NCBI GenBank assembly: GCA_905221615.1
Contig: CAJNDT010005556.1
Coordinates: 572,559-636,558 of the forward strand
Source: Symbiodinium sp. CCMP2592
Lineage: Eukaryota; Sar; Dinophyceae; Suessiales; Symbiodiniaceae
Direction of reading: 5' to 3'
DNA: 64,000 nt
Positions 1-64,000 of this stretch are shown here, piece by piece. The notes beneath the pieces are model-generated. The model ran no database searches and had not been told where the DNA came from. It saw only the letters and a list, made by a program, of their open reading frames with translations. Position 1 is the stretch's first letter; each line of letters opens with the position of its first letter. Made by a program: the position numbers and the translations under genes.

Positions 1-480
1 GAAGTCAAGTTAAGCTACAATAGTCGGTATCTGGAATTGATAATATGGTTTCCTAATTTTGCTAACTTACAACCTGAATCCCTTGACAAGAACCCAGACT
101 TTGGAACTACAAGGTTGGTTTCGGGGTGTAATAGGTCTAGGAACGCTAAACCCTAAAGCCCTAAAACCCCAAAGCTCTAAAACCCCAAAGCCCCGAAACC
201 CTAAACCCTATACCCTAAACCCTAAACCCTAAACCATTATATCATCAGCCGTAGGGTTTATTTCGGGTGCAGGCTCAGGGCTGAGTCTTGGAGCTTTAGG
301 GCTACTTAAAGGATCGTGGGACTTAGGGGGGGGCAGGAGCTTCGGCCACAGCTGCCGACGACGAGATTGAGGCAAAGCTGGGCCTTTTAGGCTTTTGGAA
401 GCAGAGCCCTAAACCCTACACCCTAATATAGGGCTTTAATATTTACCAATACTGTTTTGGGGGGTTGCTTACTATTATAT
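1..480. repeat. Telomere-like C-strand block and flanking unique sequence
   Basis: Degenerate CCCTAAA units run from about 145 to 235 and again at about 405-425. Units vary (CCCTAAAACC, CCCCAAAGC), so this is an interstitial degenerate block and not a chromosome end. No gene is seen here. Confidence 0.75.
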
Positions 481-1097
481 AATGGGGCTCCAAAACTCTA
501 TCCTAGTTATTAAGGGCTCTAAATCACATCCAAATGAGCCCCAGTTAATTCATATACTAGCCATCATTGATGATACTGTCACCGTGTTCGTAGTCGTCAC
601 CAGTCTCGCTGCGGTTTCAAGCGCAAGTTTGCCTCTGCGGAGGCTGGCTGTCTTATTCACAAATCGGCTCTGTACGAACGAATCTTCAAGTGTGACCATG
701 ATAAAAACTTCCTACACAGCATCAGCGGTTGTACTCTCAGGCTCTGTCGCATACTAACTTTGCAGCTCAGTTGTGGGGCCGTGTGTCACTCGTGTTGCTT
801 CTCCCTCCAATGTGTCAGTCAATGGTTTTCCAGCCGCTCGTGTGTTCAATGCTCTTCTCATTGCACTGGTTGGAATCTTTCACATTGCTACCCTCTGCAG
901 TTTGGCTTTCTCATGTTACAGCTTGGTTTAACTACGTGAATCGAATTTGCAGTCAACCGATGTGTCCAGGTTGTGTTTGCACGGACTTAGTTCCATCTTC
1001 CTCTTACTGTCCTTGATTTTGCTTTGTGGTATGGCTACAACAAAATTCGCGGGGCCACTGCTGAGAGGCAGGACGCAAAGGCCTTTCGGGCCCGCTG

Positions 1098-1253
1098 TTG
1101 CTGTTGATGTTGATGTTGATGACGATGATAAAAGGGATATTGAGAGTTGCAATATGTTGTAATGATACAGATGTCAGTGGTAGTGCTAATGATGAAGATG
1201 CTTATGCACATGATGATGGTGACGATAATGTTGATGCTAGTGCTGCTGATGTA

Positions 1254-1284
<31 letters not shown>

Positions 1285-1800
1285 CTGGCCATGGTGGTGA
1301 TGATAATACTGATGGAATCGTGTTGCCGACATATATGGTGATAAAAAACCCGAAGAATAAGCTGAGTGTGTGTATATATATATACATATACATACTTATG
1401 ATGGCAATACACATTTATGTATGTATGTATGCATGCATGCATGCATGTATGTATGATGGCGGTGGCATTGACGGTGATGGTGATGATGATGATGATGAAA
1501 ATGACGATGATGCTGCTGCGGATGATGATGGCGATGCTGATGATGAGGATGATGATGATGCTGGTGGTACCGATGCTGCTGCTGATGATGATGGTGGTGG
1601 TGGTGGTGATAACGGTGGTTGCTAGGATGGTGAGTAATGGGGATGATGTTGCTGGCTGATGTGTGATGATGACGATGATGATGGATAATAAAATGATGAT
1701 GCTGCTGATGATGTTGAACATGGCGACGAAACTGATGATGCTGATTATGATGATGATGATGACTATGGTGTTTGTGATGTTGTCGATGATGATGACTGTT
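1098..1800. repeat. Imperfect GAT/ATG trinucleotide microsatellite region
   Basis: Long runs of GAT/GATGAT with TG-rich interruptions, plus a short TA run near 1372-1395 and GTAT/GCAT runs near 1418-1455. All long open frames here encode homopolymer-like D, M or I strings and are treated as artefacts of the repeat. Confidence 0.9.
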
Positions 1801-2340
1801 GCTTCTGTTGCTGATGAGTGAATGTTGGTGACGAATGTTGATGAGGGTTATGAATGTTGGTGTTGAATGTCGTAGTTAGGGCAAACAGTAACAGCATTCG
1901 GAGGCCCTCCTGGCACAGCGGAGCACCTCTGCGCCTGTTGCGAAGGTGCCGGGTCACCGCCTGCCTCAAAGTCACGGCTTCGACCTCTAGGGCTCCTTAT
2001 TATGATTCCCTTATAGCGGTGTTTAGAAAGTTAGGTGATTTAGGGTTCAAGTAGCCTTCTCGGCTCTGTCCTTGTAATGTCTGGACGAAACCCTATATTG
2101 TGTCATGAAAGGCCCTCCGTAACGTGGGTGGCATGGGAATATTAAGTTCGGATGGGTTAAGTTGGTTTCTTATGCCATTTTGACGGAGCTTCCTTTCCTC
2201 ATTAGAGGAGGATATGCTCACGTATACTCTCCTCTTTCCGTCAGCGCCACGCAAGGTGCCAGCAACACCGGCTAAAGCCAAGAAGGCTCCTTTGGAAGCC
2301 GAGGAGGGGATTGCAAGCTGAGGTTGCTGGAATTATGTAG

Positions 2341-2440
2341 TTTAGGGTTTAGGGCTTATAGGGCTTATAGGGCTTATAGGGCTTATAGGGCTTATAGGGT
2401 TTATAGGGTTTATAGGGTTCATAGGGTTTAGCGGTTCGGG
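2341..2440. repeat. Nine-bp tandem repeat (AGGGCTTAT) grading from telomere-like repeat
   Basis: The block opens with TTTAGGG units and then becomes a regular AGGGCTTAT / AGGGTTTAT tandem array of about nine units. It looks like a nine-base derivative of the TTTAGGG unit. Confidence 0.85.
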
Positions 2441-3302
2441 TTTCAGGTTCAGAGCAGACCTGCCGTCGAAGTGTCCGGGCTTTTCGATGCGTTTGGTGCT
2501 GGGCTGATTTCTGGGTTTGTGCTACTTGAAGGATCACTTGACTCAGGAAGTAGGGTTAAGGTAACTCTACTTGTAAGTTATAAGTTATACCCCAAATTCA
2601 GGGACTAATAGCCTTACTTGCTACTGTGAGTCCCATTGTCTTCCAGGTAGGGGATTTCAAGGGGTTGACCCTTGTTTTCGATTGCCGTGAGGTGGATTTC
2701 GGGTTTAGGTTTGATGTTTTGACTCCCAGGCGTTTAGGCATACGGGCGTTAAATTTATGAAAGGTTGATGGTTTGGGATTCTGCCACACGAAGATTTACA
2801 CAAGCCTTTCAGCTGGTCGACAAGGCCCCCTTTGCAGCAGATCGGAACGGAATCAAATCAACTGGAGTTCCGGAAAATAGAACAGCTCCTAGCCTCAAAT
2901 CCTTAAACCCTAGATCCCTTCGGCAGGAAGCTGAGTGGCAAGGTGTGGTGGCCAACGTGGGAAGGCAACCAGTGCACAGGGCTGCATGTCTCATCGTTTC
3001 TTGCAGCCGAAACGTCGAACACAAGCATATAATCAGGATTTGTAGTGTTTGTTTTTTTTTGAAGCCTGTCAGTGGCAGCGCAATGTGCCTGTGCCAGTTA
3101 AACTTAACTTAAAAGATCGAAACATTCGCGCAAGCCCAAACCACAGATATGGAACCCCGATCATCCCACTCAAAACCAATGTTTGCCGTCGCAAATCTAA
3201 ATGGCCAGAACCAATGTCAAACCCACCCGCCTTCAGAACGAACCAAGTAAGCTGTCCCCACAAGCACGCCCCATGACGAAGTTGCCCCATTGTCCCAAAA
3301 GT

Positions 3303-3411
3303 GATGGTTGGTGGTGGTGGTGGTGGTGGTGGTGGTGGTGGTGGTGGTGGTGGTGGTGGTGGTGGTGGCGGTGGTGGTGGTGGTGGTGGTGGTGGTGGTG
3401 GTGGTGGTTAC
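3303..3411. repeat. (GGT)n microsatellite
   Basis: About 35 nearly perfect GGT units with one GGC interruption near 3368. It creates a poly-Trp frame that is not a gene. Confidence 0.95.
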
Positions 3412-3964
3412 ATTACAACATAATTATATATGTTGGTGTTATAACTTTTCTGAATAGACTGCCACAGAATATGATATGCAGTATGCTTTTTCTGCCGTGA
3501 TGGGTGAGAGAGCAGCTCGGCACAAGGGAAGATCCTTTGCCCTGCTTGTCCATCACCATCGACTACGAACCGGCGCCGGAGGAGGCGGCCGGCGAGCACG
3601 AGCAAGAGCTGCTGCAGAATCCTGGCGAATTTTCGGTGCTACGACACGGGCTTTGGATTTAAACAGCAGTGGGAGGCTTTAGCTCAGGCGCCAAGATGCA
3701 TCTGTTAAGGCGAAGAGCGAATCACCCACCTGCATGGACTTCTCTGCGCCTGTGCAAGTTCAAGATCATCGCACGTGACATAGGGAGGGCGGCCCGTGAA
3801 GTTTGACACACGCAAATATCCATGGCTTAGATGCTTCTCCCTCGTTCTCCGTCGAAAAAATAGGGGCTTTATCCAAAACATTATGTATATATATATATAT
3901 ACATATACATACATATATACACATACAGATCTAGAGATACTAGGTAGGTGACTAGGGCGACGGT

Positions 3965-4370
3965 GATGTTATGATGGTGGTGGTAATAGTGGTCATGATG
4001 ACAATGATCCAGAGGATGAGACTGCTGCCACACCTTCCACGGCCGCAACAGCCAACGGACGTCGTCGTCATCATCATCAGCAGCAGCATCAGCATCACCA
4101 TCGTCATCACCGTCATAACCATCATCGTCGTCGTCATCTTCTTCTCCACCATTACTTGTAATTACCATCGTCATCATCGTCGTCATCGTCGGCTTTCTTC
4201 TTCGTCAACATCATAAACTTGACCTTCACGGTCATCACCATCATCAGCAGCATCATCATCAGTAGCTTATCGCCATGCACCGTCATCCTGGCCATCAGCT
4301 TCAGCACCATCACCATCGCCGTGGTCTTCCTCTTCAACAAGGTCAACAACAGCATCCTCATGTTCATCTT
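3965..4370. repeat. Imperfect CAT/CGT trinucleotide microsatellite region
   Basis: CATCATC, CGTCGTC and CAGCAGC rich sequence across 400 bases, preceded by a TA/CATA run at 3885-3925. The open frames on both strands are repeat artefacts. Confidence 0.85.
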
Positions 4371-4986
4371 AATTACTCCTCCCTATCCCGCTTCGGCGCC
4401 AGTGCGGTTCCCACTGGGTTTTCCAGCATGCTTACCAGATGTGTTTATTGTGATGGCATGTGCACCGTTTTGCCAAACATCCTTCAGCGAACGGCCGCTG
4501 CTACAATGTTGCAACTGCGTGCAGTTGGGCCCAGAGCCCTAAACCCTAAGTCCTCAACCCTGAACGCAGAGCCTCAACTAAGGAGATATTTGCACAGCGA
4601 GCTCGCCGAGGGAGAGGCCCATCCGTCTGCTAGTGGTGCGAGGGAGAACTTGCCCCTAAGCCCTACACCCTTACAACCTAAACAACTCCTAAAGCCCGAA
4701 CCCTGGCCCCTAGCACCCTAAAGCCCTACACCCCAAAACCGTGAAACCCGACCCTGTTGTGCAAATACTACAAGCATGTGGCCTCACGGCCTAAAGTACC
4801 GGACTCTTAAACTGAGACACCACACATGAAGTCGCAAACCCACTCAGCCTGAAAAGCGCCTGAAGCCGGGATAGAGTATCCCCGGCTCTCGTGGCATGTC
4901 ACTGATGTTCGATTCCTTGACGACCCCGAGCCAAGAAGTTTGTACCAGCTATGTTGCCGCTTCTGTGTTTATACACCTATTATGTG

Positions 4987-5020
<34 letters not shown>

Positions 5021-8000
5021 CAGAGATACAACACATATCGGATACATATGTTATGCCATGTGGTATATGATATGACATTCTGTTCTTTGTGGTATGTCAC
5101 ATCCATGACATGCTGGTGATGTCGAAGCGTCTGTGCCACCGACAAACAATACCTTCATCACATTAGCTTAGCGCCACATCCCTAAGTCTGGAAACCTGAA
5201 GCCCCCTAGCCGCTCACAATTACCCCCTAATGTGGCAAAAGGATCGCTCCAAATGCGGCTTCTCTGTCGGGAACCTTTGAGTTTAGACTGCAAGTGCCTG
5301 GCAACAGCTTACTGCAGGTAAACCCTCCAAACTGAATCCATCTCTCTGGCCCAGCCGCTGAAACCTTCAATCCAGGACAAAGCAGCGATCAACAAAAGGC
5401 TACCTTAAACCCTCAACCTAGACAGCAAAATGACAAGAAGAAACCTTCAGTTGATTTCCCTTCGCCTTGATTGCCAAATCAGAGACAGAGAACACAACAC
5501 AGAACGCTCAATCGGACACGCCGGCCAGTCGCAGAGAGATTCTCCAGGGGCCACAAGGCACCTAAATCATCCTAAGTCTAAGCTGTTGCAACCTGCCACT
5601 TTGTACCTGTAGGGATTTGCCACCCCAAAATGTCATAATTGGGTGTTTCTTTAAGCTCTCGGTTCTTTGAGCCCCAGACCTGCTAAATTCACGTTGTTTT
5701 GACGTTTTGTAGGGGTCGTCTTACGGATTTTGGAGCGATTATCGGGCTTCGATGGAGGTTTACAGTTTACAGGTTCTGTCTACAAAAGAACCCACTCAAA
5801 TTAGAACCAAGTTTGTGTAGGTAGAAGTGCAAGCGAATTTGTTGATCGGATCTAGAGCCCTGCGTGAGCCCTGGCTGCTAAGTCCCATGATCCTAAACCT
5901 GCCCTCGCAAACCCTGGCGGTGTGAATTTTCCTTATGCCCGTAGCCGCAGTTCATCCTGCGATTATTATGGGCTTAGTAGTTATGGCCAATCAGACGGCT
6001 ATCGCCATGAGCACTATATTGCTGATATTGTTAGTCTCATGACCTGCAACGTTGTCTTTTGCTGTTGCTGGTACAAGTCTGCAGCTTTTTATCAACCCAA
6101 GAGTGCGTAGGTGGATCAGATGATAGCCTCCGGAGCACTGCCGAAGGAGCTGCAGGCGGAGGCAGGACGTTCAGGGTTTTGGGTTTAGACTTCAGGGTGC
6201 GATGTGTGAGACTTTCTGGGTGCGTGCAGTATCTATACGTTGAAGTCAGAAAGGTTGTTCATCGATATAGGGACCTGAATTATTGGAATAAGGTGAAAGG
6301 GCCGGGCCCGAACTCTAGTTCAGTCATATCTGCTTAGGGAATGCTGTTACCGATTAGTGAAGCAAGAAAACGTGAGCATGGTGGAGGTTCGCAGCACATG
6401 TTGTTGCCACGATGTTCCGCTTACTTTCATGGGGGTCTCGTCCAGTTCTTTTCAAGGCTGGCGGAAAGCTTCGGCTCAGAATAGTAATCAGAATACTACT
6501 CATCAAGCTAAGTTAAGCCCCAAACCCAAACAACGTCTACACCCGAAAAGGGCTGAAGCTGTCAGGTGGAGAGCCTTCGCCAAGAAGCTCAGCAGGAGGT
6601 GACGAATGACAGCGAGGCGTGCTAGATCTTCTGAAGGATGCCCTTATGAAAACTATCAAATCTACTTCATAGTCCGTATAGTAGGCCTTATCATGACCGA
6701 GTTAATCAATGAGGGATGCTTAGTGTTTGGAGTTTTGCTTGTGAGATGTTGAGGCTTCCCAGTGTAAGTGCCTTACGGTTCAGGTGTGTGAGTCGGGATG
6801 CAAGATGTATCGAATACGATTTCGGCACAGGGTCGTTGATGTAGTTGTGGATGGTGATGATGTGGGTGGTGCTGTGACTAGGTTTGCGGCTTTATGCTGC
6901 TACAGCTGCTGCTGTTGTTCGTAAAAGTCTCAGTCTTGTGAAGGTTATCTTTACTGTCATTGTTCGGGACTGCGGGGTATGTCCAGAATTCATTAAGTGG
7001 AGGATGTTGCATATGTGTCCGTCAGGCAAGGTTGTGAAGAATGTAGTCGCAGCATTGTGACGAGCGCAACCAGATTTTACGGTTTGTGTTTTGGGAGGTG
7101 CGGGGTCTAGGATGGGCCATGGCGAGGTATGTTACACACGCAGCATGTGTCCTAGACTCCTAAGCCCTAAACTCCGACACCCTTCTTGTCCGTGTGCTTT
7201 TGTCTGTGTGTCGGGCTCAAGAATCTCAGATAATCGGCTCCTGCTTGGGTCTTAAGGCTTGTTTCTAGGGGGATGCAGGGGTCAGTCTCACAGCCCAATA
7301 ATCCGAAAGCACGTGCTGCTAAGTTGCAAAACTCGCACTGCCCAAGTGAGTGTAAGCGCCATGGGGCTAGGCTGGAAATTCTCAACTCGAATCCCCACCG
7401 TCACCATACGTCCGAAGCCCTGAACCCTAAGTTCTAAGTGCCGAGACCAAAATCCAAAATCCGAAGACCTAAATCCCAAGACCCTCAGTTGCTGAATCGA
7501 AACCCTGAGACTGAAAAGGGTTTAGGGTTTAGGGTTGGACAACCTATTTTATGTGAGCAGCCCCGATTAAGAAGCTATTGTGAGACAGAAAAGGTTCTTC
7601 AAACCTAAATCCTAAAACCTAAACCCAGAAAAGGTACAAAAGTTAACCCCAGAAAGTTGGAACATTGAGTTAGGACGATTAGTGCTGGGATCTCCGATGC
7701 TTGACCTTAAGGGCATGAGGATCATGATATTCCAACTTTCTGGCTTCTACTATGCATGGTAGGGTCTGGTTACTCCCTAAACTGTTGAGACGCGGAGCAG
7801 GTGGGTTACGGAGAAGATGCATCTCGACTGAGTCCTTATCGCCTGTTCCTTTCAGTTTCGTTTTGTTCTTGTTGTGTTGGGAATTCCACTTTGGGATGTT
7901 GGAGTTTAGGGTTCAGGTTTCCTTTCTTGCATGGTTTGTCGCTTGTCGAATACGGGCTTCAGGGAGCTTGTGGATACGGATTTTCAATGTCAGGGACTAT

Positions 8001-8389
8001 CCGGAGCCGTAAGCCAATCGACCCTGGTCTCTGTGCTCTTCAAAAGTATAGAATATAGGAGGCTGAAACCGCCGGAGCCCAGACGTCGCAGTTTCTGCGC
8101 TTCTTGCCTTGAGGAGGCCGCTGAAACTTGGGCCTTTTGAAAAAGAGGGTCATGGGGCTTGCCAAGTTAGTCCGTGAACCCTGCGAATCCCCGACCCCAA
8201 CTCCAAACCCTGAAACCCAAACCAAACCCAAACCCTAACCCTGAAGCCCTCAAGCCCCACACCCCGTAACCCTGAACCCAAACCAGGATGACGACGACGA
8301 CGATGTCGAGGAGGCAAGTGCCGACTCAGGGTTTGACGGCTTCCTCCGAAGATCATAGACTCTATAGACTATGTGTTTATAGTTATACA

Positions 8390-8505
8390 CACATAAACAC
8401 AAGAATATACACACATACTTACTTACTTACATACGTACATACATACATATGTAGATATACACAAACATACATGTGTACACATATATATATACTTACGCAC
8501 ATACA
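8390..8505. repeat. Mixed ACAT/TTAC tetranucleotide microsatellite
   Basis: Runs of ACACATA, ACTTACTTAC and ACATACAT merge into a TA-rich tail near 8480. Confidence 0.85.
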
Positions 8506-9057
8506 TCTGGATGTATCTATGCGTAGCCTTTACAACTGAAGTAGGGTTTGGGGTTGAGGGGTCATGCTTAAGTCAAGGTAGTTTTCAATAATCACGGTCT
8601 ACCAGGTCTCATTTGGACGGTGATGTGGAGTCGTGCAAGGGTTTAGGGTTTAAGGGACTTTGTGTTCAGGGTTCCAGATCGACCGTGACAACCTCAGTCC
8701 GGGGCGCCTTCATAGAAAGGGTAATGAAAGAGCTGTCTCCCCGTATAATGGTAGTCTCCCCATATACACGTGAACTTGTAGTGACCTTACAATAGTCACC
8801 TTGCAGTAACTTTATACTACTCTTAGAGGAACCTTCTACTAGCCTTAAAGCTTTCAGTTGTCTCCCAAGCTGCAGAGGCTATCCTGTCCTCAGGCAGCAC
8901 CACTGTAAATTGGCTCCGAAGGCAGGAACTTGGCGCTGGGGTAATAAGGGGGTCTAAATAAGTACCAAAGCTATTTCGGGGGCTCCGTATTATAATTTTG
9001 GTATCATGAGCACCAAAACCCTATTCTAATTAATATCCGACAACAGCTGCAGTTTGG

Positions 9058-9172
9058 GACTTAGAATCGGACTTAGTAAGTAAGGTTATACGTACCTTAT
9101 TGGGGCTTGGAAGTAATTTGAAGCACAGCTGCCTTGTCACGTTGTCCCATGATCCTCTAAGTAGAGCTTCGA
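9058..9172. mobile_element. Fold-back element, family C, diverged copy
   Basis: Contains GGACTTAGTAAGTAAGGTTA, then TACCTTATTGGGG, and ends GTCCCATGATCCTCTAAG. This is the same order as the better copies at 15533 and 30984. Confidence 0.65.
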
Positions 9173-9280
9173 GGTGTAGGGCTTGTCAAGAGTATGCCAC
9201 CCTGATGGTTGTGCCAGTGTCACTGAGCCTTAGATTGTAGCATTTGAGAATGGGACCATGAACTCCGAAAGTCCCAAGTT

Positions 9281-9380
9281 GGAGTTCCCGAAATTAGGGG
9301 TACCTTATTTTGCGGACCGTATAAGCAGGATCCGACTATTTAGGGTACTATATTAGGGTCCCCTATTTTCGGAAACTCCC
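9281..9380. mobile_element. Fold-back element, family A, copy 1
   Basis: About 100 bp beginning GGAGTTCCCGAAATTAGGGG and ending in the inverted complement CCCCTATTTTCGGAAACTCC. The interior carries GGATCCGACTATTTAGGGTA, shared with the other family A copies. No coding capacity, so it resembles a non-autonomous inverted-repeat element. Confidence 0.8.
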
Positions 9381-11381
9381 AATGGCCCAAATCCTGTGAA
9401 CCTGAACTGCACCTTAAATCAAAGCTCTGCAGGCCCTGTGCCATAAGCTCTACGTAGGAGACTGGTCCTTGTGATGCAGCAAGACTCAGACGGGTGCAGA
9501 GATGCTCGCATATTTGCACGAGTCTAGGAATCAGGGTTTTGGAGATTATGTTAAAGATTGCCGGCGCTGCAAGCAGCTAGCACCAGCAAGGAGGCTCGAA
9601 CTCACTCGTTTCAGCAACGTCGGGTTACTTCTAATTGTGACGATGATGTTTATTGCTTGCCTTGACAGGTCATCAACCCAGCTTTGTCACTTGCATGTAT
9701 GATGCGCGTGGTTGATGCAGCCGCGTTCATTTCACGAGTGGAGCGTTTAGGGGATCAAGGGGATCTCACCTGCCGCCAGCATGCACCTTGTCGGCAGCCT
9801 GGTAGCGCCCCACCCTAAACCCGAACTATTCAACCTTTGCGGGAATTGAGATAACGGAGCCCCATCAGGGTTTAGTCCAGGGCGCACGACAAACTGAGTG
9901 TAGATAAAGCAAAAGCACCAGTCATTTTAGTAGCAGAGTGGTATGTTTCTTGGATCCATTCCCAGCCCCCGGCATTGAAAGGCCGAAGCTCATCCAGATG
10001 TTCAGGTTTCATGGAGCTGGGATGTATTGTCCTCCGAATCGAGGATCCAAGATTTCAGCAGAACGTCCTGGGATTTCACTCCTGGATGGAATGCGTTCCA
10101 TCAATCTAGACGGGGTCGATCTTGGATCCCGCGAGGAAAGGAGAATGCAGGCTCATATAATCTCCGCACTCGGATTAGAGTAGGACTTGTCACGGCCCAA
10201 GAATCTTATCCTTTCGGTTGGGTATGTCAGTTAGATTAGAAGGGTGGGCAGAGATGTAAGCCAAGTCTGAGCTGATGGCGTTGGTGGTCGTTTGGTTGCC
10301 ATTTAAAGCTCATGCAACGACTGACACCGACAGCTAGTAATGGACCAGTCACGAACATGACAGCTGTAAATTCGCAAAACCGAGGCATCCCGTCGAAATG
10401 CAACCTCAAGCAACCTCAACTTAGTAGTAAGATTGGGCCTTTCGGAACATGGGAGATCACGGATGAAGCCAGAGAGCAGGACGGCGGTGCTACCACTAGC
10501 GGCGCAAATGCGCAATGACGCAACAATGTGACATCCAGCGGCTGTAAGAATTGGGAGGAGCTTTACATCACCAAAAGGGAACCGGCAACATAATGCCACG
10601 ATTCAGGAATCGAAGCATACAGGCGACGCACACCCTCACTGGTACGCACTTGGAGAGACTGCACTGGAGGAGCAGGCACGGTGGCCATACCGATGGCTGT
10701 GTTTTGGCAATAGCAGTAGCAGTCCCGAGCTACTGTTGCGCCAAACGATCATAAAGAACTCCGAAAGTATACTGCACTGCAACAAAAAGGCAGACGCCAG
10801 AGGCTGTGTTCTATCATTGACAACAACTCTAGTCACTAGTCGTTTTTCAACTTCAGCTTCCACATGAAGATGTCAAATAGCAAACCACCAAAGGTCAACA
10901 TTACGAGTAACAACAACGCTGCGGATGGCAAGTCTGGCAATCAACAGTTCATAGCGATGGAGGGCGACAGTAGCAGTTCTTGAAGTTGCAAGAACATCGA
11001 ACTATGTCGCCATCAAGTGTAATATTACCAGTCGTGGGAAGGCATGTGCTTGCTCAGCTCATCAGGATCCTCATCAGTGCATCAGAACGGTGGGATGTTT
11101 GGCCCTGGTTTGTCCATTATTAACAAGTCTGACGCGTGCACGGACAGCTGTGCCAAGGGACCCTGCATGCATTCACCAACTCCAATTCAGTCTCGACTCC
11201 ACCTCACAAAGTTTAGGGTTTAGCGGTTCTTACATGTCAAGTGTTGTAAACAGTTAGTGTCACTCCTGGCTGGAACGTACGAAAGCTATGGCCAAGCGAT
11301 ACTGAGGTTCACATGCTGTCAAGGCTATTCGTCAAACTCCAACATGGAGGACTGGTCGTTGTACCGGCGAGCAGTCTAACA

Positions 11382-11460
11382 TAGGGGCTTTTTGGGGGGT
11401 ATATTCTACTATAAACAGAATAAGGAGCCCCCAAAACCCTATTCTAATTCAGGCCCTTAC
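11382..11460. mobile_element. Fold-back element, family B, short copy
   Basis: Opens TAGGGGCTTTTTGGGG and closes with CCCAAAACCCTATTCTAATT then AGGCCC. Shorter than the approximately 95-bp copies elsewhere. Confidence 0.6.
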
Positions 11461-12092
11461 AGTAGAGCTGAAGGATCCCGATAGAGCCCAGTATGTTTTC
11501 CCACATAGGTCAGGGCTCCATGCTCCACATTTCCGGAACAAGAATAGGATTTGGGGATCTACTACTCTATCATATTGATATAGGGACCATAAGGGAATAC
11601 TACTAAGATCTATGATGGGGACTAATTGAAGGCGGTAAACCCGACATCCTCAACCTTAAACCCCAAACCCTAAACCCTAACCCCAAAACCCTACAGTTCC
11701 TTATTATAGAACCCCTTATGGATCCCTTTAAAGGAACCCCTTATAGATCCCTTTAAAGGAACCCCCCAAACCCAAAACCCAAAGACCAATTTCAGCCTGA
11801 ATTCGATCGCAGGAGCGCCTGGGCGGGGTGGGCAGCTCCTTCGTCAATGCCGATGAGGCCACGCCTAAGGCGGCCATTCCTAAATCATGCGTCGGCCGCT
11901 TGTATGAGCTTCGATTTCGGGGCTTGGGGCTTGGAGTTCAGGGTTTAGGCTTATAGCGGCTGGAGGTTAGGGCCACTATGTGCATGAGTTGGTGCACAGT
12001 TGGGGCTTTCGGTTTGCTGGGAGCCGTTGAAAAACTTATTCGGAGGTTGAAGTTGCGAGATTTCGAGTTGGGGTTGTGACGCCTTTGCGGCC

Positions 12093-12159
12093 ATGGTAGA
12101 GCTCTGCCAGTCCAACAGCCAAGAAAACGAAGCCTCCCACTTCATCAAAGTGGGCCCCG
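12093..12159 (+). CDS. NAMPT: NAMPT exon 1 (start codon)
   Basis: Twenty-two codons from ATG, reading [16 protein letters not shown] and on to KVGP, then one base. The donor is GA (GAACCT). Only a 31-nt intron separates it from exon 2. The N-terminus is not conserved in the family, so this exon is less certain than the rest. Confidence 0.6.
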
Positions 12160-15100
12160 GAACCTGAGCCCCGCAGAGCCTTCGGCCAAGGATGGACTGA
12201 CAACCTGATTCTGGCTACAGACAGCTACAAGTTCAGCAGCTTGCTTTGGGATTTCAGGGGGTTTTAGGGCTGAAGGGTTTAGGGTTTAGAGCCAAGCGTA
12301 GGACGATGTAGCATCAAGTGCTGAGGTGTGGGGGATCGGGGCTGGGGTGACGGAGAGGAATTTTGGGACTTCCAAATAAAACAACTCTTGTAGCTCTAGT
12401 CTGCGGGGTTTATGGGGTTTGGGTCCGGGCTTTAGAGCTTTTAGCCTTTCGGATTTAGCGATACTGGTCCTTGCCTGGGGCCGGGGGAGCCTTGGGTTCG
12501 GGGGCACCGCGTCCTGAAGGTTACAATATTAAATACTTGGAGGGTCGGGGGACTTAGTTAGTAGGTAGTAAGTAGACTTATAAGTACCCTAAAAGGGACC
12601 CTAATTGGGGTTATGGTTCTTTTTCGTCCCTAAAATAAGCAGTTACTAAGTCCCCCGACCCTACAAGTACTTCGCCTGGTTGAACCCTGAGCCTCCCCTC
12701 CCTCCACAGAATAAATACATGGGAGTTTCCGAAATTAGGGGTACCTAATTTTGGGGTCTTTATATTAAGGATCCTACTATTTGGGGTACTATATTAGGGT
12801 CCCCTATTTTCGGAAACCCCCATATAAACATCACGCACACCCACCCACAGACTTGCACGCGCCTGCACGGACGGACAGGACGGGGCCATTCCATATAAGC
12901 GTAGCTACAACAGCTATGGGCCTACTTTGGTCGGCTCTCTGCTACCAGGTCACTGGAAGCAGTATCCAAAGGGCACTCAGTATGTGGCTTGGCACAAAGA
13001 GTGACAGGTTTCAGCTTTGCCCTTTTCTATTCAGGTGCCCGGTGGCGTGGGACCTGTTTCCGATTTTTGCCGCCACTGTTTCGGCGGCCGCCTCATTATA
13101 TACATATATATATATATATATGGTTATAGTATAGTATACCCCGAAACTGATTGTAAAGTAATTCCTCCCCCACACTCAAAGTATTGACCTCGCCAAAATT
13201 TCGTCGAACTACATCTTCAAGCTGCTCCGCCATTATGTCACTATGCGAAACTCTCCCTACCCTGAGTTTGTAGCTCCGAACTCTAAAGTCACAAGCTGTA
13301 TCACCTTCAGCCTCATCCTTTCACACAGCCTCGCGCGGTGTTCTTCGTGCTGAATTCAGCCGCCGGTGCCAGCTGCAAGACTTTCTCACAGCAGCTTTTG
13401 AAGACGTCCCCACGAGAGCCCCAATCAAACGCCGCAAGCTGCGCGCTAGCAGCCCACCCCAACTAAGCCGTAAAGCAGAGCCCTAGTCATCCCTACCCTT
13501 CATTCTTAGCTGCCCTAGCTAATTAAGGTCTACAGCTACTTCGAGAGCCGCGGCTGCGACCGCGAAGGCTGGAACGAGGCCGATACCGTGGGGCTGGATT
13601 CTCGCTGGGGTAGGGGCGTCTCAGCATCGGGGGTCCATTTCTAGGGGTCCTTACATATATCAGGGATCTCACCGTTTAGGCAAGGGATGGGGGGCCTGAC
13701 GACTATACTTGCAGCGCTACGTGATTGACATCGGTGGTGCTAACAGCATGAACACGAAGGAAGCAATCAACGAGAGTGGAGAGAATAGATTCTGTACCAC
13801 CTCAGCGAGGACGAACAGGCAGGAAGGGAGGGCGCATATCGTGGCACGAGGACCTGCATGTACAGGAATCGATTGGGATAGACTGCCACTTATCCAGTGT
13901 GCAAACTGGGCAGCAGTTTGAACCGACTTGGTACTAACTTGCCGATCGAGTTCTTCGGCTGGCATTTGTGGTTGCTGTTGCGTTTGGGGGTTCCAGACTG
14001 ATGAGCTGCAAGCGCACAAAAGGCAGATGTGGGTACGAAGCCCAGATTTCCCTTGCCCTAACTTCACCAAGCACTGTCTTGTCGGTATCTCTTGCGAGGT
14101 CTGCTTCTTCGGACTCCAGTACTTCATCAAGCGCTACCTGTGTGGTCAGGCACCGGACGACCCAGCCTCCCACCAGCCCAACATGATGACAATGCCGATG
14201 ATGATGAGTTTGAAGATGAAGACGACGACGCGGATGCTGATGCCGAGGAATATGCTGGTCATCAGTGCTGATCATCGTCAACATCATTGTCATCATCATC
14301 ATGGAAGAGTGTGCGTCCGGTGATGCTGGTAGTGGTGACGTTGCTGCTGCTGATGATGATCTTGTCTTTCCTGCTTCTTTGAGCAGCTACGACGGGTGAT
14401 GCTCGTCGCGGGGCGGAAGCTGCGACATCCATACAGTGTTCAGTAGCATCAGTAGCGGAAGGCATAGCAAGGCTTCTGTTCCTGATGACAGCATGGAAAC
14501 GCAAATTTGACGGTCCCACCCCGAACCTTGGCGTGCCTTGTGCTAGACCTAGCAGCCGGGCTAGGGTTGGTTCTGAGATGTACGGTGGCTGGCCCGAGTT
14601 GGAGGACCAATTGCTCCGCTCATGGTAGCTGTGGCCTCAACTGTAGTTGAAATGATCACCTGATTTGCAACACACCCAGGAAAACCACACTACCTTCCGG
14701 ATCCTCCAAGCACACCTTGCAGCCTCCTCGACGCAATAGGTCTACCGCAAGGACCATGAGACTTAGCAGGTAGGGTCCAGGGTTATGAATACGGTAACTA
14801 TACGCGTAGTTTCTTCTCCCTATGACCTTACCCTTACCCAGTCCCATGATCCTCCAAGCAGCTCTCCATCCTAAAGCACCCAACATCCAAGTCGCGCGAC
14901 CTCGTGACAGGTCATCACTCGCGCGAAGATTGACGAGGCCGCAGAGCACTCTCCTCAGCTATGTGAGCTCTTAATCATCAGACGCACAGCAATAAGTGCA
15001 GTCATATCAACGAGAATAATAACAATGCTACTAACAAGGATACATATATATATATATACATTTAATATGTGCATCTACATAAGTAAACCGAAACCCACAA

Positions 15101-18100
15101 AGAATAAGACATGTGAGCACGTGGGAAATTTGAGCACTCCCTTTGCCGTGGACGAGTCGCAGCTCGGAGAATGATGATGGGAAAAGGCGCCCAATCCCTC
15201 GGAAACTTCCCAGAGTGTTGTTGGTGTTTACTGTAGGCCTTAAGATGAATAGCAGAAGAGATCTCTGCAATAAGTTACAAACAATCGAAACTGACCGAGC
15301 AGACAGAACAGTGGCGAGGGACCACCTTGGTGAAGAGGCTGCCCGACGCATTGACACCAGATGCAGGCCCTAATCCCAAAAGCCCTACTCTGCAAAAGAG
15401 CCCTCTATCTCAAACTCTCAAACCCCAAAGCTCCAAAAGCCCAAGCCCCAGAAACCCCGAACGCATGAGCCCGAACTGTTCCACGCCCTAGACACGCAAC
15501 ACGGAGCCACCAGAAAGACTCCGAACACCTCACTTGGAGGATCATGGGACATATTAAGTAAGGTTATAAGTACCTTAATTGGGGTTATAAGTAGTTATAA
15601 GTATAGTTACTCTAGTTATAACCCCAGCTACTAAGTCCCATGATCCTTTAAGCACGCGTCAAGGGCGCAAGGCGTGGAATAAACGCAGGTGGGAGGCCCT
15701 TTGAAAAGCTGAGGCTCTGCGCCGAGCACTTCCAAGGCGACGGCCTCTTCTACAAGGAGGGAAGCCTGGCAGCATTCCTGGTAGTCGAGTTTCGGATTTT
15801 GAGGGTTTCGTAATTTGGGGTGTTTAGTAGTTTAGGGTTTAGGGTTTCGGTGCGGCATAAAACCCATATGCTTCCAAAAGTTAGTTCCTGTATGAGTATA
15901 CCAACCCTGTTGCTGCACAGCTGCTGCATTCACGATGTGCATGTGGCTGTCGGGATAGACGGGAAAGTGAACCCCAAAGTAACAGCAGCTTATGGGCTCT
16001 TGAAGAGGCTGGTAAGCAACTTCAAATTCCGGGCCGCAGCATGTTTACAGCAGCAGCCAGCAAGAAACATTGCTATCCTCATGCCCCTTGGGTGAAGCAT
16101 AGGCAAATCGTCCTTAACCCATGTTCCAACTTCCCGTTGCTCACGGTATCTCCACCTGAGGCTTCGAGTACATCCTCAAGAAGCACGGAGGCGAGGGCTG
16201 AAAGATCAGAGACAGAGGTTTCATGAGCCATGGAGCAGCCAGGGTAGATCCGACTTCGGACTTGGGAGTTTCCGAAAATAGACAATTTAGTACCCTAAAG
16301 GATCCTTATGACCCCCCCCCTTCCCCCGCTGAATAAGCGTGCCCCGCAAAATAAGCAGTCAGAACACTGCTGTCGGCTGAGCTCCATGGACACGAAACTC
16401 AACTCGCGGTTTGCAGGGTTCCCAAGTGGGAGATTTCGAAATACTTAGCACCATCGTTCCTTAGTGTTGTTTGTCACATCAGAATACAAGATTCCCAGAA
16501 CGATTTACTGTTTAAGTTGCTATAGGGGCCTGAGAAGTTCGAATAGGGTTTTAGTATAAATGTAACAAAGAACCCACCCAAAATGGTATGGGTAATTCTT
16601 TAGGCCACTATATTAAGGCTCTTACATGACGGGGCTTCTTATTACAGCTATAGTATAATATACCCCGAAAGCGCTAATCTAATCATAAAGGACCCTACAT
16701 TAGCCCATAAAGAAACCCCCCAAATGTAAGGGCTCTTGCATGAGTGACCTGGTGTGCCCAACGTCTGAAAGGACGGCTTCCGATTGAGATCAAGGCTCTC
16801 CCAGAAGGCACCGAAGTGGGATTCTGCTCTCACACAGATACAAATCAAAGCTTGGGGCTTAGGGTTTAGGCTTTAGGATTTAGGAATATTTAGGATTTAG
16901 GGTTTAGGGTTTGGGATTTAGGGTTTAGGGTTTGCGATTTAGGGTTTAGGGTAGATACAATAAGAGTACCTATGTATTGTGAACAACATGCAGCGTACAT
17001 GCAAGAGAAGATCTTTAAATCAGGGTTTAGTGGGTTCACTGTTTTGGAGTGTGGAAGGGGTTGGGATGTCGCGGTTTGGGGTGTAGGGATCTGATCAGAC
17101 GCTTTTGAGGTACACATGGCGAGTGTAGAGTACCGCCGGGATGTCTGATTGCATGGACCCCTCAGGGTAAGTTGTAAGGCTTCAAGTGTTCAAGCATATT
17201 TTCCCGGCAGTGCAAGGCTTCGGAGCCACCATGGCGGGAATCGTAGTCTTCGAGCTCTGCGAAATGGTCGTAGTCACCAGAGTAGGGATGAAGTAAGATA
17301 TGGGCATAGGCAGGAGATTTTATCTGAACTTTCGGGAGTTTCAGATAATGGAGGTCCTTGATTTGAAACCCTCCCGAATAGTAGGATTCCTCTTCTAAGT
17401 TAAACCCTGCAGCCCTTGAACTCCAAGCCCCCAAATCCGAAGGAGGCCCTAAACCCTAAGCCCCTAGGTCCTGCACGGTGTATGATATAAATCCTGCATT
17501 ACCTTAAGGACCCTAAACTATGGGAATTATGGTACATTCCTTGTTATGGGTAGTGCAGGATTTATATCATCAACCGGTAGCTCTACCCCCCCAAACCGCC
17601 GTGCCTAAGCGCGCATGTCTCGAGAAAGAGGATGCCGTTTCAGAGCCTCCAGCAACGACGAGGGTTAATATAGGGTTTTGGAGCATATGATACTAGAATC
17701 ATAACAGGGTTCTCCATAGCTAGTGTTGGCAACCACTAAGGCCCCAAGATCAAGCGGGTTTAGGGTTGTTTAAGGGTTTTTATGGTTTAAAAATATCACC
17801 AATTCCTACAACATGGTAGGTTATGAAGCTGGGAGCCCAGCAATTTTCTGTAGGTATATACCCATACAGCAGCTCGTAGAGCCCGAGCTTGATGGTTCAC
17901 AGATTATATATCAGGCAGACCGCGAAAAGACTCCAGTTGAAGACAAAGCGGATTCTTGAAGTTAGTTGTCCTTCATCTTCGTGCGCTTAATCAGTACAGG
18001 ATCCTACTATGTAGAATTTACATCTGGAGTTCCTTGGTTCCTGAAGCTCTGGCCAGCGGCAAAGACGTGGCTGCCAGTACAATGCCCCGTGACAGCCTTG

Positions 18101-21100
18101 CATGACTAGGATGCCCAGTAGTACCCTCATTCCCTTTTTGTAGTCCTAGGTTCCTTATAAAGCTACCCAATACCAAAAAGAGAGGCCTTTTTATTCTTAG
18201 GTTACTGGGTATCCTAGATGAACTGTGACCCGAACCCCCCCACAAACTCTAGAACTCTAAGCCCGAAACCTGCCGCGCACGCTGGAGCCCCAAATCCATA
18301 CCTAGACCCCCCAAAGTAGGTAAAAGAATGGCCCAAAACCTGTACAAGGCTACATATTTTTTGGGGGTCCAGGGAAAAAAACAAGCTGAACTTGATCAGG
18401 CATGGTGGTGCCGACGAAGACAGCGCTCTTCACCATGGTAGCTAGGTTGTCCAGATGCATACTTTCTGCTTTCTTGCTTCTAGGTTCCTATTGCAAGATA
18501 ACTTTCGCAAGAACACGTAGAGTAATCCTTCAAAAGGCCTTATGGCTTTCCCAAAATACGCTCTTGCCCAGTAGGTTTATGAGCAACCAAGGTAAACACG
18601 GATCCCGAGTGCTTCTGGCTGACCAACTTCCTCGAGACGCTCTTGGTTCAGGCGGTTTGGGACTGCGGGTTCCTTCAATAAGGGTTGCTGTACGTGTTAT
18701 AATAAAGGGCACCACAAGGGATCTATACGGGTCGGGGTTTGGGGGCCTCTTTTAGGGTTTGGGGCTTTAGGGTTTCTGGTTGTGTTGGGTTTTGGGTAGG
18801 ATTTGGGTTGGGGTCTAGGATACTGCTACGACCACAACAGCTACCGCTACTGGCACTACCACCACCAAGCTACCACCACTAAGGCCATGCGAACTGCTAG
18901 CGGTCTTATGAGTCCCTCTTCTGTGCTGGTTACGGCCTTTGTTAGACGTGGGGCTCGGAAATGCAGGCTGAGTTTTGATGTGGCAGAATTTGAGACCCCT
19001 AGCCCTTAATTTAACCCAGTTCTACTTGTTGAGACCCCTATATTTAGCCCTAAACCTTCCGTTTTTCGGGTCACCAATTAAAGGGTGATGTTCTGTGCAA
19101 GCCATCAACTCAAGTTGTGGCTTGGGTATCGGGCTTAGGGTTATAGGTCTTTGTGTTCAGAGCCATCGCCCGAACACTCAAACCGGAAGTCTCTTTCTTG
19201 TTGGTTGAACGCAGTCACCGTCGCCCAAAGTGAGCCGGAAGAATTGCATCCGATTGCTGCCTGATCAGGTGTGGTATCCGATGACTGTTTGCAGCAACAG
19301 CCGCTACCAGAAGATCTCCATTCAGAAGGCTTGAGATCGCAGAAGTACTATAGGTATAGAGGCCGGCATAAGAATACAGTAGAAGCCCAAAAGTTGGAAA
19401 CCCAATAGCCTCAATCCTTAAGAGTAATGTGTATGGAATCCCAGCATTCTTTGGCCTTAATCCGGTTTCCAACTTTATGGGGTTTACTGTGCTATTCCTT
19501 GGGTGTCAATACAGTTGTATACTGCAGCACCATTGTCGATGCCAAGCCTATCAAAAAGACCGGCTAGCGATGAACCGTGAAGAATATGTCGTGTTTTAGG
19601 GTTTAGGGTTGGGGGTTTGACAGTCATAGTCGTCAACTATTCGAAGTACGGCCCGGTTTCAACAGAGGTCGCATTTTCGCCACGGCCATCACCATCACAC
19701 TCAACAGCAACATGATCATCTTCACCCCCATCGCCTTCAGCAGTACAAGTACCGTTGCTATGGGCAGCCCTAAACCCTGAGCCCTGAGCCCTCAACTAAA
19801 TCCCAACCACAAAGCCTTAAACCCTAAACCGTAAACTCGAAACCCTAAACCCTAAACTCTAAACCCGAAACTCTAAACCCTAAACTCTAAACCCTAAACT
19901 CGAAACCCTACACCCTAAACTCTAAACCGTTAAACCCGACACTCAGCATCATGGCGTGACGGCCAAAAGCCGAGGGTTTAGGGGTTGAGGGTTTAGGGTT
20001 TAGGGACTAAAGCGACTGCCCTGATTCTTGTAATGTAGGGGCCTGAATGATTACCTATACTATTTTTTCGGGGCTCCTTATTAAAAGTGTACCCCAAAAC
20101 CCTATTCTAATCATTAAGGCCCCTATATTAGCTACCCTCAAGCCTAACAAGTCTGAGAGCAGGCGCTGGAGGAGACGGGCATGACAGAATGGGCACTACC
20201 GGGAGGAGTCCCGACGTGGGTATGCGTTCGGGGTTTGAGTGGTCTCCGGATCAAGAAGGTTGAATTTGTGGGGGGGGTGGGGGGCTCCTTATTATAGTTA
20301 TAGTATAATATTGCCTTCCAAACCCCATTCCAATTATTAAGGCCTACTACATTAGGGTTGGAGGTCATTGATTACGGTCTAGGGTCTAATGAGGAGGACT
20401 TGGGTTCTAGCAGAACTTTCTGGCGAATCGAGATGTCAGGGTCCAGGCTTTGGGCATTAGGGGACGGTAAGGGAGGAGTTTAGGGATTCGACAGGATTGG
20501 GGACGAGGGTATGGGGTTGAGGGTTTCAGGTTTAGGTTAGCATCTGTTGAGTGTGTTTTCTTGGGCTGTAAGAACTCGAGCCGACGCGTTCGTTCACCCA
20601 GGATCCCTGAAAGGCACCCTATAAGGAGCCCTTAAAGGAGTTCCTGCATAAAGGGTCAAGGGTTTAGGGGTTTCGGGTTTAGGGGTTTCGTGTTTAGGGT
20701 TTAGGGCGAATCCTTCTAGATCCATTCTTGGGTTGCCTTTCTGCACACAGGATCCGGCTTCAAGTTGCACGATTTCGGCTTCCGCGGAGTGTCCTCTGTG
20801 GAGTCCGCGGCCATCGGAGGAGTTCCTTAGCCCCGAAGTCGCCGAATTTCCGATAAAATTTGAGATATACATTCGGTAGTCTATAGTGTAGTGTAGGCTA
20901 TATTAATATAGACGGGAACATTTTAGAGTAGCTAAGGGTTCTATATAGGTTTCAGGTTTGTTGTTTATCCTGGTTGTTTGGCCTGATTTTGAGTTATATG
21001 GTATACAGGAAGAAATGTGTTTGTAATAATTTGACAACCGTAATCAAGAACTTGTGCTGAGCATGATGCTCGCTGGTGTACGTTAAGTTACACATGCAGC

Positions 21101-23596
21101 ATGAAAACGAATGCTGGCGCACACAGTGCCAGCATCATCGCGACGCCATTGACGATGCCCAAAGCTGCTGCAATTGCATCTTTGCCCGATATTGTGGTGC
21201 GTCATAGATGAGTATGAAGATGCTGAAGTTGCTCTGGGGATGAGATGTATCACAGTCATGATGTGGGCTTTATTCCCCGAGCAGTGTGGTAACACGATGG
21301 GGTTCTTGTGTTGCGGGTCAAGAGACTTGATTGAGGTTCATGCTGCTTCATGCTGCACGTTTGGTCGCCGCGTCCCATTATTTACACAGGACCCGCGAGG
21401 GCTCTCGCTGTGGTGCGGTGCAATGCATTGTCTTCGCTGAAGTCTGTTTACATCGAATCCGCGCGGCGATGCTCCCCCAGTCCCAATTGGAATACATGCA
21501 TGGGTGCTTTCGAAACTTGAACTGCAGCAGTGCTTGCGAAAAAAAATCAAGGTGTCCCGAATCCTGCAAGCTGAGCGTGGAACCAGAAGTCTCGTGTTCC
21601 CGAAGCGCGCCAGCAACTGGGGGGAAACTGATTCGTGCTGTTGCTGAAGCCACCAGTGCTTTCGGGGAGCGATTCCGCTGTGCTCTCGAATGTTTCTGAA
21701 TTACGCCAGTGCTTTGGGGGAAAGCATAAAGCAGTTTCGATGTCTCCTGGTGGTCTCTTGGGGTTTCCTGAGTCTTGAGCTGATTTCCTGCTAGTCTCTG
21801 GGCGATCTCCTGGTGGTTTCCTGGTGGTCTCCTGGCGGTCTCTTGGTGGTCTTTTCGTCGTCTCCTTTCCTGATGTGAAGCATGGCTTGTATTACCATTT
21901 TGGTGAGTGTAGATAGGGCTCCTTTTGAATTTTGGTGGGTGTATGTATTGGGTTTTATTATGGGGATACTAGTAATATAAACCATACTCTATGTCATGGT
22001 GGTCAATTGCTGGTTTCTTGCTTGCCTTCTGGCCTTCTCTTAGCGGTCTCCCGGTCCTGGTCGTTGTCGTCCCGGTCGTCCTGGTCGCAGTTCTGTCGTC
22101 GTGGGTGGTAGCATTGGCGTAAATGGGAGTTTCCGAAAGTTGGGGACCCTAATAGAACTAATTTAGTACCCTAAATAGTAGGATCCACCAAAATGAGGTT
22201 TCGGAAACGCCCAAATCGACCTGCGTCTTTCCATGCAAGTCAGCTCCGTTCGTATGTGAACAGTGGTCGAGACTTCTAAGGGGCACAATGGAGTTCTTTT
22301 GGTATTATAAGGGCCTTAATAGTTACAATACTAGTCTAAATTTGGTTGTTCCTTATTATACTTATAGTATGATGTACTCCAAAGCCCTATTCTAATGCTT
22401 AAGGCCCCTATAGCATGGTCTTTCGCTGTTTGGGGATTTTCGCTGGAGCATCTAATAGCCATGGCCATGGCGACTTAACGATGACGGCAGCAGCGCTGAT
22501 GATGTTGCTATTGCCTTCTGGATTTAGTGCTACGCATCCTTCTTATGTTGCAGTTATTGATGACGTTGCTGGAATGCAGGCATCCACCGGCACAAACTCC
22601 CACACAACCAGGCTGCCCACTTGGTGAACTTTGTTGGCACTGACACTGTCGCTGCCCTCCTCTGCTGCAAGAAGTACTACGGATCAGCGCTTCTCGGCAA
22701 CTCCGTGAGCTTAGGGCCTCATTTAGGGTTTACCATAAACCCGGAATAACCTACCTTTTCAAGAACTTGTATAAAGAAATCATAACAAGGAACCCTGAAA
22801 AGGTAGGTTATTCAGTTTAAGGTAGGATTTAGGGGTTCAGGGTTTGGTTTGGTGTTTTGGTGGTTGAGGGTTCGCGGTTGGAAATGAGACGTTACCCTTA
22901 GTTTGTTCGGTCCTCAGCTCCGCTAAATGCTAGAACCAAGCCCCTAAACTCGGGAAGTGCAAACCCAGCCTCAACCCAGTAGCCCACACCCTGCACCCCA
23001 AAGCAAGAATCCTAAAACTATTTTAAGCATATTTAAAGCCCATATCCTGCACCCCAGCCCCAATGACCTAGCAGCCGATGATGGAAGCCTCATGGAATCC
23101 ATTTAATTTGAAGCCCTGAGAAATCTTCTCACCTGGTGGAATTCCCCTGACAGAGTTGAATGCAATACTGCAACAAGCCCTAATAGCATCCATTCCAGGA
23201 CCCCATACCGGAGTAGCGGACGCATGGGTTTTTACTGTTTCTACAGGACATTCCCAAGGCTTCCGCTGCTGTCGAGGACTAGGGAGGGTGGGGGGATGAG
23301 GAGGGGCTTAACAGCATCCGGCCGTCGCATATCCTCTCGAGTGCGCATTTGCTAGGTTTAGGCTTTTGACCGCTGATGGCGTGGAATCCTTGGGAATCAT
23401 CAAGGTGTTGTTGACTTCTGAGAAACCTGTAAGAAGTCTGTGGGGAACCTGTGAGAGACCTCTGAGAAACCTGTGAGAAGTCTGGTGATAATGAGAAAGA
23501 TGACGATAGCGATGCTGATGACGGTGATAATGATAACGACAATGATGTTGATGACAGCGATGATAATGCTGCTGATGATGGTAATGGTTAAAAGAC

Positions 23597-23647
<51 letters not shown>

Positions 23648-26600
23648 ATTGCTAACCGTAACAATGCGGTAGTTTCCGTGATATGAGGCAAGCCTGTGTT
23701 TGGCAGAAATCGTGCTAACTCCGCAGCTTCGCGCAGTTTCTAAGTACGACTGCAATGTGGCGCCTGGTGTGCAGGTACCCATACGTATAGGAACCCTATT
23801 GGCAAACAGCAAATTCAAGCTTCTGAAGCTGAGGAAAGCTGCCGGATTTTCGATCCCAGCATCGGAGCACTCGACGATCACCTCCTGGGGCGTGAACGGC
23901 GAGGCATCGTCTCAGTGTTGGAGGAGCGTTTAGGGTTCAGGGTTTCAGGAGTTGCGGTTTGAGGATTTTGACATTGCTTGTTTTGGAGTTTATTGGGTTT
24001 GGTGTCTAGGATTTGTGTCTTATTACGGCGTGTTTAATCTTCTTGACTGAGATGAGTTTTAGGTATTGCTGCCGAGTCTTTGCAGAGCCAATCTTCAGGC
24101 TGTTGCTGACTTTTGGGGTTTCGAGTCGACGAGGTTAGTTGCGAGCTTCTGAAGGTTCTGATTCGTTGGTGCTTTCCATTTGAGGTTGCGTTAGATGGGG
24201 GATGTACCATCTTTGTGATTTTGAGGTTAAGGTTCAGGGGAGGTTGGCTTTCATGTGGGGTTCATATCGCTTTTACTTCGGGTTGGGGTTTCGCTGAAGA
24301 CAACTCGATCCCGCTGTCCCGTGTAGGGCTTTTATTTTGGACCAGTGTCTACTATAGGGGCCTCAATCATTACCTATACTATTTTGGGGGTTCCTTATTC
24401 TGTCTAGTATAATGGGTCCCAAACCCTATTCTACTTATTCAGGCCCCTACATTACGAGGTTTAGTTTGGGCTTCTCGGGATTTGGAGTTTTGCGTTTTGG
24501 GCTCGGTGTATTTTAGGGGGTTTAGGGAGAAGAGCAGCCCCGAAGGGGGGGAGGGTTCTCAGAGATTCCAAAATCCCTAGATTAATGAATATGCCTTAAA
24601 TCATAGTAGGGTTCCTATCATCAATATGCCTTAAATCATATTAGGGTTCCTAGTGTAATTTAAGGTATATTCCTTAATTAAGGGCTTTTGGTTGTTGAGG
24701 CACTTTGGGGCGCATTCTCCTTGGAAGCAGTTTGGTTCGAAGTGCGGCTTCCGGTTTGTGTCCTCCCTATCGCCTATCGCCATGGCCTGGCACCTGTTGT
24801 TCCTGATCCTGGTGATGGCCGATGCCCACGCATCCTGCGACCCAGAGCCGGCTGAAGATGCCTTTGTGCAGCTAACGCCGGGTCACGGTCGCTCCAGCAG
24901 GGCCAGGGCCGAGCCTTCGACTCCACAGTCCCAGCTTCAGAACGCCTTCCAGAATGCCAAGCTTTGCCTCTTGATCCAGTACCCCAAAGGCGGTCCCTAT
25001 CCTATGCCCCCTTGCAACTTTGAGCCAGTCGACTGTGCTGACCCAGCCATCGCTTTGTGCTGCTATCAATGCCTTCCAACTGTGCATGGCTGTGATGGTC
25101 CAGAGCTTGCTCCACCCTGCCAGGCACGAAACGCCGCCTGCGAGATGGCTCTCTTTATGGTGGACGACGCGAACCCTCTGGCTCAACCGCACCTTTACGT
25201 CGTGCCGGGCACGTACCCTTCCGCTGCCGTCTCAAGGCCTGAGATGTTGGCTGTGACGGGAGGCTATAATCTGGACATGTGGCAGGTATTGCAAAATCTC
25301 ACGGCCATTTGCTTCGGTGATAATTTCGAGTGGCTTCGACATCAAAGCGATTTCATCAAGAAGAAGTCGGACGCCGTCGATTTTGCCTGTTCGGACAATG
25401 GTGCGCAGTGCGAGTTGAACCCCAACTCGACGGCAAGCACCCCGGAGGGGGAGGACGCCATGAAGAGAATGCAGCAGATTTTGCGGGCAGCCAGCATAAC
25501 GGCCGGTGACTTGCTCATACAGATATCGACGCGCTTTACGCCGGCAGGGAAAATCGCAGCCACAATCTTCCAGACAGCGTCTGGGCTTGCGCTGGAAACA
25601 ACGAGTGGACTTCCCACCAATCCCTGCACTTATGCTGGGACAGAGTGGGGCCAATGCGTGTGGTGGCAAGTCCGAACGTATGTGGAAAGGTACGTCACCA
25701 GCTATGTGAAGGAAGCGCTGAAGAAGTACAATCATGGGCAACTCGAAGACAGACTGGGCCAAATCCAGACTCAGTTGAAGAGCATCAAACAGCACTACAA
25801 GGACCAAGTTAACAGCAAAGAGTCGATAGAATATGTTGTGCAGCAAATGGAGCAACTGCGCAACAAGATGGTGGGAGATGGGACGTGGTTTTTGGACAGC
25901 GAGCTTCTGGTCCAGTTCTTCACCATCGACGTGACTCGGCAGTTCTTGAACAGCTTCTTGAATTCAGTAAGGTCTTTTCTTAACACGGAAGCAATGGGTC
26001 ACCATGCTGGACAGCCCTAAACCCAGGTGAGTGTACAGACCCTGGCGTTATCTGCTGCGGATCTCCGAACCGCTTCGTGGCTCATGACCCTCCCGGCCAG
26101 TGCTCTGTGCTTTGCCAAGGCTCTCAGACCGGAATCAGGGTTTACCCAGAGGCCCCAAAGTAGTTCCTTTTGGGGGTTCATATATAGAATCCTACAAGGT
26201 AATCCCCAGAAGGAACTACTTTGGGGCCTATGGGTAGGGTTTATAAGGATGTTGTTTTCTGTGAGCTTTGCCAAGGCTCTCTGAAGCGTGGCACCTACTT
26301 CATGCAGAATCGGATGTCGGAGCTCAAGGCCATCAAGGTCAATCGCACGAAATATTTGTTTGGTGACCATGTCCCATACTACTACTTCGGTCAGTTCGAT
26401 GCAATGTGCCAGACAACAGAGAACGATGCATTCAAAGACAGCCCGTACATCTGTGACCCTGCGTACGGCCACTACGACGAAGGTCCGGGCATCAAATTGC
26501 CCAAGAACCTGGGCTCTTGTGCAGAGGGCATAGGGTTCAGGGTTGAGGGCTCAGGGAAAAATTGCCGGGTATCCCGCTCATGGTAATTGACGTTACAATT

Positions 26601-29600
26601 GAGGCCCCTGACAAGAACCCAGGAATGAACAGGGCCACGGCGTGTGCGGTGCCGCGCAAGACAGCGGCTATTTTCCTTGGCTCAACTGGCAGTGCCACCA
26701 GGCCAGGCCAGGCCGGTCTGTTTAGGGTTTACGTAGAAGCGTCCTTTTGGAGGTCTCATCAAAGGTCCGGCTTCTTTGAATCTTGCCAGACAAGCAGAGC
26801 TAAGAGTGATGCATACGGCCCTGTATACGGCAAGCCTAAGCCCCAAGAACCCTAAACCGCCTAAACCCTAATTAAACCCTGAATCCTAAACCCTACACTC
26901 ACCGGAACCCCAGGTGGAGCCCTGAAGCCATGTCAGGCCCATATCCGGAAAATGCAGCAGAGCATTTGGGCTCACTTCATAGCTCCCATCTTCGGCATGG
27001 TGGAGCTAGCTTTGAACCAGTCCTCCACGCATGTGTCGCAGTCGCTTGGAGTTGATTGAGCAACCTGAAAAAAATTATTCCTGCAACATTTGGGTGAGGG
27101 GAAGGGAGGCGGCTAGGGAGGGAAAAGACTAATTTGTGTGAGGGCTGCCATGGAATGAAAGCAGCTGGGTCTGCTCCAATGGCCTCGCGTCCACCACGGT
27201 CGCCGCTACCGCCGACCTGTTCCTCGCTTCTTTTAAAGTTTCACAAGGCTTGATACAAGGGTTTGATAGGATTCAGGAGCTAGGGGATTTACGGAACTCA
27301 GGTTAAATTGCCATCATCGGTGTTTTATAGCATTTTTGAGGGCAGTATGAGGGATTGAGAGGGCTTTGAAGAACTACTTTCGTCAATCTCAGATTATATA
27401 CATAGTAGCGGATTTCCTTACTTTCGTTACTTAAACTAACACCCTGAGCAAGAACCAGGAGCGACCCCTATGCCGGCAATGACGGGGCGAGTGTGCAAAT
27501 GCTTGCGAACTGCCCCTTCGAGGTCATAACAACCTTCTCCTTCCGAGAAAGCTCAAGCGACAAGGAAGATTCGAGCAACCCATATCGATTCACTATGTGG
27601 ACTCCGGTGGCTTGGTTCTTGCCAAGGAACTTATCTAAAGTTACCATAACTCATAAACCATGTTGTTTACGATGCATAGATTCCTATCATGACAACTTAG
27701 ATTAACGGTGGGTGGGACGCACCTCAATATTATGTCGGTGACGTTTGTCAAAACAGCTGGCAATCCCCTTTGCAGTGCCTTGGCCACATTCAGCATCTCT
27801 GTCTCTGGGTACCCCCCCTACCCTACACCCCCCTTAAGAACCCCGAAAAGCCCTGAAAGCCTTTAACCCTTCAGACCCCAGAGTGGGGAAAAGGGGAGAA
27901 GATATGAAGGTCCATGATCTCCTTCGTCTTGAACCCGCGAAAAGGCTACGAAGATGCTCTGCAGCGCCCAACAGGCAGAGATCACCTCGATTTCGGAGTG
28001 GGGGTAGGGTTTATGAGAGTTTAGCGACACAAGGACGATGCTGACATAAGAGAGGTGCTTTGAGAAACTAGTTGCAGCATGACTGATGACTTGGCAAGAC
28101 GAATAATTGAGACCCGAATCCCTAAACCGTGGGAAACACGCTGACAAGAATAGCCGCATACCCAAAACCGTAAGGTCTGTAAAGCAGAAGCCTGAACCCG
28201 AAGCTCCGCCAATGCCAGGGATGGTTTTCAACTGGGACAACCACGACACCGATGCCTACAAAGGACATGACTGGGGCATTTTCACGCCGAAATGTAACGA
28301 GGCCAATGGGCAGAGGGCTACTTCGGCTCAGGGTTTAGGTCCAGGTGTCAGGCTAAGGGTAAGTTTTTGCTGCATGTGAGGGCTACGTCGCAGTGGGAAG
28401 CGTCGGTGAGAATTTCTTGAAAAATTGGAATTTTACTCCCGACGATCCGCCGGAGCCGTCGAATTGGCCAAACCTGATGTGCGTGAAGGAGGAGCACTTG
28501 GCCTCGAGCTAGTGCCAGAGTTTCTGAATTGTAGAGACATAAGAAATTCTAAGCCTTGAACTCTGACACCATTTAACATATCTTTCTGCTGAATTAGTCT
28601 TATGCAACCGGCCAGGTACACGGAGACGGTCTCTATGGACAAAGGGAGCTGGACTTGGGGTATCCGCAAAGGTTATTCCGCGTATTCGGGCATCGCCTGG
28701 GTCGGCAAGCCCTACAACACTGCCGACGGAGTACTTGTCAACGGGCCATGCCATGCAAAAGCCGGCTGGGATGCAAGCGCCCCAGTTCTTCCATCCGATG
28801 CAGGGTCCTAGAGCTACGGTTCTAGGGTTTACCTATAGTCTCCATTGCAGTTCGTTTCTTGGTTGAGCCAATAACGTATAAAGGATCCTAGAAGGTAACC
28901 CCAAAAAGGAACTACAATGAAGATTTTATATGTAGGTTTGAGCCGTACTTCCAGACGCTCAGGGTCCAGGTGACTGGGAGCCGTACCAGGTCCACCAACT
29001 GAAAGAGTCGCTCGTGAAGTGGCTGGGCTCTTGTTAAGGGATTGAATTCTGAGCTAACCATAATTCATAGGGACTCTTCGAGGGGTAGGGGGGAGGGGGG
29101 TAGGAGACTACACTGACTACACATTTTCAAAAAGACCTTACTAAGTCTACGGCTACTGAAGCCATATTATTTTCTATTGCTCAACAAGAACCCAGGTGGT
29201 GCACGATCAACCCCGCCAACTCGATCGCTCATTAGTAGCCTTGTGCGAAGACATGGTCCAAACATGTTTTTTTTTGTCGCCACCCGCGACGTGCATCAAT
29301 GTGTGCAGAATTAGCCATCGGTGCTACGCCATGTTCTGGCACTTTTGTGGCCGACATCGTCGGGCGACACGTGCCCGGCAAGGAGCCGAAGCGGACGAGA
29401 GCCAGTTGGCCCTCCAATACATGACAATAGATCATGAAAACATCAATGCCAGCGTTCAGGAGTTGAATGTGTGTAGGAAGGAACCCTCTGCGATTTTTTT
29501 GCAGTGTTTCAACCTTCACGGATTAAGCAGCAGTCCGTTGTTTCGCATTGCTACACCACCGGGCCGAAAGTTTCGACATGCAGCTTATAACATAGATGTA

Positions 29601-32600
29601 TGCCGCGGAGAGGCGGGGAGCCCCAAGACCCATTTTACGTTGCCAGCGTGGCGGAGTAATTACTTTCCGGGAATAAATTTATACTATTATATAGTTTCCG
29701 GCGGAGAGCTTTGCGGGGTTGTGCTAGGATTCTACGCGGGAAAAGGGGTGAACATGCAGTGATCTCTCAACTTCATGTTGTATGGCGAACTTTCGTCCTG
29801 CGGTAGCGGGCATTCCGGGTGTTGCAGTCCTGGTCTGCACGAGAAAAAGAGGAGCCAGGATGGACCAATTAGGATGTGTTTCGGAAATCAGCGGGCATTC
29901 CGGGTGTTGCAGTCCTGGTCTGCACGAGAAAAAGAGGAGCCAGGCTGGACTAAGTAGGCTTTAGCGGAAATCAGCGGGCATTCCGGGTGTTGCAGTCCTG
30001 GTCTGCACGAGAAAAAGAGGAGCTAGGCTGGACTAATTAGGTTTTAGCGGAAATCACCACCGGGCCGAAAGTTTCGACATGCAGCTTATAACATAGATGT
30101 ATGCCGCGGAGAGGCGGAGAGCCCCAAGACCCATTTTACGTTGCCAGCGTGGCGGAGTAATTACTTTCCGGGAATAAATTTATACTATTATATAGTTTCC
30201 GGCGGAGAGCTTTGCGGGGTTGTGCTAGGATTCTACGCGGGAAAAGGGGTGAACATGCGGTGATCTCTCAACTTCATGTTGTATGGCGAACTTTCGTCCT
30301 GCGGTAGCGGGCATTCCGGGTGTTGCAGTCCTGGTCTGCGCGAGAAAAAGAGGAGCCAGGATGGACCAATTAGGATGTGTTTCGGAAATCAGCGGGCATT
30401 CCGGGTGTTGCAGTCCTGGTCTGCACGAGAAAAAGAGGAGCCAGGATGGACTAAGCAGGCTCTAGCGGAAATCAGCGGGCATTCCGGGTGTTGCAGTCCT
30501 GGTCTGCACGAGAAAAAGAGGAGCCAGGCTGGACTAATTAGGCTTTAGCGGAAATCACCACCGGGCCGAAAGTTTCGACATGCAGCTTATAACATAGATG
30601 TATGCCGCGGAGAGGCGGAGAGCCCCAAGACCCATTTTACGTTGCCAGCGTGGCGGAGTAATTACTTTCCGGGAATACATTTATACTATTATATAGTTTC
30701 CGGCGGAGAGCTTTGCGGGGTTGTGCTAGGATTCTACGCGGGAAAAGGGGTGAACATGCGGTGATCTCTCAACTTCATGTTGTATGGCGAACTTTCGTCC
30801 TGCGGTAGTAGTAGCATTCGCTGGCTTCCCCAAATTCGCTACTACTCGTATAAAGGAGCCCCAAATCCTATTCCAATTATAAAGGCCCCTTTTGCACATG
30901 TTAAAGGCCGGAAATGGCTGAAAACTGCTCGTCATCCGACCAAAGCTCATGGTGCTTCCACTTTTCCGGCCATGCCGGACATACTTGGAGGATCAGGGGA
31001 CTTAGTAAGTAAGGTTATAAGTACCTTAATTGGGGTTAGAAGTTGCTTTAAGTATAGTTACCTTAATTATAACCCTAGTTGCTAATTCCCATGATCCTTT
31101 ACGTAGCACCAGTAACAGCTTTGGCAATCATCCTCTTTCCTCGCCGCATGCATCGCCATTTTCTTCTTTTCATCATGTGAACATGACTGTGGTTATGATT
31201 ATTGACATGCTGTTGTTGTCATTGTGATGACGACGACTGCTTTCATGATCATTATGATGGTTTTTCATCCGGAAGACGACCTGGCATTGCTAGCAGGGGT
31301 AATGGTAGCAGGCAGCGGCCAATGGCAAGGCATATTTGGAGATCAAGAACTAGATGGGTGGGTAGGCTAGGGCAAAAGCGTAGCAGCAGCACGCTAGCAG
31401 CCCAAGAACGATGACCACAGTTTTTGTGTTCATAAACAGTTCTTGTTCGCATGAACGGCCTCGGAAGCAACAACAGGGATAGTAGCAGCGGACAACAAGG
31501 CAGCAACAGCGCAGACGTATAATCTGAAAACTTGCGTCGTTGGCTCCAGGTCGATGCCATGAAGAACATGCTGACCCAGTACCCAACAGGGTTGGTCGCC
31601 TGCGTCCTCGCCCCGGCTGAGATGATCTAGACGGATTAGAAATGTTCCATGTCGGAGTTTCCGAAAATTAGGGGTACCTTGTTTGGGGTCCTTATAATAT
31701 GGATCCTACTATTTAGGGTTCTATATTAGGGTCCCCTATTTTCGGAAACTCCCATATAGCTGTAAGCACACTCTGTCTCCCATGAAATTATGCCCAATCC
31801 CTACAATCCTCCCAGATTGGAAAGCAAGCTTTCACTGCCGGCCTAATAAATCCGAAATGCGCTTCGACCATGTTTAAAAGAGCCTAGTGTCCATGCGTGT
31901 ATGTATTTAATACGCATTTGTATACAGACGAACCAACGTCGTATGCATAATTGCCATGCGGATCTGAAACCAGGTGTTAGTGGGTGGATGGTTGGTAGGG
32001 GGCGGGTGGGCAGAGTAGGTGCATAGGCTTGGGAAAATATCGTCGCTGGAAAGCCCTTATCTTTGAGCTAACAAGGCACGGGGGCTTCCTTAGCCTGGCA
32101 GATTCCCTCAGTATTTACTCGGATTTGAGGGATTCTTACCCCGTTAAGCTCCACCCAGATGAGCGCCAAACTACGGGGAGGGGATTTACTGCCGAAAAGA
32201 CCACAACAGTGCTTTGCGGCTTCACACACTGGTCGTATCTTGTTGAACCCTAAACCCTAAACACAAAACCCTTAACCTAAACACTTTTGAAAGCACCGAA
32301 AGAAGCTTAGGCCTTGCGTAAGGAACATAGCGCAGACGTGTGCTCATGGACGAAATCCTGCATTATCCAAAATGAGGACTATGACTATTCTGTAAGTCCA
32401 CTGGCTTGAGGGATTTTGAGGCTACGGCTACGGCAATGCCAGTTTTTGTTCATTAGCAGTACCAGAGCCCTTGACGAAGAACCCCAAAGCCCAGGTCAGC
32501 GACTCCTTCGACGTTTTCAAGGCTTGCAAGGACGGCGGGCGATTGGCCAGGGACGAGAAGAACAAATTCTCTCAGTATCTAGAATACTAGGTAGGGCGTT

Positions 32601-34705
32601 GGGACATTTTATATTTTCTCTTATTGGGCTTAAGAGGATCTTACCTACTAATATTTTTCAAAGGCTTTAAAAGCACCTCCTAGAATACCATGATCACCAA
32701 CTCAGGCCCTAAACTCCTGAAGCCCGGGAACCCTGAAGCTCCAAAGCAGAAACCCCAAAACACCCCGAACATTGAACTGCATCCTAGCCGAAGGACCTCA
32801 TCGTTTCGTCCTCGTCTCTGCAAGCTTCAGATATAGGGGTGGGAACATTTGATTTGGTAATGATATTCCCTTGTGCTTCTGCAGGTATACTACAATGTAC
32901 CCCAAAACCATATCATGATAAAATTATGGCCCCTATACTAACTCATCGTCTCCATTGTATTTGACTAAGCCCGCTTTATTGCTTGGATCCTACCATAAGT
33001 GCCGATGCATGCTGGCCTACAGATAAACCAGGCCATCAAACGAGGAAGGACAACTTTTACGGATAGGATCCTATAAACAAGCAAGGTGGCGAAAAAAGAA
33101 CTGCACCTGGACCCTCCCAGCTACCCTGTATTCCCTATAAAATACCCTTAATCTGGGACCATACTCTACCGTCTATTAGACCCTAACTACCCTTAACTTG
33201 GGACCCTGTACCGCTATTAACCCTACGCCCTAAAGCCGGGCAAAGGACTACTGGGGCGACAAGCTCAAGGACCTGATCAAGGGCCGATGCCTCAGCAGCC
33301 GAGATGCCAGGGTTTAGGGTTTAGGGTTAGGGGTTTAGGGTTTAGGGGTTTAGGGTTTAGGGTTACCCATAATGAAGAATGTACAAGTATTCCCATCGGT
33401 TAGGGTCCTTAAGGTAATGCAGGATTTATACCATCAACAGTGGTAGTAGACCTAGGGCCTCCCCCAACTACAGTTTAGCATACCCTGAATAGGTGATGGG
33501 GGCTCCATTAGAGGGCCAGGGTCCTGGGAGTAGTTTTATAACCTTTAACCTTTGTTGGTGCATTATAATCGATGTGGGGTATGTTTTATTTCCCTTATTG
33601 TGTAATACAGAGCCCCAATTGTAAATAATGTTTGGGACTGTTGAAATCGGCAATAGTCGGCACCTAGTAAAACCTCAACCCAGAACCCTTAACTCCAAGA
33701 ACAACGAGCCCAAACCCGAAGACCCGAAACCATAAACTCACAAAAACATGTCCTGAGCCCGAAACTCCAAAAACAACCTAAACCCTAAAACCCGAAACCC
33801 CAAAGACTAAACGGGAATTGGTAAACCGTGGACGTATGGATCAGTCTTGCTTTCGCAGTTTAATGATGGGGTTCCAGGACATATTCCAGGACCCCCAAGG
33901 GCCCTTTAATGGAGCCCTTATGCTCCTTAATAGTAGGTTATTTAGGGTATATTTCATGGTAGTTGGGGGGTCTCGGTATAGCCTAAGTATATGAAGGCCC
34001 CTTTATTCGCCAAGTCTTTCGGAACAGGTGAGTTAGATATGAGGGGTTCCCGGCGGGTTTTGCACAGGCAGATGAGGGTCTGATCACATGAGCTTGGCAG
34101 CGGGATGCATGTTTTATTCGGCTAGAGTTAAAGCAAGTGGCAGAGCCTAGAAGATCTGGACTGGCCAAAACAATGTCAGCAGGACCGTGCCTAAAGCCTC
34201 AACTCCCAAAATTCTGCGCTTTGTTAACCCGAAGCCCCAAACCCCAGACTACGTAATATTTCAGGCCGGATTACCGGGGACAGCTTTGGTCGCCTGGTGG
34301 TGCGCCCGGACAGTGGCGACCCTGCGGACACTTGCAAGCAGATCCTCAAGATTCTGTGCGGGACTTAGTCCATCCAAGTGCTTGATGCTACCGAAGAGAG
34401 CAAGACAGCAACCTCAACAATTGCGACGACACGAATTACAATAGCAGAAGCAGCAGCGATGCAACCGGCACCATTAACTACTACAGCAACAACAACGGCA
34501 ACAACAAAAAAACAGCGACAGCAACAACAACAAAGAAACGAACAAAGCATCAGCAACCGCAACATCTGGTGTCGAAGGGCTTTCGAAATTCACAAGTGTT
34601 CACAAGCCTGTTTCAGATCCGGAGCCACAACCATAGTAACTGTAGTAATATGTAGTAGTAGTCGTCGTCGTGGTCGCGGTCGTGGTCGTGGTCGTGGTCG
34701 TGGTC

Positions 34706-34751
<46 letters not shown>

Positions 34752-34962
34752 GAGGAGGAGGAGGAGGAGTAATCGTAATCGCAATACCATTAAATCGTTA
34801 TCGAAATACTATTACGAATACCACTACTAGTATTAGCAACAGTAGCAAAACAAGAAAAAGGTAAGTTCCGAACCGCGACATCCCGACCCAGTTGCGCTCA
34901 GTACTTCTCAGAGTCTCAGTTGTCAACGCCCACAATCCTAAAGGGTCCATATCTATAAACTA

Positions 34963-35004
<42 letters not shown>

Positions 35005-38000
35005 AACCTGTACTTATATACTTCTATGAAAAATTTACTACAATGATTGAATCAGGTCTCCAATACCACAATAAGGATGGTCCTCTAATTAATTCCGAAA
35101 TGCGCGAGTACGTGGACCCCTACGGGACTTCCATAAGCAGAGCCCCCAGAAACCCTAAGCCCCAAGCTTGGGGGACCCCGACTTCCGACGACATCCCCAG
35201 GTGCGAGCAGTTCAAAGAAGATGCGGCTCGGACTCAGAGTGAAGCTGCTGCCGCCCTAAAACCTAGCCATACTGTACCTAGCCGGACGCGAGGGCTCATT
35301 ATTATTGTTTCGGGTTAAGGTTAACCTTAAACCCTCGCTTCGATCCTGAGGTGACCACCACGAAGACAGGTCACAAACTGCTGCCCGCGTACATCCGCGT
35401 GATTCAGGGTGATGGCAGGGGTCTCGGAACTTTTGTCGCCATGACCAAGTAAAGCCGGTTCAGCCTCCGAAGGTCAGGAACTATGCAGTTTTGGGCCACT
35501 AACTCGAGTAATTTGCTTATGGGCTTCAGTTGGTCCGGGGAGTGCGAAGTCTCGCCTAGGCGTCGACTACGAGTCAATTCCGAAGATCCTGCTTGGCGCA
35601 CAGCTCTCGCTTTGCTTTCTGTGGCATCCTTCATGGGTATGGTTGTTGCACGGAGCAGACCCTGTTTTGACAAGAGAGATGGATATCAAATCCTGGCGCC
35701 GAGGAAGTCGCTGAAGAATGCTGGCTTTGTCCCTTGCTCGGCATCATCTGCAGAATCGAAATGCTGGGCGAACAGGGACCTGCAAAGATGCTATATAAAC
35801 CTCGAGGTAAAATCCGGCAACAGGCTGATCTGCATGTTTCGGTGCTGCAACACTGTCACCGACATTTCAGGCTGCAGACAACATGGTCTTCGGAAGTGGT
35901 GGCGCGCTGCTGCAGAAGTTGAACCGAGACACCTTCAAATGCTCCCTGCCTGTTCTGCAGCATCTTCTCTACCAATCGCTCAATCAATCGATCAATCAAT
36001 CAATCTGTTTGTCTGTCTGTCTATCTATCTGTCTGCCTGTCTATCTGTCTGGGTCAATATCCATCTGCCCTGTCTATCTGTGTAGCTGTCTACCCATCCA
36101 TCATCCATCCATGTACATACCGTATCTGTCCACACATGCGTACATACCTACCTACCTACCTACCTACCTACCTACCTACCTACCTACACGCATACTTGAG
36201 CACAGATGTACTACATAGTACATCTGCACTCACAAAATTTTGTACATATGCATGTATGCAAGTATGCATGTTTGTGTGTTTGTGTGAAAATAACACCTCC
36301 CTTTCTCCCCCAGACTTTGCCAACCGTCGTTGGCTCAAGACCACTTTGCCCTACGAGAAAAGGCGCTGCTGAACTTCAGGGTTACTTTGGTCTAAGTCGT
36401 GTGAGCTTGTGCACGGAATTACTTTAGGGTAGTTTGGTGCGCATTCTGGACTAGTGTACTTTCGCATGGTAGCGGAGCTGAAAGCTCCACGGAACTTTGG
36501 TAGAACAACATGGCGCTAGGAGGTGAAGACAACTTTACAGGGAAGCTTCGGCTTCCTCTGCCAGAGACTTTCTCTGGGAACCCAGCAGACTGGGAAGAAT
36601 GGTCATGGAACTTTAAAGCGTACATTTCGATGTTCGAGGTAGGTGCTGTGACTTTGATGGACAATGCCGAAATGCGAACGGCAGCGCAAGGTGACTTTAC
36701 AGATGCTGATCTAACAGTCACTTTAGGCACAGGTGATGTTGATCCGGAACAGACCGCCAACCGAGTACTTTTCTCCCGAAAACTACATTACCTGATTTCT
36801 CAACTTGTGAAAGATTCGGCAAAACTTGTTGTTCGTCAGAACGAGGACAGCAACGGCTTTGAGACATGGAGGAGACTTTACAAGAAGTTCTCGCTGCCAG
36901 GAGCCACGCGGAGTACGTCACTTTTGACGCAGCTGTTGGACTTTAAGTTCAACCCAGCAACCTTTGAGCAGGACTTTAATGTTTGGGAGACAATCAAGAG
37001 TAGATATGAACGACAAGTAGGACAACCTTTGCCTGATGGTGTTCTTGTTGCAACTTTGCTGAACAAAACCTCTGGAGCTTTACAACAACACCTTAGGTTG
37101 AATGCCCAAACTTTGGCAACTTATGCTCAAGTTCGAGAAGTTATCCTTGAGTACCATAGGTCACGACTTTTGATGAATCCAGTTGCACAAACTTCGGCGA
37201 ATGCAACTTTTGCTGGTGGAGCCTCGGCTCCCATGGACATTGGTGCCTTAGCGGCAGCTTTGTGGAAAGGAAAAGGAAGGAAAGGAAAAGGAAAGAAAGG
37301 AAAAGGAAAAGGAAAAGGAAAAGGAAAAGGAAAAGGAAAGGACTTTTCGAAGTCGTTTGGAAAAGGAGGACAACATTGGAACTTTATGATGAAAGGAAAA
37401 GGAAGAGGAAAAGGAAAAGGAAAGCCCACTTCTGGTTCTACTTCGGTTTGCTGGACGTGTGGTAAAACAGGTCACTTTTCGAGCAACTGTCCTTTGAACC
37501 GTGTTTCAGCTGTTGAAGGTGAAGAACTTTACCCGTCGGAGGACGCAGGAGATTGGAATCACTTTGGTGAGTCCGATGATTGGACAGATTGGACCGAATG
37601 GGCCGTGAACGCGGTCACGGAACTTTACAACGACCCTAACAGTTGGGATCAGACTTGGGATGATCAACTTTGGTCTTGGGATGCTTGGTCCTGGGATGTT
37701 GACCCTTGGGGTTGGTCTTCGGACTTTACTTCAGAAGTTTGGCCTTCAGAGGCTGCTCCTTCGGCGAAGGCCGAAACTTTGGCGAAGCCCAAGGAAGAGG
37801 CTTCCTCGTCAAGCGGTGCGGCAACTTTGCCCGTGTCGGCTGTGACTTTGCAAGGACCACCTGGACTTTCAACCCCCAAAGCCAAGCCTAAAGCTAAAGC
37901 AAGCATCAGCCCGAGCACTTTGCTCATGTCGGCTGTTGTTCTCGGCAATTTTGGTTTGGGGAACACTTTCAGAGTTGATGGGATGACGAATGGAGTTGTA

Positions 38001-41000
38001 GACTTCAGCTTTGGTGGTTTCGGAGAGTGTGAGAACTTTGAGCCTACGGCCTGTATGGCACCGCTTGAGACTTTCTCCTTGAATGGTCGCACGGAGGAGA
38101 ACCAACGACTTTTCAGTGTTGGGGATCTTGATCTTAAGAATTTGAATACGACTTTCAAGGATATTGCTTTGGAGGAGCATTTGATTGCTTCGACTTTGGA
38201 GGACACCGAGCCGTGGATCCTCTTTGATTCAGGTGCTGCAACTCACTGTTGCCCGAAGGACTTTGCCTCGGAGTGGCCACTTTTGCCACTCACAGGGAAA
38301 GCTCCACCTTTGAGGAGCATTTCGGGTCAGCCTTTGACGGTCTTTGGAAGGAGACTTGTGAAGGTTGACTTTGAGGGCCAGCCCTGTTTCCTACACTTCT
38401 ACGTTTGCGACGTTCCCTACTGTGTGGTGTCAGTTGGCAGACTTTTGAGGTCAGGCTTTGACGTGAACCTTTCTTCTAAGAAGGCGAACACTTTGGAAAC
38501 ACCTGATGGACACAAGGTGCCCATCACTAGGCATGGTTCACTTCTTTTCTTGAGGCCCACTTTGGCACCTTTCAACCGAGAAGAGTTTGAGGTTGTGTGT
38601 AACACTTTTCACACACAGAGCGCACAAGGTACCATAGTGGCCCCCGTCTTTAGACCTGTCGTTCAGTATCACATTGATAAATGGGAGCTCTCGGGTAACA
38701 CTTTGACCCGCGTACACAAAAGAGCGAGAGCTACTTTCTTTTCTCCCGAAGGGACGAAAGATCGCCCTGTAGACCTGAAGGACCTTTCGGACGAACGCGT
38801 AACCTACTTTGAGTACGCAGATGGCAGAAAAGAGACTTTCACCGACAACTGGCGTAAAGCGGAGAACCCTAAAGGGCCTGCTCCTGAACGCTTTGTTGGC
38901 AAGACTGTTTTTAAACTTTCCTCCAAGCCCACTGGCCGCAAGCTGGTTGGAAAACAGACAACTTTACCTGAACCCACACCTGCACGCAAACCACAACCAC
39001 TTGAACAGCAGCAGGAACCTTTAGCAGAGGCCCCACAACCACTTTTCAAGCAACCCACTAAAGGCCTCAAGGAGCAAAGCACCGAGGACACTTTCCGTCT
39101 GCGCCTTGAGCAGACTTCTTCAGGAACGCTGGAAGACTTTCGGAAGGCTTTGCTTGAACAACTTTTGGAGAAGGACCCGGCAACAGGCCAGCCGTACACG
39201 CACGACTTGTGGCTTGACTTTCCGTCTTGCTGGGTGCGTGTCCACTACGAACAGCGGACCACACTTTTTGTGCCTGAGGATCCGCACTTTGAAGAGCAGC
39301 TTGGCGACGGTCGCATGACTTTGGTTGTGAGGCCCAACACGGAGGAAGTGCCCTTTTGGCATGCTGACAATTGGCGCAAGCGCGGCGCCACTTTGATCAG
39401 CTCTCCGTTTGTCGGCGCCACTTGTTTTGAGAAGGCAGACTTGCAACTTGTTGAGTGCGAGCTAGAAGCTCCTGACTATGTTGCGCGTCGCCCCCGCGGG
39501 CTTAAACAGCCTGGCGAGCCAACTTTGACGGAGCGGCTTGAACACGAGTTGACACACTTGCCGTTTAAGCCCTGGTGTGAAATTTGTGTGCGTTCCAAGA
39601 GCAAACAGGCTAAGAGTCGCAGACTTTCCCTGAAGCAGCCTGTGCTGCAGATGGACTTTAGCTTTCTTGGCGACAAGCCTGGTGAGGAACAGATCACGAT
39701 TTTGAATTGTCGATGTTCTTTCCGGCATGGCACTTTCTGTTGATCCCCACCAAGGCCCGCACACCTTATTCACAGGCTGAACTTCGTCGCTTTGTGCTTG
39801 AAACGGGCAGAACTTTCGGTGTGTTGCAAGCGGACCCCGAACCCGCCCTCCTCGCTATTGCAACTTCTGTCACTGGTGAGGTTGGTGGACTTTCCTTTCG
39901 GAAGACGCCCGTCGGTTGGAAACAAGCGCAAGGCAGCGTCGGTAACATGCAGGCCACTTTGTACGGCCAGATCAAAGCTTTGCGCCTTGACATCCTTGAG
40001 CGCTTTGACGTGGACCTTTCGGTGCACTCGGCTTTGTTTACTTGGCTTGTGCGTCACGCGCAGTGGCTTGTGAACCGTTACCTTTGCAACGCGGAAGGAA
40101 CGACGGCTTTTGAGCGGCGCTGGCGTAAGAAGTATGCCGGCTTTATCTGTCGCTTTGGAGAGACAGTACTTTTCCGCAAGCCGCATCCGCAGAAGGGCCG
40201 TGCAGCTTTTGTGCCTGGTGTTTGGCTTGGCAAGGACACTGAGTCTGATCAGCACTTTGTTGCTGACGCCACCGGCGTCTTTAAGACCCGCAGTGTCAAG
40301 CGCCACCCGCCCTCCCGGCAAGCCGACCTTGCACTTTTGCAGTCGATCTCTGCGCGTCCTTGGGACCCCACCGGTTCGAAGGCTGAGACGGACACTTTTG
40401 TCTTTCCTCAAGCCAAGCGGTCCGAGGAGGCGACAGCAGCTGACCTTTCGAACTTTGAGCAACACGAGTCGACTGAGCCACTTGCACCAGAAGCTTTGCA
40501 AGAAGTTGAAGACTTGCTTGGTGACGACTTTGGCGGTGATGAGCCAGAGGCGGTACCGCCAAGAGACGACTTGTCGGACTTGGAGTCTTTGGCTACGCCT
40601 CCTGACCTTGACACCTTTGAGCCACCGCACGTCACTTTGGACCAGCAAGCACAGGGCCTACCACGGTCCGCAACGGAAGCAGCTTTGCCGCAACCTGCGG
40701 CTACACGGCCTCGACTTGAGGAGGCGTCTGCTTCTTCTCCGACAAAGCGTACGTCGGAGACTTTGCCTGTTGGGACAAGCAAGGTGCAGAGAATGGCCAG
40801 CGTAACTTTTGCGAAGACCAAGAAGCGCTTTCGCGTGTGTGACTTTCGTGTCTCTGCTGTGACAACAAAGCAAGACCTTGAAGTACCGGTGTCGGTTAAT
40901 CAAGATGAGAAAGAACTTTTGTTGATGAAGACACTTGAGAATCCGCACATTTGGTACCAGACCGAGTTCACACGTGAAGAGGAAGCTGCAGGCATGACAA

Positions 41001-44000
41001 AAGAGATGAAGTCGATGCGTGACTTTGACGTGTTCGACGAAGTCTCAGTTGAGTCGGTCTCGGAGGAGACTTTGCGGTCTGCAATTTCCACGAAGTGGGT
41101 TAAAGTGCGCAAGCCTGACGGGACAGTGCGCTGTAGGATTGTTGGGCGAGGTTACACTCAACTTGTGGAAGACAAGGATGAGACTTTCGCCTCGACCCCG
41201 TCCTTAACCACACTTCGGCTGTTGTTGACTTTGGCTGTTGCGAAGGGATGGCACATCTCGATCGGAGACATTTCGACGGCATTTCTTCATGCCCTGGTCG
41301 ATGGTGACTTTTATGTCATTCCTCCCCTGGAATTCTATCCAGAGGGCCGCACTTTGTGGAAGCTCAAGAAAGCCCTTTACGGACTTAAGCACAGCCCTAA
41401 GCTTTGGCAGCAGCACTTTGCATCTGTCATGGAGAAGAACGGCTTTCGACGCATGAAGTCGGACCCGAACCTTTATGTACATGACAGCAAGCAACTTTAC
41501 GTTCTGGCGTATGTGGATGACTTGATGTTTTTCGGTTCGCGGGCTGATGTTTCGACTTTGATCCGGGATCTTCAGAAGGACTTGTTGCTTAAGGTGACAG
41601 GTACTTTGGATGAAGGTCAGAGTTCGTCGTTTCTAGGCCGCAACCTGAAGCGCACCTCCACTTTCATCTCTGTAGGAATGAGCCCATCCTACATTGATAC
41701 GATGCTAGAGCTTTACGGTTTGAAACAGTGCCGGCAGGCACTTGCTCCAGGAACGGATGCTTTGAGGAAGCAGCTCGACTGTGAACCTTTGGACCCTGAG
41801 GATCACAAGCGCTACCGGCGCGCTGTGGGCCAACTTTTGTGGCTTTCCAGCGTGCGCCCTGACATCATGTATGCTGTCAAGGAGTTGAGCCGAGGACTTT
41901 CTGCACCGACCACAGAACGCGAAGCAAAGGTCAAGCATCTTTTGAAGTACCTGGCAGGAACAAAGCACTTTGAGCAGAAACTGCAACCAACCCTCTCACT
42001 TTCACCGCAGCACAAAGCAATAGACATCAACATTTTTGTTGACAGCGATTGGGCAGGATGCCACGACACCCGACGCTCCACTTCAGGAGTTTCCCTCTTT
42101 GTGCTCGGGGCGAATATACTTTCGCACAGCAGGACCCAGGCCACTGTGGCCCTCTCGAGTGGAGAGGCAGAACTTTACGCTATAGGCTCTGGTACTGCTG
42201 ACGCTCTTTTTGTGAGGTCTTTGGTGGAAGAGAGCAAGATCTTTCAGAAGGCTAACCTTTGTGTTTTTACAGACAGCAACGTTGGCAAAAGTATTGCCTC
42301 ACGTTTCGGCGCCAGCCGCAAGACGAAGCACGTAGAGTTACGATATCTTTATGTGCAAGAACTTGTTGCTTCTGGTATGGTTAGGATTAAGAAAGTTCTT
42401 GGTACTTTGAACCCAGCAGATATCCTTACGAAGTATATCGCGAAGGAGACTTTGCACCGCCATCTTCCTACTTTCGGGTTTGAGGTTTAGCCACCCCATC
42501 TCGGGTTGGACTTTGCCACTCATCATCTTCCCCAGAAGAACCCAGATGAGAGAGAAGAAGACTTTGAGAGCTGAGAGAATCACGTTCTTGCGGACATGTA
42601 CTTTTCATGCTTGTGCGGACATGTACTTTTGCGGACATGTACTTTTGCTTGCTTGTGCAGTCTCGACATGTCTTCGACTTTCGCTCGATTTAGGAACTTT
42701 CAGTTTTCCGGAACCAACTTTGAAGGTGACCTTTCTGTTTTCCGTTTTCTCCGTTCCGAAAAGGAAGAAACTTTTACCGTGAAACCTTGATGGTGGATGA
42801 CTTTTCCGATGATGGTTTTAAGGTGCAACGGCACCACTTTTAATGTACATATGTAAGCTCACTTGACTTTCCCGTTCAGGGTGTTCGGGTTTTGTCGTGG
42901 GTTTTGGTTTTAACTTTGCGCCTTTTCGTCGCCACTTTCGTTCTGCGTTGCCCGTTTCACTTCGACTTTGCCTAACGGATGGAGCCGGCATGGATGCCAC
43001 AGAGGTGGTGACTTTGCTGAGATCTTGCCGTGTGACGGTACTTTCGGTGGCACGCTGGTACAGGAACCGAACTTTGTGGTTCCGCCTTTGGGAATTCCTG
43101 AGGCCTTTTTGTGACCCGACTTTGGTCACTTCGGGCCTCACTGGAGGACCTTTTGGAAACGGTCAACTTTGACCGCCGGCTGCTCGCTGACATTGCCCGT
43201 GCGAGGCAAACAACTTTTCTGGAACAAGGTGATCTGGAAACTCTGGCTGAGTCGGAGACTTTTCTCCGAAGGGAAATCGCGGACCAGCACTTTTGGATCA
43301 GGTTACTTTATCGGTTATCTGTTCCTCTGCAACCTTTTAGGTCTGAGCTGCCCTTCTGGACGAACTTACAGTTCACTGCGTTTTTCAGTACTTTTCTTTT
43401 GTCCTTGTCTGGAGTTGTGGAGCAACCCTGGCTTGGAGGAGCAAGGCACTTTCTGCAATTGCTCTTTGACGCGTACGCAGCTTACGCACTTTTCTATTTG
43501 AGGCGCTTTATCAATCAAGAAGTGCCGGACCTGCACATTTGGCCGGTGCTGCTGTGGAACTTTCTGCAGCGATGGCGCCAAAGACTTTGAGGCCGCCTGC
43601 CACTTTGCCGCCATCGATTGAGCGGCCACGGCCTGGCCATGGTTTTGGTCAGGGGACTTTTGTCCCTGACTTTTCGAACTTTGGCTTTTGGGGCACTTTG
43701 CAGCTTATGCTTGAGATGCTTTTTGGTGGCCGCCAGATGGAGCAGTTGTTTCGCCCTGGGACAACTTTTGACAACAACTTTGTCCTGGGAAAGTCGATAC
43801 TTTTCCCTGGGTTGAGCCCGGTGTCGCCAAGCATGACGGCACCCGAACTTTACATGTTGATGCGCAGCCAACTTTTCTGGGTATTCCATGTGAGTCCGGG
43901 GAGCACTTTGCCAGGCGATCCTTCGGCATGGTCGCCCTTCATGTTATATCTTACTTTGCCAATGAGCGTTTTGGATAGAGCCTTGACCGCTGCCCGCCAG

Positions 44001-47000
44001 AGTGGAACTTTTACAGTTCACTTTCAGGATGTGGTGGGTACTTTGGAGAATTGCCTGAACATTTCCTTTAGCCCACGGTCGGCTTATCTTTTCTACACTT
44101 TCCAGCTGTCGATTTCTCAGATGCAGGGAGTGACTTTTCCTTTTGCTGCCAATGAAGAAATCGCTACGTTTGGCTTCCGACCAACTCAACATTGGTTGGC
44201 AGTCAACTTTGGAAGTGGACAGGCGAGGATTTGGAACAGGAGGTACGTGGACTTTCTGGTGAAAGTCGCGACTTTGCAGATTCCAATGCAGCCTACTTTT
44301 CTGACTTTTTGCGTGGTGAGACACTTTGGCCAGGCACCGTACACTTTGGTCGGCGATCTCAATCGCTACTTTGATGGTACATATGGTGTGCAGTGTCGTC
44401 ACTTTCGACTGATGCACCTGCCGATCCTCCCAGAGGTGTACCAACTTTGTGAGGATATGCCCGAGGGCTGGGTGCCCCTCGCTGGCGCTACGCCGTCAAC
44501 TTTGACGCGCCCTGCGAGGTTGTGAAGGCCACTTTTCGCCTTTCGAGGTTGGGCCAACAGCACACTTTTCGGCGTCTTTTGACGCTTGGTGCCACTTTGG
44601 TTGCTGCACTTAGATGGGCCAACCACTTTTGGGCCACGCTGCACTTTGATGTGCCGTGCGCAGTCACGACACTTTGCACCACGAGCACTACGAACGCTTA
44701 CTTTTACAAGTCAACTTTTGAGGTTGTAGATAGGAGACCTCGTTGCAACTTTCTCCGAGCAGCTGCTTTGCAAAACTTTGGCCGTGAGCTCACACATGTA
44801 CATGTACACTTTTATGTGTTATTGTACTTTGCGAGAATAAAGTAGTTAACTTTAATCTCGAGGAGGCGTGTGAAAATAACACCTCCCTTTCTCCCCCAGA
44901 CTTTGCCAACCGTCGTTGGCTCAAGACCACTTTGCCCTACGAGAAAAGGCGCCGCTGAACTTCAGGGTTACTTTGGTCTAAGTCGTGTGAGCTTGTGCAC
45001 GGAATTACTTTAGGGTAGTTTGGTGCGCATTCTGGACTAGTGTACTTTCGCAGTTTGCGTGTGTGCGTGCATGTGTGTGTATGTATGTATGTATGTATGT
45101 ATGTATTTATGTATTTATGTATGTATTTGTGTGATGTGTCATTGCTTGTTGTTTTTTGTTTTGTTTTGGTGTTTTCGTGTGTGTGTGTGTGTGCATGTAC
45201 GTACGTACGTACGTAGGTAGGTAGGTAGGTAGGTATGTATGTATGTATGTATGTACGCATTTGTGTGATGTGTCATTGCTTGTTGTTTTTTTTGTTTTGT
45301 TTTGGTGTTTTCGTGTGTGTGTGTGCATGTACGTTAATAGGGGTATACACACAGCCGGCGCTACTCACATTATGTTGCATTGAGCTGCATTGCATGCAGT
45401 TCGCGATTGCTTGCGCTGTCTCATTGCTGCCCTGTGGTTGGGTCAGTTTAGTCGAAACCATGACAAGGTACAAGTCATAATGGGAAAAACTGCAGCAATC
45501 TGTGACCCAATAGGTAGCAGCGTTAGCACCGCTGGAGTGGCGATTCTTCTGCAGCCACATTTACCGGAGTAGGGCGGTAGTCTTAGTGGCTTTGCCACTG
45601 TGACCTTGAATAATATATTCAATTTTCAGCATCTCGGGTGCGTCTCAGACCTGCATTTGCTCCCACCACTTACAGCCCCAGGCGCATTCAAGTGCTCCGA
45701 GATCACGGTCAGCGGCGAGAAGAGGGAGGTGTTCAAGGACAGTGCTTGTAGTCCGTACTTTCGGGTTGAAGGTGGTTTGGCGGCTGTGAGATTGTGACGG
45801 AAGAGAATGAAATTCCAGGTATTGACTCGAGGCAGCCTGCGCAGCTCGGATCCGCATTCTTCGGTGGAGTCAAGCAGAAAGTGTGACCTCTTTAATGCAA
45901 AAACGCCTTTCTGCAACGTAAATGAAGACTCCCCATACCAGCTTCATCAGCAGGCACGTAATTCTGAGACTGAGCAGCCATGTTGCGCTAGGTCCGAAGC
46001 TACACTAACATTAATAGTAATCATCATCATCAACATAACAACACGAATACCAACAAAAACACTGAGGAGCAACTCCAAATCCCAAGGCCCAAAATCCTGG
46101 ACTCGGAGCCTTAGTCTTTGACTCGCCTTGGTCTTCGACTCTCAAAAGCCATCCTAAGCCCTCAGTCTTACAAACCCCAAGGCTAGGCTCGCCAGGTCCG
46201 ACATGCACCAACAGACCCCAAGGGCCAAGCAACCCAACGAAAGCTGTAGTATCGGGGCCTTAACAATTCGAACAGGGATTGGGGGGTAACTTATTATCAT
46301 GATGGTACGATATCCCCAAAGCCTCTTCTTATGATTATTGAAGCCCCTACAGTAAGCCCTAAAGGCCAATGGCTTGGCGACACGTATGAGCCCAATACCC
46401 CAGACAATCCGACGCAGGCCCTGCATGATTCCTCAGACCCGAGATCCTAAACCACCGCAATCGTAAGCACCAAGCTCACCGGCCTTTCGGCTGCGAAACA
46501 CCCAAACCCTAAACCCCATCATTCGTGCAGCGTCAGTATACCCAAAGCTCAGAAGACTGTCTAAGGCCCTACAGACCCTAAACCCTGAAAGCCCAAAGCC
46601 GAAATCCGTAAATCCAAACCCCTAAACTCCAAACCCTGATTAAGCCCCAAAGCTTGACTCGTACTAGCCCGTAAGCCCCAAAACCCGAGACCCTGAACCC
46701 AAAACCCTGAAGGTCCTACAACGTAAACCTTGAACCGGAAGCATCCTAAACTCCTGAAGCCCTAACCCGCAAACTCCCTAAACTCACTAATCCCTAAACC
46801 CTAAACCCCCTTTTTTCAAAAGGCCAAACAGACTTAAAACCCGAGACTACCCATTTACAAGACTACGCGAGGATCCGATCACCGACAAGGGCAAGGCCTC
46901 GAAGAAGGGCCGACTCACCGTTCAGCAACTCGGGCTCGGGATTTTAGAGGTTTTAAAGGGGGTTATAGGAGGGTTCCTTTAAAGGGCTCCTTAAGGGTAC

Positions 47001-50000
47001 TAAGGGTAGTTCAGGGATTTAGGGGTTTGGGGTTGAGGGGTTTAGGGTTTAGGGGTCTGAAGGGGGGTTATGCGGGTTCCTTTAAAGGGCTCTATAAGGG
47101 TACTATCAGGGTAGTATAGGGGTGTAGGTTCCGGGTTTAGGGTTTATGGAGTTGAATGTCTAGAGTTTAGGGTTTCTAGTCTCAGGATTAGGGCTTACGG
47201 TTCATGGAGTTTAAGGTTGGAGATTCCTGCCAGTGTCGGGACCGGTCGGCACCAGCGCAAACAAGAATGGGCTTCTACGGGTTTTGCGACACTTTGCAGC
47301 ATAATCCTGAGCCCCATAATACCCGTAGTCCTTATAGACCCCTTTAAGAGGAACCCTTAAAGGATCCCAATCATTCAGGTCCCTGTATTAGAGCCCCAGA
47401 GCTTGCTGCAGCTCCCACTGGTAGCAATCCCTGCATCTCCACATGGGGGTTTCCGAGATTTAGGGGTACCTCATTTCGGTGTCCTTACAATAAGGATCCT
47501 GCTGTTTAGGGTTAGGGTCCCCTATTTTCGGAGACTCCCAGATCTCCACCTAGATGAACGCAGAACGTGCAGATCCCGCTCGGCTTTTGGCACACATCCA
47601 TCTGCCCCTAGTTGGTCCAGGGTTTAAGGTTAAGGGGAAGCGTACATGTTACATGCTCGTCTGGCTACAGCACTGTATGTCTACCGGTATCCGAAGCTTG
47701 ACTCAACCTTCCGGACTCAACGTGACCGTCGCAGCGCGAACTTGTAATAGACTCCGTCAAGGCAGTGTCAGTGGTATCATCATGGTCATGACAATCATCC
47801 TCAGGTTCATTTTCACCACCATACTTTTCCCCGCTCCAAGTAGCATCATCACCGTCAACTTACCTTTGGTGAGTGGGGAATGGAAGAATGGTAGTACTAG
47901 TAGTTATAATTGCACCCCATTCCTCCATTCCGTACTAGGCAAAGCTAAGTCAAAAGGGCGAGCATGGCAGTCCCAGTGTTGAAAGCTGGTGCCTAAAGTT
48001 CAGCGCCGCCGCCCTCGATGTCCTCCACACCGTAAACCCCCTTAAAGCCTAAACTAAAAGCCTACTATAGGGGCCTCAATAATTACCTACACTATTTTTT
48101 TTTTGGGGGGGGGTCCTTCTTTTTTTATATGCACCAAAGCCCTATTCTAATAATCATAAGGCCCCTATCTTAGAATCTCAGGCTGGCCTCCGAGACTACA
48201 GGCTTCAAGGACGCCGACAAGTACAAGCCACGCAGCTCGCCTGAAAGCCGGGACCCTAAGGGTCCATGTACCCATATAGAGATACATGAGCCCCAAAGTA
48301 CCTATATAGGGACTACATTAAGGCCAATGTATATACTATATGAGTACATGGACCCTTAGGGAGAGCGTTCTCCGGGGCACGAGTAGGAGAGCGAGGCAAC
48401 ACTCACAAAGCTCCTAGCAGTCCGAGAGTCTAACAACAGTTCATAGTCATGAGCATGGTCACATCCAACCGGTACACCGTAGGATACAGTAAGCAGTTCT
48501 GCTCGTCAGACTCGTCGTGCAAGTTTGCCTCTTTAAAGCAAACAGGCTGCAGTCATATGGGTGGTTGTCAAAATTACGGTCCGTTTGGGGGGTGCCATAA
48601 ATATCAGGTGCCGTATTATAGTAAGGACCCAACAAGGGACCATAATTGTGACGACCACCCATATGGCAGAACAGTGGAAGTGTGACTCCGCCAGAAAGGA
48701 GAAGAACAGACACATTGCAACCCAGACATGTCACCACCGCGGGCAGGTTGACAATGATGGCATTGGGGTAGAGGTCTCTTGAAAGTAGTGGTAGTTTCAG
48801 AAAATACGGGACCCTGCTATGGCACAGAGAGAGACCTCAAATTTCTCAAAAAGGGGAAGAGTCCGAAAACTTATCGTGTGTCGGCCCGCAAGAGATACTG
48901 CGAGATTTCTTTAAGCCTCCAATTTCCTACGAAGCCTTGATGAGATTAAGCCGCAATGGTCTCGATCTCAAAATCTCGAAGGTTTAGGGCTTTAGGGTTA
49001 TCAGTGTTATAGGGTGCTGGATGTAGGGGTGTAGGGTTTGGGGTCTGCTTCGAAAGCTGAAACCATGCACCCCAAGCTCTTATCCGCAATGACTCAAGCC
49101 TCGTGATTTAGGAGTCTGAATAATTAGTACTAGTATGGTTCCGGGTGTCTGGTTAAATTAGTTTTCGTTAGGAAGCGGACCATACTGTGATGTAGCCAGG
49201 GGCCTATTCGAATGATCAGTGCCCCTATATGAACCCTTGTGGTGCCCTTATAGTAGCCCTTATCGAATCCGTGTAAATGAGAATCAGTTGGAGAGACTTG
49301 AAACCCTAAACCCTACACCCTAAAACCTAAACCCTAAACCCTAAACCTTGCATCCTAACGCTCTTTGCCCAGCACAGGCCAGGGAGACAAGGGAGTGGCA
49401 GGCGGCACCGGCTTCCTTCACTACAGCACGGACGGAAAGATCGTGGCGGGCTTAATGCTATTCCCTTATAGTCCGTATATACTATTATGATAGTTTACTC
49501 CAGAATCATAGTGTTATCATTAAGGTCCGCGTTTTAATTACCTAAGCTGTAGACGCCAGACCCTGAAAACTCTGTCTCGTCGAGGAGCCATGGAGATCTT
49601 TCGTCTTTTGATGAGGCTAGGGCATATACGGCTTGGGGATTAGCGTTTCAGATGCGGACATGCGGTCCTGGCATGGTTTTGCTTGCGGTTCTTCCTGCTA
49701 CGCGCCTGCTGATTGTCCTGCTGTCGTTTGAGGTCACTGTAGCCAGCGGCATGGGAGATGCTTCGAAGGACTTGATGGTGGAGGCGCCGCTGTTGCGTTT
49801 TGAAAATCGCCTTCTTCACAACACCGCCCATGCTCTCATAACGGACTTTACTTGCTGTGTCCATGGTATTGCCATCAACTGTTCGGGCTCACTGTGCTCA
49901 GGTTTTCCGCGATGGCCGCTTGCTGAAGGCAGGCATGGTTGAGCTGCATATCCAAAGTTGGAGGTACTGCAAGTGCATACTTGCAACGAGGACGGTAAAT

Positions 50001-50099
50001 CGCTGTAAGCACATCGCAGTCGCAGTAAGTGTTCGTGCAAGTGTACATGTGTTTAAAGATGTACGTAACTGAACAAGTCAAGCAAATGAAGCAATGGAT

Positions 50100-50158
<59 letters not shown>

Positions 50159-50165
50159 CATATAC

Positions 50166-50197
<32 letters not shown>

Positions 50198-50218
50198 GTA
50201 GGTGTATGTGTACATATG

Positions 50219-50255
<37 letters not shown>

Positions 50256-51210
50256 GACTTCAATGCCTCCAAGTGGCCTACACGTGGGACAAGGAGCAAG
50301 CAAACTATCGTCTTGATCCTCAACGTCGACCTTCACTCAGCTCACGGTCGCGATGATAGTCACATCCCGCAGCTGTAGTTAAGAATCGCCGAGTTGGGAA
50401 TGCCTGATCAAGCCATTGATGAAGATGACAGTGAAGAGTGTTGCTTCGATGGCTGTTTTGAGAGCTACAGTCTTGAGTGGTCTACTGATGGTGATTCTGT
50501 TGATCACGGAGCGCGCAGTCATGGTGATCTGAACGACGCTTGCCGTGATGTCGACGATCTGAGCGACGACTCTGCTTCTGTTGATGATGGTAATGATGAT
50601 GGTGGTGGTGGTGATAGCGTTAGCAGTGGTACCGTTCACATTGTTGATTGTTGGGCCACTGTTGAACTTTATGCTGCTGCTGATGGTGGTGGTGGTGGTG
50701 GCGGTGGTGGTGGTGGTGGTGGTGCTGCTGCTGCTGCTTGTAACACGACTCAGGAATTGGAAGCGATCCCGGAGAAACAAGCGATAGCATCGCTGATCCT
50801 ATGATAGTAACAAGATTCAGCATTAGGTACGGCCCCCACTCAGTTGTTATAGTTGAATAATATTCATAATATAGAGATATTAGGACCTCACTAGTAGCCC
50901 TATTATAGACTCTTACTGTAGGGGGGCCGTACCCAAATTCAGCATCTCATGCGCAAGTCGCCTTAACACAACAGGACGCGAACAGTATTGAACATTGCGA
51001 GTATCCCTTTCAGAAAGTCGCCAATCCTATCTGTGACGGTAGCAGATAACTAGTAATGGATAGTAGCGATCGTCTTCCAATAAAAGTGACAATAACAATA
51101 ATGGTGTGCTCCGAACGTCTTTCGCATGTAAGGATCGCAACCGTATGTCAGCACCACGGCAGGACTACTCCCTGGAAGAGATCCGCAAGCGCGCTCCGGC
51201 AATCGACGAG
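12093..51210 (+). CDS. NAMPT: Nicotinamide phosphoribosyltransferase, 29-exon gene
   Basis: The enzyme makes nicotinamide mononucleotide from nicotinamide and PRPP, the entry step of NAD salvage. Twenty-nine exons read collinearly along the family and all joins keep phase, giving about 500 residues against 491 for the human enzyme. Visible landmarks are [17 protein letters not shown] near the start, [12 protein letters not shown] with Arg208, [11 protein letters not shown] with Asp230, [14 protein letters not shown] with His264, [10 protein letters not shown] with Arg331 and Asp333, [35 protein letters not shown] and [11 protein letters not shown]. These match the known substrate-binding and catalytic positions (human Arg196, Asp219, His247, Arg311, Asp313). 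Start chosen at 12093 because the ATG sits in GCGGCCATGG and its exon joins in phase. Donors are 10 GT, 12 GC and 6 GA; 27 of 28 acceptors are AG|G. The 3' end is unresolved: the frame stays open after 51210 and the stop exon was not identified. A copia element and a whole other gene lie in its introns. Confidence 0.9.
12191..12235 (+). CDS. NAMPT: NAMPT exon 2
   Basis: Encodes [14 protein letters not shown], matching the conserved family N-terminal ATDSYK motif. Acceptor AAG|GA, donor GC (GCAGCT). Confidence 0.88.
12535..12668. mobile_element. Fold-back element, family C, long copy
   Basis: CTTGGAGGGTCGGGGGACTT at the left and AAGTCCCCCGACCCTACAAG at the right, with TAATTGGGGTTATGG inside. 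Confidence 0.75.
12721..12821. mobile_element. Fold-back element, family A, copy 2
   Basis: GGGAGTTTCCGAAATTAGG at the left, CCCCTATTTTCGGAAACCCC at the right, GGATCCTACTATTTGGGG inside. It lies in the NAMPT intron between exons 2 and 3. Confidence 0.85.
12949..12983 (+). CDS. NAMPT: NAMPT exon 3
   Basis: Thirty-five nt reading [11 protein letters not shown], matching the family motif H-x-x-Q-Y-P. Acceptor CAG|GT, donor GT (GTGGCT). Confidence 0.85.
13528..13587 (+). CDS. NAMPT: NAMPT exon 4
   Basis: Encodes [20 protein letters not shown], the family VYSYFE segment. Acceptor AAG|GT, donor GT (GTGGGG). Confidence 0.9.
14099..14144 (+). CDS. NAMPT: NAMPT exon 5
   Basis: Encodes [15 protein letters not shown], the conserved FGLQY segment. 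Acceptor GAG|GT, donor GT (GTCAGG). Confidence 0.9.
15533..15653. mobile_element. Fold-back element, family C, copy 1
   Basis: CTTGGAGGATCATGGGAC at the left and GTCCCATGATCCTTTAAG at the right enclose TAAGTAAGGTTATAAGTACC. Confidence 0.85.
15689..15760 (+). CDS. NAMPT: NAMPT exon 6
   Basis: Encodes [20 protein letters not shown] and on to YKE, corresponding to the family helix ending in EHF. Acceptor CAG|GT, donor GA (GAAGCC). Confidence 0.85.
16161..16190 (+). CDS. NAMPT: NAMPT exon 7 (30 nt)
   Basis: Encodes [10 protein letters not shown], matching the family GWNYIL-like segment. Acceptor GAG|GC, donor GC (GCGAGG). Confidence 0.83.
16522..16612. mobile_element. Fold-back element, family B, reversed copy
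   Basis: TAGGGGCCTGAGAAGTTCGAATAGG at the left carries the family B right end in reverse, and GGTAATTCTTTAGGCC closes it. Confidence 0.55.
16772..16807 (+). CDS. NAMPT: NAMPT exon 8
   Basis: Encodes [11 protein letters not shown], almost identical to the family LPIEIKAVPEG segment. Acceptor AAG|GA, donor GC (GCACCG). Confidence 0.9.
16855..16955. repeat. TTTAGGG telomere-like array
   Basis: About a dozen TTTAGGG and TTTAGGA units with few interruptions, shortly after the exon 8 donor. Confidence 0.9.
17483..17570. mobile_element. Fold-back element, family E, copy 1
   Basis: GATATAAATCCTGCATTACC and its inverted complement GTGCAGGATTTATATC bound 88 bp. A half copy is at 33365-33435. Confidence 0.8.
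18304..18373. mobile_element. Fold-back element, family F, copy 1
   Basis: Starts GACCCCCCAAAGTAGGTAAA and GGCCCAAAACCTGTA, ends TTTTGGGGGTCCAGG. It ends 27 bp before NAMPT exon 9. Confidence 0.75.
18400..18437 (+). CDS. NAMPT: NAMPT exon 9
   Basis: Encodes [12 protein letters not shown], equivalent to the family VIPRGNVLFTV strand. Acceptor CAG|GCA and donor GT (GTAGCT). Confidence 0.87.
18592..18651 (+). CDS. NAMPT: NAMPT exon 10
   Basis: Encodes [20 protein letters not shown], very close to the family TDPECYWLTNW segment. The intron before it is only 154 bp. Acceptor AAG|GTA, donor GC (GCGGTT). Confidence 0.93.
19269..19328 (+). CDS. NAMPT: NAMPT exon 11
   Basis: Encodes [20 protein letters not shown], the family WYPITVATNSR segment. 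Acceptor CAG|GT, donor GC (GCTTGA). Confidence 0.93.
19755..19935. repeat. Telomere-like C-strand block with ACTCTAAACCC variant
   Basis: Mixed CCCTAAA, CTCTAAA and CTCGAAA units. It faces G-strand TTTAGGG blocks at 19597-19613 and 19975-20005. Confidence 0.88.
20036..20125. mobile_element. Fold-back element, family B, copy 1
   Basis: TAGGGGCCTGAATGATTACC at the left, CCCCAAAACCCTATTCTAAT and TTAAGGCCCCTA at the right. A partial copy follows at about 20280-20352. Confidence 0.85.
20163..20202 (+). CDS. NAMPT: NAMPT exon 12
   Basis: Encodes [13 protein letters not shown], the variable stretch before the KLHDFG motif. Acceptor CAG|GC, donor GA (GAGGAG). Confidence 0.78.
20751..20818 (+). CDS. 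NAMPT: NAMPT exon 13
   Basis: Encodes [20 protein letters not shown] then IG, including the conserved Arg of DFGFRG. Acceptor CAG|GA. The donor is GA with a one-base ambiguity caused by GG at the junction. Confidence 0.93.
21740..21870. repeat. Short tandem repeat of TCTCCTGGTGGT-like unit
   Basis: Imperfect 12- to 17-base units built from CTGGTGGTCTC and CTGGCGGTCTC, about eight units. Confidence 0.8.
22125..22212. mobile_element. Fold-back element, family A, copy 5 (reversed interior)
   Basis: GGGAGTTTCCGAAAGTTGGG at the left, GGTTTCGGAAACGCCC at the right; the interior GTACCCTAAATAGTAGGATC is the reverse complement of the other copies. AAAT flanks both ends and may be a target duplication. 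Confidence 0.75.
22307..22410. mobile_element. Fold-back element, family B, copy
   Basis: TAAGGGCCTTAATAGTTAC at the left and AAAGCCCTATTCTAATGC then TTAAGGCCCCTA at the right. Confidence 0.8.
22612..22704 (+). CDS. NAMPT: NAMPT exon 14
   Basis: Encodes [20 protein letters not shown] and on to [10 protein letters not shown], including the conserved Asp of GTDT. Acceptor CAG|GC, donor GT (GTGAGC). This is the longest exon at 93 nt. Confidence 0.93.
22744..22813. mobile_element. Fold-back element with 17-bp terminal inverted repeats
   Basis: GAATAACCTACCTTTTC and GAAAAGGTAGGTTATTC enclose about 36 bp, 40 bp after the exon 14 donor. Single copy. Confidence 0.75.
23590..23648. repeat. (ATG)n microsatellite
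   Basis: About 17 perfect GAT/ATG units. Confidence 0.95.
23829..23903 (+). CDS. NAMPT: NAMPT exon 15
   Basis: Encodes [20 protein letters not shown] and E, with the catalytic His of the EHSTI motif. The 3' end has a GC donor (GCATCG). The 5' border is uncertain, because the in-phase acceptor is AAG|C, the only one not followed by G. Confidence 0.88.
24355..24449. mobile_element. Fold-back element, family B, copy 2
   Basis: TAGGGGCCTCAATCATTACC at the left and AAACCCTATTCTACTTATTC then AGGCCCCTA at the right, 330 bp before the nested gene. Confidence 0.85.
24782..25997 (+). CDS. Nested gene exon 1 with signal peptide
   Basis: Four hundred and five codons plus one base. An in-frame stop follows at 26018 if unspliced. 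The proposed donor is GT (GTCACC) with acceptor CAG|GTGAG at 26027, which would make a 29-nt intron. A Met 30 codons upstream (24692) is also in frame but lacks the clean signal peptide. Confidence 0.8.
24782..29037 (+). CDS. Secreted Cys-rich protein of unknown function, nested in a NAMPT intron
   Basis: I do not recognise the family. The first exon (24782-25997) opens with a good context (GCCATGG) and a signal peptide [19 protein letters not shown], followed by a 400-residue region with many Cys in its first third and a predicted helical, glutamine-rich stretch (about residues 310-360). Likely following exons are 26027-26119, 26276-26526, 26633-26701, 28219-28316, 28381-28493, 28616-28802 and 28963-29037, the last ending WLGSC and TAA. 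They read as aromatic and Cys-containing extracellular sequence ([55 protein letters not shown]). Donors again include GC. The gene lies on the same strand as NAMPT between its exons 15 and 16. An extracellular or endomembrane location is inferred from the signal peptide only; the phase at the fourth-fifth exon join was not fully resolved. Confidence 0.7.
26027..26119 (+). CDS. Nested gene exon 2
   Basis: Reads [20 protein letters not shown] then [10 protein letters not shown]. Five Cys in 31 residues support this frame. The donor GC falls inside the 16-bp direct repeat at 26110-26125. Confidence 0.7.
26145..26237. mobile_element. Fold-back element, family D, inside a 156-bp intron
   Basis: GGCCCCAAAGTAGTTCCTT and AAGGAACTACTTTGGGGCC are perfect inverted complements around GGGGTTCATATATAGAATCC. 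It makes up over half of the intron between exons 2 and 3 of the nested gene. Confidence 0.88.
26276..26526 (+). CDS. Nested gene exon 3
   Basis: Reads [20 protein letters not shown] and continues through [19 protein letters not shown] to PKNLGSCAE. It starts inside the second copy of the 16-bp repeat (26266-26281) and ends before a GC-type donor. Confidence 0.75.
26633..26701 (+). CDS. Nested gene exon 4
   Basis: Reads [20 protein letters not shown] then CHQ. Acceptor CAG|GG. The 3' border is uncertain by one or two bases. Confidence 0.6.
28219..28316 (+). CDS. Nested gene exon 5
   Basis: Reads [20 protein letters not shown] then [12 protein letters not shown]. Acceptor CAG|GG, donor GC (GCTACT). 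The sequence at the donor (AGGGCTACTTCG) is nearly repeated at the next acceptor (AGGGCTACGTCG). Confidence 0.65.
28381..28493 (+). CDS. Nested gene exon 6
   Basis: Reads [20 protein letters not shown] and on through [14 protein letters not shown]. Acceptor GAG|GG, donor GC (GCACTT) in phase with the next exon. Confidence 0.65.
28616..28802 (+). CDS. Nested gene exon 7
   Basis: Reads [20 protein letters not shown], then [18 protein letters not shown] and ends near LPSDA. Acceptor CAG|G. Confidence 0.7.
28831..28936. mobile_element. Fold-back element, family D-like copy
   Basis: ACCTATAGTCTCCATTGCAG at the left and AAGGAACTACAATGAAGATT at the right, with AAAGGATCCTAGAAGGTAAC inside. It fills most of the last intron of the nested gene. 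Confidence 0.75.
28963..29037 (+). CDS. Nested gene exon 8 (stop codon)
   Basis: Reads [20 protein letters not shown] then LGSC and TAA. CAGGGTCC occurs at both the previous exon end and this acceptor. Confidence 0.68.
   Translation, partial: GPGDWEPYQVHQLKESLVKWLGSC
29196..29554 (+). other. Open frame of doubtful meaning before the tandem array
   Basis: A 188-codon frame (29196-29762) begins here and runs into the first 501-bp repeat. Its composition is not clearly coding and it has no recognised motif, so I do not call it a gene. Confidence 0.3.
29555..30808. repeat. 501-bp tandem array with nested 84-bp subrepeats
   Basis: Copies begin at 29555, 30056 and 30557 (exact 501-bp period); the third breaks off at 30808. 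They are near identical. Each full copy contains three internal subrepeats of 83-85 bp that start AGCGGGCATTCCGGGTG (29805, 29890 and 29973 in copy 1). Confidence 0.95.
30984..31103. mobile_element. Fold-back element, family C, copy 2
   Basis: CTTGGAGGATCAGGGGAC at the left, CCCATGATCCTTTACG at the right, interior TAAGTAAGGTTATAAGTACC identical to the 15533 copy. Confidence 0.85.
31550..31603 (+). CDS. NAMPT: NAMPT exon 16
   Basis: Encodes [18 protein letters not shown], the family segment before VSDSYD. Acceptor CAG|GTC and donor GTC. It lies 7.6 kb downstream of exon 15. Confidence 0.87.
31654..31753. mobile_element. Fold-back element, family A, copy 3
   Basis: GGAGTTTCCGAAAATTAGGG at the left, CCCCTATTTTCGGAAACTCC at the right. 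It starts 50 bp after the exon 16 donor. Confidence 0.87.
32495..32530 (+). CDS. NAMPT: NAMPT exon 17
   Basis: Encodes [12 protein letters not shown], the family VSDSYDIYNAC segment. Acceptor CAG|GTC, donor GA (GACGGC). Confidence 0.9.
33246..33282 (+). CDS. NAMPT: NAMPT exon 18
   Basis: Encodes [12 protein letters not shown], matching the family WGEDLRHLI segment. Acceptor AAG|GAC repeats the previous donor GAC. The donor is GC (GCCGAT). Confidence 0.88.
33300..33365. repeat. TTTAGGG block after exon 18 donor
   Basis: About eight TTTAGGG units begin 20 bp after the GC donor of exon 18. C-strand units follow at about 33660-33815 towards the next acceptor. Confidence 0.88.
34265..34355 (+). 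CDS. NAMPT: NAMPT exon 19 with PRPP-binding RPDSG
   Basis: Encodes [20 protein letters not shown] then DTCKQILKI. Arg331 and Asp333 of RPDSG correspond to the family catalytic Arg/Asp pair. Acceptor CAG|GCCG repeats the previous donor GCCG. The donor is GT (GTGCGG). Confidence 0.95.
34440..34775. repeat. CAA/CAG and GTC/GTA/GGA trinucleotide repeats
   Basis: A CAA/CAG-rich stretch to 34550, then GTCGTGGTCGTGG and (GTA)n from 34640 to 34750, ending in GGA units. Confidence 0.9.
34958..35005. repeat. (TA)n microsatellite
   Basis: Two TA runs separated by CATA. Confidence 0.95.
35201..35222 (+). CDS. NAMPT: NAMPT exon 20 (22-nt microexon)
   Basis: Twenty-two nt reading CEQFKED between KIL and [11 protein letters not shown]. 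Acceptor CAG|GTGCG repeats the previous donor GTGCG. The donor is GC (GCGGCT). The exon is needed to keep phase across the join. Confidence 0.78.
35351..35414 (+). CDS. NAMPT: NAMPT exon 21
   Basis: Encodes [20 protein letters not shown] then D, the family KLLPPYLRVIQGDG segment. Acceptor GAG|GT, donor GC (GCAGGG). Confidence 0.94.
35560..35590 (+). CDS. NAMPT: NAMPT exon 22 (31 nt)
   Basis: Encodes VDYESIPKI, equivalent to the family GVDI segment after QGDG. Acceptor TAG|GC, donor GC (GCTTGG). Confidence 0.85.
35704..35728 (+). CDS. NAMPT: NAMPT exon 23 (25-nt microexon)
   Basis: Encodes KSLKNAGF, joining in phase to KIL upstream and AADN downstream. Acceptor GAG|GA, donor GT (GTCCCT). Confidence 0.78.
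35871..35940 (+). CDS. NAMPT: NAMPT exon 24 (FGSGG loop)
   Basis: Encodes [20 protein letters not shown] then TFK, the family phosphate-binding FGSGGGLLQK loop. Acceptor CAG|GC, donor GC (GCTCCC). The copia element lies in the following intron. Confidence 0.95.
35985..36185. repeat. Mixed tetranucleotide microsatellites beside the copia insertion
   Basis: Runs of ATCA, TCTG/TCTA and TACC, followed by CATG/TATG-rich sequence. The copia element inserted at the downstream edge of this simple-sequence zone. Confidence 0.9.
36283..36466 (+). repeat. 5' LTR of copia element
   Basis: One hundred and eighty-four bp starting TGTGAAAATAACACC and ending TTTCGCA, the usual TG...CA ends. Carries five ACTTT motifs and AGGG/TTTAGGG-like sequence near 36424. 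Confidence 0.95.
36467..36482 (+). other. Primer binding site of copia element
   Basis: TGGTAGCGGAGCTG follows the 5' LTR directly. TGG plus this sequence is what is expected of a site complementary to the 3' end of an initiator-Met-type tRNA; the exact tRNA was not checked. Confidence 0.65.
36510..39743 (+). CDS. Copia gag-protease and start of integrase
   Basis: One thousand and seventy-seven codons. The N-terminal third is a copia-type Gag (opening [13 protein letters not shown]), followed by a Gly-Lys repeat of about 50 residues (about 250-305) and a CCHC zinc knuckle [14 protein letters not shown] at about residue 314. The aspartic protease motif DSGA is at Asp573. The pre-integrase zinc motif lies near residues 1010-1030 ([15 protein letters not shown]) and the first integrase Asp in QMDFSFLG at about 1049. 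The frame then ends early in the integrase core, where the family sequence continues in another frame. A single long polyprotein is normal for copia, so the split from the next frame is most simply a pair of indels. ACTTT occurs here in all three frames. Confidence 0.9.
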   Translation: MALGGEDNFTGKLRLPLPETFSGNPADWEEWSWNFKAYISMFEVGAVTLMDNAEMRTAAQGDFTDADLTVTLGTGDVDPEQTANRVLFSRKLHYLISQLVKDSAKLVVRQNEDSNGFETWRRLYKKFSLPGATRSTSLLTQLLDFKFNPATFEQDFNVWETIKSRYERQVGQPLPDGVLVATLLNKTSGALQQHLRLNAQTLATYAQVREVILEYHRSRLLMNPVAQTSANATFAGGASAPMDIGALAAALWKGKGRKGKGKKGKGKGKGKGKGKGKDFSKSFGKGGQHWNFMMKGKGRGKGKGKPTSGSTSVCWTCGKTGHFSSNCPLNRVSAVEGEELYPSEDAGDWNHFGESDDWTDWTEWAVNAVTELYNDPNSWDQTWDDQLWSWDAWSWDVDPWGWSSDFTSEVWPSEAAPSAKAETLAKPKEEASSSSGAATLPVSAVTLQGPPGLSTPKAKPKAKASISPSTLLMSAVVLGNFGLGNTFRVDGMTNGVVDFSFGGFGECENFEPTACMAPLETFSLNGRTEENQRLFSVGDLDLKNLNTTFKDIALEEHLIASTLEDTEPWILFDSGAATHCCPKDFASEWPLLPLTGKAPPLRSISGQPLTVFGRRLVKVDFEGQPCFLHFYVCDVPYCVVSVGRLLRSGFDVNLSSKKANTLETPDGHKVPITRHGSLLFLRPTLAPFNREEFEVVCNTFHTQSAQGTIVAPVFRPVVQYHIDKWELSGNTLTRVHKRARATFFSPEGTKDRPVDLKDLSDERVTYFEYADGRKETFTDNWRKAENPKGPAPERFVGKTVFKLSSKPTGRKLVGKQTTLPEPTPARKPQPLEQQQEPLAEAPQPLFKQPTKGLKEQSTEDTFRLRLEQTSSGTLEDFRKALLEQLLEKDPATGQPYTHDLWLDFPSCWVRVHYEQRTTLFVPEDPHFEEQLGDGRMTLVVRPNTEEVPFWHADNWRKRGATLISSPFVGATCFEKADLQLVECELEAPDYVARRPRGLKQPGEPTLTERLEHELTHLPFKPWCEICVRSKSKQAKSRRLSLKQPVLQMDFSFLGDKPGEEQITILNCRCSFRHGTFC
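39686..39743 (+). pseudogene. Double frame change within copia integrase core
   Basis: The integrase reading passes from the first frame to the +1 frame near 39705 (which then reads [11 protein letters not shown]) and to the +2 frame by about 39742 ([10 protein letters not shown]). Two single-base insertions or two-base deletions would explain it. No convincing slippery heptamer is seen in the overlap, so programmed frameshifting is less likely. Confidence 0.7.
39707..42490 (+). CDS. Copia integrase remainder, reverse transcriptase and RNase H
   Basis: Nine hundred and twenty-seven codons, opened by TTG and best viewed as the continuation of the polyprotein. Residues 1-160 are the rest of the integrase, with the second Asp in [10 protein letters not shown]; the expected catalytic Glu position after PVGWKQAQG appears to be Gly. 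A Pro/Ser-rich linker follows. The copia reverse transcriptase runs from about [13 protein letters not shown], with [10 protein letters not shown] and YVDD at residues 602-605. RNase H is complete, with [25 protein letters not shown] and NPADILTK, ending FGFEV and TAG. Confidence 0.92.
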   Translation: MSMFFPAWHFLLIPTKARTPYSQAELRRFVLETGRTFGVLQADPEPALLAIATSVTGEVGGLSFRKTPVGWKQAQGSVGNMQATLYGQIKALRLDILERFDVDLSVHSALFTWLVRHAQWLVNRYLCNAEGTTAFERRWRKKYAGFICRFGETVLFRKPHPQKGRAAFVPGVWLGKDTESDQHFVADATGVFKTRSVKRHPPSRQADLALLQSISARPWDPTGSKAETDTFVFPQAKRSEEATAADLSNFEQHESTEPLAPEALQEVEDLLGDDFGGDEPEAVPPRDDLSDLESLATPPDLDTFEPPHVTLDQQAQGLPRSATEAALPQPAATRPRLEEASASSPTKRTSETLPVGTSKVQRMASVTFAKTKKRFRVCDFRVSAVTTKQDLEVPVSVNQDEKELLLMKTLENPHIWYQTEFTREEEAAGMTKEMKSMRDFDVFDEVSVESVSEETLRSAISTKWVKVRKPDGTVRCRIVGRGYTQLVEDKDETFASTPSLTTLRLLLTLAVAKGWHISIGDISTAFLHALVDGDFYVIPPLEFYPEGRTLWKLKKALYGLKHSPKLWQQHFASVMEKNGFRRMKSDPNLYVHDSKQLYVLAYVDDLMFFGSRADVSTLIRDLQKDLLLKVTGTLDEGQSSSFLGRNLKRTSTFISVGMSPSYIDTMLELYGLKQCRQALAPGTDALRKQLDCEPLDPEDHKRYRRAVGQLLWLSSVRPDIMYAVKELSRGLSAPTTEREAKVKHLLKYLAGTKHFEQKLQPTLSLSPQHKAIDINIFVDSDWAGCHDTRRSTSGVSLFVLGANILSHSRTQATVALSSGEAELYAIGSGTADALFVRSLVEESKIFQKANLCVFTDSNVGKSIASRFGASRKTKHVELRYLYVQELVASGMVRIKKVLGTLNPADILTKYIAKETLHRHLPTFGFEV
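42491..42896 (+). other. Non-coding spacer after copia RNase H
   Basis: About 400 bp with no convincing frame. GCGGACATGTACTTTT occurs as a short direct repeat near 42590-42650. ACTTT is as dense here as in the coding part. Confidence 0.7.
42897..43172 (+). pseudogene. Copia third open region, first segment
   Basis: A frame opened by GTG that reads into [20 protein letters not shown] and [17 protein letters not shown]. It is probably the first part of a single downstream ORF, because the third segment (43539-44525) returns to this same frame. No known domain is recognised. Confidence 0.45.
43111..43590 (+). pseudogene. Copia third open region, middle segment
   Basis: One hundred and fifty-nine codons in the +1 frame relative to the first segment, overlapping both neighbours. 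It includes hydrophobic stretches ([27 protein letters not shown]) that could be membrane segments. No family recognised. Confidence 0.45.
43539..44525 (+). CDS. Copia third ORF, unknown product in envelope-like position
   Basis: Three hundred and twenty-eight codons downstream of RNase H, where some copia lineages carry an extra ORF. It is rich in Phe and aromatic residues, partly because of the ACTTT motif. No signal peptide, clear transmembrane segment or known motif is visible, so an envelope role is only positional inference. Confidence 0.5.
   Translation: MAGAAVELSAAMAPKTLRPPATLPPSIERPRPGHGFGQGTFVPDFSNFGFWGTLQLMLEMLFGGRQMEQLFRPGTTFDNNFVLGKSILFPGLSPVSPSMTAPELYMLMRSQLFWVFHVSPGSTLPGDPSAWSPFMLYLTLPMSVLDRALTAARQSGTFTVHFQDVVGTLENCLNISFSPRSAYLFYTFQLSISQMQGVTFPFAANEEIATFGFRPTQHWLAVNFGSGQARIWNRRYVDFLVKVATLQIPMQPTFLTFCVVRHFGQAPYTLVGDLNRYFDGTYGVQCRHFRLMHLPILPEVYQLCEDMPEGWVPLAGATPSTLTRPARL
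44845..44868 (+). other. Polypurine-like tract before 3' LTR
   Basis: The sequence CGAGGAGGCG lies directly before the 3' LTR start at 44869, the place where plus-strand priming normally occurs. The tract is short and interrupted. Confidence 0.45.
44869..45052 (+). repeat. 3' LTR of copia element
   Basis: One hundred and eighty-four bp, identical to the 5' LTR except C at 44953. The duplicated target GTTTG follows at 45053-45057. Confidence 0.95.
45058..45340. repeat. GTAT/GT microsatellite with a 133-bp tandem duplication
   Basis: Runs of GTAT, GTAC and GTAG enclose two copies of a unit containing GTGATGTGTCATTGCTTG and a T-rich stretch, at about 45126-45190 and 45259-45325. Confidence 0.8.
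45682..45737 (+). CDS. NAMPT: NAMPT exon 25
   Basis: Encodes [18 protein letters not shown], the family FKCS...VFKDP segment, joining exon 24 across the 9.7-kb intron that contains the copia element. Acceptor CAG|GC, donor GA (GACAGT). FKCS-like DNA also sits at the previous donor, a short direct repeat. Confidence 0.88.
46252..46349. mobile_element. Fold-back element, family B copy
   Basis: Opens GGGGCCTTAACAATTCGAAC and closes GATTATTGAAGCCCCTACAG, inverted complements as in the other family B copies. Confidence 0.65.
46440..46815. repeat. Telomere-like C-strand block before NAMPT exon 26
   Basis: Many degenerate CCCTAAA/CCCTGAA/CCCCAAA units over 370 bp. They precede an acceptor, while G-strand units follow the next donor from 46935. 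Confidence 0.8.
46872..46919 (+). CDS. NAMPT: NAMPT exon 26
   Basis: Encodes [16 protein letters not shown], the family DPVADPNKRSKKGRLSL segment. Acceptor GAG|GA, donor GT (GTTCAG). Confidence 0.93.
46935..47220. repeat. G-strand telomere-like and AAAGGGCTC repeats after exon 26 donor
   Basis: TTTAGGG-like units intermix with two copies of GGGTTCCTTTAAAGGGCTC (about 46973 and 47088), each followed by AAGGGTACTA. Confidence 0.75.
47445..47539. mobile_element. Fold-back element, family A, copy 4
   Basis: GGGGGTTTCCGAGATTTAGG at the left and TATTTTCGGAGACTCCC at the right, with GGATCCTGCTGTTTAGGG inside. Confidence 0.8.
48068..48167. mobile_element. Fold-back element, family B, copy with poly-T interior
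   Basis: TAGGGGCCTCAATAATTACC at the left, AGCCCTATTCTAATAATC and AAGGCCCCTA at the right. The interior carries T and G homopolymer runs. Confidence 0.8.
48253..48361. mobile_element. Fold-back element with 18-bp terminal inverted repeats
   Basis: CCCTAAGGGTCCATGTAC and its inverted complement GTACATGGACCCTTAGGG bound 109 bp. Single copy in the window. Confidence 0.75.
48555..48665. mobile_element. Fold-back element around CATATGGGTGGT
   Basis: CATATGGGTGGTTGTCAAAA at the left and GACGACCACCCATATG at the right are inverted complements. The interior also contains complementary segments. Confidence 0.7.
48747..48773 (+). CDS. NAMPT: NAMPT exon 27 (27-nt microexon, tentative)
   Basis: Encodes VDNDGIGVE, keeping phase between GRLT and GDKG. 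Acceptor CAG|GT, donor GT (GTCTCT). The corresponding family loop is variable and longer in the human protein, so similarity gives little help here. Confidence 0.55.
49383..49445 (+). CDS. NAMPT: NAMPT exon 28
   Basis: Encodes [20 protein letters not shown] then V, aligned with the family GD...LLHTVFKNGKV segment. Acceptor CAG|GG, donor GC (GCGGGC). Confidence 0.75.
50095..50250. repeat. (TA)n/(CATA)n microsatellite
   Basis: Long TA runs with CATATA interruptions followed by a CA run. The Y/I-rich frames on both strands are artefacts. Confidence 0.95.
50580..50740. repeat. GAT and GGT trinucleotide microsatellite
   Basis: GATGGTAATGATGATGG then a GGT/GGC run ending in GCT units. Confidence 0.9.
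50826..50934. mobile_element. Fold-back element bounded by GGTACGGCCCCC
   Basis: GGTACGGCCCCC at the left and GGGGGGCCGTACC at the right. The interior is AT rich (ATATAGAGATATTAGG). Single copy in the window. Confidence 0.7.
51163..51210 (+). CDS. NAMPT: NAMPT exon 29, end not resolved
   Basis: Encodes [16 protein letters not shown], matching the family YSFDEIRKNA near the C-terminus. Acceptor CAG|GA. The frame stays open after this point to a stop at 51416, far longer than the family tail, so a further splice is likely. A possible stop exon at about 52134-52170 (reading AADSESVWLRC then TGA) is unproven. Confidence 0.8.
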
Positions 51211-51449
51211 AACTCACTAGATTCCTTGGGCATAGTTCCGTGCATTTGGTATTGCAGAGAACACACAGAGATTCGGAATGCTCACGAGTGGGAAGAGTGG
51301 ATCCCCTCCCCCGCTTGCCTCCGCCCCTTCACAAAGCTTCCTTCGAGTCATGGCGGATCTTGTTGGGATCTGTGCTTCTTAGTTCCTGCGACCTGGCCGT
51401 ACTCGCAGTGGGAGTGACAGTGGCATTGTAGGAGTCGGAGGAGGAGGAG

Positions 51450-51482
<33 letters not shown>

Positions 51483-51910
51483 GAGCAGCAGCAGCAGCAG
51501 CGTGGTAACCACGGTATCATGGCACCTTTTGTTGTGCAGGACCGTAACCTGTAATGGCCGTAGACATTAGTGTGCGATTGTAGTGATTTTCGGAAGAGTC
51601 GGAGCAACAGGAGCAGGAGCAAGAATTCTCTCCAGCCATGGAGACATGTAGACCAAGAGTTGAGAGTTGAGCATAGCCGGACATCACAGGCATGATTGTC
51701 ATCCATCGGATTGCGAATTCTCACGGCATGCGTAAGCCACGAAACGCGAGTGCCGATCATCACGAGAAGCGGAGTGTCAAGAGGGTCGTTGAACTGCAAA
51801 CCCCTATTATGATAGTATACGGCTGCATACCATAGCATGTAGAAGTGTAATGTAGCGTACTATCGCATATATTGTCGTAGATCACAATAATATTTATAGT
51901 ATACAAGTGC

Positions 51911-52122
51911 CCTAAACCCGAAACTTTGAAACTTAAACCCCCACTTTAAACTCCTAAACCCGAAACTTTGAACCCTAAACCCCCGCTTTAAACTCCTAAA
52001 CCCGAAACTTTGAACCCTAAACCCCCACTTTAAACCCCTAAACTCGAGACTTTCAACCCTAAACCCCCACTTTAAACCCCTAAACCCGAAACTTTGAACC
52101 TTAAATCCACTTTAAACCCTAT
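51911..52122. repeat. 42-bp tandem satellite, about five copies
   Basis: Unit starts CCTAAACCCGAAACTTTGAA and continues with CCCTAAACCCCCACTTTAAA. Copies begin at 51911, 51953, 51995, 52037 and 52079. Each unit contains two CCTAAAC motifs and two ACTTT motifs. Confidence 0.92.
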
Positions 52123-52560
52123 AAAGCATCCTGAAGCTGCCGACTCCGAGTCTGTGTGGCTGAGGTGCTGACATTCCACAGGGTCCTTTCGCAGACCCAC
52201 CAAAGGAGGCCAACTAGTGTGAATTATAGTACGAACATAGTATACTACTATAATACTATTTTGGACCTAGAGCGTAGCTGTTGGTGTATCAATATTTACT
52301 ATAATACAGTATACGATCATGTGCTAAAACATGCTTCAATATGCGGCTGTTCTTTGGTAATGAGAAAGTGGGTTTGGTGATGTCACTCACATTTCGGCTG
52401 CAGGGCATGCAGGGGTGCCGTCTCAAGTTTTCGTCCCCATACACCCGAAACCTCGAAGGCCTGCATCTGTATATTGTACATGTCATGCTACATGTTACAT
52501 ACTGTCATACTATAAGTTGATAGTGTATCGCTCAAGCTCCGAGCTGCGAATCTTTGCCAG

Positions 52561-54894
52561 TGGGTCATCAGCATCGAGAAAGCGGGCAAGAAGCTGGGAC
52601 TGACTTTGGTCAGCGAGGGCCAGGACAAGTGTTCACGGAACAAAAGCAGCCTCAACAAAAATGTATGTAGCAGTCTATGTGGCCGAGTGTAATTATCTGC
52701 TCTTCTTCGCAACACAGCAGCAAAGCACAGCCGTACTGACATTCATAACCGCAGTAGGGATCATCTGTGAGTCTCGCTCAAGGAAGACGGCTCCTACGAA
52801 GTCGTGCGGTATCGGGAGCATTTTTTGCATCTAGATTCTAGACTGGGTTCTGTTAGAGAGGTAGGCAGATCGACAGATAGATGACAAATGCACAGATCCG
52901 GAGTTTCTGTAGCACCACATGTACGCATGGTTACGAGAGTATATATTTTTGATTAAAGACTGCTTCTCATGCCTCTTACGCACTACCGCCGACATCTCCT
53001 TGAAGGCCTAGTCGTGTACATATGTATGTAGGTAGAGAGGAAGGTAGGTAGGTAGGTGGGTAGGTAGGTACGTGTGTACAGATCACTGCATATATATATA
53101 TAATTAATACATATTTTTTTGTACAAAATGTATATATATATATATACACACATATCCGTGCGAACATGCAAGGCATGCATGTGTCCTTGCATGGATCTTA
53201 AGTATGTGTGTGGCTATCTACGCGTATATGTACGAAGCAAGTATGTGCTTTGTGTTCTGAGCGGAAGATGGGACTTTGCGAAGAGCTAAAAACACGCTAG
53301 ACCCTATAGATCATCGCGCAAAGACTGCGAAGTGTGTCCATGAACTTCCGCATGATCGGAGCTCGCAGTTGTGGAGTTAATGTTTCACAGACAGAACTGG
53401 AGGCCGAAGGGGCACCTGTGTCCTAATGCCATTCAGGTGACCACAGCAGTGTGCTACTTACAACTTCGCACCTCCAAGACCCCTTTATCTAGGAATATTC
53501 CGTTTTCATCATATTATCGCATAAACCCTCTTGTGTACTGTAACCGAAGATATGCTCCTTACTCAAAGGTTATTGGTCTCTCTGGTCTCGCGCACTCGCG
53601 AGGAGAAGCTGAAGGTCACGGCCATGCTCCCAGGCGCTGCTGAGGAGTGGAACAAGGCCAACCCAGACCAGGCACGCAGTTCAGGGCAGCGCCAGCTTCG
53701 GATCCCGAACCCGGAAATCGAACTTCCGCTATTTCTACCGGGGTTTGGAGAACGCTGTGGCTTGCAAGAGTTGAGTTTACCCCTTGGAAATGAAACTTGG
53801 CATGGATTAACCTCATGTACACAAACTATAGTACATAAACAACCAGGTACCGCAATGTGACTCATCGTGAGTGTAAGCTGGGGGTGCTCCCTCATAATCG
53901 CGTCTTTGGGCTCTTTAGGCAGCTTTTGGCCGATGGATGAAGCCGCAGTTAACCTTCTATGCCCTAAGCTAGCTGGAATTCTCAGGCCCTCGACCCCCAG
54001 AGGATCTGCTCAGGTGCTCGTGTACAAACCCTGAGCCCTTCGTGCCCGTCAGACCCAGAAATGAGATCCAACTTCAGTATTACTCAGCAGTCGTATCAAA
54101 ATAGTTTCATAGTAGTCTCATAGTCGATTCCCCATGTATCCCCCAATCGACGGTTTCAAGCCTTTGCTTTGGGTTTAGGGTAGGGTGTTGGGTTAAGGGT
54201 TAGGGGTAGGGGTCGAGTGTTTGGGTTTGGGTTTGGGCTTTGAGGGGTCTGAGCTTTGAGGTTAGGGGTGGTGACGCTGATCAGAGCCCTGGCCTCAGCC
54301 TTAAGAAATAAATGGCGCCCTGCTCAGTGTGGTGCAGTGGATTTATGTGAGGATCTGCTACTACAAGTACTCATATCGAGCCCTCACTCTCCAATAAAGC
54401 TCTATTCTGCACAGACTTGGCGCAAGTGACAGCAGGCCATCGCACTGGGCGACTATGTCACAAAGGTGAACACCGTAACAGGTGGGGGGTTTGAAGGGTG
54501 CCATGTTGCTGAGGTTCAGGGCTGAGCTGGAAGGTTGAGTAGTTGAGCGTAAAAGTTGCCTTTTCGGCATTTTTCGGGATGATGCTCTGTATAAGGCTTA
54601 GAAAGGACTGCCACTGCCACTTCGGCGAGGTCTCTTGACATGAGAGTGCTTTTGTCCATGGACTGCTGTGCAGTATAGAAACTGCAGTGCCAAAATCCCG
54701 ATGAGGATCATGAAGCATCGATGGCTTTATTCAAGTAGATTGCACATCACATATGAGATACAATATCTCTGGCTCATCTTGGATATTCATCGAAATGAAT
54801 CAATTGTAAGTTCGGGATATATATATATATATATCTATATATATATATATACAGAGAGAGAGAGAGAGAGAGATATATATATATATATATATAT

Positions 54895-54954
<60 letters not shown>

Positions 54955-55231
54955 AAGACACGGAAGAGAGACAGAGGGCAAGATTCAGAGGGAAAGGGAG
55001 CGAGACCAGCCCTGAAATTGGCAGACCCCCCTTTGATGCTCGTGTGCAGCACGCTCGCTCGGGGTTCGCCTCTGATCGACCGTTCACAAGGCAAAGATAC
55101 CAACCAGTAAGCAAGCCAGCCAGAGACCAAGAGGGCGAGAGAGACGCACAGAGTACATACACACATACATATATATATATATATATACACATATACATAC
55201 ATATATATATAATATTATATACATATCTGCA

Positions 55232-55304
<73 letters not shown>

Positions 55305-55761
55305 AAGTACACCTTGCATGGTTGTTGCATATCGCTTTTACATAGGTTTTTTGAATTGATTTGTGCGCCTTACCTCTGTATCATCATTCATGCAATGTTT
55401 CCTGCATGTAGTGACACCTCCGGTGTCATGAGGTGCTAGGGTTTTAGATCGTCGAACCTAAATCCTAAAATGTTGCCGTGGCCGCCTTGGTTGGCATGCT
55501 TTGCAGGCCCCAAAACAGCAGAGAAGATGCTGAAGGCCCGTGTCGCCTGTGCTTGGGGCCTGAGGGGGAGGTACAGTCAGGGGCTTCGGCTGCTTACTGG
55601 CTTGACTCAACCCACGTGAAGCCACACCGAAGCATCCCGAGAAGGCACTGCCCGCGAGAATTGTCGATGCCTTAGCCCTGAGCCCTCTCATCAGCATGTG
55701 TTGTGCCACTGCGCAGGAATGTGCAAAGGACAAGGTCGAGCTGACCATTCTGCGCCCCTGA
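52561..55761 (+). CDS. Single PDZ-domain protein, partial exon chain
   Basis: Four exons give most of a PDZ domain of the type common in dinoflagellates: 52561-52640 ([20 protein letters not shown]), 53603-53671 ([23 protein letters not shown]), 54436-54474 ([13 protein letters not shown]) and 55717-55761 ([17 protein letters not shown]). The order beta-strand, carboxylate-binding-like loop, LGDYVTKVN and final VELTILRP is that of a PDZ fold, which binds peptide tails. Donors are GC and GT. The 5' end, and a probable small exon between 54475 and 55716, were not found. A coding-like stretch at about 52785-52815 ([11 protein letters not shown]) might be another exon. Confidence 0.65.
53603..53671 (+). 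CDS. PDZ protein middle exon
   Basis: Twenty-three codons, acceptor GAG|GA, donor GC (GCACGC). The [11 protein letters not shown] sequence before a GD-containing strand is typical of dinoflagellate PDZ-like domains. Confidence 0.72.
54436..54474 (+). CDS. PDZ protein exon with LGDYVTKVN strand
   Basis: Thirteen codons, acceptor CAG|GC repeating the previous donor GC. The donor is GT (GTAACA). Confidence 0.72.
54815..55310. repeat. (TA)n, (AG)n and (TA)n microsatellites
   Basis: TA runs at 54818-54850, 54872-54898 and 55165-55300, with AG runs at 54853-54872 and 54900-54950. Long Y/I and S/L frames are artefacts. Confidence 0.95.
55717..55761 (+). CDS. PDZ protein last exon
   Basis: Fourteen codons and TGA. 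Acceptor [14 protein letters not shown] is the usual last strand of such a domain. Confidence 0.68.
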   Translation, partial: ECAKDKVELTILRP

Positions 55762-55869
55762 AGGAGGCGCCGATGGCTTTGTCCTAGTGCTCATACAGCA
55801 GTGCAGCTAGCAAGAACGAGCTATTTCCTTCGTTTCCACGGAACGAAGGCATCTTGAGTTGCTAGTAGC

Positions 55870-55963
55870 GGCCTAAATAGTTTCCAATACCACTTTGGGA
55901 GTTCCTGATGATATGTGTAGTATATCATACCCCCAAACCCTAGTCCAATTATAAAGGCCCCTG
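55870..55963. mobile_element. Fold-back element, family B, diverged copy
   Basis: GGCCTAAATAGTTTCCAATA at the left and CAAACCCTAGTCCAATTATA then AAGGCCCCTG at the right. Confidence 0.7.
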
Positions 55964-56046
55964 TATTGTAGTACCCTTATAGATCCCTTATAGTAGCCCT
56001 TATCGACCGCTTTGTCAGGAACCATCTCCTAATTATTAAGGCCCCT

Positions 56047-56149
56047 ACCTATAGTCTCCATTGTAGCTCCTTTTTTTGGTTTAACCAATTATACTTTAAG
56101 GATCCTATAAGGTAAGCCAAGAAGGAACTACAATGGAGACTATAGGTAT
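56047..56149. mobile_element. Fold-back element, family D-like copy
   Basis: ACCTATAGTCTCCATTGTAG and its inverted complement CTACAATGGAGACTATAGGT enclose TTTAAGGATCCTATAAGGTA. Confidence 0.85.
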
Positions 56150-56261
56150 ATGTTCCTGAACCCCAGAAGTTCGGGAGCATGTTGAGTCATGGTGGACTCA
56201 GCCTACAGAGTTGATCTCGGGTGGCTTTCTTCCCTAAACCATAAATCCCAAACTCTAAATA

Positions 56262-56263
56262 TT

Positions 56264-56312
<49 letters not shown>

Positions 56313-56361
56313 TATAATATATAATATAATATATAATATAATATAATATAATATAATATTG

Positions 56362-56395
<34 letters not shown>
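56262..56395. repeat. (TA)n/(TAA)n microsatellite
   Basis: TATATAATATA runs over 130 bp. Confidence 0.95.
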
Positions 56396-56398
<3 letters not shown>

Positions 56399-57264
56399 GG
56401 CCCTGATGAAGCCCTATACACCTTAAACCCTAACTTTAGGCCTTAAACCCTAAACCGCAACTAAAGCCTTCATCCTCAACCCTAAACCCTTAGCCCTTCC
56501 AGGTGTCTTTGATTTTGAGCAGTTTGCTACTGCTGGGGGCTGAGCTTGAGCGGCAGCCATGAAGAGTGTTCGGGGCACCTGCACTCTCAAATACTATCAC
56601 AGGCCCCACTATAGCAGTAGATGTTACGGCATATTGCAACACAACAGATGTACTGTAGTAGACTACCACATACTATCATATACGCTCCTATGCTGTAAAG
56701 TGGGTAAACATGTAATGGTATGGCAATGAATATCATACTAACTTGCACCACGACTAGCAGCTAGACTCATCGCGATCATATCCATGAGTGTTTGTGTTGA
56801 CACACACACACACACACACACACAACTTCATGCATTTTCCTCAAGGGGGGCTTGAGGCACAGACTGCCGGGTTTTGGGACCAGCAATACCCTCAACCCTG
56901 AACCTTAAACCCTAAACCCTAGATCGACCCCTTAGAACATCTGAGGTCGATCGGGCTAAAATTCCATGGCTTCTGCGACGCCAAAAGCCATGGCATCGGA
57001 CCTCAGCAGTCTCAGCGCTTCGGGTGTGGCTTCCTTCCTAGAAGGGTAGTCAGGTTCCTATCAGGGTTCAACGGTTCTGTAAGGGTTCTTATAGAGGAAC
57101 CTGGCAATCTCGCCGCCGCGCAAGCCCAGCCCAAAAGACAATGTCTCCAGCACACCACGCGGGGCGGAATGTCTCATTCACACATCCCCCTTGGTACAGT
57201 TCTCTTGTCATCCAGACGCTTCTAGTTGTGAGTTGCTCTGGTGAGCAACTTGAACTAGCCGTCG

Positions 57265-57540
57265 ATGGGCGTACCTGCCATTTGCATCCTCGTCAAGGCA
57301 GTATGCTATACACTATTAATTTATCTACCGCTCCTGTACTTGATTGTGTTGTGCCAGTTTGCGAAGCTGAAGAGCACAGCTGACAATACAGCCCACGTGG
57401 GCCAATATGTAACCAGATCTGTAGATGCTGCCGAGGCTTTTGATGAGAGCGCTTCCCATCTTCACGACAAAGATCTTGAGATGCGGCCTATGCAAGCTTC
57501 AAGCTCTGAGAGCTTAAAGCGGAGTTTTAGGCAGTAGGAC
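57265..57540 (+). CDS. Possible last exon of an unknown membrane protein
   Basis: A frame reading one hydrophobic stretch (VCYTLLIYLPLLYLIVLC) followed by a charged tail (DAAEAFDESASHLHDKDLEM) to a TAG. It looks like protein sequence, but no family, start or upstream exon was identified. Confidence 0.3.
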
Positions 57541-57765
57541 CACCCCTCGTGCTGTGATCATGCCACTGGGTACTTATCACTTATCACTGTCGTTTTGATT
57601 CCGAAGAAACCTAGCAAACGCCCGGTCGGTCCTTTAGTATCTTTTGCAACCCATGCGATGCGGTAGTGAAGACACTCCTGCTGGAGCAGTTTTCGAGGTC
57701 GCTCTCCAACAATAGTGCCAAAAGCAACCGCTGCAAACGGGACAACAAGCACGCGAGCACCTAAA

Positions 57766-57836
57766 CCCCCGAAAGTAGGTAAAGCAATGGCCCAATACCT
57801 ACAAAAGCAATTATTCTACGTACTTTGGGGGTCCAG
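57766..57836. mobile_element. Fold-back element, family F, copy 2
   Basis: CCCCCGAAAGTAGGTAAAGC and GGCCCAATACCTAC at the left, GTACTTTGGGGGTCCAGG at the right. Confidence 0.75.
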
Positions 57837-58522
57837 GCAAGGATCTAAGGAGCAGGAGCAGAAGTGCAGCAACGACCTGCGCTGTTGCGAAGTCTAGTCT
57901 GGCCGATGCACAACGGGAAGCGTCCGGATGGAGCCTGGGAAGCTGTCATGTCACCCGCACCGCATTGCTTAATGCTTATGCCCACCACAACAGCACAGGT
58001 ATCAACAACAGCACTAGCATGGTTGTACTGCAATTGCAGCAAGACTCACGAGCATCAACAGCAGCAGCATCGCCATCGAAATCACAGTATTGCCATCCAT
58101 CATCCCCCTCGTCATCATTGGCCTGGATACAGTGCTACAGCGATGATCCCAAGGCGAGCTCAAACTGTATGGTATGATAATGTAGGTTTCCGTGACATGG
58201 CTGGCTTTCCTCGGACTTGACGTGATTTTCCACTGGGTGCCGCACGGTTCCCGAGACGTCTTTTGAAACTTGTAGGTGGGACAACCCAGCAAATTCCACC
58301 TTAGACTTTCACTCATGTTGTCGTAAGCACTGTTCTGACCTGGGCTACAGCTCATGTTGTCTTCAGTCCTGAATCCAGTTTTGCTGGATGCAGTTATGTG
58401 CCTTTACATCTCGGGACCAGGATGCTCCTCGCTCTGTCCTTCCACTGTGCCGGGTTTGTTGAGCAACCCTGCGCTCACGGCGCAAAAAACTGCAGAGATT
58501 CTCTGCTTCTTGCAGCTAGCTT

Positions 58523-58632
58523 ACTACTATTTGCTTAAGAACCACCCAAAAAATAAAAAATATATTCCTTATGGGGGTAATATAGGGATTATTATTTTTA
58601 TTTTTTGGGGGTTTCTTAAGCAAATAGTAGCT
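58523..58632. mobile_element. Fold-back element with CTACTATTTGCTTAAGAA ends
   Basis: CTACTATTTGCTTAAGAA and TTCTTAAGCAAATAGTAG bound an AT-rich interior that is itself partly self-complementary. Single copy. Confidence 0.8.
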
Positions 58633-59953
58633 TAGGGGCCTTGATGACAATTAGACTATATAAGGTTTCGATGAGAAATTCTGAGTGTATTCAACAATCA
58701 CTGATTCTTCAGGCTTCTATGTGTTACCCGCAATCCCACAGGGACTACCTCGAATGGGAGCACAAGAAACCCTGATTTCATTTTCGCAGATAGTAGTGAT
58801 AGTAATCTGAATATGGAAGAAGATGAATGGCAATACTAGGAATAAGAACACACGCTGGCAATCTTGGCAATAACAATAACAACAATAATTCATTGCAATA
58901 GTAATTGCACGAACACGACGAAGAAGCATAATAGTACTACACTAGTTCTAATAAGTGATCATTTCAGAAAATGGCTCCGAGTATGGTACCTTGCTCACAT
59001 ATCCTCCATGCGCGTTCTGTTTGCCCCGGGTTTCATTCAGATTTAGAGTCAGCCTGACAAAGTAGAATTGCATCAGTGCGACCATGACCTCGAACATGGC
59101 GAATGATAGCATACTGCAGCAGAGCAACATAATCGAAGTGCACTGCAGCAATTTGTTCTTGATTAAACAGACAGCACAGCTCTGTGTTCGACAGCCCTAC
59201 ATTCCTCGAACGACAATACACTGGTTAATATAATTACAGTACATACTACAGCAGCAACATGTCTAGCTATCTGAATAACGCGCCAACGTCTGGAATAGAG
59301 CGACAACCACTCCAAACATGCTGTCAGTATTTAATAGAGCAGCGTGAGTGCACAAAGCAAAATATGCTCGAGGCTTTTTACACAAGTCAACGACATTATG
59401 CGCAAACGAACTTAAAAGCGTCACTTTGCTGCTGAGTTCTATTCAAGCGTCAGCAGCCGTCGTTCTTGGTCGCTCGAGCCTGACAGGGGTGGAATACTCC
59501 GGCACTAACCCGCCTGAGCCGTAAGCCTTCAAGTCTATCCACGAGTACCCAGCCTGCCTAAACGCTAGACCTCGGAGCTTAAATCCTACCTCCAAACCCC
59601 AATGCAAAGAGGGTTTGTGTAAAGACGACCCTCTGCCTTTCCTCCAAACCCCGATGCCCAACTTTTTGGATTTCAATTTCGGAGGTTCCAGCAGCGCTTG
59701 TCGAGGAGCCCGGAGCAGGCAATGGGCAAAAGTCCAGAAGTTTAGGCTTATTTGTGTCCTTCACATATGTAGTGTACATGTATAGAAGGCTGCATCCAAT
59801 ATTCCGGGTGGCGAGACAGGTAGCAAGGATTGCGAGGCCGTGGTAAGCTTTGCGTCTAGAACTAGAACCCTGCGCCCTAACGCAAAGCAGGTCATTCGGT
59901 ACTGCTGGGGTGGCGAGCCTTTGTGGCTCCATGTTCGGACCTCAGGTAATACA

Positions 59954-60052
59954 GGGCCCTTAATTAACTGTTGCCTATACTATTTTGGGGGCTCATTACT
60001 ATAATTCTGGTATAATATACCGGAAAACCCTATACTAATCATGAAGGCCCCT
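59954..60052. mobile_element. Fold-back element, family B, copy
   Basis: AGGGCCCTTAATTAACTG at the left, GAAAACCCTATACTAATC and AAGGCCCCTA at the right; TATACTATTTTGGGGGCTC inside as in other copies. Confidence 0.78.
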
Positions 60053-61189
60053 ACAGTATCAGGACCCAGGGTGTACGCAGGGCAGGGGGGGCCTTGAACA
60101 AGGAGGGTGGGGGCTGCAGAGCATCCTCGTGGACATTATTGTAAACTATAGTCATTACAGTATAGAGGTTGGACCAACTCCGAACAATGTTCCCTTTCAG
60201 TCTGTAATGTAATTCATAAGTATAGCATACCCCAAACCTCGTTCTAACTATGCAGGCTCTTGCACTCGCCATGTAGCGATGTACTCCCAGGACTGGCAGG
60301 TGGTAAGCTGCGTTTTCACCATGAGGTTGCTCCCCCTTGCAGTTTCACACGATGCTGGGCGGCATCCGACCACTGCAGAGATCAGCAGCTGTATACCTCA
60401 ATACCCGGAGGGCTTGCTTCTTGCTACCTGCTGCACATTCGAGGTGACGATGACAACGGCAACATTGAAGACGACCACGAACAACTATTCCTAATCCTGC
60501 TACCACTGCACCCATTATATGCCATTGTCGCTTCCTCCACAGTGGGAACGAGGAAATCTGAAAACTACCACGGCAACTACTATACTATCACCAGCAAACT
60601 TCCGTCGGTCGGTGTTCTTTAAACGCACTTGATATCGTATCAGAAGCTTAAGTGGCTCCATGTTGGCTGTTTCCGTGATTGTAATCGTTCGTCAGAACCA
60701 CAAGCATTATCATCGTAGTTCCAGCCTGTCATGATTTGAAGTGCAAAGCAGCATAGTAGTCATCATCAGCCCTTCGATAAACGCATGTGCATCATCACCT
60801 TCAATGCCTTCACTCTCAAGGCCGTTCTGGGATTCGTCATCACCATCATCAGCAGCAGCCGCTTGTTCCCTGCTATTCCCAAGGCACCGCCGACCTCCAA
60901 GCTTCCGAAATGTGCTTGCGGCGACTTGGATCGCATTATCACCAAGTGCCAGGCGCCGTCGCAAGGCCCTGCATCGACCATGGATCATGGAGCAGCCCAT
61001 TTGCTTGTCACTGTTTCACGTTGTCATTGAGGTGCCAGCCGCTGTTTCGAACTACAGTTGTTGCGCTTGCCTCAGAAATCTTAGGAGTCCCAAGCAAGTG
61101 TCCGAGTAGCTTGTACAGTAGTACCCAACAGCTTCGGACGTTGTCGCTTTACGGCCCGTTGCTGCGCTCGATTATGTACGAGTGCATGT

Positions 61190-61450
61190 GTACATACATA
61201 CATACATACATACATAAATACAAACATACATGCACCACATAGGCACAATTACTGACTACATCATGCGTAGATGTATATGCATATACAGATGTTTATACAA
61301 ATGTGTATGTTTCTAGTGAGAGCAGGAGCTCGTGCTACACACAGATGACATGTACCTGCAAATATGATGCACGTACGTATGTCGTATGTATGCATGCATG
61401 TACGTACGTATGCATGTAAGGTACTGTAGGTAGGTATTAGGTATGTGTTT
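61190..61450. repeat. ACAT/GTAC microsatellite region
   Basis: ACATACAT run at 61190-61225, then scattered CATGTACGTATG units to 61440. Confidence 0.85.
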
Positions 61451-61574
61451 ATTGGTATAGCTGGGACCCCACGTGGGTGAAAGAAAGGCTTGTTCCTGTC
61501 AGTGCCCGTGCGTGCCTCTCAGCCCGGAGGCCCACGCTCCACGTGCAGCTTTCTCAAGCTGCAGCCTGGCATGC

Positions 61575-61650
61575 ATTAGGGTTTAGGGTTTAGGGCTTGG
61601 GGGTTAGGGTTTAGGGCTGAGGGCTTAGGGTTTAGGGCTTAGGGTTTACC
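61575..61650. repeat. G-strand telomere-like block
   Basis: TTAGGGTTTAGGGCTTAGGG-type units, about nine. Followed directly by a family F element. Confidence 0.85.
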
Positions 61651-61726
61651 TGGACCCCGAAAGTATGTAGAATAAAGGCCCTTTTATAGGTTTTGGGCCA
61701 TATTTACTACCTTTGGGGGTTGAGGT
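61648..61726. mobile_element. Fold-back element, family F, copy 3
   Basis: CTGGACCCCGAAAGTATGTA at the left; TTTTGGGCCATATTTACTAC then CTTTGGGGGTTGAGG at the right. Confidence 0.7.
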
Positions 61727-61851
61727 ACTTAGGGCTTAGGGCTTCGGGCTTTTGGCTCATGGGATTAAGGGTGTATTGGTTTAAGGTTCTGGATACGCGG
61801 TTTAGCATTGCAGCGTCGTAGAGCTCAGGGTTAAGGGTTTGGTAGTAATTG

Positions 61852-61910
61852 TTTGGTATAGAATCCTATAAGGCAATCCCAAACAGGAACTACTTTGGGG
61901 CCTATGGGTA
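61852..61910. mobile_element. Fold-back element, family D, half copy
   Basis: TATAGAATCCTATAAGGCAA then GGAACTACTTTGGGGCC and TATGGGTAG match the right half of the element at 26145-26237. Confidence 0.7.
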
Positions 61911-62119
61911 GCCATGTAGGCGACCATGGCACGTTCACCTCCTCAATTTTTTGGCCCATGATCCGGCTGTCTAGCTGTCCGACAACAAAAGTGTGTGAAA
62001 AGAATAAGCAAAAACAGTTACTAGTCACTATCACATATTCGCGTGTCATTAATATGGTCGTTAGTATAGGTTTGAATGTGTGTGTATATATAGGTATAAA
62101 CAAAGAATATAAACATATG

Positions 62120-62221
62120 TAAGTATGTACATGCATACATACCTGTATATATATATATACATGTACACATGTATATATTTATTGACACATATAAATGTAT
62201 ACCTGTATATATACACGTACG

Positions 62222-62253
<32 letters not shown>

Positions 62254-62263
62254 CCTATATATA

Positions 62264-62296
<33 letters not shown>

Positions 62297-62640
62297 GGTG
62301 TGCACAATTTTACATAACGTTTTTCATGCATACGCATATACTTACTTACGTGCATACTTACTTACGTGCATACATACTTACATACATACATACATACATA
62401 CGCACATACTGATTTTCATAGTTACATTGTTGCATGCATTCATGCGTGCATGCATGCTTACTTTCATGGTTACACACCTGCATACGCTCATGCAGACATG
62501 CTTAGATACATACATACATACATGCAAAAATACGTACCTATGTACGTACGTACATACATATACACACGCATGCACACACACACACACACATGCACGCATA
62601 CACACAGACACCCATGCATGCATGCATGCATACCTATGTG
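62120..62640. repeat. TA, CATA and GCAT microsatellite region
   Basis: Continuous simple-sequence DNA of TATA, ACATACAT, CATGCATG and CACACA runs over 520 bp. Confidence 0.95.
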
Positions 62641-62754
62641 TACGTGTACTTGTGCGCTCGTGCATGCAACGTATTGTGCCTGGTTTTCTGATAGTCATGT
62701 ACAGCATACTCAAACGGTGAGGGAAAGAAAACAGAGGCAGAGAAAGAGAGCGAG

Positions 62755-62938
62755 CGGCGTCATCTTTTCATCAGCTGTGCACGTGCCATATCAGAAGCTG
62801 CTCGTGCATCCCGGCTTTGCCGAATGCTTTCTGGCCCTCACCAAGGTTCCCTCGGCGAAGTTAAACGCTCTCGGAATGGAGTGGGGCAGTGTGATCATCT
62901 TCACCTGCTCCAAGGCCCTCCGCATGCGCATGGCTGGT
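62755..62938 (+). CDS. Possible coding exon, unknown protein
   Basis: A frame reading VIFSSAVHVPYQKLLVHPGF then AECFLALTKVPSAKLNALGM and ending before a GT donor-like site near 62937. The codon use resembles the other exons, but no family is recognised. Confidence 0.3.
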
Positions 62939-63559
62939 TAGGTTGATTTTAAAAGCGCCGGTAGTCATAGTCGAGAACATGACGAAGAGTAGCATCTGAA
63001 GTATGTAGCGACAAGAAATCTCAAGGAGATAGAGGACTGCAGCAGCGTCTCCAGCGTTGTGGCCAGGACTGCCTTTGTGAGGATCCGTGTGAGGAGCTCC
63101 TCGTCGTTCAGCCATCTGTTTAATGGCGGATGACCAAGTCAGGCCTTGACTCAGCAGAGAAAAAGTTGGAGCCAAGAGGGCCGATCAGCTTTTTGGCTGC
63201 AGCCCTCGGAGCCACGAACTTGAAGTGGAAAGGGCTGCATGTCGAGGATTGCAAGCCGCGGAGAGGTGTTCATTCTGAACCTGTCCGCTGCTCTTCTTCT
63301 ACTTTCGGTTTGCTGCAGGCATGCACATATAGACATGCGCATTTCCAACCATAAGGAAAGACGTGCACGCTCGCCATGACTGTGGCTTTGTTCCTACAGG
63401 CAGACATCGCAATCATACTGCCAATCGGGCCCATTGTGTGAGTCCAGGCGGGTGCGCCGCTAGGCAATGGCCGCTGATGGATGCTATGGAAGGCACACGT
63501 CGCCAGGATTGCATCAGTGCCAAGTTGCTGCAAAGCGCCAAAGAACCGACTCACCATTA

Positions 63560-63800
63560 GAAAAAAGATGTGCAGCTTTCTCTCACATGTTCGGCCTCGT
63601 TGCTGACTGGGAGAGCAGGAGGAAAGAATCCGCGCTCAAGCAAGACCAGATATCACGTGAGAAGGAGAGCCCCGCGGTCCCGGCGGATGACCCGAACCCG
63701 CAGAACGGCAGCGCTTTCTACAACGCTGTCATGACCGTTCACCACTACTCTGTTGGCTCTGTTGAAAGGGAATTCCATTCTCACGAGGTGCAGCGTGGCA
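63560..63800 (+). CDS. Possible coding exon, unknown protein
   Basis: A frame reading FGLVADWESRRKESALKQDQ and then GSAFYNAVMTVHHYSVGSVE. It looks like protein sequence with GC-rich third positions. Borders and family are unknown, and an open minus-strand frame at 63270-63557 nearby is equally unproven. Confidence 0.3.
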
Positions 63801-64000
63801 TCGCGAACCGTTTTCACCGCACCCAGGCTGTGGACAGCAGATTTCTATTAGTGCAGTTGCAGTCAAGTTTCGCCCAAGCTAGGGTTTAGGGTTTACGGGC
63901 TAGGTATGCCGGAAAGGGACGGGCTGCTTTGACAGATCTTCTTCTGTTTCAGTGATGCGCCCCAGGCAAGTTCGGAGATGACCGGTTCTTATACATCACT

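Follow-up and report, generated by a model that had tools for sequence, protein, structure and literature searches.

In Symbiodinium sp. CCMP2592, a copia-type LTR retrotransposon of 8,770 bp is saturated on its sense strand with the pentamer ACTTT, and related copia families carry other saturating words, so that the word differs between families residing in the same nucleus. In our view this word is very probably a code specific to the family and kept under selection. Selection on the nucleic acid of each copy during replication is supported statistically by the variants of the copies.

ACTTT Saturation and Its Controls

The window, i.e., the whole stretch of 64,000 nt that was analysed, contains 175 ACTTT and 6 AAAGT (the reverse complement) within the element (Table 1), whereas 61 and 46, respectively, were counted in the remaining 55,230 bp. 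ACTTT is the most frequent pentamer of the element, and the runners-up CTTTG (106) and GACTT (67) overlap it. Densities amount to 27, 15.7, and 29.4 sites per kb in the 5' LTR, gag-pol, and the 3' region, respectively. The original prediction, made from the sequence alone, had described about 175 ACTTT and about six AAAGT in LTRs, coding, and non-coding parts, a sparse occurrence in the rest of the window, and near-regular spacings at the 5' end, all of which agree with the exact counts. In detail, the first ten spacings are 29, 41, 37, 37, 36, 38, 35, 43, 41, and 43. Along the whole element spacing is far more even than expected by chance (coefficient of variation 0.65 vs. a simulated 99% range of 0.82–1.17), and only 6 gaps are shorter than 15 nt compared to 38 expected (minimum 25 in 2,000 simulations). 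No fixed period was evident among pair distances, only even spacing, which was observed for all three families read at length.

After dinucleotide shuffling (n = 200), the element contained on average 32.6 ACTTT with a maximum of 54. In case of synonymous-codon shuffles, 500 per coding piece with protein and codon usage held constant, means of 19.0 (maximum 31) and 10.8 (maximum 19) were obtained for the first and second coding piece, in which 59 and 34 sites are observed. ACTTT is situated in every codon phase (25/18/16 and 16/8/10 in the two pieces) and is used in 93 of the 129 positions permitted by the protein (72%), compared to about 8% for the median pentamer. The shuffles thus rule out chance, codon usage, and amino-acid usage as the source of the excess; the original prediction had likewise held that codon preference is no explanation, and had named such shuffles as a control. 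In predicted local folds the unpaired probability of ACTTT is 0.58 compared to 0.55–0.58 in shuffled context, and these folds give no sign of a presentation of the word in unpaired RNA that goes beyond composition.

Structure and Identity of the Element

Table 1. Features of the copia element and its flanks (positions in the window).
Feature	Position	Strand	Basis
Target-site duplication GTTTG, left copy	36278..36282	.	sequence
5' LTR, 184 bp, TG...CA, five ACTTT	36283..36466	+	sequence
175 ACTTT sites, on average 50 nt apart, across LTRs, untranslated and coding parts	36283..45052	+	counting
Putative primer binding site TGGTAGCGGAGC	36467..36478	+	sequence
Open frame, 1077 aa, Gag followed by protease-like and integrase-like parts	36510..39743	+	Pfam, inspection
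Open frame, 927 aa, remaining integrase-like part, RVT_2, RNase H-like part	39707..42490	+	Pfam
Accessory ORF3 region	42990..43590	+	open frames, comparison with L031 and L032
Accessory ORF4, 317 aa, 29 ACTTT sites	43572..44525	+	open frame, copy comparison
Putative polypurine tract GAGGAGGCG	44860..44868	+	sequence; inferred
3' LTR, 184 bp	44869..45052	+	sequence
Target-site duplication GTTTG, right copy	45053..45057	.	sequence

The element has paired LTRs with TG...CA ends, which differ at one position over 184 bp, and the 5-bp flank GTTTG on both sides, as expected of a Ty1/copia LTR retrotransposon. Judged by its RVT_2 match (PF07727, 117.9 bits, cut-off 31.6), the copia-type reverse transcriptase, and by the zinc knuckle of Gag (zf-CCHC, 25.5 bits, cut-off 20.8), the element is of copia type, as originally proposed. 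The Gag part comprises a Lys/Gly-rich stretch and this one CCHC knuckle, and Retrotran_gag_2 scored below its cut-off (15.4 vs. 27 bits). The protease-like and integrase-like parts of the 1077-aa frame were assigned by inspection only; the integrase-like part is located upstream of the reverse transcriptase, and none of the integrase models of Pfam gave a match at E ≤ 1. Since the 927-aa frame differs from the upstream frame, gag-pol is broken in the window copy; at least seven other copies possess a stop-free gag-pol frame of 1987–2005 aa. The sequence TGGTAGCGGAGC adjacent to the 5' LTR presumably resembles copia primer binding sites. A unit containing ACTTTT occurs in three copies near 42.6 kb.

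The accessory ORF3 encodes 199 aa in the copies L031 and L032 and is interrupted in the window copy, where 159 aa are open from 43111. ORF4 matched neither a Pfam family nor a PDB fold significantly; the ADP-ribosyltransferase superfamily, which would be marked by its fold and its active site, was considered as a candidate, and an RRM type, first guessed from the order of helices and strands, was absent among the fold matches listed but may still apply. The 5' LTR contains a polypyrimidine tract with AG as well as TTGGCTCAAG, the final ten letters of the dinoflagellate spliced leader as given in the available parts of PMC12014239 and PMC6050394.

The named homologues come from Symbiodinium. 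With the element masked, no further copia remnants were found in the window by tblastn with 13 proteins and blastn (E ≤ 1e-5), and no independent elements in the viral contigs scanned.

Conservation among Copies of the ACTTT Family

Each of 20 further copies contains 159–177 ACTTT sites. In the 3' genes of copies too diverged for DNA alignment, the density is still 28–34 per kb with positions moved; versions of ORF4 at 32–36% amino-acid identity contain 27–29 sites each, of which 5 and 2 are located in the same columns. L048 and L049, whose gag-pol is about 96% identical to that of the window copy and whose ORF4 is very different, retain ACTTT. Among the element proteins, it is gag-pol that the word follows.

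Variants were compared over 21 copies and termed shared if present in two or more copies and private otherwise. Shared variants touch 4 of 90 ACTTT windows compared to 17.2% elsewhere, and private variants 16 of 90 compared to 18.4%. For third codon positions, shared variants occur at 1 of 133 inside ACTTT vs. 153 of 1571 outside, and private ones at 8 of 133 vs. 135 of 1571, where codons lacking any synonym are also counted in the two- and threefold class and thereby counteract the effect. Because shared variants rarely touch ACTTT and private ones do, selection appears to act during replication of the element. With the three more distant copies left out, this deficit among shared variants loses significance (4 of 93 vs. 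7.2%, p 0.41), and it is not significant either when the 3' region is compared over 13 close copies (1 of 66 vs. 122 of 2141, p 0.18). By retention over five copies, ACTTT reaches no more than rank 11 among 169 pentamers.

The original prediction had suggested a role at the level of RNA on the basis of strand specificity and had named an alignment of copies and a search of related copia families as further checks. Copies which keep the protein keep the motif, third codon positions within ACTTT are conserved, and the search recovered further saturating words (see below). Neither of the two results that the original prediction had set as its refutation, similar counts after shuffling or copies with the protein but lacking the motif, was obtained. 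Strand specificity, independence of codon phase, and conserved third positions together lend good support to a role of the nucleic acid of the sense strand.

Other Families and Other Words

In the same genome, one family carries ACTTC (199 vs. 3 for the reverse complement) and another ATTG (289 vs. 25, and 43 vs. 2 in a second count; the count for L052 extends at the 3' end into the beginning of a second element); of both families, only one copy each was read at length. ACTG is probably the saturating word of another family, with 24 vs. 1 and 33 vs. 2 in two decayed reverse transcriptase pieces; for one of these, ACTG takes the third rank of all 4-mers. With these different words in related families, the pattern cannot be explained by a single host reader that has a single specificity; their occurrence in the same genome argues against one RNA-binding protein of the host and favours a code specific to each family.

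The word also biases the protein sequence of the elements, and by this footprint homologues sort into word groups, with the word following the reverse transcriptase tree. The homologue set comprises 120 of 3,196 proteins, among the matches listed; the 70 of these with at least 700 aa and three proteins of the Symbiodinium sp. CCMP2592 genome were scored, and 71 of these 73 entered the tree. In the controls, made on 43 proteins of at least 900 aa, the median best z was 4.72 forward, 3.40 reversed, and 2.77 shuffled, and a best z of at least 5.5 was reached by 14 forward and 1 reversed. At z ≥ 2.5, no word is assigned to 20 of the 71 tree rows. An ACTTT footprint is also seen in P0032, which is situated outside the ACTTT clade, P0092, labelled AAGCT, sits near ATTG rows, and the two ATTG rows are not united in a single clade (z 4.7 for L052, a weak 2.6 for P0047). 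Near-synonymous pentamers score together in this method, and ACATT outranks ACTTT in the family of the window element and in the pooled ACTTT clade. AGCTT (from P0114) and CAACA (from P0098) are predicted from the protein footprint as further words, as is a word of the ACTA type for the clade of P0085.

Proposed Function and Alternatives

In the reading preferred here, each of these copia families bears its own saturating sense-strand word of 4–5 bases (ACTTT, ACTTC, ATTG, probably ACTG), which selection on the nucleic acid of the individual copy maintains during replication and which drifts freely after insertion. The word would be a recognition code, and its reader a protein encoded by the element itself, most likely Gag through its zinc knuckle and Lys/Gly-rich nucleocapsid part. 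By way of numerous weak sites at even distances, Gag would coat its own RNA and so package it rather than cellular RNA or that of other families. If the specificity of the reader drifts, the word would be rewritten along the whole element. That packaging by Gag/nucleocapsid is the purpose of the word has, in our estimate, an even chance of being correct, and the complete statement, a selected family-specific word read by the element-encoded Gag for packaging, is rated equally for and against. The same balance applies to its extension to a switchable, heritable self/non-self code of dinoflagellate copia elements, in which the word of each lineage would stand every 30–50 nt along the entire RNA and be read by its own Gag or another self-encoded reader, with many families in one cell, no cross-packaging between them, and some 200 sites rewritten and proteins re-spelled upon drift of the reader. 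In a side-by-side display of three Gags, no residue was identified as covarying with the word.

Alternatively, a host RNA-binding protein or a pathway of decay, export, splicing, or silencing might read the words, with families exploiting different host factors to stabilise or export their RNA, to evade silencing, or to suppress splicing. We consider this unlikely, though it is the first alternative to weigh: sense-strand, phase-independent selection acting in cis would appear identical, but in the remainder of the window, which is host sequence, the density of ACTTT is 1.1 per kb, and as words differ among families of one genome, several host factors would be needed. Somewhat less probable still is a service to reverse transcription or integration, with reverse transcriptase, RNase H, or integrase recognising RNA, hybrid, or cDNA. 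Even spacing and the association of the word with gag-pol as a whole, not with Gag alone, are in agreement with such a reader, but the saturation of LTRs, untranslated, and coding parts alike exceeds what single-site priming needs. That the accessory ORF4 reads or marks the word, e.g., as a nucleic-acid-modifying enzyme, is doubtful.

A mutational attractor, i.e., a family-specific error bias of the reverse transcriptase or editing that keeps creating the word, is very improbable. It would likewise predict strand specificity and differences between families, but gains of ACTTT, counted over copies of recent origin, concern no more than 2 of 131 one-mismatch windows of gag-pol (one private, one shared) and 2 of 29 in the 3' region (both private), losses and gains involve many different neighbour words, and shared variants avoid the destruction of ACTTT; a mutational drive towards ACTTT is not supported. 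An origin of the word as a side effect of codon or amino-acid usage or of local repeats, to which the overlap of ACTTT with common codons and the three ACTTTT-bearing units would fit, is practically dismissed by the shuffles, the use of all codon phases, and the equal density in non-aligning DNA.

Comparison with Known Systems

How retrotransposons and retroviruses recognise their own RNA is an old question, and the usual answer is one structured packaging signal. In these copia families, the answer may be written openly in the sequence, family by family within one genome, and be legible even from the proteins. The families may thereby offer natural reader-word pairs (ACTTT, ACTTC, ATTG, probably ACTG, and the predicted others) for studying how nucleocapsid-type proteins read RNA words. 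They also represent a case in which selection on the nucleic acid is so strong that it shifts the amino-acid sequence over an element of 8 kb.

Among the matches listed, Symbiodinium Ty1/copia elements (P0010, P0014, and others) have reverse transcriptases up to 92% identical to that of the window family, and the protein footprint suggests that they carry the word. No saturating word was found described in the accessible portions of the literature on these retrotransposons, nor anything similar in those of the wider published literature searched.

DNA uptake sequences, Chi sites, and PATC repeats are short DNA signals read by host machinery. Like the copia word, they are very dense over a genome or gene set, whereas the copia word is confined to the element, bound to the sense strand, and changes from family to family.

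The dispersed packaging signals of RNA viruses resemble the word in that a short motif occurs many times over the RNA including coding parts; according to the available parts of the sources, such motifs are thought to contact the coat protein in MS2, parechovirus, enterovirus E, and hepatitis B virus nucleocapsids (PMC6281560, PMC5431903, PMC4751978, PMC7793301, PMC7612645). By analogy, the copia word may work like these signals. As far as these partial sources describe them, viral signals comprise dozens of sites or motifs in the loops of stem-loops, whereas the copia word is an exact word of 4–5 bases at 20–30 per kb, has no structural presentation beyond composition in predicted folds, biases the proteins, and differs between families in one cell.

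Abundance and Spacing of ACTTT

ACTTT occurs 175 times and its reverse complement AAAGT 6 times in the 8,770 bp of the element, compared to 61 and 46 occurrences, respectively, in the remaining 55,230 bp of the window. Dinucleotide shuffles of the element reached a maximum of 54, and synonymous-codon shuffles of two coding pieces gave means of 19.0 and 10.8 and maxima of 31 and 19 versus 59 and 34 observed copies, respectively. The word takes 93 of the 129 places permitted by the protein, with all three phases represented. Its spacing is even (CV 0.65; 0.82-1.17 in simulations), gaps below 15 nt being scarce (6 observed vs 38 expected). Flanking bases carry little information (<=0.13 bit), and ACTTT is no more unpaired than composition predicts.

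Elsewhere in the window, recurrence of ACTTT at 29662-30791 points to a ~500-bp tandem repeat, and a small cluster at 51923-52109 is probably a tandem repeat as well.

Structure of the Element

Features of the ACTTT element and of other stretches mentioned in the text
Feature	Position	Remarks
Copia-type LTR retrotransposon	window 36283-45052, + strand	8,770 bp
LTRs		184 bp each, one mismatch between the pair; target flank GTTTG at both sides
Putative primer binding site		directly behind 5' LTR
Gag		after primer binding site; Lys/Gly-rich stretch, one zinc knuckle
Protease-like and integrase-like parts		downstream of Gag; assigned by inspection
RVT_2 reverse transcriptase, then RNase H-like part		after integrase-like part
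ORF3, ORF4 (accessory frames)	ORF4: window 43572-44525	3' of RNase H-like part
Polypyrimidine tract with AG, then short inverted repeat	window 36283-36350; L051 453-545	within LTR
Exchanged accessory genes	window 42900-44525	
ACTTT at 501-bp steps	window 29662-30791	29662, 30163, 30664; 29789, 30290, 30791
ACTTT cluster	window 51923-52109	steps of ~20 bp
Second gag-like frame	L052 8815-9501	starts in last 0.7 kb, behind ATTG element
L044 and L045 (ACTTT-family copies)	G000:C2535:135570-152979	end to end, opposite directions, outer LTR ends 2 bp apart

Judging by the single LTR difference and the GTTTG on either flank, the insertion is recent. In this copy a break in the integrase-like part disrupts the gag-pol frame, and ORF3 too is interrupted; at least seven other copies possess a frame of 1987-2005 aa free of stops. 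Homologues with a name are from Symbiodinium species, which points to a dinoflagellate host. Predicted models of ORF4 bear a faint likeness to ADP-ribosyltransferases (Tpt1/KptA, PARP, DarT); Foldseek returned no significant match for them.

Behind the polypyrimidine tract with its AG, the LTRs of the window element and of L051, a member of another copia family, also contain the terminal letters of the spliced leader of dinoflagellates as given in PMC12014239 and PMC6050394, with 10 and 9 identical letters, respectively. The arrangement looks as though a trans-spliced leader relic or a splice acceptor had been preserved in the LTR.

Further Copies of the Family

Searching the 1.098-Gb assembly with the LTR gave 41 places among the best candidates, including the window's own two. 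Besides the window element, these places define 20 further stretches, all of which were fetched; 19 of them have a pair of LTRs, and the remaining one has a single LTR match. They contain 159-177 copies of ACTTT, the lowest number being that of L050 (159), which is clipped by its fetched range. In case of seven of the 20 stretches, part of the 3' region is unalignable to that of the window as DNA, namely ~495 bp with 16-17 ACTTT each in L034, L036, L041, L045, and L047, 950 bp with 27 ACTTT in L048, and 1,466 bp with 41 ACTTT in L049. The ORF4 proteins of L048 and L049 are remote homologues of that of the window (36% and 32% aa, 47% and 42% nt identity, respectively). ORF4 carries 28, 27, and 29 ACTTT sites in L048, L049, and the window, of which only 5 (L048) and 2 (L049) share a column with the window's sites. 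Thus, ACTTT density is kept while the sites move.

In the window and these seven stretches the 3' accessory genes form modules swapped among copies that are 95-99% identical elsewhere; two dissimilar ORF3 types occur, and ORF4 types at 32-50% identity.

Selection versus Mutation

In a gag-pol alignment of 21 copies, private variants (one copy) fall into ACTTT windows at the rate seen for other windows (16/90 vs 18.4%). Shared variants (at least two copies) are rarer in ACTTT windows (4/90 vs 17.2% elsewhere, p 5e-4), and among third codon positions they affect 1/133 inside ACTTT vs 153/1,571 outside (p 5e-5); all p-values given here are rough since overlapping windows are not independent. For private variants at third positions the difference is not significant (8/133 vs 135/1,571). 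Counting against selection, the shared-variant deficit is not significant without the three more distant copies (4/93 windows vs 7.2%, p 0.41), nor when the 3' region is compared among 13 close copies (1/66 vs 122/2,141, p 0.18). Gains of ACTTT were found in only 2 of 131 one-mismatch windows of gag-pol. Over five copies, 726 of 756 ACTTT are retained (86% for pentamers as a whole), which puts the word at rank 11 of 169. On balance the data speak for selection rather than mutation, and the variants are distributed as for a feature that is required in cis during replication of the element and has no use after insertion.

Other Families, Other Words

Five elements of further copia families, found by RT search of the same genome, were read in part, two of them (L051 and L052) at length. 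The RT of L051 is 57% identical to that of the window family, and both LTRs were located. Its 8,066 bp contain ACTTC 199 times, the reverse complement 3 times, and ACTTT 6 times; in gag-pol, 109 of 135 possible ACTTC places are used vs 4 of 96 for ACTTT. L052 (RT 52% identical), in whose 9,501 bp no LTR was found, contains ATTG 289 times, the reverse complement 25 times, and ACTTT 3 times, a count that spans the start of a second gag-like frame; ATTG occupies 177 of 256 possible places. This second frame, which has CATTG/GATTG too, is possibly a neighbouring element. Furthermore, ATTG exceeds its reverse complement by 43 to 2 in 1.5 kb of the broken relative L053, and ACTG does so by 24 to 1 and 33 to 2 in the decayed RT pieces L054 and L055, ranking 3 and 1, respectively, among 4-mers over dinucleotide shuffles. 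The word is evenly spaced in L051 (CV 0.585, under the 99% range of 0.85-1.16) and L052 (0.573, under 0.78-1.03).

Footprints in Proteins

For each word, the number of sites at which a protein's sequence would permit it was compared to that expected from amino-acid frequencies. ACTTT ranks 2 of 1,024 in the window family (129 vs 80 expected) behind ACATT, ACTTC ranks 1 in L051 (135 vs 62), and in L052 ATTG heads the 256 four-letter words (256 places vs 191 expected). The excess is larger in ORF4 proteins, with 164 vs 90 and 269 vs 132 for ACTTT (two pools) and 63 vs 19 for ACTTC in L051. The word shapes the protein sequence.

When publicly available homologues were scored, the footprints followed the clades of an RT tree of 71 rows, with 14 changes in all vs 44.5 for shuffled labels, although the rows are not independent, as near relatives share footprints through inherited protein sequence. 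Single clades hold the ACTTC rows (7 rows, 100/99), 14 of 15 ACTTT rows (100/100), the ACTG rows (3 rows, 100/100), the CAACA rows (12 rows, 93/68), and the AGCTT/AAGCT rows (nine rows, 100/100). CAACA, AGCTT, and ACTAC (P0085) are words predicted from proteins alone. The clade P0015/P0056, sister of the ACTTT rows, shows weak footprints of a different kind (AACAT, GACGT, AACTT), possibly of one further word.

Comparison with Known Systems

No such word was found described among the papers listed in a search of mostly open-access literature on dinoflagellate copia elements, ACUUU/ACTTT in connection with retrotransposons, spliced leaders in connection with LTRs, dispersed packaging signals, and over-represented motifs. 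As far as these sources go, RNA viruses with dispersed packaging signals offer the nearest parallel to what the word may do, and its mechanism may be an extreme form of such signals. The word is set apart from them by its density, its exactness, its effect on the protein, and its change between families, and is for these reasons regarded as new in kind rather than a mere variant.
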